64,000 bases of DNA, from contig NZ_QAXS01000003.1 in NCBI RefSeq assembly GCF_003053565.1, positions 1-64,000 of the forward strand, written 5' to 3'. The stretch's first letter is position 1. Each line of letters begins with the position of its first letter. The notes under the pieces were generated by a model, which saw only the letters and a list, made by a program, of their open reading frames with translations, was not told the DNA's origin and ran no database searches. Both the position numbers and the translations under genes were made by a program. Below are positions 1 through 64,000 of the stretch, one piece after another. The DNA comes from Halanaerobium saccharolyticum (GTDB lineage Bacteria; Bacillota; Halanaerobiia; Halanaerobiales; Halanaerobiaceae).

Positions 1-115
1 CATTCTGAAGATTTTTATTATAATTAAAATTAGTGATGCTCTATTACTATTTACTTACATTTTATGGTAACTATCATATTTCATTTGACGGTATCCGATT
101 TGCCCTTCTTAAAAA

Positions 116-538
116 CTAAGACAGACTTTCGCTGAGCTCAACTAGCCGCTGCTGCTGTTTCTGGTTTAAATCAATTTCGGGAGAATTACTGAGATCTGTA
201 TCCTGGTTTTCTACTATTAAAACCATCGCTTCTTTACTCAGGGTGTGGGTATGCCAGACTGATTTTTTGACATTATAGAGCTTAAATGGCTCCATCTTTT
301 GAGCCTGAATATTCTCAACTTTTTCCTCCCCTTCGGCCAGAAAGAGAGTACATTCTCCTTTGAGCAGCACAAAAACTTCGTCTGTCTGATTGTGTTTCTG
401 CATCTTATCTATATTTTCCACCAAAAGCTCTTCACAGTAATTTAAAACGGCTACCCGCCAGCTATTGAAATCAATAACTGGCTGATATCCTTCTTCTGTA
501 TAGCTTTTGATTTCAATTAATTCTTCTTTAGCTTTCAT
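116..538 (-). CDS. Small cupin-fold protein, last gene of the GH94 operon
   Basis: 140-residue cytoplasmic protein with no signal peptide. The stretch HNQTDEVFVLLKGECTLF (residues about 49-66) followed by a WHTHTLS segment near residue 95 resembles a single-domain cupin with possible metal-binding His/Glu residues; this is a fold-level call only. The ATG has an AGGAAAG ribosome binding site and lies 27 bases after the stop of the GH94 phosphorylase gene, so the two are probably co-transcribed. A sugar isomerase, epimerase or sensor role would suit the context but nothing in the sequence proves it. The last residues are rich in Gln/Leu/Ser. Function unknown. Confidence 0.7.
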   Translation of the reverse strand: MKAKEELIEIKSYTEEGYQPVIDFNSWRVAVLNYCEELLVENIDKMQKHNQTDEVFVLLKGECTLFLAEGEEKVENIQAQKMEPFKLYNVKKSVWHTHTLSKEAMVLIVENQDTDLSNSPEIDLNQKQQQRLVELSESLS

Positions 539-565
539 ATTATCACTTTCCTGCTGAATTAATTT

Positions 566-3241
566 TTAATTCAAAACTACCTCTAGCTTTAATTCTTCTT
601 CCGCACTCTCACTAATTAAACTGCGCTCAACAACTGCCGCTCCAGCTTTATTCTCAAAGTTTACTGTCTGTCCGTTAATTTTAACTTCCTGAACCTGGTA
701 GTCATCTACTTTAAGCTGATTTGAATTGAGATAAGTAATATTTAATAGCTTATCAGCAAAGATAGTTTTGATTGCTGCCTCACCCTGTGCATCAAAGTGA
801 GATTTAAGCAATTTCGGATCAAGCACTAGATTACCCAGCTCACCTCTAACACCAAAAATCTGAGTTACCTCAGTTAAAAGCAGCCAGCTGGCACTACCTG
901 TCAGATAAGGATACATTCCGCGTCCCCGCTGATTGATGTATTCAGGAATTCCAGGGTAGGTTCTGCTGGTATCAAAATCCTTACAGTGCTGATAGATATA
1001 ATCTATCACTTTGTGGCCGGCCTCGGCAAAACCCTGCTTATAGAGGGCGTTGCTGTACATTACTGCCATATGACTGAACATGGCTCCATTTTCTTTGTGC
1101 CCGTAAGCAAAACCAAATAGGCGGCCCAGATTGGTCTTTAATTCTTTAAAATCGGTATTTAAACGATAACCACCAACACTTAAATCCTTAAGATACTTAT
1201 CAGCAGAGTCAACAACCTGCTGGATCTGATCTTCGTCAGCTACACCTGCCATCACCGGGAAAACCTGCCCGGTTAGAGTCATTCTGATTCCTTTGGGGTG
1301 GTCACCTTCCAGACGCTGGCCGTCATCATCATAGTAGCCGTTGTAAAATTTGTCGCCGGCCTCTGTTTCAATCCATTCGTTCTGATTTAAATGTTCAAAA
1401 ATTGACTGACCTTTGCTTTCTAAATCACTTATCAGCTCAGTTAAATCAACTTCTATTTTGCGTCCACTAATCCCCTGGCTGCAGGTCTGTCGGTAATCAC
1501 TGAGAACTTTTCTCTTGTAATCAACTGACCCATAGTTAAAATCTCTTTCGATTGTATCCAGCAAAATGCTAAGTTCTTCTGCTAATTCAATTTTTTCAAG
1601 GTCTTTCTCTGCTGCTAGAGCTTTTAAAAGTTCAGCCAGCTCAAGTAAGTTGCTGCCATATAGAGCTGTAAAAGCTACACTTTCTCCTCTATTTTCAGCC
1701 ATATCCAGACCGTCATTCCAGTCACCATTTTTAAGCAGGAAGTTATTATGTTCTCCCACATCAAAGAAATGAGTTAGATGCTGAACCAGAAAGTGCTCAA
1801 TTACAGTCCCCTGATAAATTTCATCATTCTGGTCTTTCAGTTCACTGCCTTCTTCAAAATAGCTCTGTTCTTTTAGTAAAAAGTCTAAATCTCCGCTCTG
1901 GTCAATATATAATTTAGTTGTGATTAAAGGCCAGGCACCGTGATCCATCCAGACTCTTTTGATATTATTTCGATCAGCCTTAAATTCACCCGGTTCAGAC
2001 CCGATAATAGTTGCATTACTGCCGTCAATTCTGACTCCGGAGAAATTATTGTACAAAAGATCGCTTACAGGTTCCGGCTCCATTAAAAGCAGTGCCAGAC
2101 AGTCCTGCCAGAGATCTCTCCAGCCGCGACCTCCACGTCCATAGTCATGACTGGGTAAAAATGAGCAGCCATAAATCCGACGTAAAATCGGCTGTAGAGT
2201 TACCCACTTCATCCACTGATCAAATTCACGATCAGCAGAGTTAAAATCAACTACACTGAGCTTCTGCTCCCAGAACTCTTTGTTTTCTGTCAGATATTTT
2301 TCAAATTTCTCCTGACTGCAGTATTTAGCTGCCAGTTTGTCATAATCAACTTCCTCTTCTGCTATAGAAATTGCAATAACATAAGCTGCTTCTGCTCCTG
2401 CTTTAAGAGTTATCTCTTCAAATTTTAGAGCACCGACTGTTTCGTAACCATCAATTTCTGCACCGGCTTTGAGATAGTCATCTGAACTCAAAACAACAGC
2501 CTCCGGCCACTCTAAACTACCTCCATCACCAATATAATCTTCAAGCACAGGAAAAAAGCCAACTGGTGCCTTTCCATCTGCTTCTGCTCCCAGAACCGCA
2601 TAACTTACCTCGTTCTGCTTGTGTCCCCGCTCATCAAAAGAGAGAGTCGGTTTAACAACAACTCCATTTTCTAAAGTCTTAGTTCTGTGTAAAAGTGAAG
2701 TTACATGTCTGTGATCTCTTAAGTTATCGGCTGAGCGTCCATAAATTGGTACTGCCGCTGTCGGTTCAATTTTTAGCGCTTCATCACCTGTATTTTTAAC
2801 TTTAACCTGCATTAATTCTAATGTATCTGAATTGGTTGGGACAAAGTTTGTTATTTCAGCTTTTAAATTTAAGTTTTCATTTGTTCTGGTAATTTTATGC
2901 CAGAGTAATCCTGCCTCAAGCTCAACATCCTCTTCTTCGCCGCTAAATTGTTTTGCAAATTGAGCAGCAGAATTTCCTGAAACCGACCAGATATTCTGCC
3001 CATTAACTTTAAGCCAGAAGTTTCTGGCTGATTTTGTATTGTGCAGATCCTCTAAAGAGACCGGTCTCATGGCAAATGTGTTCTGTCCGGTCTTAATATC
3101 TCCGTGTAGACGCGGTGTAATTGCTGACATCATTTCCGCTTCATTGGCCAGCGGAAAATACAGATATTTACTCTGATCTGCATTTTCAACTTTAAATTCT
3201 CCGTTCTCTCCAATAAATTTCCATTTATCAAGTTTTTTCAT
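566..3241 (-). CDS. GH94 family disaccharide phosphorylase (cellobiose/laminaribiose phosphorylase-like)
   Basis: 891-residue cytoplasmic enzyme expected to split a beta-linked glucose disaccharide or short oligosaccharide with phosphate, giving a sugar 1-phosphate and saving ATP. The N-terminal part (about 1-300) is beta-sandwich-like and the C-terminal part is the (alpha/alpha)6 barrel. The motif NGDWNDGLDM (about 505-514) holds the family's general-acid Asp (about Asp510), and SHDYGRGGRGWRDLWQD (about 364-380) is another GH94 hallmark. The length fits laminaribiose- or oligoglucan-type phosphorylases better than the roughly 800-residue cellobiose or chitobiose enzymes, but the substrate cannot be fixed by eye. 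It follows a binding protein and two permeases in one operon, so the imported sugar is probably its substrate. Confidence 0.9.
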   Translation of the reverse strand: MKKLDKWKFIGENGEFKVENADQSKYLYFPLANEAEMMSAITPRLHGDIKTGQNTFAMRPVSLEDLHNTKSARNFWLKVNGQNIWSVSGNSAAQFAKQFSGEEEDVELEAGLLWHKITRTNENLNLKAEITNFVPTNSDTLELMQVKVKNTGDEALKIEPTAAVPIYGRSADNLRDHRHVTSLLHRTKTLENGVVVKPTLSFDERGHKQNEVSYAVLGAEADGKAPVGFFPVLEDYIGDGGSLEWPEAVVLSSDDYLKAGAEIDGYETVGALKFEEITLKAGAEAAYVIAISIAEEEVDYDKLAAKYCSQEKFEKYLTENKEFWEQKLSVVDFNSADREFDQWMKWVTLQPILRRIYGCSFLPSHDYGRGGRGWRDLWQDCLALLLMEPEPVSDLLYNNFSGVRIDGSNATIIGSEPGEFKADRNNIKRVWMDHGAWPLITTKLYIDQSGDLDFLLKEQSYFEEGSELKDQNDEIYQGTVIEHFLVQHLTHFFDVGEHNNFLLKNGDWNDGLDMAENRGESVAFTALYGSNLLELAELLKALAAEKDLEKIELAEELSILLDTIERDFNYGSVDYKRKVLSDYRQTCSQGISGRKIEVDLTELISDLESKGQSIFEHLNQNEWIETEAGDKFYNGYYDDDGQRLEGDHPKGIRMTLTGQVFPVMAGVADEDQIQQVVDSADKYLKDLSVGGYRLNTDFKELKTNLGRLFGFAYGHKENGAMFSHMAVMYSNALYKQGFAEAGHKVIDYIYQHCKDFDTSRTYPGIPEYINQRGRGMYPYLTGSASWLLLTEVTQIFGVRGELGNLVLDPKLLKSHFDAQGEAAIKTIFADKLLNITYLNSNQLKVDDYQVQEVKINGQTVNFENKAGAAVVERSLISESAEEELKLEVVLN

Positions 3242-3288
3242 ATTTATGACCTACCTTTATAAAAAATATTATCTCCTTAAATTAGTTA

Positions 3289-4149
3289 TTAACCTTTGAT
3301 TGAACCTTCAGTAATTCCAGCAATAAACTGTTTTGAAGCCAGCATAAAGACTCCAATAATCGGGGCAATTCCCATTGCTGTTCCGACCATCTGAGCTCCC
3401 CAGTTCTGATCAACCTTACCTCTGAGCATTGATAATGCAACCGGAATTGTATACTTAGCTTCACTTTCTAAAACAAGTAGAGCCTGCATATAGTTATTCC
3501 AGGATCCAAGGAAAGTTAAGATTGCCAGTGTTCCCAGACCAGGTAAACTTAAGGGTAAAACTATTTTATAAAACATTTCAAACTCACCAGCACCATCGAT
3601 TCTGGCTGCCTCCATTAATTCATCCGGTATATCTTCCATAAACTGGGTCATCAAAAAGATACCAAATGCATTAGCAGCTCCAGGAATGATCAGCGGCTTA
3701 AAACTGTTCAACCAGCCAAATTCGGTCATCATAATATACCAGGGGATTACTCCTAAAAGCATCGGAATCATCATTGTAGATAACATTAAAAAGAACAACT
3801 TGTTCTTACCTTTAAATTCATATTTAGCAAAACCATAACCGCCCAGTGCACAGAAAAACAGAGTTAAAACTGTAGCTGAAGTGGAAACGATTAAACTGTT
3901 TAAAATGTTTTTGTAAAATGGTAGACTGGCCATTAATGAATTATAATTTTCAGCCAGACTGTCTCCAAACCAGAGTGGCGGTGGATAAGAAAAGATCTCT
4001 GATCTACCTCTAGTTGCCAGGACAATCATATAGAAAAATGGAAATAGTGTTGCTAAAACTCCGAACAGTAACACTGTATATAATAATATTTTTTTAAATA
4101 ACTTCATGAACTTACCTGAACTCTGACCTGCATAATTCTTCTTTTTCAT
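3289..4149 (-). CDS. CUT1 sugar ABC transporter permease, MalG type (unit 1)
   Basis: 286-residue inner-membrane permease with about six hydrophobic helices. The EAA loop EAARIDGAGEFEMFYKIVLPLSLPGLG (starting near residue 181) is the docking site for the ATPase. The C-terminal ITEGSIKG ending is typical of MalG-like subunits. The ATG has an AGGAGG ribosome binding site. It follows the MalF-type gene by 11 bases and precedes the GH94 gene. No ATPase gene is present in this unit. Confidence 0.93.
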   Translation of the reverse strand: MKKKNYAGQSSGKFMKLFKKILLYTVLLFGVLATLFPFFYMIVLATRGRSEIFSYPPPLWFGDSLAENYNSLMASLPFYKNILNSLIVSTSATVLTLFFCALGGYGFAKYEFKGKNKLFFLMLSTMMIPMLLGVIPWYIMMTEFGWLNSFKPLIIPGAANAFGIFLMTQFMEDIPDELMEAARIDGAGEFEMFYKIVLPLSLPGLGTLAILTFLGSWNNYMQALLVLESEAKYTIPVALSMLRGKVDQNWGAQMVGTAMGIAPIIGVFMLASKQFIAGITEGSIKG

Positions 4150-4160
4150 TCTCTTTCCTC

Positions 4161-5072
4161 CTAAATTTCCCTGCGGAAATATTTATTAAAGATTATCGAA
4201 GCAATTACAATAAACACACACAGCACATAGGCAATTGCACTACCGGTACCAAACTCTGTCCAGCCAAAAGCTGTCTGATATAAATACATTGCTGTTGTTA
4301 AACCAGCACGATTAGTACCTCCCATTGCTCCTAATAAGATTATTGGTTCATCAAAGATCTGCATATTTCCGATAATCGACATCAGCATAGCAAAGAACAT
4401 AATTGGGCGTAACAAAGGAAGAGTAATCTTGAAGAAAGTCTGCCTTGTACTTGCTCCATCGATCGAAGCCGCCTCGTAAATGCCATTAGAAATTTTTTGC
4501 AAACCTGCATAATAAATAATAATATTCCAGCCGGTAAAGCGCCAGGTCAATAGTGCTGCCACCGAAGGGCGAATAAAGTTTGGATCACTAAGCCAGCGAA
4601 TAGGGGATGATATATTTAATAATTCCAGTAAGTTTCCGATTAAAGGTAGACTTAAAAGTCCATTCAAAGTAGCGTTCAAAATTCCAAAAGGCGAACCAAA
4701 AAGGGTTGTAAAAATCATAGCTACAGCTACCGGGGCTGTAATGTAAGGTAAAAAATAAGCGGTTCTAAAAAATTCTTTAAACTTAACCATACCTCGATGT
4801 AAAATAAAGGCAAAACCAATAGCAAATACATGCTGGGGAATAGTTGTCATAATTGCAATCGAAAGTGTATTAAAGATTGACTGCCAGAACCAGGGATCTG
4901 TCAGTACAAACTGATAATTTTCAATGCCGACAAAACGCATGGCACTCATTCCATCCCAGCGGAAAAAACTTAAATAAAGTGAAAATAAGATAGGAAAGGC
5001 TCCAAAAATAAAAAATAATATAAAAAATGGTGAAATAAAGACATAGGGTGCGTGTTTTTTCTTTAGTCTCAT
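4161..5072 (-). CDS. CUT1 sugar ABC transporter permease, MalF type (unit 1)
   Basis: 303-residue inner-membrane permease. Six hydrophobic segments are visible, starting with YVFISPFFILFFIFGAFPIL. The EAA loop EAASIDGASTRQTFFKITLPLLRP (from about residue 199) is intact. The gene starts at an ATG preceded by AAGGAG. It lies downstream of the binding-protein gene, from which it is separated by a strong hairpin, and directly upstream of its MalG-type partner. Confidence 0.93.
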   Translation of the reverse strand: MRLKKKHAPYVFISPFFILFFIFGAFPILFSLYLSFFRWDGMSAMRFVGIENYQFVLTDPWFWQSIFNTLSIAIMTTIPQHVFAIGFAFILHRGMVKFKEFFRTAYFLPYITAPVAVAMIFTTLFGSPFGILNATLNGLLSLPLIGNLLELLNISSPIRWLSDPNFIRPSVAALLTWRFTGWNIIIYYAGLQKISNGIYEAASIDGASTRQTFFKITLPLLRPIMFFAMLMSIIGNMQIFDEPIILLGAMGGTNRAGLTTAMYLYQTAFGWTEFGTGSAIAYVLCVFIVIASIIFNKYFRREI

Positions 5073-5100
5073 TTTAATGCTCCTTAATTATTGATTAATA

Positions 5101-5128
5101 AAAAGGGGCCTGCATGCAAGCCCCTTTT
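5101..5128 (-). terminator. Intercistronic hairpin between binding-protein and permease genes (unit 1)
   Basis: AAAAGGGGC pairs with GCCCCTTTT around a palindromic TGCATGCA-containing loop. On the minus-strand RNA the stem ends in a run of U. It sits after the binding-protein stop, so it can act as a partial terminator or as a 3' stabiliser, lowering permease relative to binding-protein expression. Confidence 0.85.
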
Positions 5129-5143
5129 TAATTATAGTTATAA

Positions 5144-6403
5144 TTATCTTCTAATTCTTCTTTCGATTAATGTTTCAGTTTCATTAAGTGCTTCTTCTGG
5201 AGTTTTATTTCCTTCTAATACTTCTCCTAAAGCATTACCCATCATATCCATTACAAATGAATCATGCTGATTGGTGTTGATAGCAGGAATATTCAGGATT
5301 GTTTCTTTCCAGACAAGTCTAGCTTTCTGTCCACCATAGAAGTCAATTTCTTCTGCAAATGCTTCGTGGTCATAAAGATCTTCGATAGTTGGGAACATAT
5401 CAGCTATTCTAAAGTTGCTCCACTGAACAGCTCTATCAGTAGCCATAAATTCGATGAACTTCCAGGCTGCTTCCTTGTTGTCAGATGATTTAGGAATACC
5501 AGCAAAAGATCCACCCCAAGGTCCGTCATATCCTTCTGGGAAAGAAGTAACTCTCCACTTACCTGCTGTTTCAGGTGCAATCCACTCTTTTAAGTGGCCG
5601 CCCAACCAGGCACCTGAGGGCTGCATTAAAACCTGACCTTCTCTTAAAACAGTAAACCATTCGTTTGTCCACTCAGAAATCTCTGCATCTAAGCCCATAT
5701 CTCTAACTTCTTTTGCTGTTCTGAAGGCTTTCAAAAAGCGAGGGGAATTAATAACTAATTCTCCGTTTTCATTAAAGAATCTATCTGTGCTGCTGCCGTT
5801 AACCATCATTGTGTAGATATTGGCAACATCACCGATTAACCATCTGTTTTCACCGGATTCTGTAAATTTCTTTCCAACTTCAATCCAGTCTTCGAAAGTC
5901 TTGATGTCCTCGATATCAACACCAAGTTCTTCTAAACGATCATGTCTGTAAAAAATTGTTCCTGGAGCAACATCAGTTGGCATTGCTACTAATTGTCCGT
6001 CCTGAGTAGTTGCCTGAGCAAATGGATAACCCACTAGCTTGTCTTTATACTGATCTCCATTATATGGCTCCTGACTTAAATCAACAAAACCACCTCTCGC
6101 AGCTAAAGTTGAAATATACTGATCTTCTAAATAAGCTACATCGGGAACTTCTCCACCGGCAGCTAATCTAGTCAGTAAATTATCATGGTGGTCTTCAATT
6201 GCTGCTAACTGAAGCTCAACATTAATGTTTGGATATTTGTCATTAAATAGTTCTACTGCTGCTTCAAAAGACTCATCAGCCCAGGTACCAACTGTAATTG
6301 TTACCTCTTCGTCCTGCGCCATTACTGAAGCAGAGGCACTAAACAATAAAACACCAATAACTGCTGCCATTACAACTAAACTAAAAATACTTTTTCTCTT
6401 CAA
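5144..6403 (-). CDS. Sugar ABC transporter substrate-binding protein (unit 1)
   Basis: 419-residue CUT1-type extracytoplasmic solute-binding protein. Residues 1-29 form a signal peptide ending in SASASVMAQ with an AxA-like site and no lipobox cysteine, so the mature protein should be soluble in the periplasm. The mature start VTITVGTWADESFEAAVELF is the typical binding-protein opening strand and helix. The start is a TTG with AGGAGG at good spacing. It is the first gene of the operon with the two permeases and the GH94 phosphorylase. Its promoter region carries two LacI-type operators. A beta-glucan-derived di- or oligosaccharide ligand is inferred only from the GH94 neighbour. Confidence 0.93.
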   Translation of the reverse strand: MKRKSIFSLVVMAAVIGVLLFSASASVMAQDEEVTITVGTWADESFEAAVELFNDKYPNINVELQLAAIEDHHDNLLTRLAAGGEVPDVAYLEDQYISTLAARGGFVDLSQEPYNGDQYKDKLVGYPFAQATTQDGQLVAMPTDVAPGTIFYRHDRLEELGVDIEDIKTFEDWIEVGKKFTESGENRWLIGDVANIYTMMVNGSSTDRFFNENGELVINSPRFLKAFRTAKEVRDMGLDAEISEWTNEWFTVLREGQVLMQPSGAWLGGHLKEWIAPETAGKWRVTSFPEGYDGPWGGSFAGIPKSSDNKEAAWKFIEFMATDRAVQWSNFRIADMFPTIEDLYDHEAFAEEIDFYGGQKARLVWKETILNIPAINTNQHDSFVMDMMGNALGEVLEGNKTPEEALNETETLIERRIRR

Positions 6404-6497
6404 TTTTCTTCCTCCTAATAATTATGTTTTTATGAATCTTTTAATATAAACGCTGCTCATTTTGAGCCTTATATAACTTATGATTATTCTAAATACC

Positions 6498-6509
6498 GGG
6501 AGCGGTCCC
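6498..6509. promoter_or_regulatory. LacI-type operator O1 in front of the GH94 operon
   Basis: GGGAGCGGTCCC, an imperfect palindrome with the central CG usual for LacI-family operators. A TATTAT -10 candidate on the minus strand (6513-6518) lies directly beside it, so bound repressor would cover the transcription start. The matching -35 is weak. The same sequence occurs at 7759-7770 in front of the adjacent lacI gene. Confidence 0.75.
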
Positions 6510-6619
6510 TCTATAATAGGAGAGATTTAGTTTTATTTTACCACTGATTATCTGCTTAGCTTAAGAGCTCTCTTAAAATTATTAATCAGTTAATTGATAA
6601 AACTTACTAAAAGCTTTTC

Positions 6620-6631
6620 GGGAGTGCTCCC
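6620..6631. promoter_or_regulatory. LacI-type operator O2 upstream of the GH94 operon
   Basis: GGGAGTGCTCCC, a second copy differing by two bases from O1 and centred 122 bases upstream of it. Two operators flanking a promoter would allow repression by looping; this is inference. Confidence 0.65.
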
Positions 6632-6640
6632 AAATCTATT

Positions 6641-6676
6641 AAAAAATATAATTTTACTCTTATAGTAAAATTATAT
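6641..6676 (-). terminator. Terminator of the lacI gene at 6688-7716
   Basis: Perfect 13-base stem (ATATAATTTTACT at 6646-6658 with AGTAAAATTATAT at 6664-6676) with a 5-base loop. On the minus strand it is followed by six T residues. Confidence 0.85.
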
Positions 6677-6687
6677 ATCAAACAATA

Positions 6688-7716
6688 TTAATCTAACTTG
6701 CTGGTGGAATCTCTTTCAATTAATTCCATCTGAAAAATTACATCTTCAGTATGCGAATTGCTGGCTTCTCCATTTAATTTCTTAATTAATTTCTCCATCC
6801 CCAGGTAACCCATCTCAAAAGCAGGCTGTGCCAGAGTAGTTATCGGTGGATCCATTAAAGCAGCCATTTCTATACCATCAATTCCAATAATTGAAACATC
6901 TTGGGGCACTCTCAGCTCCATACTCTTTAGAGCTTTAAGACCTCCAATAGCCATCATATCTGAAGAATAAAAAATAGCTGTTACTTCAGGATGTTCAGTC
7001 ATCAGCTTTTTAGTAGCCTGATTGGCTTCTTCTCGGGCAAAATAACCGGGATAAATTATCTCATCTTTAATCCCTGCCTCTGCAAGTGCTTTTTGGTAGC
7101 CTTTGACTCTATCTCTAGAAGCATCAGAAGAAGCAACATCTTCACCCTTAATATGAGCAATTCTTTTATGACCCAGATCTATTAAATATTTTGTAGCCCT
7201 GTAACCGGCATCTACATTATCAGCATTCAACTTGGGTATTTTTTCATTTTCTATTTTTCGATCAACAACTACAATATCGAGATTATGAGTTGCTAAGTTG
7301 TTTAAATAACTATCAAGTCTTTTTTCACTACCACCACTGATCATTAAAATTCCATCAACTCGTCCTTCTTCGAACATCTGGATACACTTTAATTCTTCTT
7401 CAACTACCCAGTGACTATTGGCCAACATCATATTGTAGTTGGCTTCCATAGCCTTTCTTTCAGCTCCCTTAACAAACATTGCAAAAAAAGGATCAGTTAT
7501 ATCTGAAATTACGAGACCAATTGTTTGAGTTTTTTTACTGGCCAGCCCTTTGGCTGAACTGTTTGGTTTGTAATTTAGATCCTTAATTACTTTTGAAACC
7601 TTTTTGCGAGTTGAATCTTTAACTCCAGCTTTGTTATTGATTACTCTGGAAACAGTACTCTTAGAAACACCTGCCTCATCAGCAATCTTATAGATATCAA
7701 TATTTTTATTTTTCAT
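6688..7716 (-). CDS. LacI-family repressor of the GH94 sugar operon
   Basis: 342-residue DNA-binding regulator. Residues 1-55 are the LacI helix-turn-helix plus hinge helix (IYKIADEAGVSKSTVSRVIN, then LNYKPNSSAKGLASKK). The rest is a periplasmic-binding-like sensor domain (TIGLVISDITDPFFA onward). The ATG at 7716 is preferred over one four codons upstream because GTGAGG lies 7 bases before it. It is read convergent with nothing but directly upstream of the transport operon it probably controls. The same operator occurs before its own promoter, so it is likely autoregulated. The inducer is probably the imported sugar or its cleavage product. Confidence 0.9.
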   Translation of the reverse strand: MKNKNIDIYKIADEAGVSKSTVSRVINNKAGVKDSTRKKVSKVIKDLNYKPNSSAKGLASKKTQTIGLVISDITDPFFAMFVKGAERKAMEANYNMMLANSHWVVEEELKCIQMFEEGRVDGILMISGGSEKRLDSYLNNLATHNLDIVVVDRKIENEKIPKLNADNVDAGYRATKYLIDLGHKRIAHIKGEDVASSDASRDRVKGYQKALAEAGIKDEIIYPGYFAREEANQATKKLMTEHPEVTAIFYSSDMMAIGGLKALKSMELRVPQDVSIIGIDGIEMAALMDPPITTLAQPAFEMGYLGMEKLIKKLNGEASNSHTEDVIFQMELIERDSTSKLD

Positions 7717-7758
7717 TATTTGCCTCACTTTTCAACTAAAAGGATTTAGTTTATTCCC

Positions 7759-7770
7759 GGGAGCGGTCCC
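7759..7770. promoter_or_regulatory. LacI-type operator O3 in front of lacI (autoregulation)
   Basis: GGGAGCGGTCCC, identical to O1. It lies 13 bases downstream of the -10 box at 7784-7789, where a bound repressor blocks the promoter. Confidence 0.8.
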
Positions 7771-7783
7771 AGAAGGTAATATA

Positions 7784-7812
7784 AGTATAGTACATGCTTT
7801 TTGCTTTGTCAA
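7784..7812 (-). promoter_or_regulatory. Sigma-A type promoter of lacI
   Basis: On the minus strand TTGACA (7807-7812) and TATACT (7784-7789) are separated by exactly 17 bases, close to consensus. Confidence 0.85.
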
Positions 7813-7898
7813 GCTAATTTTCGAACAATTTTAAATAATTTCCTATTTTTTTCAAATCAAATTCTAAATTTTTAGTTAATTTTATTAATTTAAGCGGA

Positions 7899-8978
7899 TC
7901 AGGCAACTGTATATCTTGCTTTACCATCCTCTTTGGATTTATATAAAATATCATCTACTCGTTTGAATAAAGGCTGAATTTGATCACCTTTTTTTAGTCT
8001 GCTCAGTCCAGCACTAACAGTAATTGAAATATCCATTCTCTGGCTGAGCTTTTCGACATTTTGATAATAAGTATCCAGATTTTTTTGAGCTTCAACTTCA
8101 TTTTTATAACAGATCACTGCAAACTCATCACCACCCCAGCGTGAAATCAAAGAATTCTGAGGCAGTGTTCTCTCCAGCTCTGCTGCAAGTTTAATTAAAA
8201 CCTGATCTCCAATATCATGTCCATAATTATCATTGATTTCTTTAAAATTATCTATATCAAATAAAATTAAGGTTATCGCTTTATCCAGATGCTGCTGTTC
8301 TTTAAAAATATTTCTGATTTCCTGGTCAAATGCCCGGCGGTTATATTTTTTAGTTAGAGGGTCACGATTTGCCAGATTTTTTAATTTTTTGTTTGCCAGA
8401 CGGAGTTTTTTAGTTGAAAGACCAAGCTTGCTTTTTTCCTGGTTGTAGGCATTGGCAAACTGCAGTAACAAAAGATAAGAAGCCAATAACACAATTGGAG
8501 TCTGAACAAGTTTATCATAAAATTGAGATTCTTCACTGTGAGAAATCAAAAGCTCAGGGTAAAAATATTCTAAAGAGAACATTAACATAAATACAGCTAC
8601 TAAGCTAAAAATCAGGTTGTTTCTTAATTGAAAGCGCTTGAACAAAAAAGTTATTGAAATCAAAATCAAAAATATGTAGGAAAGACTATTATTATTACTT
8701 CCACCAGATTGAAACCAGGAAAAAGGTAAAAAAATAAAGATTAAAAAAAGATAATAACCCAGTTTTAAATAATAAACCTTAAAAACTTCTTTTCTAATAA
8801 ACATTAAACTAAAAAAAGAAATTCCAGCCATTACAATCCACTTTAGATTTATAATCAGACTAAAACCAATCAGGTAATTTATAACTATATTCAGCAGAGA
8901 AATTATTATCCCAAAAAGTAAGATAATCTTAAATATTTGATTTTCTAAATTATCATTGAGCTCATAATCTCTCTGCAT
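7899..8978 (-). CDS. Membrane-bound diguanylate cyclase (GGDEF domain)
   Basis: 359-residue inner-membrane protein that should make cyclic di-GMP. Residues about 15-175 hold six hydrophobic helices, followed by a short coiled linker (NQEKSKLGLSTKKLRLANKKL) and a GGDEF domain from about residue 200. The active-site motif RWGGDEFAVI is intact. The RxxD inhibitory site expected five residues before GGDEF is absent (LPQN is found), so product inhibition through the I-site is unlikely. The ATG has a GGGAG ribosome binding site. It stands alone. A c-di-GMP riboswitch occurs 17 kb away at 25883, so the signal has at least one local target. Confidence 0.93.
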   Translation of the reverse strand: MQRDYELNDNLENQIFKIILLFGIIISLLNIVINYLIGFSLIINLKWIVMAGISFFSLMFIRKEVFKVYYLKLGYYLFLIFIFLPFSWFQSGGSNNNSLSYIFLILISITFLFKRFQLRNNLIFSLVAVFMLMFSLEYFYPELLISHSEESQFYDKLVQTPIVLLASYLLLLQFANAYNQEKSKLGLSTKKLRLANKKLKNLANRDPLTKKYNRRAFDQEIRNIFKEQQHLDKAITLILFDIDNFKEINDNYGHDIGDQVLIKLAAELERTLPQNSLISRWGGDEFAVICYKNEVEAQKNLDTYYQNVEKLSQRMDISITVSAGLSRLKKGDQIQPLFKRVDDILYKSKEDGKARYTVA

Positions 8979-9059
8979 AATAACTACTCCCTGCTTTATC
9001 TATTTAATTACTGTACTATATTATTTCAACAAATATTCAGTTTTTCCTTTTATTAAAAC

Positions 9060-10433
9060 CTAAATTGCCTTTTCTTCCTTCCATTTCCCTTTTTTAAACC
9101 AGATTCCACCAATAATTGCACTTAAAAGGTTGGACATAAACATTCCCCACCAGATACCATTGGTTCCCAGTTGAAAATATCCAGATAAAATTCTGGCTAA
9201 AGGAACTCTAAAACCCCAGAGGGCCACTACAGCCAGCACCATAGCAGCAACCGTATTACCAGCCCCTCTAAAAGAACCTCCAATTACTATTCTGACCCCT
9301 AAAAAGCCAAAAGATAGACCAACAATTTTTAGAAACGCAACTCCGATACTTATTACTTCAGGATTGTCATTAAAGACTGAAATAATCTGAGCCGGAAATA
9401 TTTGAGTTATTAAAATCAGGGCAGTCATCAGAGCAAAGGTCAAACCAACTGCAGTCCAGGCAATTTTTTCAGCCCGATCAGCATCATCAGCTCCCATAGT
9501 CTGTCCGACCATCGTTGTAGTCGCCATTGAAAGGCCACGCATCGGCATCATTACAACTGATAAAATTCTGTTACCAATACCATAAGCAGCCACTGCCAGA
9601 GTGCCAAACTCAGAAACTATTCCCATTAAAAAGGTCATACCCAGAGCAATAATTGACTGTTCTGCTGCCGAAGGAGTTCCCAGTTTTATTATCAGCTTTT
9701 GAACCTCAAAGTCAGGAACTAAATTTCTGGCCTTGAGTTTTATTCCTTTTTTGCCCTCAAAAAGCAAATAAACTCCATAAATACCGGCAAGGGCTCTCGA
9801 TAATACTGTAGCAATAGCAGCTCCTCTAACTCCAAGCTGCGGAAAAAAGCCCCAGCCTAATATTAAAAAAGGGTCCAAAATAATATTAAATAAGGTTGAA
9901 AAAACCATCATTTTCATTGGAGTTTTGGTATCCCCAACTCCTCTTAAAAGGGCAGTAAAGACAAAAAAGATAAACATAAAGGCAACACCAGCAAAAATTA
10001 TATCCAGATAGGCCACCGCATCTGTCATAATATTTTCGGGTGCTCCTATCCAGCCCAGAATTGTCCGATCAAAGATAAAACCGGTTGTTCCAAAGATTAT
10101 TGAAAGAAAAATGACAAGAGTAAAAATCTGGCCGGCTACATGGTCAGCCATCTCTTTATTATCAGAACCAGTGTACTGGGCCACCAGAGTTGTTCCAGCG
10201 ATGGTCATTCCTCCCCCAATTGAAATTAATAAAAATACTAAGGGAAAACCAACAGATATCGCCGCTACCGAATCGGCTCCAAGTCTACCAACCCAGAAGG
10301 TATCAGCCAGATTATATAAAACCTGCATTGTATTACCTACCATAATCGGCCAGGAAAGTTTAAAAAGTGTTTTTGGAATTGAATCATTTAAAATCGCTTC
10401 TCTATTATCCGGATTCTTTTTTATTTTTTTCAC
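9060..10433 (-). CDS. MATE family multidrug/cation exporter
   Basis: 457-residue inner-membrane transporter with about twelve hydrophobic helices in two related halves. The opening KTLFKLSWPIMVGNTMQVLYNLADTFWVGRLG is the MATE signature region, and the second half shows the matching PSAAEQSIIALGMTFLMG and GQTMGADDADRAEKIAW segments. Such proteins expel drugs or metabolites in exchange for Na+ or H+. The best start is a GTG with only a weak ribosome binding site. It may be co-transcribed with the upstream MFS gene, 49 bases away. Substrate unknown. Confidence 0.93.
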   Translation of the reverse strand: MKKIKKNPDNREAILNDSIPKTLFKLSWPIMVGNTMQVLYNLADTFWVGRLGADSVAAISVGFPLVFLLISIGGGMTIAGTTLVAQYTGSDNKEMADHVAGQIFTLVIFLSIIFGTTGFIFDRTILGWIGAPENIMTDAVAYLDIIFAGVAFMFIFFVFTALLRGVGDTKTPMKMMVFSTLFNIILDPFLILGWGFFPQLGVRGAAIATVLSRALAGIYGVYLLFEGKKGIKLKARNLVPDFEVQKLIIKLGTPSAAEQSIIALGMTFLMGIVSEFGTLAVAAYGIGNRILSVVMMPMRGLSMATTTMVGQTMGADDADRAEKIAWTAVGLTFALMTALILITQIFPAQIISVFNDNPEVISIGVAFLKIVGLSFGFLGVRIVIGGSFRGAGNTVAAMVLAVVALWGFRVPLARILSGYFQLGTNGIWWGMFMSNLLSAIIGGIWFKKGKWKEEKAI

Positions 10434-10482
10434 CTTAAATCATCTAATTTATATTATTGTTAATTAAATTAAAATAACTGTT

Positions 10483-11754
10483 TTAAGTTTTATTTTCTAG
10501 ACTTTTATTATCTTTAATAACCACAACAGCAAGAATTAAAACTGCAGCTGAAGCTAAAAATATTCCAACTTTAAACATTGTCGGAATGCCAAAATTATCG
10601 ATTAAATAACCACCTAAAAGACTGCCGATAATTCCCGCTGCTCCAAATGCTGACATCATAGCAACACTTTGAGCAGTTGTTTTTAAAGCTGCCGGAGCTA
10701 CAAGCTTGACATAATAGCGAACTGTTACCAGAAAAACGCCAAACGAAAGTGACTGCAGCATACCAAAGAAAAGAAAATATACCGGTGATGTGGCCAGAGC
10801 AGCAATGATAAACCTCACGAGATAAAAGAAAGCTGAAAATAGCAGCAGAGAATTAGTTTTATATTTTTCTAAAAAATATTTGGCTACAAAAAAGATTGGT
10901 GCCTCACTTACAGCATTAAAAAAAAGTGTATAACCCAAATCAGTTGAGTTTCCTCCCACTGATTTAATGATCGGAGCCAGGTAAACAAAAACCATCTGGT
11001 TGGGGATGAAAATCATTAGGGTTATAAATAAAATAAAGATATAATCCGGATTCTTAAAAAGTCTCATTATGTTTTTATCTTCAAGCTCAGCTTTGATTTC
11101 AGCATCTTTTTCCAATTTTTTCGAATGATTCGTGTCAATATTTTTATCATTTTCTTCATTCTCATTTTTATGAAGTTCATCGTAACTATTATCTTCAAGA
11201 CTAAAAGCAATTACAATTACAATCAGGGCTATTATTCCATAACTCAAAAAATGAGCCCGCCAGCCAAATCTTTCAATTACCTGACCAAAAACTGTAACAA
11301 TTACTGCAAAACCAATCGATCCCCAGGCCCGCATAAAACCATAATTATGAGCAGTATGAGCTGAAGTTTCTAAAATCCAGCTGTCAAGTACAGACTGCTG
11401 CGGCTCCCAGAGAAAGCCAACCACCCCTATTGAAATTGCCAGCATCAAATCTCCATAAAAAGTTAATGGAGTTACAAAAACCGCCATTAGAAACATAGAA
11501 GTCAAAAATACAATCTTTCTGCTTTCCAGACGGTCACAAATATAGCCAACAATCGGAGGTCCAATCAACCCCATAAAGGTTCTAATCGACATCAGGGTTC
11601 CAATCCGCATATTACTGTAACCTAAATCTGTAAGGTAATAAACTAAGTAAGCACCATAAATAGCCCAGGTGCTCCAGAAGAAAAACTGTAAAAATGAAAA
11701 TTCAGTTATTATTTTATATGAATCATTCTCTTTGATTTTTTTAATTAAATTCAA
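10483..11754 (-). CDS. MFS transporter, sugar/nucleoside-symporter-like
   Basis: 423-residue major facilitator with about twelve hydrophobic helices and a long charged loop in the middle (about residues 195-225, rich in Asn, Asp, Glu and Lys). The start FLQFFFWSTWAIYGAYLVYYL and the loop GPPIVGYICDRLESRKIVF are typical of the MFS_1-like sugar/nucleoside symporter group. The assigned start is a TTG without a visible ribosome binding site; a dispersed repeat (11759-11773) lies immediately upstream, where the binding site would be expected. A GAAAGGAG sits about 50 bases upstream with no usable in-frame start nearby, so the repeat may have been inserted between them. Substrate unknown. Confidence 0.88.
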   Translation of the reverse strand: MNLIKKIKENDSYKIITEFSFLQFFFWSTWAIYGAYLVYYLTDLGYSNMRIGTLMSIRTFMGLIGPPIVGYICDRLESRKIVFLTSMFLMAVFVTPLTFYGDLMLAISIGVVGFLWEPQQSVLDSWILETSAHTAHNYGFMRAWGSIGFAVIVTVFGQVIERFGWRAHFLSYGIIALIVIVIAFSLEDNSYDELHKNENEENDKNIDTNHSKKLEKDAEIKAELEDKNIMRLFKNPDYIFILFITLMIFIPNQMVFVYLAPIIKSVGGNSTDLGYTLFFNAVSEAPIFFVAKYFLEKYKTNSLLLFSAFFYLVRFIIAALATSPVYFLFFGMLQSLSFGVFLVTVRYYVKLVAPAALKTTAQSVAMMSAFGAAGIIGSLLGGYLIDNFGIPTMFKVGIFLASAAVLILAVVVIKDNKSLENKT

Positions 11755-11758
11755 ATTT

Positions 11759-11773
11759 GGTACCGGGTACTTG
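11759..11773 (-). repeat. Dispersed repeat copy (a), core AAGTACCCGGTACC
   Basis: On the minus strand CAAGTACCCGGTACC is preceded by an A/T-rich TCCAAAATTAT. Other copies lie at 39395, 40693 and 43821. Confidence 0.65.
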
Positions 11774-11990
11774 GATAATTTTGGAGATATTCTTAAAGAA
11801 CCCGATTACTCCTTTCTTCAGTAAAATATTAATTGATTTGTTAATTGGCATAATTTAATTTAAGTCTTTAATTAACCATCTTATTTATATAATACTGGAG
11901 AATAAGCCAAAAACCTTTAATAAATTGAAAATAATTATAAATTAAAAGTGAAATCAAAAAGTTTAAATTATCTATTGTTAAAGTAAAAAA

Positions 11991-12016
11991 CTCGATACCA
12001 ATACTATGATATCGAG
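11991..12016 (-). terminator. Second terminator of the glycerate operon
   Basis: CTCGATA (11991-11997) pairs with TATCGAG (12010-12016). On the minus strand the stem is followed by six T residues (11985-11990). The rest of 11775-12127 holds only this, the next hairpin, and AT-rich sequence. Confidence 0.85.
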
Positions 12017-12073
12017 CAGTTCATATCCTTATGTATATTAAAACACTAATTTATTAATAATAAATCAACATGA

Positions 12074-12110
12074 AAGGCAGACACTGATTATCTAAGTCAG
12101 TATCTGCCTT
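12074..12110 (-). terminator. First hairpin after the GntP gene
   Basis: A 14-base stem (AAGGCAGACACTGA with TCAGTATCTGCCTT, one wobble pair) begins 18 bases after the permease stop. It lacks a direct T-run and is followed by the stronger terminator at 11991. Confidence 0.75.
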
Positions 12111-12127
12111 ATAACTTAATTTTCTTT

Positions 12128-13462
12128 CTAAATAAAAAACATTGATAGAAGAGCAACAAATAAGATTGTTACAACTCCCTGAACTAAGGTTGCAGTCGAA
12201 TAGGCCTTATAGGCTGTATCAGTATCCATATTAGAAAACTGACTTACAACCCAGAAGTAACTGTCATTCGCGTGAGAAACTGTCATCGCCCCAGCACCAA
12301 TTGACATAACAACCAGCGCTTTTGCTACAGAAGCATCAAGCCCAAGTGAAGGCAGCATTGGAGCTAATAAAGCTGAAGTTGTAATAATTGCCACTGTAGA
12401 TGATCCCTGTGAGGTTTTTAAAGCAGCTGCAATTATAAATGGTAAAAAGATGCCGAGATTATATGTTGAAAGAACTTCTCCTAAATAGCTTCCGATTGGA
12501 GTTGATTTTAAAACCTGACCAAAGGCCCCACCAGCACCAGTAATCATGATGATAGTAGCGGCATTAATAAGTCCCTTTCCTACCCAGTCATTGATATATT
12601 CTTTATCAAATGATGGAAGCAATCTAAAAGCAATGAAAACTCCAAGCAGTAAAGCAACCGTTGGATCTCCAATAAAGACTAGGAAAGTCTTTATATTACC
12701 TGTTCCAAATATATTTGCAGGAAACTCTGCAATTGATTTTAAGGTAATTAAAAGTATTGGCACTACAATCGGAGCAAAGGAATCAAAAACAGAAGGTAAA
12801 TTAACCTCACTTTCTCCATCATCTATCTCTATATCAGCATCAACCCAGTATCTGGAGGCAAATTTTGTTGCCCAAAGGTAACCTGCAAGTATTGCTGGAA
12901 TAGAAACTACTACACCAAACATAATTACCAGACCCAGATCTGCACCAAGATTACCGGCAGCAGCAATTGGACCTGGAGTAGGTGGAACTAGAGTGTGGGT
13001 TGCATAGAGTCCAGTTGAAAGAGCAACAGCCATAGTTGCCATTGAAATTTTAGCCTTTTTAGCCAGTGATTTATTTAGGGATGAAAGAATAACAAAACCG
13101 CTGTCACAAAATACAGGTATCGAAATAATTGCACCAGTGATAGACATTGCCAGAGCTGATTTTGCTTCTCCAACCCAACCCAATACAGTATTGGCCATTG
13201 TCAGTGTTCCCTTTGACTTTTCCAGAATTGTACCAATTATAGTTCCTGCAATAATTACAATTCCGATATAGCTTAATATTCCACCAAAACCACTTGTAAC
13301 TGTGTTTACAACTTCAATTAAAGGCATTCCCGATAAAATTCCAACACCAAATGAAGCAAGCAGTAAAACTAAAAATGCATGTAGATTAACCCTTGCTGTC
13401 ATATAAATAATAAATATGATAGCAGCAACTAAAATCACCAACAACATTGGACCTTGTACCAT
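12128..13462 (-). CDS. GntP family gluconate/glycerate:H+ symporter
   Basis: 444-residue inner-membrane transporter with about twelve hydrophobic helices. The segment THTLVPPTPGPIAAAGNLGADLG (residues about 151-173) is a hallmark of the GntP family, as is SHANDSYFWVVSQFS near the C-terminus. GntP proteins import gluconate or other short sugar acids. The direct neighbours are glycerate kinase and a hydroxypyruvate-reductase-like dehydrogenase, so glycerate is the favoured substrate here. The ATG has a GGGGG ribosome binding site and follows the kinase gene by 42 bases. Confidence 0.92.
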   Translation of the reverse strand: MVQGPMLLVILVAAIIFIIYMTARVNLHAFLVLLLASFGVGILSGMPLIEVVNTVTSGFGGILSYIGIVIIAGTIIGTILEKSKGTLTMANTVLGWVGEAKSALAMSITGAIISIPVFCDSGFVILSSLNKSLAKKAKISMATMAVALSTGLYATHTLVPPTPGPIAAAGNLGADLGLVIMFGVVVSIPAILAGYLWATKFASRYWVDADIEIDDGESEVNLPSVFDSFAPIVVPILLITLKSIAEFPANIFGTGNIKTFLVFIGDPTVALLLGVFIAFRLLPSFDKEYINDWVGKGLINAATIIMITGAGGAFGQVLKSTPIGSYLGEVLSTYNLGIFLPFIIAAALKTSQGSSTVAIITTSALLAPMLPSLGLDASVAKALVVMSIGAGAMTVSHANDSYFWVVSQFSNMDTDTAYKAYSTATLVQGVVTILFVALLSMFFI

Positions 13463-13504
13463 TTTTATTATCCCCCTTTATTTATATTATCAGGACGAAT
13501 AATA

Positions 13505-14653
13505 TTAATTTTTTCCTAACCCCCTTTGAATTTGAATTGTCCTGATTATTTGTTCACTTAAATTAGCCAGAAGTTCAGGACTTCTTTCGACAATCTGATT
13601 TAATTCAGATGGGCGATCTATAATAGAAAAATAAGAATTAATTCCGTGTTCTAATACTTTTTCTACTCCGCTGCCTAAAGTACCAGCAACTGCAATTACC
13701 GGAATATCTTTTTTAGCAGCACTGCGGGAGACTCCAACAGGTGTTTTTCCATAAATACTTTGTCCATCAAGCATGCCTTCTCCTGTAATCACTAAATCAA
13801 CATTTCTTAAGCGGCTTTCAAAATCTATTATATCAAGCACAATATCTACTCCTGCTTTTAATTCTGCATCCAAAAAAGCCACCAGTCCAGCTCCAAGTCC
13901 ACCGGCGGCACCTGCACCTGGGATCTGATTTGTATCCTTATTAAGCTCATTAATTACAATCTGATTGAAGTGACGCAAATTTTGATCCAGTATTTCAACC
14001 ATTTCTCTATCAGCACCCTTTTGGGGAGCGTAGACATAAGCTGCTCCATCTTCACCATAAAGAGGATTATCTACATCACAGGCAACCATAATTTCGACAT
14101 TCTTTAATCTGGAATCCAGTTTTTTTAAATTTATTTTTTCAATTTGATCTAAGTTTCCACCACCAAAGGCTACCTGGTCACCTTCAGCATCAAGAATTTC
14201 TGCTCCTAAAGCCTGGGCCATCCCTACCCCGGCATCATTAGTCGCACTGCCGCCAATTCCAATAATAATTTGCTTAACCCCATGCTCCAGCGCTGAGTCA
14301 ATTAACTCACCGGTTCCATAGGTAGTTGTTTTTAAGGGGTTCTTTTTTCCCTCCGGTACTAAAGGGAGGCCAGAAGCAGCTGCCATTTCGATCACTGCAG
14401 TTTTTCCATCACCGAGCAAACCGTAAAAAGCCTCAACTTTATTTCCCAGCGGTCCTGTTACCTCTTTTTCTATAATTTCACCATCGGTTGCATCGACTAA
14501 AGATTGAACTGTACCCTCACCACCATCAGCCATCGGCAGTAAGTCAACATCTATTTTAGAGTCAAAATTATGTATTCCACGCTTTATATTTTCAGAAACT
14601 TCCATTGCTGTTAATGAGCCTTTAAAAGAATCAGGAGCTACCAGTATTTTCAA
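13505..14653 (-). CDS. glxK: Glycerate kinase (GlxK/GarK family)
   Basis: 382-residue cytoplasmic enzyme that phosphorylates D-glycerate; this family forms 2-phosphoglycerate in characterised members. Family motifs are KILVAPDSFKGSLTAMEVSE at the N-terminus, LPMADGGEGTV (about 41-51), IGGSATNDAGVGMAQALGA (about 133-151), and ITGEGMLDGQSIYGKTP (about 289-305). The length is normal. The start is TTG with GGAGG about 9 bases upstream. It lies between the dehydrogenase and the GntP permease and links imported or reduced glycerate to lower glycolysis. Confidence 0.95.
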   Translation of the reverse strand: MKILVAPDSFKGSLTAMEVSENIKRGIHNFDSKIDVDLLPMADGGEGTVQSLVDATDGEIIEKEVTGPLGNKVEAFYGLLGDGKTAVIEMAAASGLPLVPEGKKNPLKTTTYGTGELIDSALEHGVKQIIIGIGGSATNDAGVGMAQALGAEILDAEGDQVAFGGGNLDQIEKINLKKLDSRLKNVEIMVACDVDNPLYGEDGAAYVYAPQKGADREMVEILDQNLRHFNQIVINELNKDTNQIPGAGAAGGLGAGLVAFLDAELKAGVDIVLDIIDFESRLRNVDLVITGEGMLDGQSIYGKTPVGVSRSAAKKDIPVIAVAGTLGSGVEKVLEHGINSYFSIIDRPSELNQIVERSPELLANLSEQIIRTIQIQRGLGKN

Positions 14654-14741
14654 TATTATCGCCTCCAGACAAATTTTCTAAAAATTCACTATATTAAGTA
14701 TAACAAATTAAAAATTTTATTTCCAGTCTTTTTAAAAAATG

Positions 14742-14763
14742 TTACTTTTATTAATAAAAGTAA
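14742..14763 (-). terminator. Palindromic hairpin after the 2-hydroxyacid dehydrogenase gene
   Basis: TTACTTTTATT and AATAAAAGTAA form a 22-base perfect palindrome, followed on the minus strand by CATTTTTT. It is AU-only and so weak, and may only attenuate transcription into the kinase and permease genes. Confidence 0.55.
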
Positions 14764-14769
14764 TTATTA

Positions 14770-15741
14770 TTAGTTAACCTGGTTGATTGGATTACCCTCT
14801 AAAAAATTCTTTAAGTTTTGAACCACAGTTTTCATTAGCCTCTCTCTTGCTTCCAGAGAAGCCCAGGCTATATGAGGAGTAACAATTGCCTTCTCAGAAT
14901 TTAAGAGCGGATTTGATGCTGCCGGGGGTTCAGTTGAAAGCACATCAACTGCAGCAGTTTTAACTTTTCCTGATTCCAAAGCAGCCGCCAGATCTGATTC
15001 CACAATCAAGCCACCTCGGGCAGTGTTGATTATAATTACTCCCTCTTTCATTTGAGCAATGCTAACTTTATTAATCATACCCTCAGTCTCCTCGGTCTGA
15101 GGACAGTGCAGGCTGATTACATCTGACCTTCTGTAGAGGTCCATTAAATCTACAAATTCTACCTTATCCGTTTTTACTGCTGGATCAGCTTTCTTTTTCT
15201 CAGGACTGCGGTCATAAGCAATAATCTCCATCCCAAAAGCTGAAGCAAGTTCTGCTGTCCGCTGGCCGATACTGCCAAAACCAATGATCCCCAGCGTCTT
15301 TCCCTGCAGCTCAATTAATGGGTAATCCCAGAAACAAAAATCATCAGCCTCAGTCCAGGCTCCACTCTTGACAGCCCGGTTGTGCTCACCAACATGGTGG
15401 CAGGTTTCCAGAAGCAGGGCCAGCACAAACTGAGCCACTGTATTGGTTCCATAAGTGGGCACATTGGTGACCACCACCTCATCCTCTGCTGCCGCCTCAA
15501 CATCAACTACATTGTAGCCGGTGGCCAGTACTCCTATGTATTCAAGCTCCGGCAGAGCCTTAATTATCTCCCGATTTAGGGGAGTCTTATTTGTTAAAAG
15601 AATTGCTGCTCCCTGAGCTCGTTCCAGTATTTTTTCTTCCGGAGTCCGCTCATAAATTTCTACATCTCCTAATTTTTTAATTCCTTCCCAGCTTATGTCA
15701 CCGGGATTTAAAGCAAAACCATCCAGTACTACTATTTGCAT
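14770..15741 (-). CDS. D-2-hydroxyacid dehydrogenase (glycerate dehydrogenase/hydroxypyruvate reductase-like)
   Basis: 323-residue NAD(P)-dependent enzyme. The Rossmann motif GIIGFGSIGQRTAELA (about 151-166) and the acidic AYDRS at the strand end suggest NADH preference. The catalytic set is visible: Arg in NTARGG (about 240), Glu in DVLSTEPP, and His in VTPHIAWAS. Members of this group reduce hydroxypyruvate to D-glycerate or the reverse. With glycerate kinase and GntP downstream this is the favoured reaction, though other 2-keto acids are possible. It overlaps the upstream flavoprotein gene by 10 bases, indicating translational coupling. Confidence 0.92.
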   Translation of the reverse strand: MQIVVLDGFALNPGDISWEGIKKLGDVEIYERTPEEKILERAQGAAILLTNKTPLNREIIKALPELEYIGVLATGYNVVDVEAAAEDEVVVTNVPTYGTNTVAQFVLALLLETCHHVGEHNRAVKSGAWTEADDFCFWDYPLIELQGKTLGIIGFGSIGQRTAELASAFGMEIIAYDRSPEKKKADPAVKTDKVEFVDLMDLYRRSDVISLHCPQTEETEGMINKVSIAQMKEGVIIINTARGGLIVESDLAAALESGKVKTAAVDVLSTEPPAASNPLLNSEKAIVTPHIAWASLEARERLMKTVVQNLKNFLEGNPINQVN

Positions 15742-16406
15742 TTTTCTTCAGCCCCTTTCTCAGCCTGTATTTCCCGCAGTTCTTCACAAATAGCTTTAAT
15801 TTTAGAATAATCTGTTTCTTCTCTTAACTTCTGCTCTGATAATCGCTTACGCTCCAGCTCTTCAGCTTTTACCGGAAGATTATAAAAATTCTTCAGTCCG
15901 CCTACCTGACAGAGATGTCCATAACCACAGTCAAAGCAGGCATATTCTCCTCTGATTTCAATTTTTTCTATAATCTTCATTCTGGCATCTTCCAAAAATT
16001 CTGTACAATCCTGTATAACTCCGCTGGAGTCACCATCACCGCTGACTCCAATTAAAACAGCAGGCTTATCTGCCAGCGGAAAATATTCATTGTGGCGGGT
16101 ACTAAAACAGATCCTTTCCCAGAAGGCTCTACCCTTAGCATTCATGCCTCCCCAGTATTCCGGAGCTCCAAACACAATTCCTTCTGCCTCCTGCATAGCC
16201 TCGGAAATTTCATTGAGCCGATCATTTTTAACACAGCGATGAGATTCAACACAGCCATTACAGCCATCACAGCTTAATATTTCAAAATCTGATAATGAAT
16301 AAAAATCATAATTTTTATTAGCGGCCTTAAGTACTGTTTTTATCACTGTTTCTGTTACTTTATTTTTCCTGCCTGCACTTATACCAATCCATTTAGCTTC
16401 ACTCAC
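15732..16406 (-). CDS. NADPH-dependent FMN reductase / iron-sulfur flavoprotein-like
   Basis: 224-residue cytoplasmic protein of the flavodoxin-like reductase superfamily. The start WIGISAGRKNKVTETVI is the FMN phosphate loop and FGAPEYWGGMNAKGRAFWER is the second FMN-binding segment. Between them lies SCDGCNGCVESHRC (about residues 45-58), a C-x2-C-x2-C-x5-C pattern like the compact 4Fe-4S motif of iron-sulfur flavoproteins. A second Cys cluster, CFDCGYGHLC, occurs near residue 157. The gene starts with GTG behind AGGAGG and is first in the glycerate operon. Its electron partner is unknown. Confidence 0.85.
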   Translation of the reverse strand: MSEAKWIGISAGRKNKVTETVIKTVLKAANKNYDFYSLSDFEILSCDGCNGCVESHRCVKNDRLNEISEAMQEAEGIVFGAPEYWGGMNAKGRAFWERICFSTRHNEYFPLADKPAVLIGVSGDGDSSGVIQDCTEFLEDARMKIIEKIEIRGEYACFDCGYGHLCQVGGLKNFYNLPVKAEELERKRLSEQKLREETDYSKIKAICEELREIQAEKGAEEKCK

Positions 16407-16443
16407 TCTTTGCCTCCTTATAATTCTCCCCGATTAATAACAA

Positions 16444-16490
16444 AAGCTTCTATTCCTCACCACTGCTTAAATGATAACAAATAGAAGCTT
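16444..16490 (-). terminator. Terminator of the jet (Wadjet) operon
   Basis: AAGCTTCTATT (16444-16454) pairs with AATAGAAGCTT (16480-16490) across a 25-base loop. The minus-strand stem is followed by TTTTGTTATT. It sits 33 bases after the jetD stop. Confidence 0.7.
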
Positions 16491-16522
16491 AACTTTCTAT
16501 CTTATTTAATAATTAAATTAAT

Positions 16523-17641
16523 CTATGCAAAGCATTTTTTATAAACTTCCAGTGTCAGAAGCTCCTGCGGTAGCCTGAGGTCATTTTCCCAGGCCTGTTT
16601 CAGCTCTGCTGCCAGCTCATTATATCCCTGTTCTTCAAATTCGGTCAGTACCTGAGCCAGAACTTTTTGATTTTTATTCTGCCGCTTATGACAGGGATAA
16701 AAATTATCTGACTCCTCTACCAGCAGCTGATAATACTCTCCCAGAAGTTTAATCTTAAAATCAGGATATTTATTTCTCAAAGCCACATAAATTGCGAGTC
16801 CTTCCGGATCCAGGTCACCGGCATAACAAATATTTAAAGCTTCAAGCCGCTGCTGACGCTGCCTGGTCTTAACTTCTACAGCCTCCAGACCCAGCAGCTC
16901 CTCTAAAAAAGAAAAGCTTCTGATAATTCTTTTACCCTGGCCGTAAATTACAGTATCAAAATCTCGAGCAAAAATATCAATCCCGGCTGCCAGAGCTTTT
17001 TTGGCACCGATAAAGGCTGAATGATTTTCCATAACCAAAATATTATTGATTTGAGCTGGATCTACTGACCAGTAGACAAATAGATGATTGTACTGCTGAG
17101 CCTTTAAGTCAGCCAGGCTTAAATTTAAATTACTCAAAATCTTTTTGCCTGCAGTCCGGCTCAAAAATTTCTCATCTGCAAAAAGCTCCAGGGATCGCTC
17201 CTCCCGGCTGGCCGATTCTCGCTCAGATTTAGTTTTCAAAAAATCAGCCAGGCTAAATAATTTCTGCTTTAGCTCCTCTGTCTGCTGAACTGGCCTTTTA
17301 AGAAAATAGCTTAAATCAAGCTGGCGGGAGAGCTGTAAAATATCTTTATCCGACCAGCCTTCCACCTCTTCTTTAAGCATAGTCCAGCGTTTTTTTAAAC
17401 GAGGCTGCCGCTGATTGAACTCAGAACTTTTGATTGCTCTAATTCGCTCTTCAATTTCCATCTTTTTTAGAAGCTGATATAAATTCTGATAACCACCGGC
17501 TGCCTGATAGGCAGTAGCTCCTCCCAGTCTAGCTTTAATAAAATTTTCAAAATCAGCCAGCTGAAAGCGGAGCCTGCCCGCAAGCTCATCCTTTTTATAT
17601 TTTTCGAACAATCTAATCCATTTTTGCTCGTCTTTCACCAT
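16523..17641 (-). CDS. jetD: Wadjet nuclease subunit JetD (Toprim)
   Basis: 372-residue protein, the predicted nuclease of a Wadjet system, which in characterised systems cuts circular plasmid DNA after loop extrusion by JetABC. The C-terminal half is a Toprim fold: the catalytic Glu in ILVMENHSAF (Glu205) and the metal-binding DxD in CYAGDLDPEGLAI (Asp276, Asp278) are intact. The N-terminal half is helical and charged, as in known JetD arm domains. It overlaps jetC by 29 bases, and a GGACAGGTG ribosome binding site lies within the jetC end. Last gene of the operon. Confidence 0.93.
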   Translation of the reverse strand: MVKDEQKWIRLFEKYKKDELAGRLRFQLADFENFIKARLGGATAYQAAGGYQNLYQLLKKMEIEERIRAIKSSEFNQRQPRLKKRWTMLKEEVEGWSDKDILQLSRQLDLSYFLKRPVQQTEELKQKLFSLADFLKTKSERESASREERSLELFADEKFLSRTAGKKILSNLNLSLADLKAQQYNHLFVYWSVDPAQINNILVMENHSAFIGAKKALAAGIDIFARDFDTVIYGQGKRIIRSFSFLEELLGLEAVEVKTRQRQQRLEALNICYAGDLDPEGLAIYVALRNKYPDFKIKLLGEYYQLLVEESDNFYPCHKRQNKNQKVLAQVLTEFEEQGYNELAAELKQAWENDLRLPQELLTLEVYKKCFA

Positions 17642-20600
17642 AAATCACCTGTCCCTTGACAACACCCTGGTTGCGCTCAGTGTCACCGATCTCCAGTGCC
17701 CAGAAAACAGGAAAGCGCTCCGAAATTTCAGTTTTGATAATCTCCGGTGCAGCAAAGGCAACCAGCTGGAAATTAAGCTTATCGGCAATCTTAAAGATTG
17801 GATCCAGCACATGAGCTGCCGAAGCCTTACCAAAGGGATTATCCAGAAAAAGCACTGTCCAGGGATTTGACTTATCAAAACGCTGTTTTTTGTAATTTAA
17901 AAGCATCATCATCATGAAGGCATTGATCGAAAGTGACTGACCACCACTGCCCTCAGGTCCATTCCCCTTACCCTGAATCACTGATTCCCAGTCAGAATAG
18001 AAATAATCCTGGGGACGGGCATGGATAAATTCATTTTTTTCGGTCATTTTATAGACCTGGAGCACAGGATAGCGGCCGCGCAGTGCTCTTGAGAAAAGAG
18101 CGGCATCTCCACAGTATTCCTTGAGCTTATAATCCGGCAGCTGCTCAACATCAATTTCCTCCCGGTTAAATTTATTGATCAGCTCCAGGAAATATTCCTT
18201 CAGCTCTGCAATTACCTCCTGCCCATCATCAGGCAGCAGATCATCCCGGCGCAGTCTGACCAAAGGAAAGGCATGACCCCGCTGATTGTGGTAGACCATA
18301 TTGCTGATCATTTCCTTCATCGAAGTAATCAGCCGCATCACATGAATTGCCGAGCGCTCAGCCCACTGCTGTCTGGCCTCTTCTGCCTCCGTTTTGTTGC
18401 GGTCAATTGTGTTCAGCTCATTATTTATATATTCCTTAAAGGAATTCAGCATCTCATAGTTATACTGATAATCACTGGCGCGAAAGTTATGGAGCAGTTT
18501 TTCGTTGATGCTGTTTTTTAAGGTGATATTTTCCACCACATCTTTGACATCATTTTTAAAATGATAGAAATTATCTTCAGTCTTTTCCCGGAGAGACTTA
18601 AGCTTATTTTCAATAGCGCGGTAGTCATTCTCCCAGTTCTCGATAACTGCTGCCGGGGAATCCTTAAGTTCTTCTTTAACTCCGGCATTGAGTTCACCCT
18701 TTGCTGCCTCCAGCTGATAATATTCCAACTTATTGCTGAGGTTATTATAGATCTGTATTTTTTCCTGATAATTTAAAATCATCTCTTCCAGCTTGGAGAA
18801 ATAATCCCTATTTTCACTCAGCTCTTTTTTTATTTCCAGCTCCTTAATATTTAGCTCTACTTCCTCCCAGCTCTGAACCGAGCGCTGAAAACGACCTTTA
18901 ATTTCAGCTGCCTTCTCTTCCAGCTCATTTTCTCTTGATTCCAGTTGGCCGCGGCGGACCAAAATATCTTCCTGCAGGTTCTGAGCCTGCTTTTGGAGCT
19001 TTTTAAGCTGCTCACTTATTTCCTCCAGAGCAGTCTTAAGCTGACTCTGATTTTTGAAACCATAATCACGCTCTTCCCAGTCAGCAGAGATCTGAGTCAG
19101 TTCTGATTTCAGCTCATTAATATCTTTCAGCAGCTTCTGCAGCCCTGCCTCCAGGTATTTAAGTTCAGCTGCCTTTTCCTCTTCTTTTTTCTGGAGTGAA
19201 ATCACTTCCTCGTAGTTTAGATAACACTGATGCTGCTCAAAGGCAAAAAGCTCAGGATACTGCTCCCGGGGAGCAATGTTAAGCTCCTCTTTTCTAAATT
19301 CACTTTTCAGTTCAACCTGCCTGTCACTCAGCATTTCATTTAAGCTGCCGGCAAAGTCCCGCAGAGCCTGCAGCCAGTTCTCATAATTATTTTCCAGCCG
19401 CAGCTCTTCTTTCTGCCTCTTTTTCTGCTCTTTTTTATTATCTCCAAGCAGTCCCTCCAGCCGCTCTATCTCAGCCAGCGCTTCCTGATAGTGGCTTTCT
19501 TTCTTTTCCAGCTCCCTTTTTGCCTCCAGATAGTCTTTAACCTGCTTTTGATTTTCTTGAAGCTCAGTTAATTTTTTCTCTTTTTGCTGATATTCTTTGT
19601 TCAGAGAATTGATTTTTTCAGCTGTATTTTTAATCCTCTGCTCATATTTCTTGATTTCTGCCTGCAGAGATTCCAGTTTAGATTTCTCATTTCCCAATCT
19701 TATTTTGATTTCAGCAGCTGATTCTGCTGTCAGCATGGTCTCAGCCCGGTAGTTGAGCTGATTTAAGTTTTTGAGTTTTCGCTCCAGAATAGATATTGTC
19801 TCTCTAATCTCAGCCTCTTTGTTTTTTAAACCACTAAACCACTGCTCAAAATTCTTTTTATCCTCAGTAAAATTCTTTTCCGTACCGGTCAGAAGTTTAA
19901 AGGGAAGCTTAGAATCACTGCCGTTCAGCTGATGGTTGATAAAGATAGGTACAGCAAAGTGAGAAATCTCCTCTATAGAAATATTAGCCTTAATCTTTTC
20001 CCAGTCTGACTCATAAACTACCACCAGGCCATAAGGCAGCAGGGGATAGTCTTTTAGATATTTTTGCCGCTGCTCCACCAGTTCAAACAAAAATTCACTG
20101 CCGTAATAAACGCGAATATCGAGCTCTTTAATTTTCTGATAGAGCCTTTTCTGCTCCAGACTGGCCACCCAGTATTCTCTGTCATTTAGATTTAAGTCAA
20201 GCTGGAGCTCAAACTTATCTGCATTCAGCTCCTGCAGCCTTTCCTCTTTTTCGTTGATTAATTTTAAGAGTTCATTTTTTTGCTGCTGCAGCCACTGTTT
20301 ACTGTAAAATTCCTCAAATTTATCAAGATTTAAACTTTTTAGAAGCTGAGAAAAGAGCTCTTCCTCAGATTCTTTCTGTTTTTGAAGCTCTTCTTTTAGC
20401 TTTTCGACCATAGTCTCTTGAGCGGCTGCTTTAACTGCAGTCTGCTGTTTTTCAGCCTGCAGCTTTTCTTTCTGTTCTTGCTGTTCTTTTAAAGCTTCTT
20501 CCAGCTTTTCCAGTTTAGAATTTAAATTAGCTATATCTTTATCCAAATTCTGCAGCAGATACTCCGGCGTTTCCAGCTCCAACGGGTTAAAAAAGTGAGC

Positions 20601-22097
20601 CAACTTTTCTTTTTCGGCCTCAAACTGCTGCTTCTCGTGCTCATATTTTAACTTAAACTGCTGCTCATCTCTAATTTTTTGTTCAATCTTATTTTCTTCA
20701 GCTTCCAGCTGCTTAAGTTTCTCTGCTAAATATTTCTGATAGGAATAATAATCAGCAGCTGAATGTTTAATTTTAGAGTTTAGATCAGCAATTTCTGCAG
20801 CTGTCTCTTCCTTAAGTTTCTTGATTTCTGTTTCCAGTTCCTTAAATTCAGTTCTCTCTTTTAGAGAATTTATTTTTTCTCTTTTTGCTTCGGCTTCATT
20901 CAGCAGCTCCTCTAATTTGAGATATTTCTGGTTCAGCTTTAACTGCAGCTCTTCTGCTTTTAGCCGCTCAAGCTGACTATCTAATTTCTGCTGCTCAACT
21001 TCGGCGCTTTCCTGTTCTGACTTAAGTTTATTTAAAGCCCTCAGTTTTTTAACATATTTTAAGTTTTCTGATTCAAAATTAAGCTCTTTAATCCGCTCTG
21101 CAGTCTTTTCTTTTTCTCGCTGACTGCGGCGCAGCTCATTTTCTAAAAAAGTCCTGCGGTCTGCAATCCCTTTCAAATAATTATTTCCTCGCTCTCTGAT
21201 CATCTCCCGGGTTTCTTTAAGCTGCAGCCCCTGCTTAGCATCACTTAAGAGAGGGTCAACCATCTGGGAGAGAGTTTTTAAATCCTCGCGTCGGGATAAA
21301 AGCTCAGGCAGATTGCGGGCAATTTTTACATTGTCTACAAAAATATTGAGCAGCGAATTTTTTTCCCGCTCATTGTAATAACTGATGCTCTCACTGACAG
21401 CTGGAATAATCAACTGATCAAAAAGAGCCTTATTATCTTTTGCCTGCGAAAAATATTTCTCCAAACCTCCCTCACTGCGGTTGATATTTTTCATAATCTC
21501 CCACTCCGAACGATAAATCCCGTGGCTGCTTAAATACTGATAGTATTCCGAGTTAAGACTCGACACAGCTGTTTTGGAATATTTGATAAAATCAGCCCGA
21601 TTTTGATCAATGAATTCTTCCAGCCGCTGATATTCCAGCACCTGATCACTGCTTTTAGTGTAAAGGGGCAGATTAGTCAGACTAAAACGGCTATTACCCT
21701 GATACTCATGAGTATAGAGAAAATATTTTAGACCAACTTTGCCTTCTTCATCAGTTGTGCTCTGCTGTTTGTGAGCGGAAACACAGATTCCGGTCAAAAG
21801 CTTTTTATCTTCACTGCCATCAAGCCGCCACTCCAGCACCACGTGGAAGGTATAAGGCTGAAAAACCTGATAGCGGTCATAAAACATTCCCTCCAGCTTA
21901 TTTCCATTCCGCTTACCCCAGGCAGTTCCAGGAAGGAGGAGCTGAGAGATCAGCTGCAGCATAACCCCCTTACCACTGCCATTTTGCAGGGTAAAGAGAC
22001 TGTGGTCAGATTCCAGATCAAAGATTGAGTTCCGGTGCTGTTTCTGAAAACCATCATATTTATTCCCTGTAATCCTAATTTTGCTCAGTCTGGGCAT
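17613..22097 (-). CDS. jetC: Wadjet SMC-like ATPase JetC
   Basis: 1494-residue SMC-like motor. The N-terminal ATPase part has a P-loop-like LFTLQNGSGKGVMLQL (Lys43). Residues about 290-1200 are long charged coiled coils broken by a non-coil stretch near 640-760, probably the hinge. The C-terminal part has the ABC signature GSGGQSLSINAF (near 1383) and a Walker B-like VLFLDNPFGKAS (Asp1419). Two positions are unusual: Gly44 where Ser/Thr is expected after the Walker A Lys, and Asn where the catalytic Glu usually follows the Walker B Asp. The ATG has AGGAGG in the end of jetB and overlaps it by 23 bases. Confidence 0.95.
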   Translation of the reverse strand: MPRLSKIRITGNKYDGFQKQHRNSIFDLESDHSLFTLQNGSGKGVMLQLISQLLLPGTAWGKRNGNKLEGMFYDRYQVFQPYTFHVVLEWRLDGSEDKKLLTGICVSAHKQQSTTDEEGKVGLKYFLYTHEYQGNSRFSLTNLPLYTKSSDQVLEYQRLEEFIDQNRADFIKYSKTAVSSLNSEYYQYLSSHGIYRSEWEIMKNINRSEGGLEKYFSQAKDNKALFDQLIIPAVSESISYYNEREKNSLLNIFVDNVKIARNLPELLSRREDLKTLSQMVDPLLSDAKQGLQLKETREMIRERGNNYLKGIADRRTFLENELRRSQREKEKTAERIKELNFESENLKYVKKLRALNKLKSEQESAEVEQQKLDSQLERLKAEELQLKLNQKYLKLEELLNEAEAKREKINSLKERTEFKELETEIKKLKEETAAEIADLNSKIKHSAADYYSYQKYLAEKLKQLEAEENKIEQKIRDEQQFKLKYEHEKQQFEAEKEKLAHFFNPLELETPEYLLQNLDKDIANLNSKLEKLEEALKEQQEQKEKLQAEKQQTAVKAAAQETMVEKLKEELQKQKESEEELFSQLLKSLNLDKFEEFYSKQWLQQQKNELLKLINEKEERLQELNADKFELQLDLNLNDREYWVASLEQKRLYQKIKELDIRVYYGSEFLFELVEQRQKYLKDYPLLPYGLVVVYESDWEKIKANISIEEISHFAVPIFINHQLNGSDSKLPFKLLTGTEKNFTEDKKNFEQWFSGLKNKEAEIRETISILERKLKNLNQLNYRAETMLTAESAAEIKIRLGNEKSKLESLQAEIKKYEQRIKNTAEKINSLNKEYQQKEKKLTELQENQKQVKDYLEAKRELEKKESHYQEALAEIERLEGLLGDNKKEQKKRQKEELRLENNYENWLQALRDFAGSLNEMLSDRQVELKSEFRKEELNIAPREQYPELFAFEQHQCYLNYEEVISLQKKEEEKAAELKYLEAGLQKLLKDINELKSELTQISADWEERDYGFKNQSQLKTALEEISEQLKKLQKQAQNLQEDILVRRGQLESRENELEEKAAEIKGRFQRSVQSWEEVELNIKELEIKKELSENRDYFSKLEEMILNYQEKIQIYNNLSNKLEYYQLEAAKGELNAGVKEELKDSPAAVIENWENDYRAIENKLKSLREKTEDNFYHFKNDVKDVVENITLKNSINEKLLHNFRASDYQYNYEMLNSFKEYINNELNTIDRNKTEAEEARQQWAERSAIHVMRLITSMKEMISNMVYHNQRGHAFPLVRLRRDDLLPDDGQEVIAELKEYFLELINKFNREEIDVEQLPDYKLKEYCGDAALFSRALRGRYPVLQVYKMTEKNEFIHARPQDYFYSDWESVIQGKGNGPEGSGGQSLSINAFMMMMLLNYKKQRFDKSNPWTVLFLDNPFGKASAAHVLDPIFKIADKLNFQLVAFAAPEIIKTEISERFPVFWALEIGDTERNQGVVKGQVIYGERRAKMD

Positions 22098-22854
22098 TCT
22101 GATCTTCCTCCTCTAGCTCTTTTCTGCTTTCTAAAATCAAATCCATAAATTTATTGTAGCGCTTCTGGCTGTGGTAGAGTTCATCCAGCCGTTCATAAAG
22201 CTCCGCTTTTGGAATCAGCTTTAGCTCATCACTCTGGTCAATAATCAATCCCTGTTCAGTTAAGGGTTTCAAAGCCGTGTTAATAAAAGAAAGTCGATTA
22301 CCCTTAGTTCTGGTCACATCCACCTGCTCATCCTTATTCAGCCGATATTCGCTAAACTCAGTCAGCCAGAGCTCAGCCACCTCTTCCACGGCAATTGACC
22401 AATTTTGAGTAAAGGACTCATCTTCTTTTTTGCGCTCAAGCCAGCTCTCTAAAGTTGCGGTAACCAGGTCAGAAAGGCGGTGATAGGAGATTCCTTCCTC
22501 TTCCCAGCGTATCCGAACATGACTTTCTTTATCAATCTCAGCCAGAAAAATTGAAATAATGATATTGGCCAGATAAAAATAGCGCTTCCGCCTGAGGCCG
22601 GAATATTTTTCTTTCATCTGGGTATATGAATTAGCAAAACTTGAGCCTCTTGCCTTGGAGACAAGATGAACATTTTTGGCCGTTGAAAAAACTCTTAAAC
22701 CCGCCTCAGCAGCCATGGTGTTGACGATATTATGTACCTCACTGTTAGTTCTGTACTTTTCAGCCAGCGGATCAGAGACTGAAAGAATCTCTTCTTCTAA
22801 AAGTTTGAAAAATAGGGCGGCTCCATTTTCGAGCTCTTCCTGTTTAAATGCCAT
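22075..22854 (-). CDS. jetB: Wadjet kite-like subunit JetB
   Basis: 259-residue protein in the position of JetB, the MukE/kite-type subunit that bridges JetA and JetC. It is mostly helical and acidic with winged-helix-like segments (for example RLSFINTALKPLTEQGLIID). The ATG at 22854 is preferred over one 17 codons upstream because GGAGG lies just before it inside the jetA end and it leaves one base after the jetA stop. Sequence similarity by eye is weak; the call rests on gene order and size. Confidence 0.88.
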   Translation of the reverse strand: MAFKQEELENGAALFFKLLEEEILSVSDPLAEKYRTNSEVHNIVNTMAAEAGLRVFSTAKNVHLVSKARGSSFANSYTQMKEKYSGLRRKRYFYLANIIISIFLAEIDKESHVRIRWEEEGISYHRLSDLVTATLESWLERKKEDESFTQNWSIAVEEVAELWLTEFSEYRLNKDEQVDVTRTKGNRLSFINTALKPLTEQGLIIDQSDELKLIPKAELYERLDELYHSQKRYNKFMDLILESRKELEEEDQNAQTEQN

Positions 22855-22855
22855 T

Positions 22856-24346
22856 TTAATCTTCCTCCAGATAAATTTTATAGGGTGAAATAATAAACTG
22901 ATCAAGTAGATTTACTTTTTTACTGCTGCCTGTCAGCCTGGCTGCGAGTTTTTTACCTTCCAGCTCAGCCAGTTTTGGCTCGGCTTTTACTAACTTATTG
23001 AATAAAAGCAGCCGCTCATCCAGTCCCGGATATTCTTCCACAATTTTAAGTCTAATATCGGTGATGATAAACATCATAAATAACTCCAGATTAATTGGCT
23101 GACTCAGCCATTTCTCTTTTTTGGCTGTGCTCAGCTGATTTAGTTCTGTCAGCTTAAATTCTCCTTTTTGCAGCAGCTCGTTAAAAACATCCTGCCAGAG
23201 TTCAACCGCAAGCTCCCAGTCTATTTCCCGCTCTGGAGCTGAGTCAATTTCTACTGTTTCTATTTCCCCTTCACTTTCTTCCAGATAGCTGTAAAGCTGT
23301 TGTTCAGACCAGGCCCAGTCTAGGGGAAAGATAAAGTTCTGCTTCGGTGAAAAAAATGGATTTAACATTTTTTCTAAATCATCAATTTTAGGTAAGCCAG
23401 ATTTAACTACAGTATTCTGCCAGAAATCTTTTTTAAAACTCAGGCGAGAAGTCTGCCAGAAAATATCGGGATTTTCCCGTCTCAGCTGCAGCTCAAGTGA
23501 CAGATTGGAAACTGTCAGTTCTGCCAGATAATCATGGAGAGCTCTTGCTCGCTCCAGTTCTTCAAATAGGAGTTCTCCTTCTTTCTGATCAACATTTTCA
23601 AAACTGTCCAGCCTGTCCCGCCAGACAAAAATATCACTGAAAACTTTTTTCTCTTCTTTAAACTGCTCCCTGACCTCAGCCTCAGTCCGACGTCGGCGCT
23701 CTTTGTAGGCTGAAAATATCAGGCCCGGATTGCGCAGTATATCCTCCCGCCAGTCCTTTTCCTTTTTGATCAAGTTGCGGACCCGGGCAATTAAATTGCT
23801 GACACTGCCTTTAGCTTCTTTAAAGTTACCGTTTTTAATCAGCTGCAGAGTATAAAACTGCTCCAGATCAAAACCAAACTCCTGCAGAATCTCCCTGGTA
23901 ATAAAAATTATCTCCTGTGAAATCTCGGAGAGCCTGTAGACTGTGCTCCCACCTTCCTGCCAGTTGGAAGCCTCCCGGTCCGGAATCAAATAGCGGTATT
24001 TAAAATCTCTAAATCCTCCCGCTGTTTCATCATAAATTTTGACATGAAAATATGACTGCTGTTTGGGATCTCCCGAATAAAGAACTCCATCCACCAGTCT
24101 TTCAATTTCTTCCATATTTATATTAAGCTGCATTTCTTTTAAAATTTCAACAGTCAGCTGCAGCAAATCACTGCGGCTGCGCTGCTGATTATTATTTATT
24201 TCTCTTTTGAAAACCTTTAGCAGCAGGTAAAGAGAAATTTGATGGGAATATTCGTTAAGTGTGCCCACATCCATTCCCTGTCCCAGTTCTGCTATTGCTT
24301 TTGTCTTTTTTAAGCGCTCATGTAAACCTGTATTTGCCTGATCCAT
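22856..24346 (-). CDS. jetA: Wadjet kleisin-like subunit JetA
   Basis: 496-residue protein in the first position of the operon. Gene order and size match the JetA proteins of clostridial-type Wadjet systems (I recall the DUF5716 kind, which suggests type II, but subtype needs a search). Characterised JetA proteins act as the kleisin (MukF-like) that links two JetC heads. The start NTGLHERLKKTKAIAELGQGMD and the acidic helical middle (about 200-290) fit this. The ATG is preceded by GGAGAGG. No transposase or other defence gene flanks the operon. Confidence 0.9.
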   Translation of the reverse strand: MDQANTGLHERLKKTKAIAELGQGMDVGTLNEYSHQISLYLLLKVFKREINNNQQRSRSDLLQLTVEILKEMQLNINMEEIERLVDGVLYSGDPKQQSYFHVKIYDETAGGFRDFKYRYLIPDREASNWQEGGSTVYRLSEISQEIIFITREILQEFGFDLEQFYTLQLIKNGNFKEAKGSVSNLIARVRNLIKKEKDWREDILRNPGLIFSAYKERRRRTEAEVREQFKEEKKVFSDIFVWRDRLDSFENVDQKEGELLFEELERARALHDYLAELTVSNLSLELQLRRENPDIFWQTSRLSFKKDFWQNTVVKSGLPKIDDLEKMLNPFFSPKQNFIFPLDWAWSEQQLYSYLEESEGEIETVEIDSAPEREIDWELAVELWQDVFNELLQKGEFKLTELNQLSTAKKEKWLSQPINLELFMMFIITDIRLKIVEEYPGLDERLLLFNKLVKAEPKLAELEGKKLAARLTGSSKKVNLLDQFIISPYKIYLEED

Positions 24347-24450
24347 AAAACCCTCTCCAGAATAATTTTTAATTTGCTTTCATTTAATATTATTCTATTT
24401 AGGAGAGATTCTTCCTGCTTTTAGAACCAGATAATCTGAGTTTTAATATA

Positions 24451-24567
24451 TTATGTATTTTGATTCACATATTTAATATAATCCAGATAATATTTTATTG
24501 ACTTATCAAGATTTTGATAGACCAGCTTATCATTCTTCAAATAAGAAAGCTGTCCCTGAATTTTTGA
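24451..24567 (-). other. Open frame continuing past the dlgD stop codon
   Basis: After the TAA of the reductase gene the same frame stays open for 38 codons before the next stop, reading SKIQGQLSYLKNDKLVYQ and onward, rich in Lys/Tyr/Leu/Asn. It has no start codon signal of its own. It may be chance in AT-rich DNA, a lost C-terminal extension, or the tail of a decayed gene. The remaining 24361-24450 shows no feature beyond the jetA ribosome binding site. Confidence 0.25.
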
Positions 24568-25554
24568 TTATAAACTATTGATCTTCTCCCAGACTTCTTC
24601 ATTAACTGGGATTCCTTTTTCTAAATTTTCCTGTCTTCTTAAATAGGTTCTTTCCCCTGGATAAGTAGGTCTTTGTTCAGGATCAACTCTCTCAGCCGAA
24701 TGAACCGAATCAACTGTCTGTTCAATTGTTTCTTCATTAATTTTATCTTCCATATCAAAAACCATAAACAGTTGAGAAATCGCATATTCTTTTTCTTTTT
24801 TCCCAATTAAAAAAGTATTTAAACCTCCAGAGAGTAGTGAAGCAAACAAATCAAACATCATTGAAAGCCCGGATCCTTTCCAGTAACCAGCTGGAAGCGG
24901 TCGCATTGATTTCAATATCTCTCCTGGATCAGTGGTTAATTCCCCTGCTTGATTATAGCCACCTGGATAGGGTAATTCCTTATTTCCCATCTCATATTTC
25001 CCCAGGGTTCCATAAGCATACTGAGAAACTGCCATATCTAAAACAATATGCTTTTTAGGCCGGGGAACTGCCATTACAAGCGGATTATTCCCAAGTTTTG
25101 ATTCTTTTGCTCCCCAGGGTGGTAAATTAGGTAGTGTATTAGTAAAACAAATCGCCCCACAACCTGCTTCTGCTGCCTGCCAGCCAAAAGCACCTCCCCG
25201 CAGCCAGTGGTTTGTATTTTTCAGAGCCATAACTGCTATACCCTCTCTTTTGGCTTTTTCAATTGCTTTCTCCATTATCAACTGAGCATTTAAATTCCCG
25301 GGGCCCAGCTGTCCATCATATATTTCAATATTCCCATTAGTATCAACCTTTTTTGGCTCAGCCTTGATATCTATATAACCTTCGTCAATCATCATTATAA
25401 ACTCGGGAAATCTATTAACTCCGTGAGACTGAAAACCATCCAGACTGCTGTCGGCAAAATTTTTGGCAGCCAGTTCTGCTTTTTTCTTCTCGAAACCTCG
25501 GTCCAAAAGAATTTCGAAAAATTTATCATATAGCTTCTGGTAGGAAATTCGCAT
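24568..25554 (-). CDS. dlgD: 2,3-diketo-L-gulonate reductase-like (Ldh_2/malate dehydrogenase family)
   Basis: 328-residue cytoplasmic NAD(P)H-dependent reductase. The protein follows E. coli YiaK/DlgD closely from memory: GFQSHGVNRFPEFI (about 39-52), NTNHWLRGGAFGWQAAEAGC (about 113-132), PPWGAKESKLGNNPL (about 146-160), and MGYWKGSG-like AGYWKGSGLSMMFD. Length is normal. The catalytic His of the family is in SHGVNRF. DlgD reduces 2,3-diketo-L-gulonate in L-ascorbate breakdown, but no other yia/ula genes are present here, so the true keto-acid substrate is uncertain. The ATG has GAGGAG upstream. It stands alone, divergent from the riboswitch gene. Confidence 0.85.
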   Translation of the reverse strand: MRISYQKLYDKFFEILLDRGFEKKKAELAAKNFADSSLDGFQSHGVNRFPEFIMMIDEGYIDIKAEPKKVDTNGNIEIYDGQLGPGNLNAQLIMEKAIEKAKREGIAVMALKNTNHWLRGGAFGWQAAEAGCGAICFTNTLPNLPPWGAKESKLGNNPLVMAVPRPKKHIVLDMAVSQYAYGTLGKYEMGNKELPYPGGYNQAGELTTDPGEILKSMRPLPAGYWKGSGLSMMFDLFASLLSGGLNTFLIGKKEKEYAISQLFMVFDMEDKINEETIEQTVDSVHSAERVDPEQRPTYPGERTYLRRQENLEKGIPVNEEVWEKINSL

Positions 25555-25882
25555 TTAACTCACTCCTCAATTATTTTTCTGTACTTTTTAATCCTGATAA
25601 ATTATTAATATTCTCTCATAACTATTATTCTTTTTAAGCAGTAAACTTCCTGCTTTATTGCTAAGATTATAATAGTTTAAGAGCACTGGTTTTCATTAAA
25701 TTGAAGCTTTATATTTTTAAAAAACAAGGTTATGTAAAATTATTTTAGCCATTTAATAAAAGTAATAAAATAAATTTATTAGAAATATATGTGAATATAA
25801 GCAGGAATTATCCTCTTTATAGCAAATATATTATATAGAATTAAGATAAAATTTTTACAAATCTAAAATCAAATATTTATAA

Positions 25883-25956
25883 GGGCAAAATAATTGAAAG
25901 ATTATTACGCAAAGATCTGAATCTAAGGATTTTATCTATGATTGTCAGATTTGCCT
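25883..25956 (+). promoter_or_regulatory. Cyclic di-GMP-I riboswitch (GEMM)
   Basis: All hallmarks are present in order: GGGCAAAA, a hairpin AATAAT-TGAAAG-ATTATT with a GAAA tetraloop, then ACGCAAAG, a stem ATCTGA/TCAGAT enclosing CTAAGG and CTATG, and a closing TTGCC that pairs with GGCAA at the 5' side. The layout matches clostridial GEMM-I aptamers. The remaining 25560-25880 is AT-rich with no gene or clear promoter. Specificity for c-di-GMP rather than cGAMP is assumed from the usual class. Confidence 0.93.
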
Positions 25957-25967
25957 CAGGTATTTAA

Positions 25968-25999
25968 GGCCACAGTGATGAAAATTGCTGTGGTTTTTT
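25968..25999 (+). terminator. Riboswitch expression-platform terminator
   Basis: CCACAG (25970-25975) pairs with CTGTGG (25988-25993), followed by six T. It can be extended by wobble pairs with the AAGG before it. AGGC (25967-25970) could alternatively pair with GCCT (25953-25956) of the aptamer P1, so ligand binding would free the terminator; an OFF switch is therefore favoured, weakly. Confidence 0.88.
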
Positions 26000-26055
26000 G
26001 TATAAAAATTATAATTAAATCGCTTGGTAGAATTTGCAGCAGGGAGGATTAAAAT

Positions 26056-26652
26056 ATGAAAGTATTAGATTTCTTTAAAAAAAGCAAAGAATATAATTTT
26101 ATTAAAAACAATGATTTAGAGGACTGGTGGAATAACAATTTTAGTGAAAGGGAAAGAAAAAAAATAATCTCTGAAAGTGCATATCTTCTTCAAAATAAAT
26201 CAAAGAAAACAGCTGCCAGAACACTGTATCTGCTGGCTGGAAATGTAATCACAAAATTTTACAATCAGAATCCAGAAGTTGTAATCCGCATCTTAAATAA
26301 GGCAGCTGAATTATCAGATGAGCCAATGGAATTATTTGAAATCCACTCTCAGTTAATTAAACTTTACTCTGATAGAGAAAATGAAGATGACAAAAATAAA
26401 GAGAAAATAATTAAGCTCTGCCAAAAACAAATTGCCATCTCTGAAGATGTTCTCAAAATCTTAAAGAACAAAGATCATGAAGCTCAAAAATCCAGTTATC
26501 CGGCTCATATTGGTTATCAAAAATTAGCATTAATTAGATTTAGAGAAGGAAATAAAGAAAAGGCTGTTCATTTACTTAAAAAAGCAAAGAAAGAAAATTG
26601 GAAGGGTGACTGGGATCAAATCCTGACAGAATTTAATTCTAATAGAGAATAA
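26056..26652 (+). CDS. Helical protein of unknown function under c-di-GMP riboswitch control
   Basis: 198-residue soluble protein, no signal peptide or membrane segment. It is highly charged and appears all-helical. Segments such as ARTLYLLAGNVITKFYNQNPE and KLALIRFREGNKEKAVHLLKKA look like tetratricopeptide-type helix pairs. Residues 95-135 are very Lys/Asp/Glu-rich. I do not recognise a named family. GGGAGG lies 7 bases before the ATG. The gene is one of only two on the plus strand, is preceded by a c-di-GMP-I riboswitch and terminator, and ends in a terminator, so it is a single-gene c-di-GMP regulon member. Roles in surface attachment, secretion or motility are possible but only inferred from the ligand. 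Confidence 0.88.
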   Translation: MKVLDFFKKSKEYNFIKNNDLEDWWNNNFSERERKKIISESAYLLQNKSKKTAARTLYLLAGNVITKFYNQNPEVVIRILNKAAELSDEPMELFEIHSQLIKLYSDRENEDDKNKEKIIKLCQKQIAISEDVLKILKNKDHEAQKSSYPAHIGYQKLALIRFREGNKEKAVHLLKKAKKENWKGDWDQILTEFNSNRE

Positions 26653-26695
26653 AATAAGAATCTAATTATAAGTTAATAGTATAATCCAAATCTAA

Positions 26696-26735
26696 AAAGC
26701 TTAGAGGCCTTCTCTTAAAAAGGCTTCTAAGCTTT
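26696..26735. terminator. Bidirectional terminator between convergent genes
   Basis: A 16-base stem with one wobble pair: AAAGCTTAGAGGCCTT against AAGGCTTCTAAGCTTT, with an 8-base loop. It lies between the unknown plus-strand gene and the minus-strand lacI gene and can serve both. Confidence 0.85.
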
Positions 26736-26768
26736 AATTAATTCTTTTATTATTTAACTCTTTTAAAA

Positions 26769-27782
26769 TTATTTTTCCAGCTTTTTAGTTGAGTTCCGAA
26801 CTACTAATTCCGTATCAATAATTTCAAATCCTACTTTTTCTTCGTGATTATTAATCAACTCTAAAACCATATCAGCTGCTTCAATTCCCATCTCTTCTTT
26901 TTTCTGGCGAACTGTAGTTAGAGCAGGATTTAAATACTGACTGATTTCAATATCATCAAAACCAACAATAGAAAAATCGTCGGGAACACTTAAGCCAGCT
27001 TCCTCAATCGCTTTCATTGCTCCAACTGCAATTTCATCACCCATACAAAAAATTGCCGTAGGTCGATTCTTTAATTTTAAAACTTCTTCCATTGCCTGGT
27101 AACCACCATCAACACTAAATTTACCCTGAATTATCCACTTATCTTTAATCTTTAAATTTTGCGCTTCCATTTCAGCTCGATAACCTGCAAGCCTTTTTTG
27201 AGTAGGAACAGTTATTTCTTCACCTTCAATAACAGCGATTTTTTCATGCCCCAGCTCTGCCAGGTGTCTGACTGCTTTACGAGCACCTTCTTCATTATCA
27301 GAAATTATATAAGAAGCTTTTTCATCCGAAATGTCAAGATCTATAAAAACTGAAGGGATTTTAGCCTGCAGCAATTCCTGTAATTTTGGATCGTCTTTAG
27401 GCATCCCCATTAAAATAGCACCATCTACATTTCGAAACTGACACTTTTCCAAATAACTGAACTGATCTTCCCAGTTAGCAGAAAATAAAATCATATCATA
27501 ATTATTTTCTAATAGTCTCTCTTCCAGCCCGGAAATAATTCCTCTAAAGAAAGGATGTTTTACACCACTATCCTGGTGATCTTTAAAGAAGAGCCCGACT
27601 AAAAAAGATTTATTTGTTCTTAAAGATTGAGCATTTGCATTTGGCCGATAATTATTTTCCTTAATGATCTTTAAAACCTTTGCCTTTGTTACTTCTCCAA
27701 TATCATCATAACCGTTCATCACCTTAGAAACGGTTGCAACAGAAACCCCCGCTTTTTTGGCAATGTCTTTAATTGTCAACAT
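26769..27782 (-). CDS. LacI-family transcriptional regulator (orphan)
   Basis: 337-residue regulator. Residues 1-55 hold the helix-turn-helix TIKDIAKKAGVSVATVSKVM and hinge NNYRPNANAQSLRTNKS, followed by a sugar-binding-like sensor domain ending in TTVRQKKEEMGIEAADMVL. No transport or glycoside hydrolase gene is adjacent, so the target is unknown; it might act on a distant sugar operon. An ATTTCGA direct repeat (twice, near 27893-27911) lies upstream and could be a binding site, but it is not a clear palindrome. The start is ATG with AAGGA. Confidence 0.9.
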   Translation of the reverse strand: MLTIKDIAKKAGVSVATVSKVMNGYDDIGEVTKAKVLKIIKENNYRPNANAQSLRTNKSFLVGLFFKDHQDSGVKHPFFRGIISGLEERLLENNYDMILFSANWEDQFSYLEKCQFRNVDGAILMGMPKDDPKLQELLQAKIPSVFIDLDISDEKASYIISDNEEGARKAVRHLAELGHEKIAVIEGEEITVPTQKRLAGYRAEMEAQNLKIKDKWIIQGKFSVDGGYQAMEEVLKLKNRPTAIFCMGDEIAVGAMKAIEEAGLSVPDDFSIVGFDDIEISQYLNPALTTVRQKKEEMGIEAADMVLELINNHEEKVGFEIIDTELVVRNSTKKLEK

Positions 27783-27928
27783 TCAGATCATTCCTTTATT
27801 TTGATTAAAAGTATTTCCCCTATTTTACCTATATTTATTTTATCATTAATTTACTGAAAATTACAGCTTTATCATCAATTTTTAATAATTTGTCGAAATT
27901 TAATCGAAATTGATTTAGTTAATTTAAA

Positions 27929-27974
27929 AAATCGACAGCAGATCAAGTCTAAATAACCTGACTGCTATCGATTT
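27929..27974 (-). terminator. Terminator of the nitroreductase gene
   Basis: AAATCGACAGCAG (27929-27941) pairs with CTGCTATCGATTT (27962-27974) with one wobble pair. On the minus strand the stem runs into a six-T tract. Confidence 0.88.
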
Positions 27975-28008
27975 AAATAGGGTCTCTCTATTAAAATAAA
28001 TTTTTGAC

Positions 28009-28608
28009 TTATTTATAAACCTCGATTCTCTCCTCTAGAGGTTCAAACTCCTTTTCCTCTGGTTCTTCCACCGGGTTACCAAAAGGCATCTGGGCCACAA
28101 AACGCCATTCATCAGGAACATCCCATTCCGCCTTAACATCTTCTTCTATTAATTCTGTATAATGCTGCAGAGATGCTCCCAGACCTTCTGTTTCCAACAT
28201 TGTCCAGACATTATACTGCAGCATCCCACTCGAGTGCTGAGACCACTTAGGAAAATTATCACTGTAGAGTGGAAATTGCTGCTGCAAGTTTTTCACTATT
28301 TCCATATCTTCATAAAATAAAACTGTGCCATAGCCACTGCGGAATCCATCGATTTTTTCTTTAGTTGTGTCAAAATCTTCCTCCGGCACAACCGGGCGCA
28401 GATTTGATTCAACAATATTCCAGAACTTATTGTGCTGATCATTAAAAAGCAGGATCACCCTTCCTGTTTGAGAATTAAAAGAAGTAGGCGTGTATTTAAC
28501 TGCGTGCTCGACTACCTCTTCTACCTTTGCTTCTGGAACAATTTTTTTGTCATCTATATTATAATAACTTCTTCTTGTCTTTGCTGCCTGATAAATATCT
28601 TTGACCAT
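28009..28608 (-). CDS. Nitroreductase family protein, Frm2/Hbn1-like
   Basis: 199-residue flavin-dependent oxidoreductase. The opening IYQAAKTRRSYYNID is the FMN-phosphate-binding arginine segment, and TPTSFNSQTGRVILLF resembles the Frm2-like subgroup. SGMLQYNVWTMLETEGLGASLQHY matches the dimer/FMN region. Substrate unknown; oxidoreductases of this group act on quinones, nitro compounds or lipid-related signals. The ATG at 28608 is chosen over one five codons upstream because TGGAGG precedes it at 8 bases. It may be co-expressed with wrbA upstream, although a hairpin separates them. Confidence 0.88.
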   Translation of the reverse strand: MVKDIYQAAKTRRSYYNIDDKKIVPEAKVEEVVEHAVKYTPTSFNSQTGRVILLFNDQHNKFWNIVESNLRPVVPEEDFDTTKEKIDGFRSGYGTVLFYEDMEIVKNLQQQFPLYSDNFPKWSQHSSGMLQYNVWTMLETEGLGASLQHYTELIEEDVKAEWDVPDEWRFVAQMPFGNPVEEPEEKEFEPLEERIEVYK

Positions 28609-28640
28609 TTTTATAACCTCCATTTAAAATTTTGTTATGT

Positions 28641-28671
28641 AAAAGCCCCGGCTGCGGAGGCCAGGGCTTTT
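28641..28671 (-). terminator. Hairpin between wrbA and the nitroreductase gene
   Basis: AAAAGCCCCGGC pairs with GCC(A)GGGCTTTT around a TGCGGA-type loop, one wobble pair. U residues are within the stem end rather than after it, so termination may be partial. Confidence 0.7.
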
Positions 28672-28729
28672 GAGAATATATTGTATTCACTTACTTAGCC
28701 GCTTTAAGTTACACCCTTTCAACTTAAAT

Positions 28730-29359
28730 CTATTCTTTGGTAGATTTAATTCCTGCAGCAACTCTGGCTACTCTCTTAGCAAGTCTGCCCGCCATATTCA
28801 AATCGGCTTCTACTGGTACTTTACTGCCATCACTGCCAGCAACTGTAGATGGACCATAAGGAGAACCTCCATGATAAGAATCATCACTTAATTCTGGATT
28901 CTGTCCATAAGTTGAACCTACAAAAACCATACCAAAATGAATCATCGGCAGCATTGAGCTTAAAATTGTACTTTCCTGACCACCATGAAGTGTATTAGAA
29001 CTACTCATAATACCGGTTGCTTTATCTTCAAGTTTGCCTCCTGCCCACAGACCGCCAGCAGTATCAATAAACTGTTTAACCTGGGCAGGCATATTACCAA
29101 AACGGGTTGGAATACCCCAGACTATTCCATCAGCCCATTCTAAATCAGCTAAAGTTACTTCTTCAACATCTGATTGGGCTTCCTGTGCTACCTGATAAGC
29201 ATCCTGCCCGGACATTGCCTTTTTGGCAGCCTCCAGTTCAGGTATTTTTCGTAATTTAACCTCATAATTTTCATTTTCTGCAGCAGCGTTTCTGGCTGCT
29301 TTTGCCATTTCAAACATGTGTCCATAAGAACTATAATATGTGATTAACAATTTAGTCAT
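28730..29359 (-). CDS. wrbA: NAD(P)H:quinone oxidoreductase WrbA
   Basis: 209-residue flavodoxin-like FMN enzyme that reduces quinones by two electrons. The FMN loop YYSSYGHMFEMAKAA (about 8-22), the segment GIPTRFGNMPAQVKQFIDTAGGLWAGGKLEDK (about 82-113) and the GGQESTILSSMLPMIHFGMVFVG region (about 126-148) are WrbA signatures. Length is normal. It sits in a small redox cluster with a nitroreductase and a DUF2892 protein, suggesting oxidative or electrophile stress. Confidence 0.95.
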   Translation of the reverse strand: MTKLLITYYSSYGHMFEMAKAARNAAAENENYEVKLRKIPELEAAKKAMSGQDAYQVAQEAQSDVEEVTLADLEWADGIVWGIPTRFGNMPAQVKQFIDTAGGLWAGGKLEDKATGIMSSSNTLHGGQESTILSSMLPMIHFGMVFVGSTYGQNPELSDDSYHGGSPYGPSTVAGSDGSKVPVEADLNMAGRLAKRVARVAAGIKSTKE

Positions 29360-29449
29360 TACTAAACCCTCCTGTTATTAGATAATAATTATTAGATTTA
29401 TTATATCCGAGTTATTTACTCTGGAATCTTCTTAAAAAAATTTATATTA

Positions 29450-29475
29450 ATTATCCCCATTCTACCGGGGATAAT
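29450..29475 (-). terminator. Terminator of the DUF2892 gene
   Basis: ATTATCCCC (29450-29458) pairs with GGGGATAAT (29467-29475). The minus-strand stem is followed by AT-rich sequence with a T-run about 7 bases later. Confidence 0.75.
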
Positions 29476-29482
29476 AGATTAA

Positions 29483-29674
29483 CTATTTATCTTCTCGAGT
29501 ATTTATCCCCAGAAGTTTATACAGTGCACACTTTCCTGTCAATCCAGTGTAGAGAGGGATGATTCCTAAAATGCCAAAGTATTTAGCATTTCCTTCTACA
29601 AAGAAAAACATTGACAGCAGAACAATACCAAGTATTATTCTGATCCACTTATCAGTTTGTCCAACATTCTTCAT
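29483..29674 (-). CDS. DUF2892 (YgaP transmembrane-like) small membrane protein
   Basis: 63-residue protein with two hydrophobic helices (IRIILGIVLLSMFFFV and FGILGIIPLYTGLTG). The NVGQTDKWIRIILGI opening and the TGKCALYKLLGI ending match the DUF2892 pattern, including its conserved Cys. The ATG at 29674 is chosen over an upstream TTG because the GGGGG ribosome binding site lies within the longer version. A Crp/Fnr-like palindrome lies about 120 bases upstream. DUF2892 domains often accompany rhodanese or sulfur/redox proteins. Confidence 0.88.
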   Translation of the reverse strand: MKNVGQTDKWIRIILGIVLLSMFFFVEGNAKYFGILGIIPLYTGLTGKCALYKLLGINTREDK

Positions 29675-29768
29675 TAATTTTTCCCCCTTCAAGTGTTAAA
29701 TTATTAAACTTAATTTTTATTTACTAATTATAAATTATCATCTAAGCAGACTGATTTCTGTATTATTG

Positions 29769-29811
29769 ATTACATTTAAGTTTGTACCTGGTTAAAGTGA
29801 TTTTTTTCACT
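29769..29811 (-). promoter_or_regulatory. Putative Crp/Fnr-dependent promoter of the DUF2892 gene
   Basis: AGTGATTTTTTTCACT (29796-29811) is a perfect GTGA-N6-TCAC palindrome. On the minus strand TTTAAC touches it as a -35, with TGTAAT 16 bases further as -10 (29769-29774). The site centre then lies at about -41.5. The rest of 29693-29768 is AT-rich 5' leader. Confidence 0.55.
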
Positions 29812-29826
29812 AATATTTCATATTCT

Positions 29827-30567
29827 TTAGCTCTTCTGCCAGCTGCAGAATCTCTCTTCTAAAAGGTCTATTCCTTTAAAGAGAAAATAACCTAACAGAC
29901 TGACAGCAATAATGCCGCTGTACATCTTGGCATAGTTGACCATCGACCAGCTGTTCATTATATAATAGCCAATTCCATATTTAACCGCAAAATTTTCTGC
30001 AAAAAATAAGACAGCAATACTGGTTCCAATAGTAATTCTTAAAGCAGTAAGTATTCCCGGAAAAACTGCCGGCAGGACCAGATGCTGATAAATATCCAGC
30101 CTGTCCATCCCCAGTGAGCGGGCAGAAGCAAAATATTTGCTGTCAATACCGCGTACTCCATCCCGAGTTGTAACTATAATCTGAAAAATTACTATTACAA
30201 TCAGCAGAATTATTTTAGAAAGATCTCCCAAACCAAATAAGAGCATAAAGACCGGCAGGAAGGCAATTTTAGGAATTGGATACAAAAGATAAATCAGTGG
30301 TGCTAAAAACTTATCAATTTCAGGGTGCATTCCTGTTAGAAGCCCTAGACTGACACCAAAAATCAGAGAAATCAGTACTGCAGCTGTAATTCTGTAAAAA
30401 CTCATTAAAAGATGGGGCAGAATTTCGCTGCTGAAATTGACCAGAAAGACTTTACTAACTGCTGTCGGCGAGCTGATAATTGCTGAATCAATGGTAAAAT
30501 AAAGTAAATACCAGACAGCTATAATTAAAAACAAGGCGTAAAAGCTATTAAATTTCTGCTTTTTCAT
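29827..30567 (-). CDS. NitT/TauT-type ABC transporter permease
   Basis: 246-residue inner-membrane permease with about six hydrophobic segments. The EAA-like loop SARSLGMDRLDIYQHLVLPAVFPGILTALR (about 143-172) is characteristic of the nitrate/sulfonate/taurine-type permeases. It overlaps the ATPase gene by 20 bases and is last in the operon. Substrate unknown. Confidence 0.92.
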   Translation of the reverse strand: MKKQKFNSFYALFLIIAVWYLLYFTIDSAIISSPTAVSKVFLVNFSSEILPHLLMSFYRITAAVLISLIFGVSLGLLTGMHPEIDKFLAPLIYLLYPIPKIAFLPVFMLLFGLGDLSKIILLIVIVIFQIIVTTRDGVRGIDSKYFASARSLGMDRLDIYQHLVLPAVFPGILTALRITIGTSIAVLFFAENFAVKYGIGYYIMNSWSMVNYAKMYSGIIAVSLLGYFLFKGIDLLEERFCSWQKS

Positions 30568-31309
30568 CGTTAATTTCCCCTTTTTTATCTAAAGACATTA
30601 ATCTCCTTAACTTTTTCTGCAGCTCAAAAAAACCTTCTTTTTCTCTCAGATTTTTTTCTCCATAATGTGAGTTTTCTAAAACTGTCACGATTTTTCCCTC
30701 TTTGATTACTGCAATTTTATGCCCCAAAAATGCAGCTTCAGCAATATCATGAGTTACCAGCACAAATGTAAAGTTTTCTCGATTTTGAATTCCTAATATT
30801 AAATTTTGCATCTCTTCTCTGGTCAGAGCATCAAGAGCTGAAAAGGGTTCATCCATTAACAAAAGATCCGGTTTTAGAACAAGTGAACGCCCGACAGCTA
30901 CTCGCTGTTTTTGCCCCCCACTTAATTCAGCCGGATATTTATCTTTCAACTCACTAATTTTAAGCCTCTCTAAAGCAGAACTAACCTTTGTTTTTATTTC
31001 CTCAGCTGCAGCTCCTCTAACTTTAAGGCCCAATGCCAGATTATTATAAACTGTTTTCCAGGGGAAGAGTCCATAATCCTGGAGAATAACTCCACTCCTA
31101 TCCCTAATTCCAGCTAAAACCTGAGAATTGATTTTAACGGCTCCCCGATCTGCTTTTTCAAGGCCGGCCAGCAGGTAAAGTAAGGTTGTCTTGCCACAAC
31201 CGGAAGGACCGATCACAGCAAGACTCTCCCCCTTTTTAACATCTAAATTTATGTTATGTAGAACCTTTTCTTTTTGATAGGCAAATTCTAAATTTTTTAC
31301 CTCAATCAT
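30548..31309 (-). CDS. NitT/TauT-type ABC transporter ATPase
   Basis: 253-residue ATP-binding subunit with intact Walker A (GPSGCGKTTLL, about 34-44), Q-loop (ILQDYGLFPW), signature LSGGQKQRVAVGRSL (about 131) and Walker B LLLMDEPFSALD, plus the H-loop His in VTHDIAEA. It begins inside the stop of the binding-protein gene (ATGA overlap), indicating coupled translation. Confidence 0.95.
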   Translation of the reverse strand: MIEVKNLEFAYQKEKVLHNINLDVKKGESLAVIGPSGCGKTTLLYLLAGLEKADRGAVKINSQVLAGIRDRSGVILQDYGLFPWKTVYNNLALGLKVRGAAAEEIKTKVSSALERLKISELKDKYPAELSGGQKQRVAVGRSLVLKPDLLLMDEPFSALDALTREEMQNLILGIQNRENFTFVLVTHDIAEAAFLGHKIAVIKEGKIVTVLENSHYGEKNLREKEGFFELQKKLRRLMSLDKKGEINDEKAEI

Positions 31310-32211
31310 TGACTGCTGTACTTCCCTTCTATTACCTGATTATAATCTATATTGATTTCACTGCCATCAGTTTTTTCTATCCAGCTGATAACCCGGTTTA
31401 AATATTCCTTACTAGGAACTCTTGTCAGATGATATTTGGGCATTGCAATTAAATCCTTGATTTTAACTGGTAAATTCAGATTTTTTATTAAAACTTCTCT
31501 GGCCTCACTGTCATCCTGCTGAATTTCTCTAACTGCCTTATTGTAAGCATTATGGAAAGCTTTGAGTTCTGCCTCCTTCTCTGTCAGGGCTTTTTCAGTA
31601 AAAATCATTGCTTCCGGCATAAAATCATATTCATTTTTATAAACTCTTTTTTCTAAGCCCTGGAGTTCCGCTGTTGAAGCTAGAGGTTCAGGAATCACTG
31701 CCATTTCAAGCTGGCCTGATTTAACCATTTCTAAACGGGCGGGAATAGCAGGAATAAAGGTTTTATTTAGTTTATATTTATCTCCTAAAAATTGTTCTGA
31801 TAAGAAGTTGGAAACACTTACTTCCATCATTCCAATATTTACTTCCTCTTCTTCCTCAAAATTCTTACTGACTAAAATAGGAAAGCTGCCATCAGTACTG
31901 GTAGTTATTTTAACCGGAAAGCCATTATTAACATTATTAACAAAGGCAATTAAGTCAGTCATAGCTCCGTCCAGTTCGTTTGTCTGCAGAGCAGTCTGTC
32001 TGTTAACCGCATTTGTATAAACATCAATCTTGATCTCAAGACCTTCATCAGCAAAATATCCTTTTTCCTGAGCCAGCAAGATTGGGGCTGAATCGACCGC
32101 CGGCATAATTCCAATTTCGAGCTCCATCTCCTGAGCCGCTACAGTACCAGATAAAAAGATAAGTGAAAATATTAACATTAATAGTGATAAAAAAACTTTT
32201 TTCATTTTCAT
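31306..32211 (-). CDS. NitT/TauT-type ABC transporter substrate-binding protein
   Basis: 301-residue periplasmic binding protein. The signal peptide is KKVFLSLLMLIFSLIFLSG with AAQ-type cleavage and no lipobox Cys. The mature start LEIGIMPAVDSAPILLAQEKGYFADEGL is typical of NMT1/SsuA/TauA-type proteins. The ATG at 32211 is chosen over one 14 codons upstream because GAGGAGGAG lies 7 bases before it. Known ligands of the family include sulfonates, nitrate and pyrimidine precursors of thiamin; no neighbour decides between them, and no riboswitch was seen upstream. Confidence 0.9.
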   Translation of the reverse strand: MKMKKVFLSLLMLIFSLIFLSGTVAAQEMELEIGIMPAVDSAPILLAQEKGYFADEGLEIKIDVYTNAVNRQTALQTNELDGAMTDLIAFVNNVNNGFPVKITTSTDGSFPILVSKNFEEEEEVNIGMMEVSVSNFLSEQFLGDKYKLNKTFIPAIPARLEMVKSGQLEMAVIPEPLASTAELQGLEKRVYKNEYDFMPEAMIFTEKALTEKEAELKAFHNAYNKAVREIQQDDSEAREVLIKNLNLPVKIKDLIAMPKYHLTRVPSKEYLNRVISWIEKTDGSEINIDYNQVIEGKYSSQ

Positions 32212-32369
32212 ATGTATTCTCCTCCTCAGATTTAAACTTTTTCTATCTTTCATAGTCTATTATATAGTTTTTTGCTCAAATTTCAAAGCTATATTCCAGA
32301 CTTTTTGCATCTCAGCCAGTATTATGAAATAATATATATGTTAAAAATGTAACGAAAGGAAGTTTTATT

Positions 32370-33269
32370 TTGAAAATAACTAAATTTTTAAATGAAATCT
32401 GGAAGGCATCCCGCCCTCTTTCTTTAACTCTTGCCTTTTATTCGACAACTCTCGGTATGGCAGTTGCTCACCTGGAAGGGAAATTATTCAGCGGAAATTT
32501 AGCCTTTGATCTAAAATTAATATTTTTGGCCACTCTGGCCGGACTTTTTGTACAGACAGGAACTAATTTTATCAACGATTATTTTGAATGTGAATACAAA
32601 AATCTTCACTTTAGCGATTCTAAAAAGTATAAATTTTTAGGCAAAAAAAGAAATCCCTTTGATATTCTAATTTTTCTGCTCGGAATTTTATCTTTTCTGA
32701 TAACTGCCCTGCTCGGGCTTTATATTATTTTAATCACAACAAAAAAATTGCTTTTAATTGGTCTGATAGGAATTATAGGTGGTTATGCCTATACTGGTGA
32801 GCCGATTGTTTATAAAAAAAGAGGTTTAGGTACCCCACTCTCCTTTGTCCTGATGGGACCACTGATGGTTATGGGAACTCACCTTGCCTTTACCCATTAT
32901 TATTCCTGGCGCCCGGTATTTTTAGGGCTGCCGATCAGCCTTTTAATCCCTGTTTTAATGCTGAGCAATGAACTCAGAGATTTTGAGCGCGACAGTTCAC
33001 TGGGAATCAAAACTCTAACTGTCAGAATAGGTTTTAAACGAGCTAAATTTCTTTACCTAACTCTACTCAGCAGTTCCTATCTTTTGACCATACTTTTTGT
33101 ATTTTTAAATCTCTATCCACTAACAGCACTTTTAACTCTGCTGACAATACCGCTGGCATTAAAGGCTTATCAAAATGCTGCCAGGGCAGAGAAAAAAGGA
33201 GTTCCTATAACCAATCAGCTTCACCTTAGTTTTGGCCTAATTCAGCTGCTGACATTATTTTTATCATAA
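32370..33269 (+). CDS. UbiA family prenyltransferase (MenA-like)
   Basis: 299-residue inner-membrane protein with about eight hydrophobic helices. UbiA enzymes join a polyprenyl chain to an aromatic acceptor, such as the menaquinone precursor. The first motif is NFINDYFECEYKN (about 65-77), where acidic positions are Glu instead of the common NDxxDxxxD Asp. The second, LSNELRDFERDSSLGIKTLTVRIG (about 198-221), is regular. The start is TTG with AAAGGAAG. It is divergent from the ABC transporter and ends four bases from the convergent DUF362 gene. No other quinone gene is in the window. Confidence 0.88.
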   Translation: MKITKFLNEIWKASRPLSLTLAFYSTTLGMAVAHLEGKLFSGNLAFDLKLIFLATLAGLFVQTGTNFINDYFECEYKNLHFSDSKKYKFLGKKRNPFDILIFLLGILSFLITALLGLYIILITTKKLLLIGLIGIIGGYAYTGEPIVYKKRGLGTPLSFVLMGPLMVMGTHLAFTHYYSWRPVFLGLPISLLIPVLMLSNELRDFERDSSLGIKTLTVRIGFKRAKFLYLTLLSSSYLLTILFVFLNLYPLTALLTLLTIPLALKAYQNAARAEKKGVPITNQLHLSFGLIQLLTLFLS

Positions 33270-33273
33270 AATA

Positions 33274-34374
33274 CTAGACCCGAATATTATAATTTTCAGC
33301 TAAAAAATCTAAAATATCTCTAGCTGAAGGGGGACAGCCGTTAACAAATTTATCTGCTCCACTGCAGCAGCTGCCTATTCCAATCCCTGAAATTTTTTTG
33401 CCCTGATAGCCATGCCCGATCTTGATCATACCTGCAATTTTGTCCAGCTGCCCGCTCTCTTCTATTCTTTTTAAAGCGTGGATTAAACTGCCATAGCAGG
33501 CTGAGCAGGCATCTTTTGCTTTGACCTTTGCTGCTAGCTTTTTTAGTTTTCGAGAAGAATAATCTATCTCTGCTGCCTGATCCTGATTTAACTCAATTAT
33601 TTCAGCCCTAGATAAATCTTCACTGCCAACTCCAATTTGGGCTGCTATTTCAATATATTCTACCTCTGCTGCAGAATAGCCCAGCAGTTCAGCTGCATAG
33701 CTGTCTGCTAAAACTGGATCCTCGGCAGCGATAATCCTATTCATCTTGACCGGATTTCCACCTTCTTCAAAATCGAGGTCACCATAGATTCCATCTATAA
33801 TAATCAAATCCTGTTTTAAAAGTTTATTTAAATAAGCTATTGGCTGATGTAGTCCCTGCCGATGAAATTTCCTCTTCTCTCTGTCTGAAATACAGCCTTT
33901 CAGATTTTTCAAAGCACAGGTTATATTTGTCTGACAGTGGCCCTTCAGCACCGGCAGATTAATCAGATAATCAGCAGCTAATGCTTTTTCAGCTATCTCA
34001 ATCTCCAGCCCCTGATAAGTCTTTTTGATAAAATTATCATCTTTTAAATTGTATAATGGAATATCATATTTTTGAGCAAGTTCCTGATAGCCGCAAACTT
34101 CAAAGGCTTTATCTGTATCTGCTCCCACCCAGGAACTCTCAATAATCATCAAATTATTAAACCCTTTATTTTGCAGATATTCAATAACCCCTGCTGCGAG
34201 CTCCGGATCAGTGGTTGCTCCCTTTTCTGACTTAGTAGCATTAATCAAATTGGGTTTTAAAGCAATTAAACTATCTGACTTGAGTTTACGTTCTGGCTTT
34301 ATTTCGTTAAGCAGCTCTTTGGCCATTTTTCTAGCCTGATCACCATAATTAATCAGCAGTTGATTTTTCTGCAT
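33274..34374 (-). CDS. DUF362 domain protein with cysteine-rich C-terminus
   Basis: 366-residue cytoplasmic protein. The N-terminal and middle part (LKPNLINATKSEKGATTDPELAAGVIEYL, LPVLKGHCQTNITCALKNLKG, RKFHRQGLHQPIAYLNKLL) is the DUF362 domain, whose function is not established. The C-terminal part has CSACYGS near residue 287 and GSCCSGADKFVNGCPP near 338, which could bind a metal or iron-sulfur cluster. Its promoter carries a Crp/Fnr-like palindrome exactly at -41.5, hinting at redox or anaerobic control. Single-gene unit. Confidence 0.88.
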   Translation of the reverse strand: MQKNQLLINYGDQARKMAKELLNEIKPERKLKSDSLIALKPNLINATKSEKGATTDPELAAGVIEYLQNKGFNNLMIIESSWVGADTDKAFEVCGYQELAQKYDIPLYNLKDDNFIKKTYQGLEIEIAEKALAADYLINLPVLKGHCQTNITCALKNLKGCISDREKRKFHRQGLHQPIAYLNKLLKQDLIIIDGIYGDLDFEEGGNPVKMNRIIAAEDPVLADSYAAELLGYSAAEVEYIEIAAQIGVGSEDLSRAEIIELNQDQAAEIDYSSRKLKKLAAKVKAKDACSACYGSLIHALKRIEESGQLDKIAGMIKIGHGYQGKKISGIGIGSCCSGADKFVNGCPPSARDILDFLAENYNIRV

Positions 34375-34398
34375 AAATCACACCTCACTTCTAACATC

Positions 34399-34441
34399 AT
34401 TATAATACTTTTACTTTCAAATTCAAGTGATTAATTTCACT
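34399..34441 (-). promoter_or_regulatory. Putative Crp/Fnr class II promoter of the DUF362 gene
   Basis: Minus-strand TATAAT (34399-34404) and TTGAAT lie 16 bases apart. AGTGATTAATTTCACT (34426-34441), a GTGA-N6-TCAC palindrome, is centred at about -41.5 from the predicted start and abuts the -35, as in class II activator sites. Confidence 0.65.
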
Positions 34442-34462
34442 ATAACCAGGTCCAAAAGAGTG

Positions 34463-34500
34463 AAAAAGGACAGCACCCCCGATTAAAAGGATGCTGCCCC
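34463..34500 (-). terminator. Terminator of the nucleotidase gene
   Basis: GGACAGCACCC (34468 on) pairs with GGATGCTGCCC (to 34500) with wobble pairs. The minus strand continues with TTTTT. Confidence 0.85.
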
Positions 34501-34529
34501 AATTAAAGTTGATCCACTTATTATTTTAT

Positions 34530-37500
34530 TTAAGCAGCATATCTAATTCTTAGAGCTGCTGACTGATCAACTTCAGTTACTCTTTGAGCTGGATCTACCT
34601 TAATTTCTTTCAGCTCACGCAGATGCTCAATTAGAGCATCTCTAACTTTAATATATTGCTCTGTAAAGTCAACTTCAGTAAAGGTAGCAAATCCGTCTCC
34701 ACCTTCAGCTAAGAAGTTATTGGTAGCTACTGTATATGTCTGATCCATTTTTAGTGGAGTTCCATCAGGAAGACTTACAGAAACTACTCTTTCATATTTA
34801 GGCTGATCTGCGTCATACTCAACCCTTAAACCGGAATGCTGAAGCATTCCCTTATCAAAGGTAAAGCTCTGCTCTAAGATAGAGACAATCTGCTCACCTG
34901 TCATTTCTCCTGTTACAATTGTATTACCAAAAGGCAGGAGCTCGTAGATATGACCAACATTAACCTCACCCTGAGGTAGATCAATTCTTAACCCACCTGG
35001 ATTCTGGAAGGCTATATCAGCATCTACTTCCTGAGCCATTGCATCTGTTGTCAGAGCCCCAACCTTAGAAATAGTGTCATAACTGCTGACTAACTGTTCC
35101 TCAGTTTCAATTAGAACTTCTGACATTATTGGTTCTAATTCCTTCTGATATTTTCTTACCATTTCAGCTATTTCGGGGTCTTCCTTGATTTTAATTACAC
35201 TTTCTCGAACTGGGTGGCTCATTGGTACTGCATTATAAACTCTGCCTGTTTCCTTATTAATAAAGAATCTTAAGTTTCCGAGTTCTCGTCCGTGCTTATA
35301 GGCTTCTACAATTGGATTGCCGTTGACAACAGCTGTTACTGTATGGTGGCTGTGACCGCCAACAATACCATTTACGTCTACTTTTTTAGCTGTTTCCACT
35401 AACTCTCCGCTTACTTCACCACTTTCATAATCTGTTGTACCTGGAAGGTGGCCGACAACTATGACTAATTCGGCTCCCTGATTTTTCAGCTGAGCACTGT
35501 ACTTCTCAATTGCAGCTGCCGGATCAGTAAATTCTAATTCGGCAATATTAGAGGGCATTGTAGTTCCTTTTGTATCTGGAGTTGAAATTCCGATAATACC
35601 AATTTTCACTCCATCTGCAGGAATCATTCTTGTAGGCTCTGCCCACTCTACTAGTTCACCAGTATTTTTGTTAACTATATTTGCAGCCAGCATTGGGAAA
35701 TATGTCTGCTTGTTGATTCTTTTAAGTTCTTCAATTCCCCAGTCAAATTCGTGGTTACCAACTGCCTGAGCCACATAGCGGGCCTCATTCATAAATTCAA
35801 TTACAGGTTCTGCGTTATTTAAACTGGAAATTGGAGTACCCTGATAGGCATCTCCACCATCAACTAAAATAGTACCTTTGCGGTTGGCACTGCGGTAGTG
35901 TTCAATTGCTCCCATCAGCTTGGCAGCCCCTGCTTCATAGCCTGCTTCTACCTTACCGTGGAAATCATTAGTTGAAAGCACATCAATCTGCCTGTAATTG
36001 TTGTGGGCTCTGTAGAGTAAGGCTGACATTTCTCCCATTGTCATCTCTGCCTTTGGAGCCAGCATATTATCTCCGCGGCCGACTAAGAGTCCCATTTCTA
36101 CTGCCAGAGCAACTCTATCTTTATCATCTAAATTTCTGGTTATTTCTGATCTATCATTAAATTTATCCAGAACAGATAAATCAGGCATCTCAGCAATTCT
36201 CATCGCCTCGATTAACATTGAAGCAGCTTCTTCTCTAGTTAATACCATTTCTGGATTAAACTGCTCAGTATTTTCGACCAGACCTGCCCTTAAAGCAGCT
36301 TCTGCATAAGCGAGGTCTTCTCCTTCTAAGTCGCTAAAGCTTGCTTCTTCAACTTCAGCTGGAATATCATAGTTGAACATTCTAACCAGAGCCTGAACCA
36401 GCTTCATCTTTGTCAGCTCATCTCTTAAATTAATGCTCTCTGCATTCCAGGAGCGGTTAATTGAAGGGATTTCCAGTATATCATTATTAACTAAGGTTAG
36501 TGCTTCCTCTCTTTGTGGATGATCTAAGTCAGCACCAACAATTTCCCAGTTGTTGTCAACTAATGGTCTGATTTCTTCCTTCTGGTCTATATACTCAATG
36601 ATCATTTCTCTAATTCCCTCTTCAGACTTGTAATAAGGATCATTTGAGATTATGCCATCAGAGTTTAAACCACTGTAGCGGTAGTTATTTAGGGCAAGTT
36701 TAAATGTCTGATCATCTCTTACCGGCTCTCCCTCAAATCTTAAATCTCTGATTCTGTTTCCAACCGGTTCAGAAATATCAATTTTGTAGTCAATACCCTG
36801 GAACATATCATAAGCATAACCGCGAATTTCTGGATCAAAACTAATAGTAATATCTCCAGGCTGATATGTGTTATAATAAGCAACAGTTGATTCTAAATAA
36901 TTCTTAAGTTCTTCACCTGTTATTTCAACAGCATATAGTGTGTTGCTGTATTTATATATTCTGGCTGCATCCTTGATTGATACTGGACCCTGATTAATAG
37001 TTGAGTCAGCTACAAATAGGGCCGCAGAAGAAATATCAGCACCTGTATTTTCTAACTGAACTCTATTAATTAAATCAAGAACTGCTGTATCCTGAACCTG
37101 AGCAGCAGGGATACCTGCTACCGGATCTTCAGGAGTGAAATCGCCGGTTGCATAGCCAATAGGAGTATTTACATATTCTACAACTTCATTGTGATAGGGC
37201 TCAGCAACAGCCAGAGTTTCTGGATCAGCTTCATAATCTTCAGCTTCTAAGTGTACTCCCTCTTTACTGGCAACAACCCATTTGCCATTTTCCTGAGCTA
37301 GAGTCATTTTAATTTTTGAAGCCTGTTCTCCTGCATCTTTGGCTGCCATTACCAGCACACCATTAACTATTTCATTGACTGGATCGTGATCATGACCTGT
37401 AATCATTAGATCAATCTCTGGATTATTTTCTGCTACTTTGCGCGCCTGATCTCCACCACTTGGATCATGACGGCCTTCCAGACCGGAATGGACTAAGGCA

Positions 37501-38138
37501 ATTATAATATCTGCTTTTTCCTCTAACTCCGGTATATATTCAGCAGCTGCCTGATCCATATCTTTAAATTCTAATGAATCTACCTTGTCTCCATCCCAGA
37601 TAGGAATATTGGTAGTAGTTAAACCTAAAATACCGATCTTTACACCATCAATTTCTTTGATAGTATAAGGCTGAGCAAAAGGCTCACCTGTTTCTCTGAC
37701 TATAGTATTGGCAGAAAGAATTGAAAAATCAGCATCAGCTAAAATTTCCTGCTGAGTTTCCAGACCAAAGTTAAATTCATGGTTTCCCAGAGTCATCGCA
37801 CTATAGCCCATATGATTCATAACTTTCATCATCGGATGTACTACATCGCGGCGGTCCTTAAAAAGAGCTGTCAGTGTGTTACCCTGAATGGTATCACCTG
37901 CATCTAATAAAAGAAGGTTGGGGTTTTCTTTTTTTGCTTCTTTAACCATTGAAGCAATTTTTGCAATTCCTATATCATCTGCTTCACCGATCTTATAGGA
38001 CCAGGGATAAATGGCACCGTGGATATCACTGGTTGCAATCACCGTTAATTCTTTTGCCGAAATAATTCCTCCCATGAGCATAATAAAACTCAAAGCCAAA
38101 ATTACTGTCAGCATTAACTTTTTCTTCTTAATAAACAA
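34530..38138 (-). CDS. Tandem 5'-nucleotidase/2',3'-cyclic phosphodiesterase with internal SLH-like segment
   Basis: 1202-residue exported enzyme. A signal peptide (1-28) is followed by a first metallophosphoesterase (TSDIHG near 37, DAGDTIQGN near 80, LGNHEFNFG near 117, TGHDHD near 248) with its 5'-nucleotidase C-terminal domain to about 530. Residues about 570-712 resemble two SLH repeats (FSDLEGEDLAYAEAALRAGL; LTREEAASMLIEAM). A second full enzyme follows from about 718 (STNDFHG, DGGDAYQG, VGNHEFDWG, GGHSHH; C-terminal domain FQNPGGLRIDLPQGEVN). Such enzymes free nucleosides and phosphate from extracellular nucleotides. YfkN of Bacillus has a similar tandem plan. TTG start behind GAGGGGGAA. 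Single gene. Confidence 0.93.
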   Translation of the reverse strand: MFIKKKKLMLTVILALSFIMLMGGIISAKELTVIATSDIHGAIYPWSYKIGEADDIGIAKIASMVKEAKKENPNLLLLDAGDTIQGNTLTALFKDRRDVVHPMMKVMNHMGYSAMTLGNHEFNFGLETQQEILADADFSILSANTIVRETGEPFAQPYTIKEIDGVKIGILGLTTTNIPIWDGDKVDSLEFKDMDQAAAEYIPELEEKADIIIALVHSGLEGRHDPSGGDQARKVAENNPEIDLMITGHDHDPVNEIVNGVLVMAAKDAGEQASKIKMTLAQENGKWVVASKEGVHLEAEDYEADPETLAVAEPYHNEVVEYVNTPIGYATGDFTPEDPVAGIPAAQVQDTAVLDLINRVQLENTGADISSAALFVADSTINQGPVSIKDAARIYKYSNTLYAVEITGEELKNYLESTVAYYNTYQPGDITISFDPEIRGYAYDMFQGIDYKIDISEPVGNRIRDLRFEGEPVRDDQTFKLALNNYRYSGLNSDGIISNDPYYKSEEGIREMIIEYIDQKEEIRPLVDNNWEIVGADLDHPQREEALTLVNNDILEIPSINRSWNAESINLRDELTKMKLVQALVRMFNYDIPAEVEEASFSDLEGEDLAYAEAALRAGLVENTEQFNPEMVLTREEAASMLIEAMRIAEMPDLSVLDKFNDRSEITRNLDDKDRVALAVEMGLLVGRGDNMLAPKAEMTMGEMSALLYRAHNNYRQIDVLSTNDFHGKVEAGYEAGAAKLMGAIEHYRSANRKGTILVDGGDAYQGTPISSLNNAEPVIEFMNEARYVAQAVGNHEFDWGIEELKRINKQTYFPMLAANIVNKNTGELVEWAEPTRMIPADGVKIGIIGISTPDTKGTTMPSNIAELEFTDPAAAIEKYSAQLKNQGAELVIVVGHLPGTTDYESGEVSGELVETAKKVDVNGIVGGHSHHTVTAVVNGNPIVEAYKHGRELGNLRFFINKETGRVYNAVPMSHPVRESVIKIKEDPEIAEMVRKYQKELEPIMSEVLIETEEQLVSSYDTISKVGALTTDAMAQEVDADIAFQNPGGLRIDLPQGEVNVGHIYELLPFGNTIVTGEMTGEQIVSILEQSFTFDKGMLQHSGLRVEYDADQPKYERVVSVSLPDGTPLKMDQTYTVATNNFLAEGGDGFATFTEVDFTEQYIKVRDALIEHLRELKEIKVDPAQRVTEVDQSAALRIRYAA

Positions 38139-38254
38139 TCTAAATTCCCCCTCATAAAATTTTTGATTAAATAAAAATATTCACACTTTTCTAAATTAAA
38201 GCGCTAAATATTTCTATTTATGCTATTATTTATTTTATTCTGTATAAAAGTGAA

Positions 38255-38283
38255 AACTCCTGCCTCAAAATACAGCAGGAGTT
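38255..38283 (-). terminator. Terminator of the aminotransferase/oxidoreductase operon
   Basis: AACTCCTGC (38255-38263) pairs with GCAGGAGTT (38275-38283). On the minus strand it continues TTCACTTTTATAC. Confidence 0.8.
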
Positions 38284-38316
38284 AAATAATATTGAAATTT
38301 TTAAATAATATTAAAA

Positions 38317-39429
38317 TTATTCAAATTCAGCCCAAATTTGTTTTTGGGTGATAATTTTCTTATTTTCAGCAGCTGCCTCCTTTATTTTTAAGGCTAAATA
38401 CTGATCCTGAGAAGCTTCTGCTAAGGAATAAAAACTTTTCCCGCTTGCTAAAAATTTATACATTCTGACTAAAGCTTCCGCGACTGCAATTTCATCATCG
38501 GAAAATCTGGCCGGCAGAAATGGATTTTGATAAAGCCAATCTTCTCCACAGGTAATTCCCTTAAGATAAAAACCTTCCAGATTTTGATTAATACCAGCTT
38601 CCACTCTTTTTAAGTCTAACTCAACTGGGCTTTGATAATCCTTTAAATATTTTAAAGTTGAGTTTTTTATCTCACCTTCAGTACCCCTGATTAAAATTTC
38701 CTGGGATCTAATCCAGGAGCGGTGCTGACCACGCTCAAAATCATAGACTCCCAGTTTGCCGTCAAAGTTTAAAAAAGCAAACTCATGGCTTTTACTCACA
38801 ATTTCCTTTTTGTCAGGCAGCCCAGAGCGGTCAGGACCTTTTACTACAGGCTCTTCAAAAAATCTGGCTTCAATTTCGGCGTTTTCAAATTTAATCCCTA
38901 ATGCTTTTCTGAGCAAACTAACTGCATGATAGCCGTGGCTAATTGAGACCCTGGCATAATTAACTTCTCCCAGTCGGCCAGAATCAGCAAGCTTATAAAT
39001 TGCCTGATGCAGAGGCTGCAGGTGATACTGTTCTGCTATCTGAATTGGATAATCTTTACCCAATTTTTGATTTAATTTAATCAGCTCAGCCAGATTAGCT
39101 GCTGGTGGAGTTTCTGCAAGAATAGGAATCTCAAATTCAACCAGCTTTAAAATCACCTCAGCAGCTGCCTCTTTGCTGATCGAAAGCACTACAAAATCAG
39201 GACTTTCAGCCTGCAGCAGTTCTTCAGCTGACTGATAGGCTTTAAATCCCCATTTATTTCTAATTTCTTCGCGTTTATCTTCCCTACTGCTGACTACTCC
39301 TGCAAGCTGAAACTGCTCTGGCAGAGCTCTGGCAATTCTCAAGAAAAATTCTGCCCGCCAGCCGATTCCAATTACTGCAAAGTTAATTTTTTTAGGTACC
39401 GGGTACTTAGAATTTTTTTCCATTTTCAT
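38317..39429 (-). CDS. Gfo/Idh/MocA family oxidoreductase
   Basis: 370-residue NAD(P)-dependent dehydrogenase. The Rossmann start is FAVIGIGWRAEFFLRIA (about 17-33), lacking the usual GxGxxG spacing in the last position; AETPPAANLAELI takes the place of the EKP motif (Lys absent). The C-terminal domain includes SISHGYHAVSLLRKALGIKF. Substrate unknown; sugars or inositol derivatives are usual. Start ATG with AAGGAG inside the aminotransferase end (23-base overlap). Codons 8-12 (KYPVP) are formed by a copy of a dispersed DNA repeat. Confidence 0.85.
   Translation of the reverse strand: MKMEKNSKYPVPKKINFAVIGIGWRAEFFLRIARALPEQFQLAGVVSSREDKREEIRNKWGFKAYQSAEELLQAESPDFVVLSISKEAAAEVILKLVEFEIPILAETPPAANLAELIKLNQKLGKDYPIQIAEQYHLQPLHQAIYKLADSGRLGEVNYARVSISHGYHAVSLLRKALGIKFENAEIEARFFEEPVVKGPDRSGLPDKKEIVSKSHEFAFLNFDGKLGVYDFERGQHRSWIRSQEILIRGTEGEIKNSTLKYLKDYQSPVELDLKRVEAGINQNLEGFYLKGITCGEDWLYQNPFLPARFSDDEIAVAEALVRMYKFLASGKSFYSLAEASQDQYLALKIKEAAAENKKIITQKQIWAEFE
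39395..39408 (-). repeat. Dispersed repeat copy (b), inside coding sequence
   Basis: AAGTACCCGGTACC on the minus strand. It overlaps the stop codon of the aminotransferase gene and encodes part of the N-terminus of the oxidoreductase. Confidence 0.65.
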
Positions 39430-40531
39430 CTAAAAACTCCTTTAATAAAGCCAGACCAGCTTTTAACTCTTTTTCATTACCTGCAAAACCAATTCGGAGA
39501 AAATTTTCTCTGCCAAAGGCAATCCCGGGCACTACTAAAACTCCCTTTTCTTTAAATAATTTCTTGGCAAAAGTTTCAGAATCTAAATCCAGCCTGTACT
39601 TTAAAAAGGCAGTTGTACCTCCATTTGGCTTAACATATTCCACCAATTCTTCATTCTGAACCCAGCGGTCCAGAATCGCAAGCTGCTTTTTTACTTTAGT
39701 TAAATTTCTTTCGATTATCTTATCTTTATTCTCCAGAGCAATAGTAGAAAGATAATCAGATATCATTCCATTAGAAATTGTCGTATAATCCCGATGCAGC
39801 TGACAGAGCTCAATCACCTCTTTCGGTCCAGCAATCCAGCCCATTCTTAAGCCGGCCAGAGAAAAAACCTTGGACATACTGCCGACACTGATTCCTTTTT
39901 CATAGAGATCAGCAACCGAAGGTATCTTTTCTTCCAAATCAAAACCGCGGTAAACCTCATCTGCTAAAAGGTAGGCATCAGCATTTCTTGCTATTTCAAC
40001 TATCTTTTCTAAAATTTCTCTCTTCATCACTACTCCAGAAGGATTATTGGGATTGTTGATTGCTATCAGTTTTGTCTTTTCGCTTATCAGGGACTTTAAT
40101 TTTTCTAAATCCGGCAGGAAACCATCTTCATACTTTAAATCCAGCTTTTTAACCTCACCTCCAAATGATTCAGGAATAGAATAAAGCTGCTGGTAAGTTG
40201 GAAAGACTGAAACAACTTCATCTTCAGACTCAACTAGAGAATATAATAATAAAAAGTTGGCGCCAATTGCCCCGTGGGAGGGTAAAATATTTTCCGGCTT
40301 TACACTTTCATAAAGGCTGCTCACACCTTTTTTGAAAGCAGCTGAACCTTTGATATCTCCATATGTAAGCTGCATTTTTTTGATCTCTGCCAGCCTGGCA
40401 GCCGGATCATCACTGAAATTTATAAGCTCTTCTACTGTCAGAGATTCCACACAGGTTTCTGCAATATTATATTCAGCATCCATCTCATACTCGTTCATCC
40501 ACTCTTCTACTCTAAATGGTGCTATTTTCAT
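39407..40531 (-). CDS. PLP-dependent class I aminotransferase
   Basis: 374-residue fold-type I enzyme. The cofactor Lys lies in GSMSKVFSLAGLRMGWIAGP (Lys near 220), the Asn/Pro motif in INNPNNPSGVV (about 164-174), the pyridine-binding Asp in LLADEVYRGFDL (about 193-204), and the substrate-carboxylate Arg in NFLRIGFAG near the end. Amino-acid substrate unknown; the general look is like capreomycidine-synthase-annotated clostridial aminotransferases. GGAGGGG precedes the ATG. Translationally coupled to the oxidoreductase gene, so the pair may act in one small pathway. Confidence 0.9.
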   Translation of the reverse strand: MKIAPFRVEEWMNEYEMDAEYNIAETCVESLTVEELINFSDDPAARLAEIKKMQLTYGDIKGSAAFKKGVSSLYESVKPENILPSHGAIGANFLLLYSLVESEDEVVSVFPTYQQLYSIPESFGGEVKKLDLKYEDGFLPDLEKLKSLISEKTKLIAINNPNNPSGVVMKREILEKIVEIARNADAYLLADEVYRGFDLEEKIPSVADLYEKGISVGSMSKVFSLAGLRMGWIAGPKEVIELCQLHRDYTTISNGMISDYLSTIALENKDKIIERNLTKVKKQLAILDRWVQNEELVEYVKPNGGTTAFLKYRLDLDSETFAKKLFKEKGVLVVPGIAFGRENFLRIGFAGNEKELKAGLALLKEFLDENGKKF

Positions 40532-40565
40532 CTACTTCCCCTCCATTTTGTGAATTAATTCTTCT

Positions 40566-40601
40566 GTACCCGGTTCAAAACATCCTTTTTGAACCGGGTA
40601 C
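40566..40601. repeat. Perfect 15-base hairpin, GTACCCGG family
   Basis: GTACCCGGTTCAAAA (40566-40580) and TTTTGAACCGGGTAC (40587-40601). No clean T-run follows on either strand. It resembles the hairpin at 44990-45025 with compensating base changes and shares the GTACCCGG core with the dispersed repeat. Confidence 0.7.
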
Positions 40602-40633
40602 CAACCAACTTAATTTTATCAGATAAAATAGAA

Positions 40634-40664
40634 AAACTCCACCGGCTTAAATCCAGCAGAGTTT
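40634..40664 (-). terminator. Terminator of sugar transport unit 2
   Basis: On the minus strand AAACTCTGCTGG pairs with CCGGTGGAGTTT through several G-U pairs, followed by TTTCTATTTT. Confidence 0.8.
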
Positions 40665-40692
40665 CCCTCTTAATAAGGGAGGTAAAAATTTC

Positions 40693-40720
40693 CAAGTACC
40701 CGGTACCTGCAAGGTACCTG
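40693..40720. repeat. Dispersed repeat copy (d)
   Basis: CAAGTACCCGGTACC followed by TGCAAGGTACCTG, so that CAAGTACC and GGTACCTG form a hairpin with one mismatch. It lies directly after the permease stop and is preceded by AAAAATTTC as in the other copies. Confidence 0.65.
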
Positions 40721-40723
40721 TAA

Positions 40724-41566
40724 TTACTTTCCAGAACCCATTGTCAGGCCGCGGATAAAGTATTTCTGTAAGAAAACAAAGACTACAATTGTTGGGATAG
40801 TAGCCAGTATAGCACCAGCCACTAAAACACTCCAGGAGGTAATAAAATTACCCTTAAGTGTTGCCAGTCCGGCAGTTACTGGTTTAAATCTATCATCGCG
40901 CAGTAAAACCAGTGCCCAGATATAATCATTAAAAATCCAGGTAAACTGCAGAGTCCCCAGCGCCGCCAGAGCCGGAAGCGAAAGCGGAATGTATATTTTA
41001 TAGAAAATCTTAAATTCTGAAGCACCATCAATCCTGGCTGCTTCGGACAGTTCCTCCGGAATGGTAATCATATAGTTTCTCAAAAAGAAGGAACAAAAGC
41101 CCATCTGGAAAACAGTGTGGATCATAATCAAACCCCAGTAATTATTATAGATTCCCAAAAAGTTGCTCAACCTAAAAACTGGAATTAAAAGAATCTGAAA
41201 GGGAATCAGCATTCCAGCAACAAACATTAGATAAATAAACATGTTGCCCTTAAATTTATATTTGGCCAGGGCAAAACCAACTAGAGAAGATAAAGCTAAG
41301 GTCCCAAATAAGGAAGGGATGGTAATAATGAAACTATTTTTTAAGTAGGTATTTAAATTTCCGTCTGACCAGGCTGTTGCAAAATTACTGAAAGTTACAT
41401 TCTCAGGCAGACTCCAGAATCCATTATTCATAATATCATCCATTGTTCTAATTGAAGTCAAAAACGCCCCAAATACAGGCAGCAGCCAGACTATAGTAAA
41501 TAAGAGTAGGGCAGCAAAAATTACTGCATGTTTGATTCTTATTTTCTGATGAATTGATAACTGCAT
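40724..41566 (-). CDS. CUT1 sugar ABC transporter permease, MalG type (unit 2)
   Basis: 280-residue inner-membrane permease with six hydrophobic segments. The EAA loop EAARIDGASEFKIFYKIYIPLSLPALA (near 176) is intact, and it ends in LTMGSGK, typical of MalG-like subunits. It shares one base with the upstream MalF-type gene. It is the last gene of unit 2, which carries no enzyme of its own. Confidence 0.93.
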   Translation of the reverse strand: MQLSIHQKIRIKHAVIFAALLLFTIVWLLPVFGAFLTSIRTMDDIMNNGFWSLPENVTFSNFATAWSDGNLNTYLKNSFIITIPSLFGTLALSSLVGFALAKYKFKGNMFIYLMFVAGMLIPFQILLIPVFRLSNFLGIYNNYWGLIMIHTVFQMGFCSFFLRNYMITIPEELSEAARIDGASEFKIFYKIYIPLSLPALAALGTLQFTWIFNDYIWALVLLRDDRFKPVTAGLATLKGNFITSWSVLVAGAILATIPTIVVFVFLQKYFIRGLTMGSGK

Positions 41567-42432
41567 TATTCGAGCTCCCCTTTCCTGATCTGGCGTAGAT
41601 AAATAACTATAAAGATAAACATAATTGCAAATAAGACTACAGCAATTGAGGCACCATAACCCATATTATAATTCTTAAAGGCTTCATTATACATATAATG
41701 TGCTAAAACATTGGTGGTATTAAAAGGTCCACCTCTGGTCATCATGCTGACAAAGTCAAAAGCTCTTAAAGACTGAATCATCGTAATTACAATTACAATT
41801 ACAGTTGTCGGCTTTAAAAGTGGCAGCAAAATATAACGAAATCTCTGCCAGGCTGAAGCTCCATCAATCTTGGATGCCTCAATAACTGTAGGTGAAATTG
41901 CTGTTAGACCTGATAAAAATAAAAGCATTACATAACCGGTATGCCGCCAGACTGCTGCTCCAATAATCGCATATAAAGCTGTATTGGGATTACTAAGCCA
42001 GCCCCTGGTCAAACTCTCCAGCCCAATATAGGTTAAAGTATTATTTAAAAGTCCACCCTGCGGCTGATAGATCCAGGACCAGATCAGACCAATAACAACC
42101 GGTGCCAAAATCATCGGTGAATAAATAGCTGCCTTATAACCTCTGGCCCATTTAATTTCTTTGCTTAATAAAATTGCTAAAAATAGACCCACACTAACCG
42201 GAATAGCCATAAAAATAACCAGCCATTTAACATTATTAACTAAAGAAGTATAAAATATAGGATCATTAAATAAGTCCAGATAATTCTTTATCCCCTGAAA
42301 CTCTGGTGCTGTTAAGCCATCCCAGTTGGTTAAACTTAAATAAATTGTATAAATTGTTGGCCCAATTACCCAGACTGAATATAAACTTAAGGGTATAGAT
42401 AAAAATGCCCACGGTATATACTTTCTTTTCAA
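41566..42432 (-). CDS. CUT1 sugar ABC transporter permease, MalF type (unit 2)
   Basis: 288-residue inner-membrane permease with six hydrophobic segments and the EAA loop EASKIDGASAWQRFRYILLPLLKPT (near 184). The gap to the binding-protein gene upstream holds a long hairpin. No ATPase is encoded in this unit. Confidence 0.93.
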   Translation of the reverse strand: MKRKYIPWAFLSIPLSLYSVWVIGPTIYTIYLSLTNWDGLTAPEFQGIKNYLDLFNDPIFYTSLVNNVKWLVIFMAIPVSVGLFLAILLSKEIKWARGYKAAIYSPMILAPVVIGLIWSWIYQPQGGLLNNTLTYIGLESLTRGWLSNPNTALYAIIGAAVWRHTGYVMLLFLSGLTAISPTVIEASKIDGASAWQRFRYILLPLLKPTTVIVIVITMIQSLRAFDFVSMMTRGGPFNTTNVLAHYMYNEAFKNYNMGYGASIAVVLFAIMFIFIVIYLRQIRKGELE

Positions 42433-42453
42433 AATAACACCTCCAAAAAATCT

Positions 42454-42485
42454 TCACCTGTGAGGTCGCCTGACCCCACAGGTGA
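42454..42485 (-). terminator. Intercistronic hairpin between binding-protein and permease genes (unit 2)
   Basis: TCACCTGTG (42454-42462) pairs with CACAGGTGA (42477-42485), with an inner GGTC/GACC stem. There is no T-run, so it looks like a stabilising or processing stem rather than a full terminator. Confidence 0.8.
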
Positions 42486-42497
42486 GATCTTGATTAT

Positions 42498-43745
42498 TTA
42501 GTCATTGATAAAGTTCTGACGATGTGCTTCCATTTCTTTCATGATATTTCTGTAATCTTCTGGTGAATACCAGAATGCCATTAAAGAGTCCATTGTTTTA
42601 TCAGCAAGTTCTGGATCCATATCACGATCATAGAACTGAGCTAATTCATCTGTTTCATCAATCATCTTTCTACCTTTATTTGTTAGATCATCATATACTT
42701 CATCATCCATATTTTTATTAGTTACCAGACGGCCTAAGTCTTCAGCAAATAAGCGCTGACCTTCGACTGAGCCAAGGAAGGCAATAAAGTCTTTTGCCAG
42801 TTCTGGATGCGGAGCTTTAGCGGGAACCATAAAACCATCTGTAGGCAGATCTTCGGCAACCGGTACATCTTCGTCAATAATTGGGAAGCGGAAGAAGTTA
42901 AGATCCTGAGCAACCTCTTCGGAAGTTGCATCTAAGATAAACTGTCCCATCAGATACATAGCTGCATCTCCTCTAGAAAGGAACTGTAGACCCTCCTGCC
43001 AGGAGTAGGCTGCAGCATTTTCTACAAAATAGTCATTTTCGATTAAGTACTTCCACTTTTCAAAGACATCTGCAACTCTCTCATCTGTAAATGGAATATT
43101 ACCGGCCATTAATTCTTTGTGGAATTCAGCTCCGTTGATCCGCATGTTGAAATAGTCAAAGAAAGCGGCGGCTGTCCAGCGGAATTTAGTACCGATAGCA
43201 AAAGGTGTAATTCCGTTTTCTTTTAAAGTTTCTCCTACTTCCAGGAATTCATCCCAGGTTTCTGGCTCTTCTAAACCATATTCTTCAAAAATTGACTCTC
43301 TGTAGAATACAGACCACCAGTAATAGTTATGGGGTAAGAAGTAAGCTTTATCATCATAAACACTGATACTCTGGAATGCCTTTGGAAACTTTTCATAGAA
43401 GTTTTCTTCTTCCCAGACATCTGTAATATCCATAACCAGACCGCGGTCTACAAAGTAACCAGCTCTATTGCCAGCAAACCAGCTGAATACATCTGGTGGA
43501 TTATCAGATGTTAACCAGACTCTAATTGCCTGCTTAAAATCTTCGTGAGCTGTTATGTTCAGTTCAACATCAACATCAGGATTCATTTCTTCATACTGAG
43601 CAACCAGTTCCTGCATTGCTTTTCTTGGCGCCGGATCACTGGTATAGGTGTTTACAACCAGAGTATCCTGAGCTGCCGCAAAGAAAGACAGTGCCATAAC
43701 CATCACTAAAGTAATTGTAATAAGTGAAAAATTCTTAAAATTCAT
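42498..43745 (-). CDS. Sugar ABC transporter substrate-binding protein (unit 2)
   Basis: 415-residue periplasmic binding protein. Signal peptide residues 1-25 end in FFAAAQ with no lipobox Cys. The mature start LVVNTYTSDPAPRKAMQELVAQYEEMNPDV is a normal binding-protein opening. GGGGG precedes the ATG. A LacI-type operator lies 35 bases upstream, matching the operator of the adjacent lacI gene. No glycoside hydrolase is in the same unit, so the sugar is unknown. Confidence 0.93.
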   Translation of the reverse strand: MNFKNFSLITITLVMVMALSFFAAAQDTLVVNTYTSDPAPRKAMQELVAQYEEMNPDVDVELNITAHEDFKQAIRVWLTSDNPPDVFSWFAGNRAGYFVDRGLVMDITDVWEEENFYEKFPKAFQSISVYDDKAYFLPHNYYWWSVFYRESIFEEYGLEEPETWDEFLEVGETLKENGITPFAIGTKFRWTAAAFFDYFNMRINGAEFHKELMAGNIPFTDERVADVFEKWKYLIENDYFVENAAAYSWQEGLQFLSRGDAAMYLMGQFILDATSEEVAQDLNFFRFPIIDEDVPVAEDLPTDGFMVPAKAPHPELAKDFIAFLGSVEGQRLFAEDLGRLVTNKNMDDEVYDDLTNKGRKMIDETDELAQFYDRDMDPELADKTMDSLMAFWYSPEDYRNIMKEMEAHRQNFIND

Positions 43746-43779
43746 TTAAAAATAACCCCCTTTTGATTTTTAAACCCTT

Positions 43780-43796
43780 AATTTAAACGTTTTAAA
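43780..43796. promoter_or_regulatory. LacI-type operator upstream of unit 2
   Basis: AATTTAAACGTTTTAAA, CG-centred near-palindrome. The identical 17 bases occur in reverse orientation at 44893-44909 before the lacI gene. Confidence 0.8.
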
Positions 43797-43820
43797 TTAA
43801 CTTTAAAATATCCCTCCTCT

Positions 43821-43849
43821 CAAGTACCAACTTAAGTAACGGGTACTTG
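43821..43849. repeat. Dispersed repeat copy (e)
   Basis: CAAGTACC (43821-43828) and GGTACTTG (43842-43849) form an 8-base stem. On the minus strand it reads TCCAAAAATTTA then CAAGTACCCG, as in the other copies. It lies between the lacI stop and the unit 2 operator. Confidence 0.65.
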
Positions 43850-43874
43850 TAAATTTTTGGAGCTTTTATTTTAG

Positions 43875-44879
43875 CTAAGCTTTCCGACTAGAATCTCTAA
43901 TTACTAATTCTGTAGGAAAGATAAAAAACTTTTCTTTTGGACTAAGAGTTTCTCCAGCTATCCTCTTAAGCAGTATTTCTGCTGCTTTATCTCCCATCTG
44001 GCTGACCGGTATATTTACTGTGGTCAGAGAGGGATTATAGAAATTTGCCATTTTAATATTATCAATTCCAACTACAGATATATCTTCTGGAACTTTAACT
44101 TTCTCAGCAATTAAAGCCTGAATTACACCAATCGCCATTTCATCATTTAAACAAACTACAGCCTCTGGTTTATTGTCTCTGGCAGCTATTTTTTCGCCAA
44201 CTGTGTAGCCACCTTCCATTCTTAAATAATCATAGTATATATTTTCTTCTTTAAGCTCCAGTCCATGCTTCATTAAAGCACTTTTAAAACCATTTAATCT
44301 TTCTACACTCTGACCAGCAAAAGCAAGTTCTCGGTGGCCAAGTGAAATCAAATAGTCAGCTGCCTGATAAGCAGCATGGTAAACATCACTTTTAACAACT
44401 GGAATCAAATCATGATCTACTCCATCACGGTCAACATAAATAACTGGTATATTTTCTTCAACCAGTTTGATAATCAAGTCGTTGTGCTGAGCCATCATAT
44501 CTCCTACACAGGCAAATATTGCACCATCAACCTGGCCAGAGCGAAACATATTGATATACCTTAATTCTTCTTCACTCTGATAGTCAGTACTGCACAAAAT
44601 AACATTAAAGTCCTGACTGCGCACATAATCCTTAATCGCCTGGGCCAGCTCGGCAAAGAAAGGGTTAACCACCTCAGGTATAACCAGTCCAATAGTTTTA
44701 GTTGACTTTTTTACCAGTGCTCTAGCCCTCGCATTGGGGACATAGTTTAGTTCATCTGCTATTTCTTTAATTCTAATTTTGGTATCTTTATTTACTTTGT
44801 TACTGTCATTTAGTGCTAGTGAGACAGTTGCCAGTGAAACTCCTGCTTTTCTGGCAATATCATTTAAAGTTACAGCCAT
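43875..44879 (-). CDS. LacI-family repressor of sugar transport units 2 and 3
   Basis: 334-residue regulator. Helix-turn-helix VTLNDIARKAGVSLATVSLALND and hinge NYVPNARARALVKKST occupy residues 1-60, followed by a sensor domain. The ATG at 44879 is chosen over one 21 codons upstream because AGAGGG precedes it and the longer version would start inside the promoter. The gene lies between the LacZ gene and unit 2. Its operator is repeated before unit 2 and, in a close variant, before unit 3, so it probably controls both plus itself. Likely inducer: a beta-galactoside or beta-glucoside. Confidence 0.92.
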   Translation of the reverse strand: MAVTLNDIARKAGVSLATVSLALNDSNKVNKDTKIRIKEIADELNYVPNARARALVKKSTKTIGLVIPEVVNPFFAELAQAIKDYVRSQDFNVILCSTDYQSEEELRYINMFRSGQVDGAIFACVGDMMAQHNDLIIKLVEENIPVIYVDRDGVDHDLIPVVKSDVYHAAYQAADYLISLGHRELAFAGQSVERLNGFKSALMKHGLELKEENIYYDYLRMEGGYTVGEKIAARDNKPEAVVCLNDEMAIGVIQALIAEKVKVPEDISVVGIDNIKMANFYNPSLTTVNIPVSQMGDKAAEILLKRIAGETLSPKEKFFIFPTELVIRDSSRKA

Positions 44880-44892
44880 ATAATCGCCCTCT

Positions 44893-44909
44893 TTTAAAAC
44901 GTTTAAATT
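44893..44909. promoter_or_regulatory. LacI-type operator before the lacI gene (autoregulation)
   Basis: TTTAAAACGTTTAAATT, the exact reverse complement of 43780-43796. It lies just downstream of the promoter's -10 box. Confidence 0.82.
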
Positions 44910-44920
44910 AACATATTTAT

Positions 44921-44949
44921 ATAATAACAAATTTTCATACAATTTGCAA
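44921..44949 (-). promoter_or_regulatory. Promoter of the lacI gene at 43875-44879
   Basis: Minus-strand TTGCAA (44944-44949) and TATTAT (44921-44926) with a 17-base spacer. Confidence 0.75.
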
Positions 44950-44989
44950 GATTAAATATCAAATTCTCTGAATTTATTCTTAGTATTTT

Positions 44990-45025
44990 GAACCTGGTCC
45001 AAATAAGCTCATTTGAACCAGGTTC
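44990..45025 (-). terminator. Hairpin after lacZ (possible terminator)
   Basis: GAACCTGGTCCAAA (44990-45003) pairs with TTTGAACCAGGTTC (45012-45025); the one mismatch becomes a G-U pair on the minus-strand RNA. It is 10 bases after the lacZ stop but lacks a clear U-run. Confidence 0.6.
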
Positions 45026-45034
45026 AGATTAATT

Positions 45035-48109
<3,075 letters not shown>

Positions 48110-48143
48110 TTAACTCACCTCTTTTAATTTTTTAAGAAGGCCA

Positions 48144-48165
48144 GGCCGGGGAAACACTCCCGGCC
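48144..48165 (-). terminator. Hairpin between the GH3 and lacZ genes
   Basis: GGCCGGG (48144-48150) pairs with CCCGGCC (48159-48165). It has no adjacent T-run, so read-through into lacZ is likely. Confidence 0.65.
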
Positions 48166-48199
48166 CAACTCTACAATAATTTTTGCCAAATACAAAAAT

Positions 48200-50431
48200 C
48201 TATAAATCCTGATAAATATCTAAAATATCTTCTATATCTTCCAAGCTAACCTGTTCTGCAGCAAAGAAATGGAGTCTATAAATCGGCCAGGCTTTAAAAA
48301 ATCCAATTTCTTCAATTTCTTCCTGGCTTAAAACTTCTTCGACTGCTTTTTTGCCCAGAGGATCAGCAAGCCAGTCTTCAAAAGGAGACTTGGGTGTTAA
48401 ATCTTTAAGTTTGAAAGAACTTTCTACCTGAATCTCTTCTGTAAATTTAATATCTCTTGAAGAAGCACCAATCATTATTTTATACTGATCTTCTTCAACT
48501 ATCCAGCCAGCATCCGGGTGATAATAGGCTAAATCCTGATAATCTAGTTCCAGCTCCAGCCATTCCTTTTCGCCGGGTTCAAGCTCAATTTTTGCAAATC
48601 CTTTGAGTTCTTTTGGAGGTCGTTCCAGTGCGGGACTGCTTTGAGAAATATAAAGCTGCACAACCTCCTTACCTGTAAACTGGCCTGTATTTTCTATTAA
48701 AACTTTTAGCTTTAATTTCTCTCCTTCTGCCAGATAGTCGGGCACCTCCAGAGCCCGGTAAGCAAACTCTGTATAGGAAAGTCCAAAACCAAAGGGAAAA
48801 AGAACATCCATTTTCTTTTTATCATAATAGCGGTAGCCAATATAAATTCCTTCTCCATATCGTACAGTGCCATTACTGCCCGGAAAATCAAGGTAAGAAG
48901 GATTATCTTCCAGTTTTAAGGGATAGCTTTCGGCCAGTTTTGCAGAAGGATTAACTTCTCCTGTAATTATTTCAGCCAGTGCTAAAGCTCCCGCCTGCCC
49001 CGGCAAACCAGCTTCTATTACAGCAGATACATTATCAAGCCACTGCCTTATGTCGACAGGCGCGCCATTATTTAAAACAACTATGATATTGGGATTGACC
49101 TTTGCCAGTTCCTTAATCAGCTGATTCTGCTCCTGGGGCAGCTGCATATCTTTGCGGTCATAGCCTTCAGCCTCAACCTTATCCGGTAGACCGGCATAAA
49201 TAATTACATAATCTTTATTTTCAGCTTCTCTCAGCGCTTTTTCTCTTAAGTTCTCATTTTCCTCTGCTTCGGCCTCAGAACTATAGCCGGGAGTATAATG
49301 AACTGCGAGCTCCTCTGCAAATTTATCTTCTAAAGCCTGATAATGATTATCCAGTCTGGTAGGATTAACCTGGGAACTACCAATACCCTGATAGCGAACC
49401 TCCTGGGCCAGCTCCCCCACCACCAGCAGCGATTCCTTTTCAGCAATTTTCGCCTCGGTCAGCGGCAGTAAATCTCCCTGATTTTTAAGCAGAATAATTG
49501 TGTCTCCAGCAATTTCTTTTGCCAGTTGATGATGTTCTTCTGCCGGCAGTTCAGTATTTTTTTCAGTCTCCTGAGCCTTTAAAATTAGATCTAAAACTCT
49601 TGCTGCTGACTCATCAACTATTTCCTGACTCAACTCTCCAGCTTCAACAGCATCCACAATTTTTTGATCATTAACTGGATCTGCACCAGGCATCTCAAGG
49701 TCAAGTCCAGCTTTCAGAGCTTTAACTCTATCATGAATAGCCCACCAGTCGGAAACAATCAGATTATCATATCCCCATTCATCCCGGAGGATATCCTGCA
49801 GTAAGTATTCATTTTCAGTAGCAAAATCCCCATTGATCTGGTTATAGGCAGCCATTATTGTCCAGGGATTAGCTTTTTTGACAACTTTTTCGAATGCTGC
49901 CAGATAAACTTCCCTCAGGGGTCTTTCGTCAATCTGAGCATCAATGGAAAAACGTTTGTGTTCCTGATTATTGGCAGCATAATGCTTTAACGAGGTTCCA
50001 ATTCCTTTATTCTGAACTTTTTTAATAAAAGCAATCGCCAGCTCAGCACTTAAGAATGGATCTTCAGAAAAATATTCAAAATTTCTGCCCCCAAGTGGTG
50101 AGCGCTTCATATTGATCCCCGGACCCAAAAGCACATCAACACCTCGGGCTTTTGATTCTTCAGCCAGAGCAGCCGCAACTTTTTTTATCAGATCTAAATC
50201 CCAGCTTGCTGCCAGATTTACAGCTGTTGGAAAACAGGTAGCTTTTTGGGCAGGATCCGCATGATGCCTGTCAGCAACATAACGAACTCCATGTGGTCCA
50301 TCAACTAAAAATATTGACGGAATATCCAGCCTGGCAACTGCTTCTGTCTGCCAGACATCTCCACCTGAAAGCAGTGAAGCCTTTTCTTTTAAGCTTAATC
50401 CTTTTATTAGTTCATCTATATTCCCCTTCAT
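48200..50431 (-). CDS. GH3 family beta-glucosidase
   Basis: 743-residue cytoplasmic enzyme, no signal peptide. Domains: TIM barrel (about 10-290) with nucleophile Asp in NLIVSDWWAIHDRVKA (near 228), and KHYAANNQEHKRF (about 148-160) for glucose binding; alpha/beta sandwich (about 310-560) and a fibronectin-III-like C-terminus (about 590-660). It removes terminal beta-linked glucose, and sometimes xylose or other units. It lies between the permeases of unit 3 and lacZ, so the imported sugar probably holds both beta-glucose and beta-galactose or the enzymes act on a mix. Confidence 0.93.
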   Translation of the reverse strand: MKGNIDELIKGLSLKEKASLLSGGDVWQTEAVARLDIPSIFLVDGPHGVRYVADRHHADPAQKATCFPTAVNLAASWDLDLIKKVAAALAEESKARGVDVLLGPGINMKRSPLGGRNFEYFSEDPFLSAELAIAFIKKVQNKGIGTSLKHYAANNQEHKRFSIDAQIDERPLREVYLAAFEKVVKKANPWTIMAAYNQINGDFATENEYLLQDILRDEWGYDNLIVSDWWAIHDRVKALKAGLDLEMPGADPVNDQKIVDAVEAGELSQEIVDESAARVLDLILKAQETEKNTELPAEEHHQLAKEIAGDTIILLKNQGDLLPLTEAKIAEKESLLVVGELAQEVRYQGIGSSQVNPTRLDNHYQALEDKFAEELAVHYTPGYSSEAEAEENENLREKALREAENKDYVIIYAGLPDKVEAEGYDRKDMQLPQEQNQLIKELAKVNPNIIVVLNNGAPVDIRQWLDNVSAVIEAGLPGQAGALALAEIITGEVNPSAKLAESYPLKLEDNPSYLDFPGSNGTVRYGEGIYIGYRYYDKKKMDVLFPFGFGLSYTEFAYRALEVPDYLAEGEKLKLKVLIENTGQFTGKEVVQLYISQSSPALERPPKELKGFAKIELEPGEKEWLELELDYQDLAYYHPDAGWIVEEDQYKIMIGASSRDIKFTEEIQVESSFKLKDLTPKSPFEDWLADPLGKKAVEEVLSQEEIEEIGFFKAWPIYRLHFFAAEQVSLEDIEDILDIYQDL

Positions 50432-50499
50432 TATTCTACCCCCTTCTTTACCAATTTATATACAATTATATATTATATCTCATTCCCCTAGCTAGATAA

Positions 50500-51333
50500 T
50501 TATCCTTTTAGGGCTCCCATTGTAATTCCTGAAATAATATACTTCTGGAAATAGAGGAATATTATTATTAGAGGTACAGTTGATAAAGTTGCTGCTGCCA
50601 TAATGTGGTGCAGGGGAATACCAAACTGCTGTCCCTGCAGCTGAGCAATAGCAACCGGTACAGTATACATAATCGATTTATTTGTTACAATTAGCGGCCA
50701 GAAGAACAGGTTGTAATTATTCATGAAATAAATTGTACCCAGGGCTGCTACAGCAGGTTTGATAACCGGCAAAATTATCTGAAAAAATATTCTAAATTCC
50801 CCACAGCCGTCGATCCTTGCTGCTTCAATTAAGTCATCAGGAATTCCATCAATATACTGTTTGAGCATAAATAGCCCAAAACCCTGAGCAGCAAAAGGTA
50901 AAATCAAAGCAGGATAGGAATTTATCCAGCCAACCTGAGCCATTAGAATATATAAAGGAATAGCCAACACCTGCATTGGAATCATCATTGTTGATAAAAT
51001 TACTGCAAAAAACAATTTTCTCCCCGGAGCTTCCCTGTACTTTGAGAGAGCATAGCCTCCAGTTGCCGAAATAAAGACACCAAAAAAAGTATACATAATG
51101 GCAACAAAGAATGAATTGAATAGGTTTCTTCCATAGGGTACAGTGTCAAAAACATCCACATAATTATTCCACATTACTTCATCCGGCAGTAAACTGGGAG
51201 GGTATTCTGAAATCTCGGCCAGTGTTTTAAAAGATGAGGTGATCATCCAGACAAAGGGGAGTAGAGAAATAAGTACCCCTGTAATTAGTAATATATAAAA
51301 AACATAGGTTTTAATATTTTCTTTTTCAAACAT
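50500..51333 (-). CDS. CUT1 sugar ABC transporter permease, MalG type (unit 3)
   Basis: 277-residue inner-membrane permease with six hydrophobic segments, the EAA loop EAARIDGCGEFRIFFQIILPVIKPAVA (near 175) and a GITMGALKG end. It is followed after 68 bases by the GH3 gene and preceded at 3 bases by its partner. Confidence 0.93.
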   Translation of the reverse strand: MFEKENIKTYVFYILLITGVLISLLPFVWMITSSFKTLAEISEYPPSLLPDEVMWNNYVDVFDTVPYGRNLFNSFFVAIMYTFFGVFISATGGYALSKYREAPGRKLFFAVILSTMMIPMQVLAIPLYILMAQVGWINSYPALILPFAAQGFGLFMLKQYIDGIPDDLIEAARIDGCGEFRIFFQIILPVIKPAVAALGTIYFMNNYNLFFWPLIVTNKSIMYTVPVAIAQLQGQQFGIPLHHIMAAATLSTVPLIIIFLYFQKYIISGITMGALKG

Positions 51334-51336
51334 CGT

Positions 51337-52227
51337 TTAAATTCCCTCCTCGCCAGAACCAATTTTAATCTGAAAATATGATGCTACAAAAATAATGGCA
51401 AATAGAACATAAGATAAAGCTGATGCGTAACCCATTCTAAACTGCTGGAAACCAGAATTATATAAATACTGAACAACAGATAGAGATGACTGCATTGGAC
51501 CTCCACCGGTCATAATATAGGGCTCGGTAAAAATTTGGAAAGATCCAATTGTTGAAAGAATAAAAGTAAATAAAATAATAGGGCGCATCATCGGCACAGT
51601 AATATAGAAAAATTTCTGCAGGGTAGTTCCTCCATCAATTTCTGCTGCTTCATATAAGTCTTCCGGTATATTCTGCAGTCCGGCCAGCATAATAATCGTA
51701 TTATAGCCAACCCAGCGCCAGGTAAGTACTATCACGATTGAAATCTTTGACCAGGTTGTACTTGTTAGAAATGGAATCTTTTCAAAACCAACACTCTCAA
51801 TAAAAAAGTTAACCAGACCGAAAGAACTATCTAATAAAATAGTAAATATAACTCCGACTACTACTGTAGAAGTAACAAAAGGCATAAAATAACCAACTCT
51901 AAAATATTTTAAAAATTTTACCTTTTTCTGGTTGAGCATAACAGCTAATATAAGAGCAAAACCCAAAATCAAAGGAGTGCTTGTCAGCCACATAAAAATA
52001 GTATTCTTTAGGGCTGTATGAAAGGTTGAATCAGTAAATATCCGCATATAATTTTTTAATCCTGTAAAAGTAGCCTGTCCAAGGCCTCCCCAGCGGTGTA
52101 AACTCATATAAAAAGAAAAAATTATTGGAAACAGCATAAATACAGAAAAGAATAATAAAAATGGGACTAAGAAATAATAAAAATGACGATTTTCTTTAAT
52201 TTTTTGTAAAGTAGTTTTATCTTCCAA
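51337..52227 (-). CDS. CUT1 sugar ABC transporter permease, MalF type (unit 3)
   Basis: 296-residue inner-membrane permease with six hydrophobic segments and the EAA loop EAAEIDGGTTLQKFFYITVPMMRP (near 193). The 68-base gap to the binding-protein gene holds a perfect 12-base stem. No ATPase gene in the unit. Confidence 0.93.
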   Translation of the reverse strand: MEDKTTLQKIKENRHFYYFLVPFLLFFSVFMLFPIIFSFYMSLHRWGGLGQATFTGLKNYMRIFTDSTFHTALKNTIFMWLTSTPLILGFALILAVMLNQKKVKFLKYFRVGYFMPFVTSTVVVGVIFTILLDSSFGLVNFFIESVGFEKIPFLTSTTWSKISIVIVLTWRWVGYNTIIMLAGLQNIPEDLYEAAEIDGGTTLQKFFYITVPMMRPIILFTFILSTIGSFQIFTEPYIMTGGGPMQSSLSVVQYLYNSGFQQFRMGYASALSYVLFAIIFVASYFQIKIGSGEEGI

Positions 52228-52250
52228 TTATTATTCACCATCCTTTTAAG

Positions 52251-52277
52251 AAAGCAGGGTCAAACTGACCCTGCTTT
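52251..52277 (-). terminator. Intercistronic hairpin between binding-protein and permease genes (unit 3)
   Basis: AAAGCAGGGTCA (52251-52262) and TGACCCTGCTTT (52266-52277) form a perfect 12-base stem with a 3-base loop. On the minus strand it ends in TTTCTTAAAAGG, so partial termination is possible. Confidence 0.85.
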
Positions 52278-52295
52278 AATGTAGACTAATTTATT

Positions 52296-53558
52296 TTACT
52301 CCATTAAATCTTCAATTGCATTTTGTGCTTCTTCTAAACCTTCATCTAACTCTACTCTGTCAGTTAAGATTCTTGTTAACTGCAGGTTAACTGGAGCACC
52401 TTCAGCACCAAAAGCCTGAGTAGAATAAGGGGTAGCATTCCAGGTAGCTAACTCTTTTTCACTAATTTCAGCAAGCTTCTGCCATACTTTCTGACCACCA
52501 AAGAATTCTACTTCTTTATTAAATGCTTCTGATTCAAATACAGGTCTATAAGCAGGCATTACTCCAGCATCCTGGAATAAGAATTCTGTACCTTCTTCAG
52601 TAGCTAATACATATTTAGCAAATTCAACAGCAAGCTCTACATTTTCTGAATTTGAAGGAACAACCATTGCAGTTCCACCCATCGATCCAGCTGCTTTTCC
52701 TGTAAAGTTAGGTGCCTGCATAACTCTCCAGTTACCTGAAGTTTCAGGTGCGATTTCAGTAATGTTACCAATAAACCATCCACCTGCTAAAATTGTTGCT
52801 ACATCACCATTCTGAATAGCAGCATTCCAGGGAGTTGTCCAGGGAGTTGCTTCTAATCCAATACCAGAATCTGTGATTTCCTGCATAACTTCAATTACCT
52901 TATAATTAATAGAAAGCTTATCTACAATTGGAGCACCCTGCTTATCAAAGAAATTTCCACCTGCTGCTCTTAAAGCAGGTTCAAAGTTCCAGTTACCAAG
53001 CTCATAGTGAGTTGTAGGCCAGGGCAGCATTTTAGCCCCTGTTTCTGCTTCAATTGTTTTACCAGCTTCAATATAATCGTCCCAGGTTTCGATACTTTCA
53101 GGATCTACTCCTGCATCCTCAAAAATATCTTTACGATAGAACATTGTGTAAGGACCTATATCTGCAGGAATACCGTAAGTAGTATCTTTGTATCTTGAGC
53201 CAGCATAAGCGGCTGCTGTAAACTGATCAGAAATAGGGTCAACATATTCGGAAATATCTGTTAAACCACCAAGTTCAGCAAAACTAGCAATATGTGTACC
53301 TAAGTTAACAGTTGCCAGGTCAGGTCCACCTGTACCTGCTGACATTGCAGCCTGCAGTCTTGGAACCATATCTCCCCAGCCGATTAATTCTACATTAATT
53401 GTGTGGTCAGGATTTTCTTCTTCATAGCGGTCTGCAAGTACTTCTAAGGTGTCAGGATAAACTCCCCAGCCCCAGACTGTTATTTCTTCTGCAGCTGCAC
53501 CCATAGTCAGTGAAAGAGCAAAAATAAGTGTTAAAGTAATAATTAATGTTTTTTTCAA
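52296..53558 (-). CDS. Sugar ABC transporter substrate-binding protein (unit 3)
   Basis: 420-residue periplasmic binding protein. Signal peptide 1-23 ends in GAAAEE with no lipobox Cys; the mature start is ITVWGWGVYPDTLEVLADRYEEENP. TTG start behind GGAGGG. First gene of the unit with two permeases, GH3 and LacZ. Operators of the AAACGTTT type and a good promoter lie upstream. Likely ligand: a beta-galactoside or beta-glucoside oligosaccharide, inferred from the enzymes. Confidence 0.93.
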   Translation of the reverse strand: MKKTLIITLTLIFALSLTMGAAAEEITVWGWGVYPDTLEVLADRYEEENPDHTINVELIGWGDMVPRLQAAMSAGTGGPDLATVNLGTHIASFAELGGLTDISEYVDPISDQFTAAAYAGSRYKDTTYGIPADIGPYTMFYRKDIFEDAGVDPESIETWDDYIEAGKTIEAETGAKMLPWPTTHYELGNWNFEPALRAAGGNFFDKQGAPIVDKLSINYKVIEVMQEITDSGIGLEATPWTTPWNAAIQNGDVATILAGGWFIGNITEIAPETSGNWRVMQAPNFTGKAAGSMGGTAMVVPSNSENVELAVEFAKYVLATEEGTEFLFQDAGVMPAYRPVFESEAFNKEVEFFGGQKVWQKLAEISEKELATWNATPYSTQAFGAEGAPVNLQLTRILTDRVELDEGLEEAQNAIEDLME

Positions 53559-53640
53559 AATAATTCCCTCCTGATATTTTTTTATTTTTTCAGATTAAAA
53601 GATTCAGTAGAGCCAGATTCACCTCCCTTAAAAGTTTTCT

Positions 53641-53654
53641 TTAAAACGTTTTAA
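53641..53654. promoter_or_regulatory. LacI-type operator of unit 3, proximal
   Basis: TTAAAACGTTTTAA, a perfect 14-base palindrome sharing the AAACGTTT core with the operators at 43780 and 44893. Confidence 0.75.
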
Positions 53655-53684
53655 GCAATAAATCTTTCTCCTATTTAAAGCCTT

Positions 53685-53698
53685 TTAAAAGGTTTTAA
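53685..53698. promoter_or_regulatory. Degenerate operator of unit 3, distal
   Basis: TTAAAAGGTTTTAA, like the proximal site but with GG for CG in the centre. It lies about 40 bases downstream of the -10 box. Confidence 0.45.
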
Positions 53699-53737
53699 AT
53701 AGGATATAACTAAATATTTAATTCAAATTACATTTCT

Positions 53738-53766
53738 AGTGTAGCATAAATTTTTTGACTTTTCAA
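53738..53766 (-). promoter_or_regulatory. Promoter of unit 3
   Basis: Minus-strand TTGAAA (53761-53766) and TACACT (53738-53743) with a 17-base spacer. Both operators are downstream, so repression would act by blocking elongation or looping. Confidence 0.65.
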
Positions 53767-53793
53767 TAATATTCGTAAAATTAAACCCCTCCA

Positions 53794-53816
53794 AAATCAG
53801 GTATAGAACCTGATTT
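53794..53816 (-). terminator. Hairpin after the GH2 gene of unit 4
   Basis: AAATCAGGT (53794-53802) pairs with ACCTGATTT (53808-53816) around a 5-base loop. The following sequence is mixed T/G, so termination may be weak. Confidence 0.6.
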
Positions 53817-53860
53817 CAAAGGGGGATAAGGGAGTAAAATTATTTTCTATTGATTTAAAT

Positions 53861-55645
53861 TTAGATATCTACAATTTGATTTAGCTCTTTAATCTTTTCT
53901 AACTCCAGTTTGAATTCTCTATTTTCATCAAGCAGTCCATTTTTTTCCTGCTCAACATCAGTCAGCTGAGTATAGCAGTAACCTCTAAAATACTCTGCTT
54001 CCTTAATCAGCACCATTAATTTTTCGATCCGCTGGAAAAGTTCTTCTTTGGTCTGAACCTGTTCACCATAGCCCCAGCCTTCTTTGTTCTGGAAAGCCAC
54101 TCCGCCAAATTCACTAAAGAGCAGCGGCTGCCCCTGATAATCATAATTATCAGCCATAATGAACTTTCCACCTTCAATATAGACCTGATCATTGAAAACT
54201 TCTTTGTTGGCGAGCAGTTTATCTATCTTTTCAAGATAAGTCTGCCTTAGTTTGTCTATACTCTCTACATAGTCATGAAAGGTAATTATATCTGAAGTAG
54301 TATGTTCCCAGCCATCATTTGAAATTATCGGGCGCTCACTGTCAATACTTTTAGTCAGCTGATAAATGCTTTCGGTAAAACTCTGCTGCTTTTTGTTGCT
54401 TTTAACAGCCTCAATACCCCAGGATTCATTAAACGGAACCCAGCAGACAATTGAAGGATGATTATATAATTCTTTTACCACCCGCTGCCACTCAAGACTA
54501 AAGTTTTCTACTGCCTGCTCACTAAACTCATAAGTAGATCCCATTTCAGCCCAGACTAAAAGACCTAATTTATCTGCCCAGTAATAAAAGCGGTCATCCT
54601 CTATCTTCTGATGTTTGCGGGCTCCATTAAAGCCCATTTTTTTAGCTAATTCAACATCTTTTTTTATTGCCTGGTCAGAAGGCGGTGTTACTAAACTATC
54701 AGGCCAGTATCCCTGATCCAGTATTAATTTTTGATAAAACGGCTGGTTATTTAATAAGATTTGATCAGCTTCAATCGAAATTTTTCTCATGCCAAAATAG
54801 GAACTGAGTTGGTCTACAACCTCATTATCTCTAAATAATGTTAATTTAAGATCATATAAATTGGGACTATCCGGGTACCACAATTTGAGCTCATTATTTT
54901 CGTCTTCAACATTTATTTTTAACTTATAGTTAGCTTTTGTTATTTCAAACTCAAATTCAGTTATCTTTTTCCCTTCAAATTCAATTGTAGTTAATAATTT
55001 ATAATTTCCAGTCCCAAAATCTACAGCATTAAAGAAATAGTCCAGTTCAACTTCGCTTTGATCAATATCAGGAGTTATTTTAAGATCTCTAAGATAAAGA
55101 TTCTGATCAACATACTCCAGCCAGACAGTCTGCCAGATACCGGTAGTTCTGGTATACCAGCAGAGGAAATTATCATTTTTATAAGTCTGCTTGCCCCGCG
55201 GTTGAGATTTTGAGCGAGAATCTTCAACCTTTACCACAAGATTATTTTCCTCTCGGTAATCAACAAAGTCACTGATGTCAAAAGCAAAAGAATCATAGCC
55301 ACCACTGTGACTGCCGGCAAAGCGGCCATTAATCCAGACCTTAGTTTTGTAATCAACTGCACCAAAGTTTAATATAATCTTCTTCTCAGAATCAACTTCC
55401 ACTCTAAATTTTCTCTGATACCAGATAAAATTATGTTCACTTCTGTCAGCAATACCGCTGGCTTTAGTTTCAAAACTGAAGGGAACGATTATTTTTTCCT
55501 CAAGTTCCTCTTTCTTATGCCACTTATCCTTTTCTCCCAGATTTTGATCATCAAAGGCAAAATTCCAGGCTCCATTTAAATTCTGCCAGTCAGACCTTTC
55601 AAACTGAGGTTTGGGATGTTCCGGTCTTGGTATTTTTCTATCCAT
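53861..55645 (-). CDS. GH2 family glycosidase (beta-galactosidase/glucuronidase-like, short form)
   Basis: 594-residue cytoplasmic enzyme, no signal peptide. It opens with IPRPEHPKPQFERSDWQNLNGAW, common to short GH2 enzymes, then a jelly-roll sugar-binding domain (about 60-180), an immunoglobulin-like domain (about 185-285) and a TIM barrel. The acid/base Glu is in CWVPFNESWG (about Glu407) and the nucleophile in LLFSEFGGVAF (about Glu512). It lacks the extra C-terminal domain of LacZ. The ATG at 55645 replaces a TTG five codons upstream, because GAGGAGG lies inside the longer version. Last gene of unit 4; exact sugar unknown. Confidence 0.92.
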   Translation of the reverse strand: MDRKIPRPEHPKPQFERSDWQNLNGAWNFAFDDQNLGEKDKWHKKEELEEKIIVPFSFETKASGIADRSEHNFIWYQRKFRVEVDSEKKIILNFGAVDYKTKVWINGRFAGSHSGGYDSFAFDISDFVDYREENNLVVKVEDSRSKSQPRGKQTYKNDNFLCWYTRTTGIWQTVWLEYVDQNLYLRDLKITPDIDQSEVELDYFFNAVDFGTGNYKLLTTIEFEGKKITEFEFEITKANYKLKINVEDENNELKLWYPDSPNLYDLKLTLFRDNEVVDQLSSYFGMRKISIEADQILLNNQPFYQKLILDQGYWPDSLVTPPSDQAIKKDVELAKKMGFNGARKHQKIEDDRFYYWADKLGLLVWAEMGSTYEFSEQAVENFSLEWQRVVKELYNHPSIVCWVPFNESWGIEAVKSNKKQQSFTESIYQLTKSIDSERPIISNDGWEHTTSDIITFHDYVESIDKLRQTYLEKIDKLLANKEVFNDQVYIEGGKFIMADNYDYQGQPLLFSEFGGVAFQNKEGWGYGEQVQTKEELFQRIEKLMVLIKEAEYFRGYCYTQLTDVEQEKNGLLDENREFKLELEKIKELNQIVDI

Positions 55646-55685
55646 TTTCCGCCTCCTCAAATAAATTTTTTACCTATATTTTTTC

Positions 55686-56516
55686 TTAACCTTTAATTCC
55701 GGTGAATTTAATACCCTGAATAATCTGCTTCTGGAATAATAAGAAGGCAGCTATAGCAGGTAGTGATGCAATCATATTTACAGTCATTGGTATTGAATAA
55801 TCAGGTGTATAAGCATCAGTAAATGTTGGAACACCTACAGGTAAAGTAAACATTTCTTTGGTCATAATTGCGATAAAGGGCCATAGGAATGCGTTCCAGG
55901 CCTGAATAAAGGTAAAAATACCAATTGAAGCTATAGCTGCTTTAGACAGCGGCATAAAAATCGAATAATAAATTCTGAATAGGCCGCAGCCGTCAATGCG
56001 GGCACTGTCAATTAAATCCCTGGGAATGGCATCAAAAAACTCTTTTAAAATTACTATTCCTAAGGGGATTGCAATTCTCGGCAGAATCAAACCAGGATAA
56101 GTATTAATTAAGCCTAACTTTTGAACAATATCAAATAAAGCTACAACATTTGCCTCAGTTGGTACCATTAATCCAATCGTGAATAAGACAAAAACCAAAT
56201 TTTTATGTTTAAAGTCAATTACTGATAAAGCAAACGCCGCCAGTGAATCAAAAACAATTACAACAAAGGTAACACTTGCTGAAACTATAAAACTGTTTAA
56301 CATCCATTTTAAGACCGGTGCCTGATCAATCACCTCAAAGTAATTAGAAAAAGAATAAGGTGGCAAAAACCATTCTACAATTTTAGAAACAGTATAACCC
56401 GATGGTTTAAGTGAAGCAAAAAGCATCCATAAAATCGGAAAAATAAAGAGTACTGCCAGAAGATATGAAAATGAATATTTTAAAACTTTTGCGGTTGGTG
56501 AAGTTTTATTCTCCAT
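55686..56516 (-). CDS. CUT1 sugar ABC transporter permease, MalG type (unit 4)
   Basis: 276-residue inner-membrane permease with six hydrophobic segments. The EAA loop is altered at the first residues (DSARIDGCGLFRIYYSIFMPLSKAAIA, near 171). It ends in GIKFTGIKG. It follows its partner by 2 bases and precedes the GH2 gene by 40 bases. Confidence 0.93.
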   Translation of the reverse strand: MENKTSPTAKVLKYSFSYLLAVLFIFPILWMLFASLKPSGYTVSKIVEWFLPPYSFSNYFEVIDQAPVLKWMLNSFIVSASVTFVVIVFDSLAAFALSVIDFKHKNLVFVLFTIGLMVPTEANVVALFDIVQKLGLINTYPGLILPRIAIPLGIVILKEFFDAIPRDLIDSARIDGCGLFRIYYSIFMPLSKAAIASIGIFTFIQAWNAFLWPFIAIMTKEMFTLPVGVPTFTDAYTPDYSIPMTVNMIASLPAIAAFLLFQKQIIQGIKFTGIKG

Positions 56517-56518
56517 TA

Positions 56519-57409
56519 TTACACTTCCTTCCTGTTGCGTAAGTAAATCTGAATCATAGAAACAATTACTAAAATTATAAAGAAAGCAAAGGCCATTGCT
56601 GCACCATAACCCATACTGTTTTGTTTAAAACTAGTTTCGTAAATATACTGCACTATCGGACGTGTTTCTGTACCAGGTCCACCACCGGTAATCAGCCAGA
56701 CCTGTGAGAAAATCTTAAATGAGAAAATAATCTGCAGTAAAGTTACTACCCAGGTGATTGGTTTTAAAGATGGAAGGGTAATATATAAAAGCTGCTGCAG
56801 CTTGGTCGCTCCATCTACTTCTGCGGCTTCATAAAAGGATTCCGGTATATCCTGCAGGGCTGCCAGATATAAAACCATATTAAATCCAACTGTCCACCAT
56901 AAAGTTGCAAAAACGATTACAAACCAGGCAAGATTAGCTTCTCCTAACCAGAATATTGTCTCTTCTACTCCAAAATAACTCTGTAAAATACCATTTAAAA
57001 GTCCACTGTGAGGTTGGAAAAAATAAACCATAATTGAAGAAATAACTGCTACTGATAATACATAAGGTAAGAAAAATGCTATTTTCAAAAATAACTGCCC
57101 TTTAATTTTTTGATTGGCCAGCAGTGCCAGCACTAAGCCCCCAATAACAATAGTTGGTGTTGAAAGTATAACAAACATCAATGTATTTCCTAAAGATTCC
57201 CAAAAGGCTGGATCTTTGATCATATAAAGATAATTATCTAGACCAACAAAACCCATGTTTCTGATCATAGTCCAGCGGTGCAGGCTCATCCAAAACCCTC
57301 TAAAAATTGGGAAAATCAAAAAGATAAAGTAAACAATAGCAAATGGCAGTAAAAACGGTAAAGCTTTTAAAAATGGATATCTATCCGATAACTGATTATA
57401 AAATTTCAA
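56519..57409 (-). CDS. CUT1 sugar ABC transporter permease, MalF type (unit 4)
   Basis: 296-residue inner-membrane permease with six hydrophobic segments and the EAA loop EAAEVDGATKLQQLLYITLPSLKPI (near 193). A strong hairpin lies between it and the upstream binding-protein gene. No ATPase gene in the unit. Confidence 0.93.
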   Translation of the reverse strand: MKFYNQLSDRYPFLKALPFLLPFAIVYFIFLIFPIFRGFWMSLHRWTMIRNMGFVGLDNYLYMIKDPAFWESLGNTLMFVILSTPTIVIGGLVLALLANQKIKGQLFLKIAFFLPYVLSVAVISSIMVYFFQPHSGLLNGILQSYFGVEETIFWLGEANLAWFVIVFATLWWTVGFNMVLYLAALQDIPESFYEAAEVDGATKLQQLLYITLPSLKPITWVVTLLQIIFSFKIFSQVWLITGGGPGTETRPIVQYIYETSFKQNSMGYGAAMAFAFFIILVIVSMIQIYLRNRKEV

Positions 57410-57440
57410 ATTTAAAACCCCCTTTAATTCTTCTATAAAG

Positions 57441-57467
57441 GCACAGGTGCCCTCAAAGCACCTGTGC
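57441..57467 (-). terminator. Intercistronic hairpin between binding-protein and permease genes (unit 4)
   Basis: GCACAGGTGC (57441-57450) and GCACCTGTGC (57458-57467), a perfect GC-rich 10-base stem with a 7-base loop and no U-run: a likely mRNA stabiliser or processing stop. Confidence 0.85.
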
Positions 57468-57499
57468 TGTATTGTCTAACTGTCTAACTACTCTAATTC

Positions 57500-58741
57500 T
57501 TATCTACTTAACAGTCTCTCTATACCTGTTACTGCCTGATCTACTGCTTCTTCTGCTGTGATTTGGTTATTCCAGACCTTACTTAAAGCTGTGGTTATCT
57601 CTGTTCTAATGCTCCATGTATATGAGCCAGCACTATCAAAGCTTACATAGTCAGCTGCCTTTACATAATCCATTCTATAAGGCATATTAACAAATTCTTC
57701 TTTTTCTTTAATTGTATCTTTACTTGGTATATGACCGGCTACAGCCCATAGATGTCCATTATCAGTAGCCCACTTAGCAAAAGTTAATGCTGCTTCTCTC
57801 TTCTCCTGATCCACATTTCTTGAATAAGGGATAACTAGAGTATGAGAATCAGCCCAGACAGATCGATTATCAAAAATTTGCGGCATTGGAACAACTCCAA
57901 AATTAAGATCTTCTGTAGCTTCCAGGGTTCCAGTAATCCAAACACCTGTTAACAGTGATGCTGCTTCACCATTTCTAAATAAGTTTACATTTTCCATATA
58001 TTCTGAGTGCAGTGGTGAATATTCTTTGTCATAAAGATCCTTCATATAATTAATTGCTTCAACAGCTTTTGCTTTGTCTAGAGTCACTTCATCACCGCTA
58101 ATAACTGGTGATCCATCAAGCTGACTGTAAAGACTCCACCAGACTCTATAGTGTCCTTCTTCAGTTAATTTTGTCCAGTTTGTCATTGGATATTTTGCAG
58201 AAGAATCAGATTTCAATTTCTCTAGAAAATCTTTGAAAGAACCTTCCATCTTAGGAGTACCATCTTCTGCTAATAAGTCTGCTTCAGCTAATAGATCTTT
58301 ATTATAATAGTAAACAAGTGGATGTGTATCAAATGGTACTGCAAAAATTTCCCCATTAATTTCTGCACCACTTAGAATATTTGTATTGTACTCAGTCCAA
58401 TCAATACCAACATTTTCTCCCAGCTCATCTAAAGGAACAATTAAACCTTCATCTGCAAGCTCTTTAACTCTGGTAACATGACTGATAGCAATGTCAGGTC
58501 CGTTACCACTGGCTGTTGCAGTCTTGAGTTTGGTATAATATTCTCCCCACTCTAACCTGGTGACATCTACTTCTATATCCTCATGTGAAGCATTAAATTC
58601 TGCTACTATTTCATCCATAAATTCTGCGTCTCCACCACCAAAAAGATTCCAGTACTCTACTGTTACAGTTTCTGCCATTACATTAGATGTCAAGCCTACC
58701 ATTACTGCAACTAAAACTACTAAAAATAAAGCCTTTTTCAT
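57500..58741 (-). CDS. Sugar ABC transporter substrate-binding protein (unit 4)
   Basis: 413-residue periplasmic binding protein. Signal peptide 1-23 (LFLVVLVAVMVGLTSNVMAE) without lipobox Cys. Mature start VTVEYWNLFGGGDAEFMDEIVAEF is a classic CUT1 opening. GGGGG precedes the ATG. First gene of unit 4 with two permeases and a GH2 enzyme. Inverted repeats upstream and an ArsR-type regulator gene next door suggest control by that regulator rather than a LacI protein. Confidence 0.93.
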   Translation of the reverse strand: MKKALFLVVLVAVMVGLTSNVMAETVTVEYWNLFGGGDAEFMDEIVAEFNASHEDIEVDVTRLEWGEYYTKLKTATASGNGPDIAISHVTRVKELADEGLIVPLDELGENVGIDWTEYNTNILSGAEINGEIFAVPFDTHPLVYYYNKDLLAEADLLAEDGTPKMEGSFKDFLEKLKSDSSAKYPMTNWTKLTEEGHYRVWWSLYSQLDGSPVISGDEVTLDKAKAVEAINYMKDLYDKEYSPLHSEYMENVNLFRNGEAASLLTGVWITGTLEATEDLNFGVVPMPQIFDNRSVWADSHTLVIPYSRNVDQEKREAALTFAKWATDNGHLWAVAGHIPSKDTIKEKEEFVNMPYRMDYVKAADYVSFDSAGSYTWSIRTEITTALSKVWNNQITAEEAVDQAVTGIERLLSR

Positions 58742-58766
58742 TATATAATCCCCCTTAAGTATTTTA

Positions 58767-58793
58767 TTAGCGATTTTTTGAATTTATCGCTAA
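58767..58793. promoter_or_regulatory. Inverted repeat in the unit 4 leader
   Basis: TTAGCGAT (58767-58774) and ATCGCTAA (58786-58793) with an 11-base gap, 26 bases before the binding-protein start. It could be an operator or an RNA hairpin over the leader. Confidence 0.5.
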
Positions 58794-58914
58794 AGATAAA
58801 TAAATTTGATTACCCGACTACTCTCTCAATTGATAATATTGCGAAAATTAACTCTAAAAAAATATTACTTTATTCAGCCCTAAGTATCGCCCTCCTTTTG
58901 ATTTAAGTATCACT

Positions 58915-58944
58915 GCTTTAATTTAATGTTTATTGAATTAAAGC
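58915..58944. promoter_or_regulatory. Inverted repeat, candidate ArsR-type operator (unit 4 side)
   Basis: GCTTTAATT and AATTAAAGC with a 12-base gap. The half TTATTGAATTAAA (58930-58942) recurs exactly at 60018-60030 upstream of the regulator gene. The rest of 58794-59042 is AT-rich with no gene. Confidence 0.5.
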
Positions 58945-59042
58945 ACATAAAAAATGCAGCTGAAAATTTGTCTCTAATTATTACTATTCTACACGAAATA
59001 AAAAATTCCTGCTTTTATTTTAATTTTTTTTGATTTAATTCA

Positions 59043-59975
59043 TTAATCATTGAATTTATATCTATATCTAAGCATCATATCCTGTCTGTAATTACCAAAT
59101 TTTTTGCCAAAAAGATTGACACCACCAACATTGCGGGCGTCTTCCTTAACCCCAATTTTAACATCAATAAAATCTTCATCTTCAATCTTAAGATCAGCTA
59201 AAGTTACATCCGAAATCTGATTGCCGTCAATAAATGCTCCCTCTTCTGTAACCTGCCAGATTTTTAATAACCCGTGCTGAGTTTGATCAAAATACCACCA
59301 GTCAGGATTTAAAATACCCCTTTTCTCACCAAAATCTCCGGGAGAAGTCCAGACACCAATTTCAACTCCATTGATCCAGATTGAAATATCAGATGGCCAG
59401 TCTTCGTTATAATCTGAAGTTTCGGAACAAATCTCCATACTCAACTCTAATTTTGTTGCCTGAGAATTATTGGGCAGATTATTTGGAAAAACATATTTTA
59501 CATAACCCTTACCAAACCAGAGAATCTGGGCATGAATATGCTCTGGGTGGAGAAATGACTTAACATCATCCAGCTCGCCAATCACCGCTTTCTCTGAAGC
59601 CAGACCACAGGTGGGGCTGACATTAAAGTCTTTATAATTACCAATTGGCATTGAGGTTTCAATTAAATTTTTATCCTTTAATTCTCTATTTCCAGGCAGG
59701 TTAACTAAAATTTTATCATAGTTTAAGCTGCAGATCTTTTGAGATCCGTGATTACCTGGTCGATACTCAGTTTCGATCAGACCTGCCTCCTCCAGCTTTT
59801 TGATATTTACTGTTACTGAGGAAGCAGGCATATCTATAAATTCAGAAATTTGATTTAAGTTCATATCTTCATTCTGTAAGACTTCTAAAATTCTCATTCT
59901 GGATTCAGAGCCAAGGGCTTTTAAGACCTCAATAATTTGCTCTTCATCCTTTAATTCCATTATATTACCCTTCAT
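59043..59975 (-). CDS. ArsR-type regulator with large C-terminal sensor-like domain
   Basis: 310-residue regulator. The N-terminal winged helix-turn-helix (VLKALGSESRMRILEVLQ, then MPASSVTVNIKKLEEAGLIETEY) covers about residues 10-75. The C-terminal roughly 200 residues are rich in aromatic and acidic residues (DISIWINGVEIGVWTSPGDFGEKRG, NPDWWYFDQTQHGLLKIW) and look like a beta-sandwich, possibly a sugar sensor. Metal-site cysteines of classic ArsR proteins are not seen in the helix-turn-helix. Start at 59975 has GGAG; an ATG at 59960 with AAGGG is also possible. Divergence from usual ArsR length and the neighbouring sugar unit suggest carbohydrate control. Confidence 0.85.
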   Translation of the reverse strand: MKGNIMELKDEEQIIEVLKALGSESRMRILEVLQNEDMNLNQISEFIDMPASSVTVNIKKLEEAGLIETEYRPGNHGSQKICSLNYDKILVNLPGNRELKDKNLIETSMPIGNYKDFNVSPTCGLASEKAVIGELDDVKSFLHPEHIHAQILWFGKGYVKYVFPNNLPNNSQATKLELSMEICSETSDYNEDWPSDISIWINGVEIGVWTSPGDFGEKRGILNPDWWYFDQTQHGLLKIWQVTEEGAFIDGNQISDVTLADLKIEDEDFIDVKIGVKEDARNVGGVNLFGKKFGNYRQDMMLRYRYKFND

Positions 59976-59987
59976 TTTAATCACTCC

Positions 59988-60038
59988 AATTGCTTTTTGC
60001 TAATTTTATTTTAACAATTATTGAATTAAAAAGCAATT
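59988..60038. promoter_or_regulatory. Inverted repeat, candidate operator before the ArsR-type gene
   Basis: AATTGCTTTTT (59988-59998) and AAAAAGCAATT (60028-60038), containing TTATTGAATTAAA (60018-60030) shared with 58930-58942. Consistent with autoregulation. Confidence 0.5.
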
Positions 60039-60054
60039 ACAAAATTAAAAAAAA

Positions 60055-60070
60055 GAGCCGTCTCCGGCTC
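60055..60070 (-). terminator. Terminator of the second Gfo/Idh/MocA gene
   Basis: GAGCCG and CGGCTC with a TCTC loop. On the minus strand eight T residues follow. Confidence 0.88.
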
Positions 60071-60078
60071 AATTGATT

Positions 60079-61137
60079 TTAAAATTTAACTGCTTCTCCA
60101 GTTTCAGCAGATTTATAAATTGCATCCAGAATTTGCGCTACCACAACTGCCTCTCTGGCTTTAACTGGCGGCTCTTTATCATCTCTCACAGCCTCAATCC
60201 AGAGTTTCATCTCCCTCTCACCTGGATCTTCATTGCCTGAACTGGCTGTAGAAATTTCCTCTTTATATAATCTGCCATCCTTTTCGCCATTGATCCGGAG
60301 TCCATTGATATTATCCGCTCCTGCTTTTCTGCCGCTTAATACAGTCTTAATGTCATAGTCCTCTGGAGTATTTAACGCCCAGCTGCATTCTAAGAAGACT
60401 GTAGTCCCATCTTCCATAATGATGTGAGCAACTGCAGCATCTTCGACTTCAAATTTTTCTTTTTCCCAGGGGCCAAAATAATTGGCTTCACTGCTTTCTT
60501 CTGCCATCTCATTAAATACATTTGCCAGCACAATTTTAGGCTGATAATTATCCAGCAGCCAGAGGGTTAGATCGAGTGAGTGGGTACCAATATCGATTAG
60601 AGGTCCTCCTCCCTGAATTTCTTTGTCCAGAAAATAGCCCCAGGTCGGCACACCTCGTCGCCTTAATGCTAGTGAGCGGGCAAAATAAACTTTTCCCAGT
60701 TTACCGCTTTCAACCAGTTCCTTAAATAAAATATTTTCTGCCTTAAAACGATTCTGATAGCTGACAGATAATTTTTGCCCGGTCAATTGAGCTGTTTGAT
60801 ACATCTGCTCTGCTTCTTCAGCGTTTAAAGCCATCGGTTTTTCACACATTACGTCTTTACCGGCCTTAAGCGCTGCAACCGAAATTTCTGCATGGGAGTT
60901 GTTTGGAGTGCAGATATGAACCAGATCAAGCTGCTCATCCTCCAGGAGTTTTTTATAATCTGTAAAAACCCTGGAAACTTCTGCCCCAAATTCCGCAGCT
61001 GCTCGTTCTGCTTTTTCTATACTTCGGTTGCAGAAAGCTGTCATTTCTACATTTTTTAATTTATTAAGTCCCGGCATATGTTTGCTAAAAGCAATATCAC
61101 CACAACCAATTATTCCAACTTTCAACTTTTTTTGCAT
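60079..61137 (-). CDS. Gfo/Idh/MocA family oxidoreductase
   Basis: 352-residue NAD(P)-dependent dehydrogenase. Rossmann motif VGIIGCGDIAFSKHMPGL (about 6-23), the family EKP motif in MCEKPMALNAEEAEQM (Lys near 100), and the catalytic-region GGGPLIDIGTHSLDLTLWLL (about 176-195) with His are all intact. These enzymes oxidise sugars, sugar acids or inositols. Position beside the unit 4 regulator suggests a role in the same sugar's use, but it has its own terminator. Confidence 0.92.
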   Translation of the reverse strand: MQKKLKVGIIGCGDIAFSKHMPGLNKLKNVEMTAFCNRSIEKAERAAAEFGAEVSRVFTDYKKLLEDEQLDLVHICTPNNSHAEISVAALKAGKDVMCEKPMALNAEEAEQMYQTAQLTGQKLSVSYQNRFKAENILFKELVESGKLGKVYFARSLALRRRGVPTWGYFLDKEIQGGGPLIDIGTHSLDLTLWLLDNYQPKIVLANVFNEMAEESSEANYFGPWEKEKFEVEDAAVAHIIMEDGTTVFLECSWALNTPEDYDIKTVLSGRKAGADNINGLRINGEKDGRLYKEEISTASSGNEDPGEREMKLWIEAVRDDKEPPVKAREAVVVAQILDAIYKSAETGEAVKF

Positions 61138-61180
61138 AATATTAGTGCCCCTTCCTCTACTAATTTAAATTCAATTTTAA

Positions 61181-62635
61181 TCAGATTTTTTTCTTTAAAA
61201 TTTTCCAGATTGACTTTGCTGCTTTAACTGCATTTTCACCCAGAGAATGATTGCTGTAAGCACTTTCGACAAAAATATCTGTCAGATCATTAATCTCATC
61301 TTTTAAATTCTGATATTTTTCTTCCAGATAACTGCTGTATTCATAAGGAGTTGAAGCGGGATCTTTTCCCATCCCTTTTAAAGACAGAAGTTTAAGTAGA
61401 GAATTATAAATTCTGATTATTATTGAATTAGACTCCCCTTTGAGATCAATGTTTTTTAAACTATTTTCTTCTTTTTTAGTTGATTTCTTATTCTTAAGCC
61501 TTTCTCTTCTTTCCTTCCAGCTTGAACTGAGATTGAAATTCAAATCTTTAACAACAGAAAAAATATCTTTGATTGATTTGATCAAAAATCTGTAAAAAGC
61601 CTTGAAAAACTGGGGCATATTCTTAATTTTACTAATTTCGGAAGTTATAAAAAAGATTATCAAAGCCAGAAAAAAGAGTCCAAAAATAACTGTTAAAAAG
61701 ATCTGAATAACAATAAATAATATTTCAATCAGTCTTGATTCCTCTTCTTCTACCTCAGCGGGAAGCTCTCCTTCTCCCATGTTTTGGCCAATATTTTGCT
61801 GCTGCTCCATCTCAACTACTCCCATTTGAGCTAGCTGTCTCCCAAGCCAGCTGTTAATTCTATCCATCGGCAGCGGTTGATAATTAGAAGGAAGTAAAAA
61901 GGCAAGCAGCAGAGCTGAAATGATAAAAATCAAAAGAAATTTTCGCCAGCCCTTTTTTATTGATTGGCTCTCTTTAATTCGATTAACATTCCAGTCAACT
62001 GTTTTTTTATCAAGATAAGTTAGGGCCAGCAGAAACACTTCTACCACTAGAAAAATTATTGTTAGTACCAGAAAAAATGTGTTCATCTCTCCCATAACCG
62101 CCCAGAGAATAAATAAGGGGAGATTAAGCCAGCTGATTTTTTGAGTCATCCTGGGCCAGATCAGAGGATAATCAAGAAGCCTTCTAAACTCATCAAGATT
62201 CCAATCTTCACCTCTACTTGCATAGATTTTATCAAAATCTTTACGGAAGTACTCAAAAATACCGCAGAATTCATAAACCTGATACCAGATAAAAATACTG
62301 ATCAGCCAGAAAGTAAATAAATCAAGATTTTCAAGAATGAATATGGAATTTAAGCCCTGATAACGGCCACTAAAAACGACTAAAATAAAAAGGTAAAGAA
62401 AAAACTCAGCCGCAAAAGTCAGCAGCGGGATTTTTATTTCCAGGGAAGCATTAAAATGCAATATTGCTTCAATTAGAAATAAAAAGAGCAGTAAATAGGA
62501 TAGCATGTTTAAATTAAAAAAGTTAGAATTAATTTCAACTAAATAAAAAAACATCACTGCCAGAATAAAATAGAGCAGAACCCCCATAAAAGGATAAAGA
62601 TAGCTGTATTTAAAATTATATTCTTTAGCTTTCAT
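61181..62635 (-). CDS. Membrane protein with DUF4129-like C-terminus, partner of DUF58
   Basis: 484-residue membrane protein with about seven hydrophobic helices (from about 15, 45, 75, 105, 170-210, 235 and 305), then a cytoplasmic tail (about 350-484). The end segment STPYEYSSYLEEKYQNLKDEINDLTDIFVESAYS resembles DUF4129, which usually closes transglutaminase-type TgpA proteins, but no transglutaminase Cys-His-Asp core is seen. The ATG at 62635 is preferred over a GTG three codons earlier because AAGGAG is better spaced. It overlaps the DUF58 gene by 11 bases. Confidence 0.82.
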   Translation of the reverse strand: MKAKEYNFKYSYLYPFMGVLLYFILAVMFFYLVEINSNFFNLNMLSYLLLFLFLIEAILHFNASLEIKIPLLTFAAEFFLYLFILVVFSGRYQGLNSIFILENLDLFTFWLISIFIWYQVYEFCGIFEYFRKDFDKIYASRGEDWNLDEFRRLLDYPLIWPRMTQKISWLNLPLFILWAVMGEMNTFFLVLTIIFLVVEVFLLALTYLDKKTVDWNVNRIKESQSIKKGWRKFLLIFIISALLLAFLLPSNYQPLPMDRINSWLGRQLAQMGVVEMEQQQNIGQNMGEGELPAEVEEEESRLIEILFIVIQIFLTVIFGLFFLALIIFFITSEISKIKNMPQFFKAFYRFLIKSIKDIFSVVKDLNFNLSSSWKERRERLKNKKSTKKEENSLKNIDLKGESNSIIIRIYNSLLKLLSLKGMGKDPASTPYEYSSYLEEKYQNLKDEINDLTDIFVESAYSNHSLGENAVKAAKSIWKILKKKI

Positions 62636-63959
62636 GCAGATCACGCTCCTTCCTTAAGTGATGGATAGAAAGTGGTGCTGTAAAAAATCGGTACCTAAAT
62701 TCTCGATGAACTACCTCATCTCCCATAATCATAATTTTAATATTATAGCCTCTTCGCATTAAATTTTCTACCACCTGCATCAATTGGCTGTCATCCTTTT
62801 CTGTAAAAATAATCAGGGTTCCTCCCCAGGCTAAATCGAGCTCATCAGTCAGCAAATTAAGAAAATTATCCGCCTGAGATATATCAACCCGAGCAAGCAG
62901 TTCAAGCAGCTGCTGCAGATGGCCATCTCCATTTCCTGATGGAAGTTTTAAATAGCTATCAAAGTCATGCTCCACGTCTTCTGCATCAGAGACAGAACTA
63001 TTTGCAATTTTATCATTAGCTGCCGCTTCTGAGTCTGAATTCTCATCTTTTTCACTTTCTGAATTCAGTTCAGTTTCAACTTCTCCTTCAGTTATTTTTG
63101 CCTGGTAGGCATTAAACGCCTCTCGGTTTTCACCTTCGATGACGGCATTACTCATAAATTTATAACTGTGACCAATTCGATTTAAATAATAGGCTATCGA
63201 AGCGGTGGCAGTGACTGCGAGTTCTGTTTTTCTTTCTAAAAATTTGTGGCCATAATCTTCCTGAGACATATTTAAAACCAGGGCTGTATCAATGGAAACC
63301 GTCGATTCATTCTTGCGGGATTTTAATTCTCCGGTTTTGGCTGAAGCCTTCCAGTGGATCTGATTCATCCTATCCGAACCCTGATATTCTCTGATACCTG
63401 CTGTTCGATAGGGGTCCTGGTAAATCGGCTGAGGCCATTTGGATTTCCCAAAGGGCAGCCTGGAGGCAAGTCCCAGTTCTTCTAAGTTCAAAATTTTGGG
63501 ATAGATATATACTTCCAGCTCTTTGAGCTCTCCTTTTGTCAGTTCATAACCCAAAAAATCTCCCATTTCCCATCTCAGCGGTCCAATTTTATAGAGCCCT
63601 CTCTTCTTTGCTTTCAGGCTAAAAGTCCACTCTTTTTTCTCGCCAGCTTTAAAATAACTTAAATGCTGTTCTTCCAGAGTAGTTAACTTTCCGGGTAAAT
63701 ACTCATCAAATTTGAGCCATAAAATTGGCAGAAAGCTGTTGTTTTCTACTTCAATAGTTACCTTAATTTCTTCATTATAAAACAAATGATCATTTTCCAG
63801 GTAATGATTTATTTTTAAGTTTTTGGAGATATTATAGTGGTAATATTTAATTGTAAAATGAAAGAGGAGGAAAAAATAAGCAAGCTTAAACAAAACTGTC
63901 CGCTGCAAAACTGCTCCTCCCAGATAGGTTACTAAACCTAAGGCAAAGAAATTAATCAA
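62625..63959 (-). CDS. DUF58 domain protein (MoxR-associated)
   Basis: 444-residue protein. Two N-terminal hydrophobic helices (about 3-40), a beta-rich domain (VEVENNSFLPILWLKFDEYLPG), and the DUF58 core with GIREYQGSDRMNQIHWKASAKTGELKSR (about 188-215) and a von Willebrand-like DTALVLNMS segment. An acidic linker (about 288-330, mostly Glu/Asp/Ser) interrupts the C-terminal part. TTG start with GAGGTG. Proteins of this type work with MoxR ATPases, and the end of one lies directly upstream. Role unknown, often envelope-related. Confidence 0.88.
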   Translation of the reverse strand: MINFFALGLVTYLGGAVLQRTVLFKLAYFFLLFHFTIKYYHYNISKNLKINHYLENDHLFYNEEIKVTIEVENNSFLPILWLKFDEYLPGKLTTLEEQHLSYFKAGEKKEWTFSLKAKKRGLYKIGPLRWEMGDFLGYELTKGELKELEVYIYPKILNLEELGLASRLPFGKSKWPQPIYQDPYRTAGIREYQGSDRMNQIHWKASAKTGELKSRKNESTVSIDTALVLNMSQEDYGHKFLERKTELAVTATASIAYYLNRIGHSYKFMSNAVIEGENREAFNAYQAKITEGEVETELNSESEKDENSDSEAAANDKIANSSVSDAEDVEHDFDSYLKLPSGNGDGHLQQLLELLARVDISQADNFLNLLTDELDLAWGGTLIIFTEKDDSQLMQVVENLMRRGYNIKIMIMGDEVVHREFRYRFFTAPLSIHHLRKERDLHES

Positions 63960-63999
63960 TTACTGGCACCTCGGTTCTTCTGATAATCTCCTTCACAAT
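63952..63999 (-). CDS. moxR: C-terminal end of a MoxR-type AAA ATPase (partial, cut by window edge)
   Basis: The last 15 codons read IVKEIIRRTEVPVID before TAA, matching the usual C-terminal tail of MoxR ATPases. It overlaps the TTG of the DUF58 gene by 8 bases. MoxR-DUF58-membrane protein is a standard gene order. The body of the gene is outside the window, so the call rests on 15 residues and context. Confidence 0.6.
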   Translation of the reverse strand: MVKEIIRRTEVPVID

Positions 64000-64000
64000 C

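Follow-up and report, generated by a model that had tools for sequence, protein, structure and literature searches.

Among the described systems closest to the locus reported here is Cd1 of C. difficile, an OFF-switch whose aptamer and terminator can form side by side, in competition with an antiterminator (PMC9262584). All seven functional class I switches of C. difficile are OFF-switches, some others in that organism are non-functional, and an ON-switch of the same class is known in Bc2 of B. thuringiensis (PMC6366702). Class I switches ahead of conserved hypothetical and prophage genes have already been described in C. difficile (PMC3649979). With respect to the ligand, preference depends on position 20, with G for c-di-GMP and A for cGAMP, and the A20G substitution makes Gmet_0970 bind c-di-GMP (PMC6456294). 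Our full-text literature search, which covered few subscription journals, found no paper joining Halanaerobium, c-di-GMP and a riboswitch. The locus lies in the first 64,000 nucleotides of contig NZ_QAXS01000003.1 of the halophile Halanaerobium saccharolyticum (the window; genome G000 in our set). We consider it probable that a class I c-di-GMP riboswitch there controls the gene of a soluble TPR-like protein, P0001, most likely as a transcriptional OFF-switch, and that this gene is an acquired accessory one.

The aptamer (25874-25958, plus strand, as are the features given below from the candidate promoter to the ORF) matched Rfam family RF01051 (c-di-GMP-I, or GEMM-I) with cmscan over the complete model, positions 1-87 (E 4.3e-9; 59.4 bits, where the gathering score is 35), and RF01051 was the sole Rfam family over threshold in the 64-kb window. 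The match contains GGGCAAAA (25883-25890), ACGCAAAG, conserved GC pairs, CUAAGG (25923-25928) and UUGCC (25951-25955). The GNRA tetraloop and the tetraloop receptor expected of RF01051 are both present: sequence and fold place a GAAA tetraloop on the first hairpin (25896-25899), and the cmscan alignment places a receptor-like element at 25923-25940, made of CUAAG (25923-25927) and UAUG (25937-25940). Counting against our reading, the P1 stem that closes the aptamer is weak and lies outside the Rfam model. The sequence-only reading, which had described a complete GEMM-I aptamer with its sequence motifs and a GAAA-capped stem and had proposed an Infernal search, was thus borne out by a significant full-length match. 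Judged by its sequence, the element is a genuine class I c-di-GMP riboswitch preceding a 198-aa ORF, with c-di-GMP as the predicted ligand.

This prediction draws on position 20 (Vc2 numbering), which our own mapping of Vc2 to model numbering places at 25884, aligned by cmscan to model position 11. The base there is G, the c-di-GMP type, and not the A20 that marks 3',3'-cGAMP riboswitches (GEMM-Ib), which supports c-di-GMP as the probable ligand. Sensing of 3',3'-cGAMP instead would be conceivable in that cGAMP switches have the same fold and Rfam family as c-di-GMP-I; we regard it as extremely improbable, given the G at a position where A marks the cGAMP type (PMC6456294) and given that 12 genus genomes, with about 195 canonical GGDEF motifs, yielded no motif of the Hypr type (GHxxG[S/T/C/W/R]). 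Position 20 varies across the 51 genus GEMM-I aptamers that we compared (L001-L060), where 29 carry G, 21 carry A and one carries C; an own-genome case is L005 1501-1588. Apparently orthologous switches differ there, as do L019 (A) and L027 (G), both before similar 483-aa proteins. Since the longer Hypr-like motif NDxxGHxxG[S/T/C/W/R] was likewise not found in the 12 genomes, A20 in Halanaerobium aptamers may not signify cGAMP.

Downstream of the aptamer, an intrinsic terminator (CCACAGUGAU-GAAA-AUUGCUGUGG then U6, 25970-25999) was confirmed, as had been claimed from the letters: its stem-loop, folded over 25968-25999, reaches -15 kcal/mol with a z score of -4.9 against shuffles, and aptamer and terminator folded together give a z of -3.45. 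The terminator lies wholly outside the aptamer and the minimum-energy fold holds both, which is the arrangement that Cd1-type switching calls for. Because the terminator uses no aptamer base, ligand binding cannot directly block it. A possible antiterminator exists as well. As drawn, UUGUCA at the aptamer 3' part (25942-25947) would pair with UGAUGA in the terminator 5' arm (25976-25981; predicted duplex -9.4 kcal/mol), and GCCU at the aptamer 3' edge (25953-25956) with AGGC (25967-25970). Without ligand, the aptamer conformer (-17.3 kcal/mol) and the antiterminator conformer (-17.0 kcal/mol) are within 0.3 kcal/mol of each other. An outside terminator that can coexist with the aptamer, together with a possible antiterminator, makes the OFF reading likely, with the pairing as drawn a candidate. 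When terminator arms were swapped among leaders, the window duplex ranked first of 13; over all 13 leaders in the test, own pairs were no better than swapped ones (p 0.37), and we rejected an antiterminator covarying across the genus.

We propose that at high c-di-GMP the aptamer would be held closed, terminator 25970-25999 would form and the gene would be silent. At low c-di-GMP, the antiterminator pairing would let RNA polymerase read through, and P0001 would be made in the low-c-di-GMP state. The alternative, an aptamer that works as an ON-switch or via translation, with c-di-GMP freeing the Shine-Dalgarno sequence or preventing termination, seems unlikely to us. Class I ON-switches do exist (PMC6366702), a terminator was not detectable by scan in most leaders of the genus, and the orthologous leader in another Halanaerobium genome, G009, lacks the terminator (L011 1350-1502) and has a CCUC at the aptamer 3' edge predicted to pair with its Shine-Dalgarno. 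If functional at all, the G009 switch might thus have the opposite, translational sign. In the window, however, the terminator shares no base with the aptamer through which the ligand could block it, and the Shine-Dalgarno sequence (GGGAGG, 26042-26047, 8 nt 5' of the ATG) is just partly paired in either state. A transcriptional OFF-switch is consequently our best reading, its sign and antiterminator being predicted. The model joins computed parts (aptamer, G20, terminator, single-gene unit, TPR-like fold and purifying selection) to a ligand, a sign and an antiterminator that we infer.

The gene behind this switch stands alone. The P0001 ORF (26056-26652) is followed by a hairpin terminator (26696-26735, -23.7 kcal/mol) that parts it from a convergent LacI-type gene and closes the unit, which makes it monocistronic, in agreement with the earlier description of a single gene behind the riboswitch. 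Upstream, a consensus scan gave a weak candidate sigma-70 promoter (TTAAGA-17-TAAAAT, 25841-25869, 9/12), in a region where promoter-like sites show no excess over shuffles (within about 1 sd). The diguanylate cyclase announced for the window is indeed present (7899-8978, minus strand, GGDEF Pfam E 3.4e-37, GGDEF motif intact); at 18 kb from the riboswitch and as one of 27 GGDEF matches in the genome, its presence provides no evidence of a link. The window also encodes a complete Wadjet type III system, jetABCD (16523-24346, minus strand; JetA3 E 2.6e-190, JetB3 1.2e-94, JetC3 2.1e-186, JetD3 1.1e-85). We considered and rejected a link between P0001 and this adjoining system: jetA (in G005 also jetB) also comes after the same dehydrogenase in genomes that have no TPR gene in the corresponding interval (G005), so the adjacency is not conserved.

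P0001 falls below every curated Pfam and NCBIfam cut-off, as expected from its description as a helical, TPR-like protein of no assignable family; TPR_2 scores 15.3 bits against a cut-off of 27, and the cut-off of the Pfam TPR clan is not reached. The structure prediction that had been suggested gave an all-helical AlphaFold model (mean pLDDT 84.9). Foldseek against the PDB returned no match at E 0.001 or better, and the top rows from a second structural aligner were mainly generic TPR proteins at Z 10-11.5, values that helical repeats reach easily and that speak to fold, not function. We are confident that P0001 is a TPR-like alpha-solenoid, as modeled. Residues ~50-198 superpose on the TPR domains of HOP (TPR2A) and CHIP at Z 10-11; unlike those proteins, P0001 has no sequence match over a Pfam cut-off, and the N-terminal part of its family, with a WW motif, is family-specific. 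From the fold, P0001 is most likely a peptide- or protein-binding adaptor. Among viral structures, an uncharacterised protein of a siphovirus matched best (E 4.2e-5, TM 0.64/0.69), and the phage family phrog_22434, of unassigned function, matches the C-terminal half of P0001 (residues 94-183 only, E 1.7e-6) as well as 8 of 10 relatives; its profile of 114 positions nevertheless covers part of P0001 only, and no riboswitch link characterises that family. None of the PADLOC models matched P0001 at E up to 1, and one relative hit a generic TPR model at 0.014. Compared with four homologues from the genus, the P0001 gene has an NG86 dN/dS of 0.20-0.46, consistent with a real protein, although dS approaches saturation.

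The P0001 family is rare in the phylum, with matches in 4 of 398 genomes using the genus alignment and in 2 of 398 using the PHROG, and its distribution is patchy: four other Halanaerobium genomes, one Erwinia phage, Roseobacter plasmids, a transposon and a contig that also bears HsdS and SIR2-like genes. In the Erwinia phage vB_EhrS_49, the relative adjoins a CI-like Peptidase_S24/HTH repressor; plasmids of Pseudosulfitobacter and Sulfitobacter each encode one; and in G312 a SIR2-like gene and an HsdS domain accompany the relative. Viral contigs searched with the genus alignment yielded no relative, the wider alignment offered no segment of sufficient conservation for such a search, and a search of genome contigs yielded two Halanaerobium records only. 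Members of this rare family occur mainly on phages, plasmids and transposons, so P0001 is probably encoded by an accessory gene that was acquired. In G052, three tyrosine recombinases and a DUF6262 protein precede a distant TPR-like homologue (L142 7128-12674). This arrangement resembles that of Tn554-type elements. The company of homologues (a CI-like repressor, HsdS and SIR2-like genes, plasmids, three tyrosine recombinases) could be taken to mean that the protein gated by c-di-GMP derives from a phage or transposon and has a role in defence or in the control of mobile elements. If true, the motile/sessile signal would set when such a protein is made; we find this quite doubtful, as the link is by location alone at few loci, with the background rate for any small gene there uncontrolled.

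The pairing of riboswitch and gene occurs in 2 of the 12 genus genomes searched, that of the window and G009. Between these two, the aptamer is 93.4% identical (25883-25958), compared with 62.3% upstream, 66.7% in the remaining leader, with a 37-nt gap, and 69.1% at the gene start. An identity of 93% against 62-69% in the flanks points to selection on the aptamer. Our computations indicate purifying selection on both aptamer and protein. As to whether homologues elsewhere also sit behind the riboswitch, this holds for the G009 relative and for none of the other loci checked: RF01051 did not reach the gathering score upstream of the homologues at L009, L010, L012-L015, L061, L062, L064, L067, L068 and L077. 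Because just one relative shares the riboswitch, the predicted c-di-GMP control of the P0001 gene is lineage-specific and not a general c-di-GMP readout. The sequence-only reading had valued the locus as an entry point to the targets of the signal, a value curtailed by so rare a pairing and by a rare family met mostly in mobile-element settings.

The same comparison raises the question of decay, in which a riboswitch that formerly functioned would have been carried along with an accessory gene and would no longer regulate it. Besides its missing terminator, G009 has an internal deletion of ~60 residues in the protein, and in strain G003, near-identical to the window, neither riboswitch nor gene was matched, in a genome that is only 83% complete. 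The G003 contigs break at window positions 25691 and 26669; abutting the latter is the end of a multicopy element, probably an IS (L109 1-100). Loss of riboswitch and gene is thereby suggested for G003, at 83% completeness, and class I riboswitches without function do occur in C. difficile (PMC6366702). On the other hand, no other part of the locus approaches the aptamer in conservation between the window and G009, and the window copy retains a complete aptamer and a strong terminator, so that we judge decay to be improbable and retain a working OFF-switch as our reading of the window copy. Of note, the multicopy end in L109 also matches C73, C3, C44, C43, C11 and C71 of the window's genome, and in G005 the interval between the LacI and dehydrogenase genes is occupied by another ORF.

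Riboswitches of this class are in wide use in Halanaerobium. RF01051 gave 53 matches in the 12 genus genomes, seven of them in the window's genome, of which six are above the cut-off and one is weak. Downstream genes, judged by eye from their first residues for 51 aptamers, include those of flagellar rod proteins, FapA-like proteins, PilB/GspE-like ATPases, chemotaxis receptors, PAS/GGDEF proteins and small secreted proteins. G009 aside, the leaders nearest to that of the window head unrelated genes, two of them for a pilus-like protein and a beta-helix surface protein and the third a transposase ORF; different genes have thus received copies of the riboswitch. We propose that the accessory gene would have come under a copy of a riboswitch already in use elsewhere in the genus, probably a case of riboswitch capture of a mobile accessory gene. 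Two further arrangements were noted in this survey. In the window's genome, tandem c-di-GMP-I aptamers (L002 and L006, G000:C21 48693-48916) precede an 81-aa protein with a signal-peptide-like start, and in G007 an aptamer lies directly 5' of a transposase-like ORF (L034, G007:C1 2552413-2552502), where an IS probably inserted downstream of the riboswitch.

The locus adds a well-supported c-di-GMP riboswitch, unusual for its cytoplasmic target, to a genus in which the RF01051 class serves flagella, pili, chemotaxis and surface proteins. It offers a small testable unit of one aptamer, one terminator and one gene, as well as an example of riboswitch copies moving between genes inside one genus. 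A close mechanistic counterpart is Cd1 (Cdi1_3), which has the same aptamer class and a terminator 3' of the aptamer with which it can coexist, and whose use of the aptamer 3' strand the antiterminator drawn here would share (PMC9262584). Cd1, however, controls the flgB flagellar operon, as shown experimentally, whereas the predicted target in the window is one TPR-like gene, deduced from the DNA itself. In its setting, the locus resembles Cdi1_4, 5 and 8-11 of C. difficile, class I elements before proteins without assigned function, some of them in prophage, that were multiplied by duplication (PMC3649979). Those elements serve other proteins in another host, and most were shown to be c-di-GMP-responsive; the window riboswitch adds to this group of class I switches known before genes without an assigned function.
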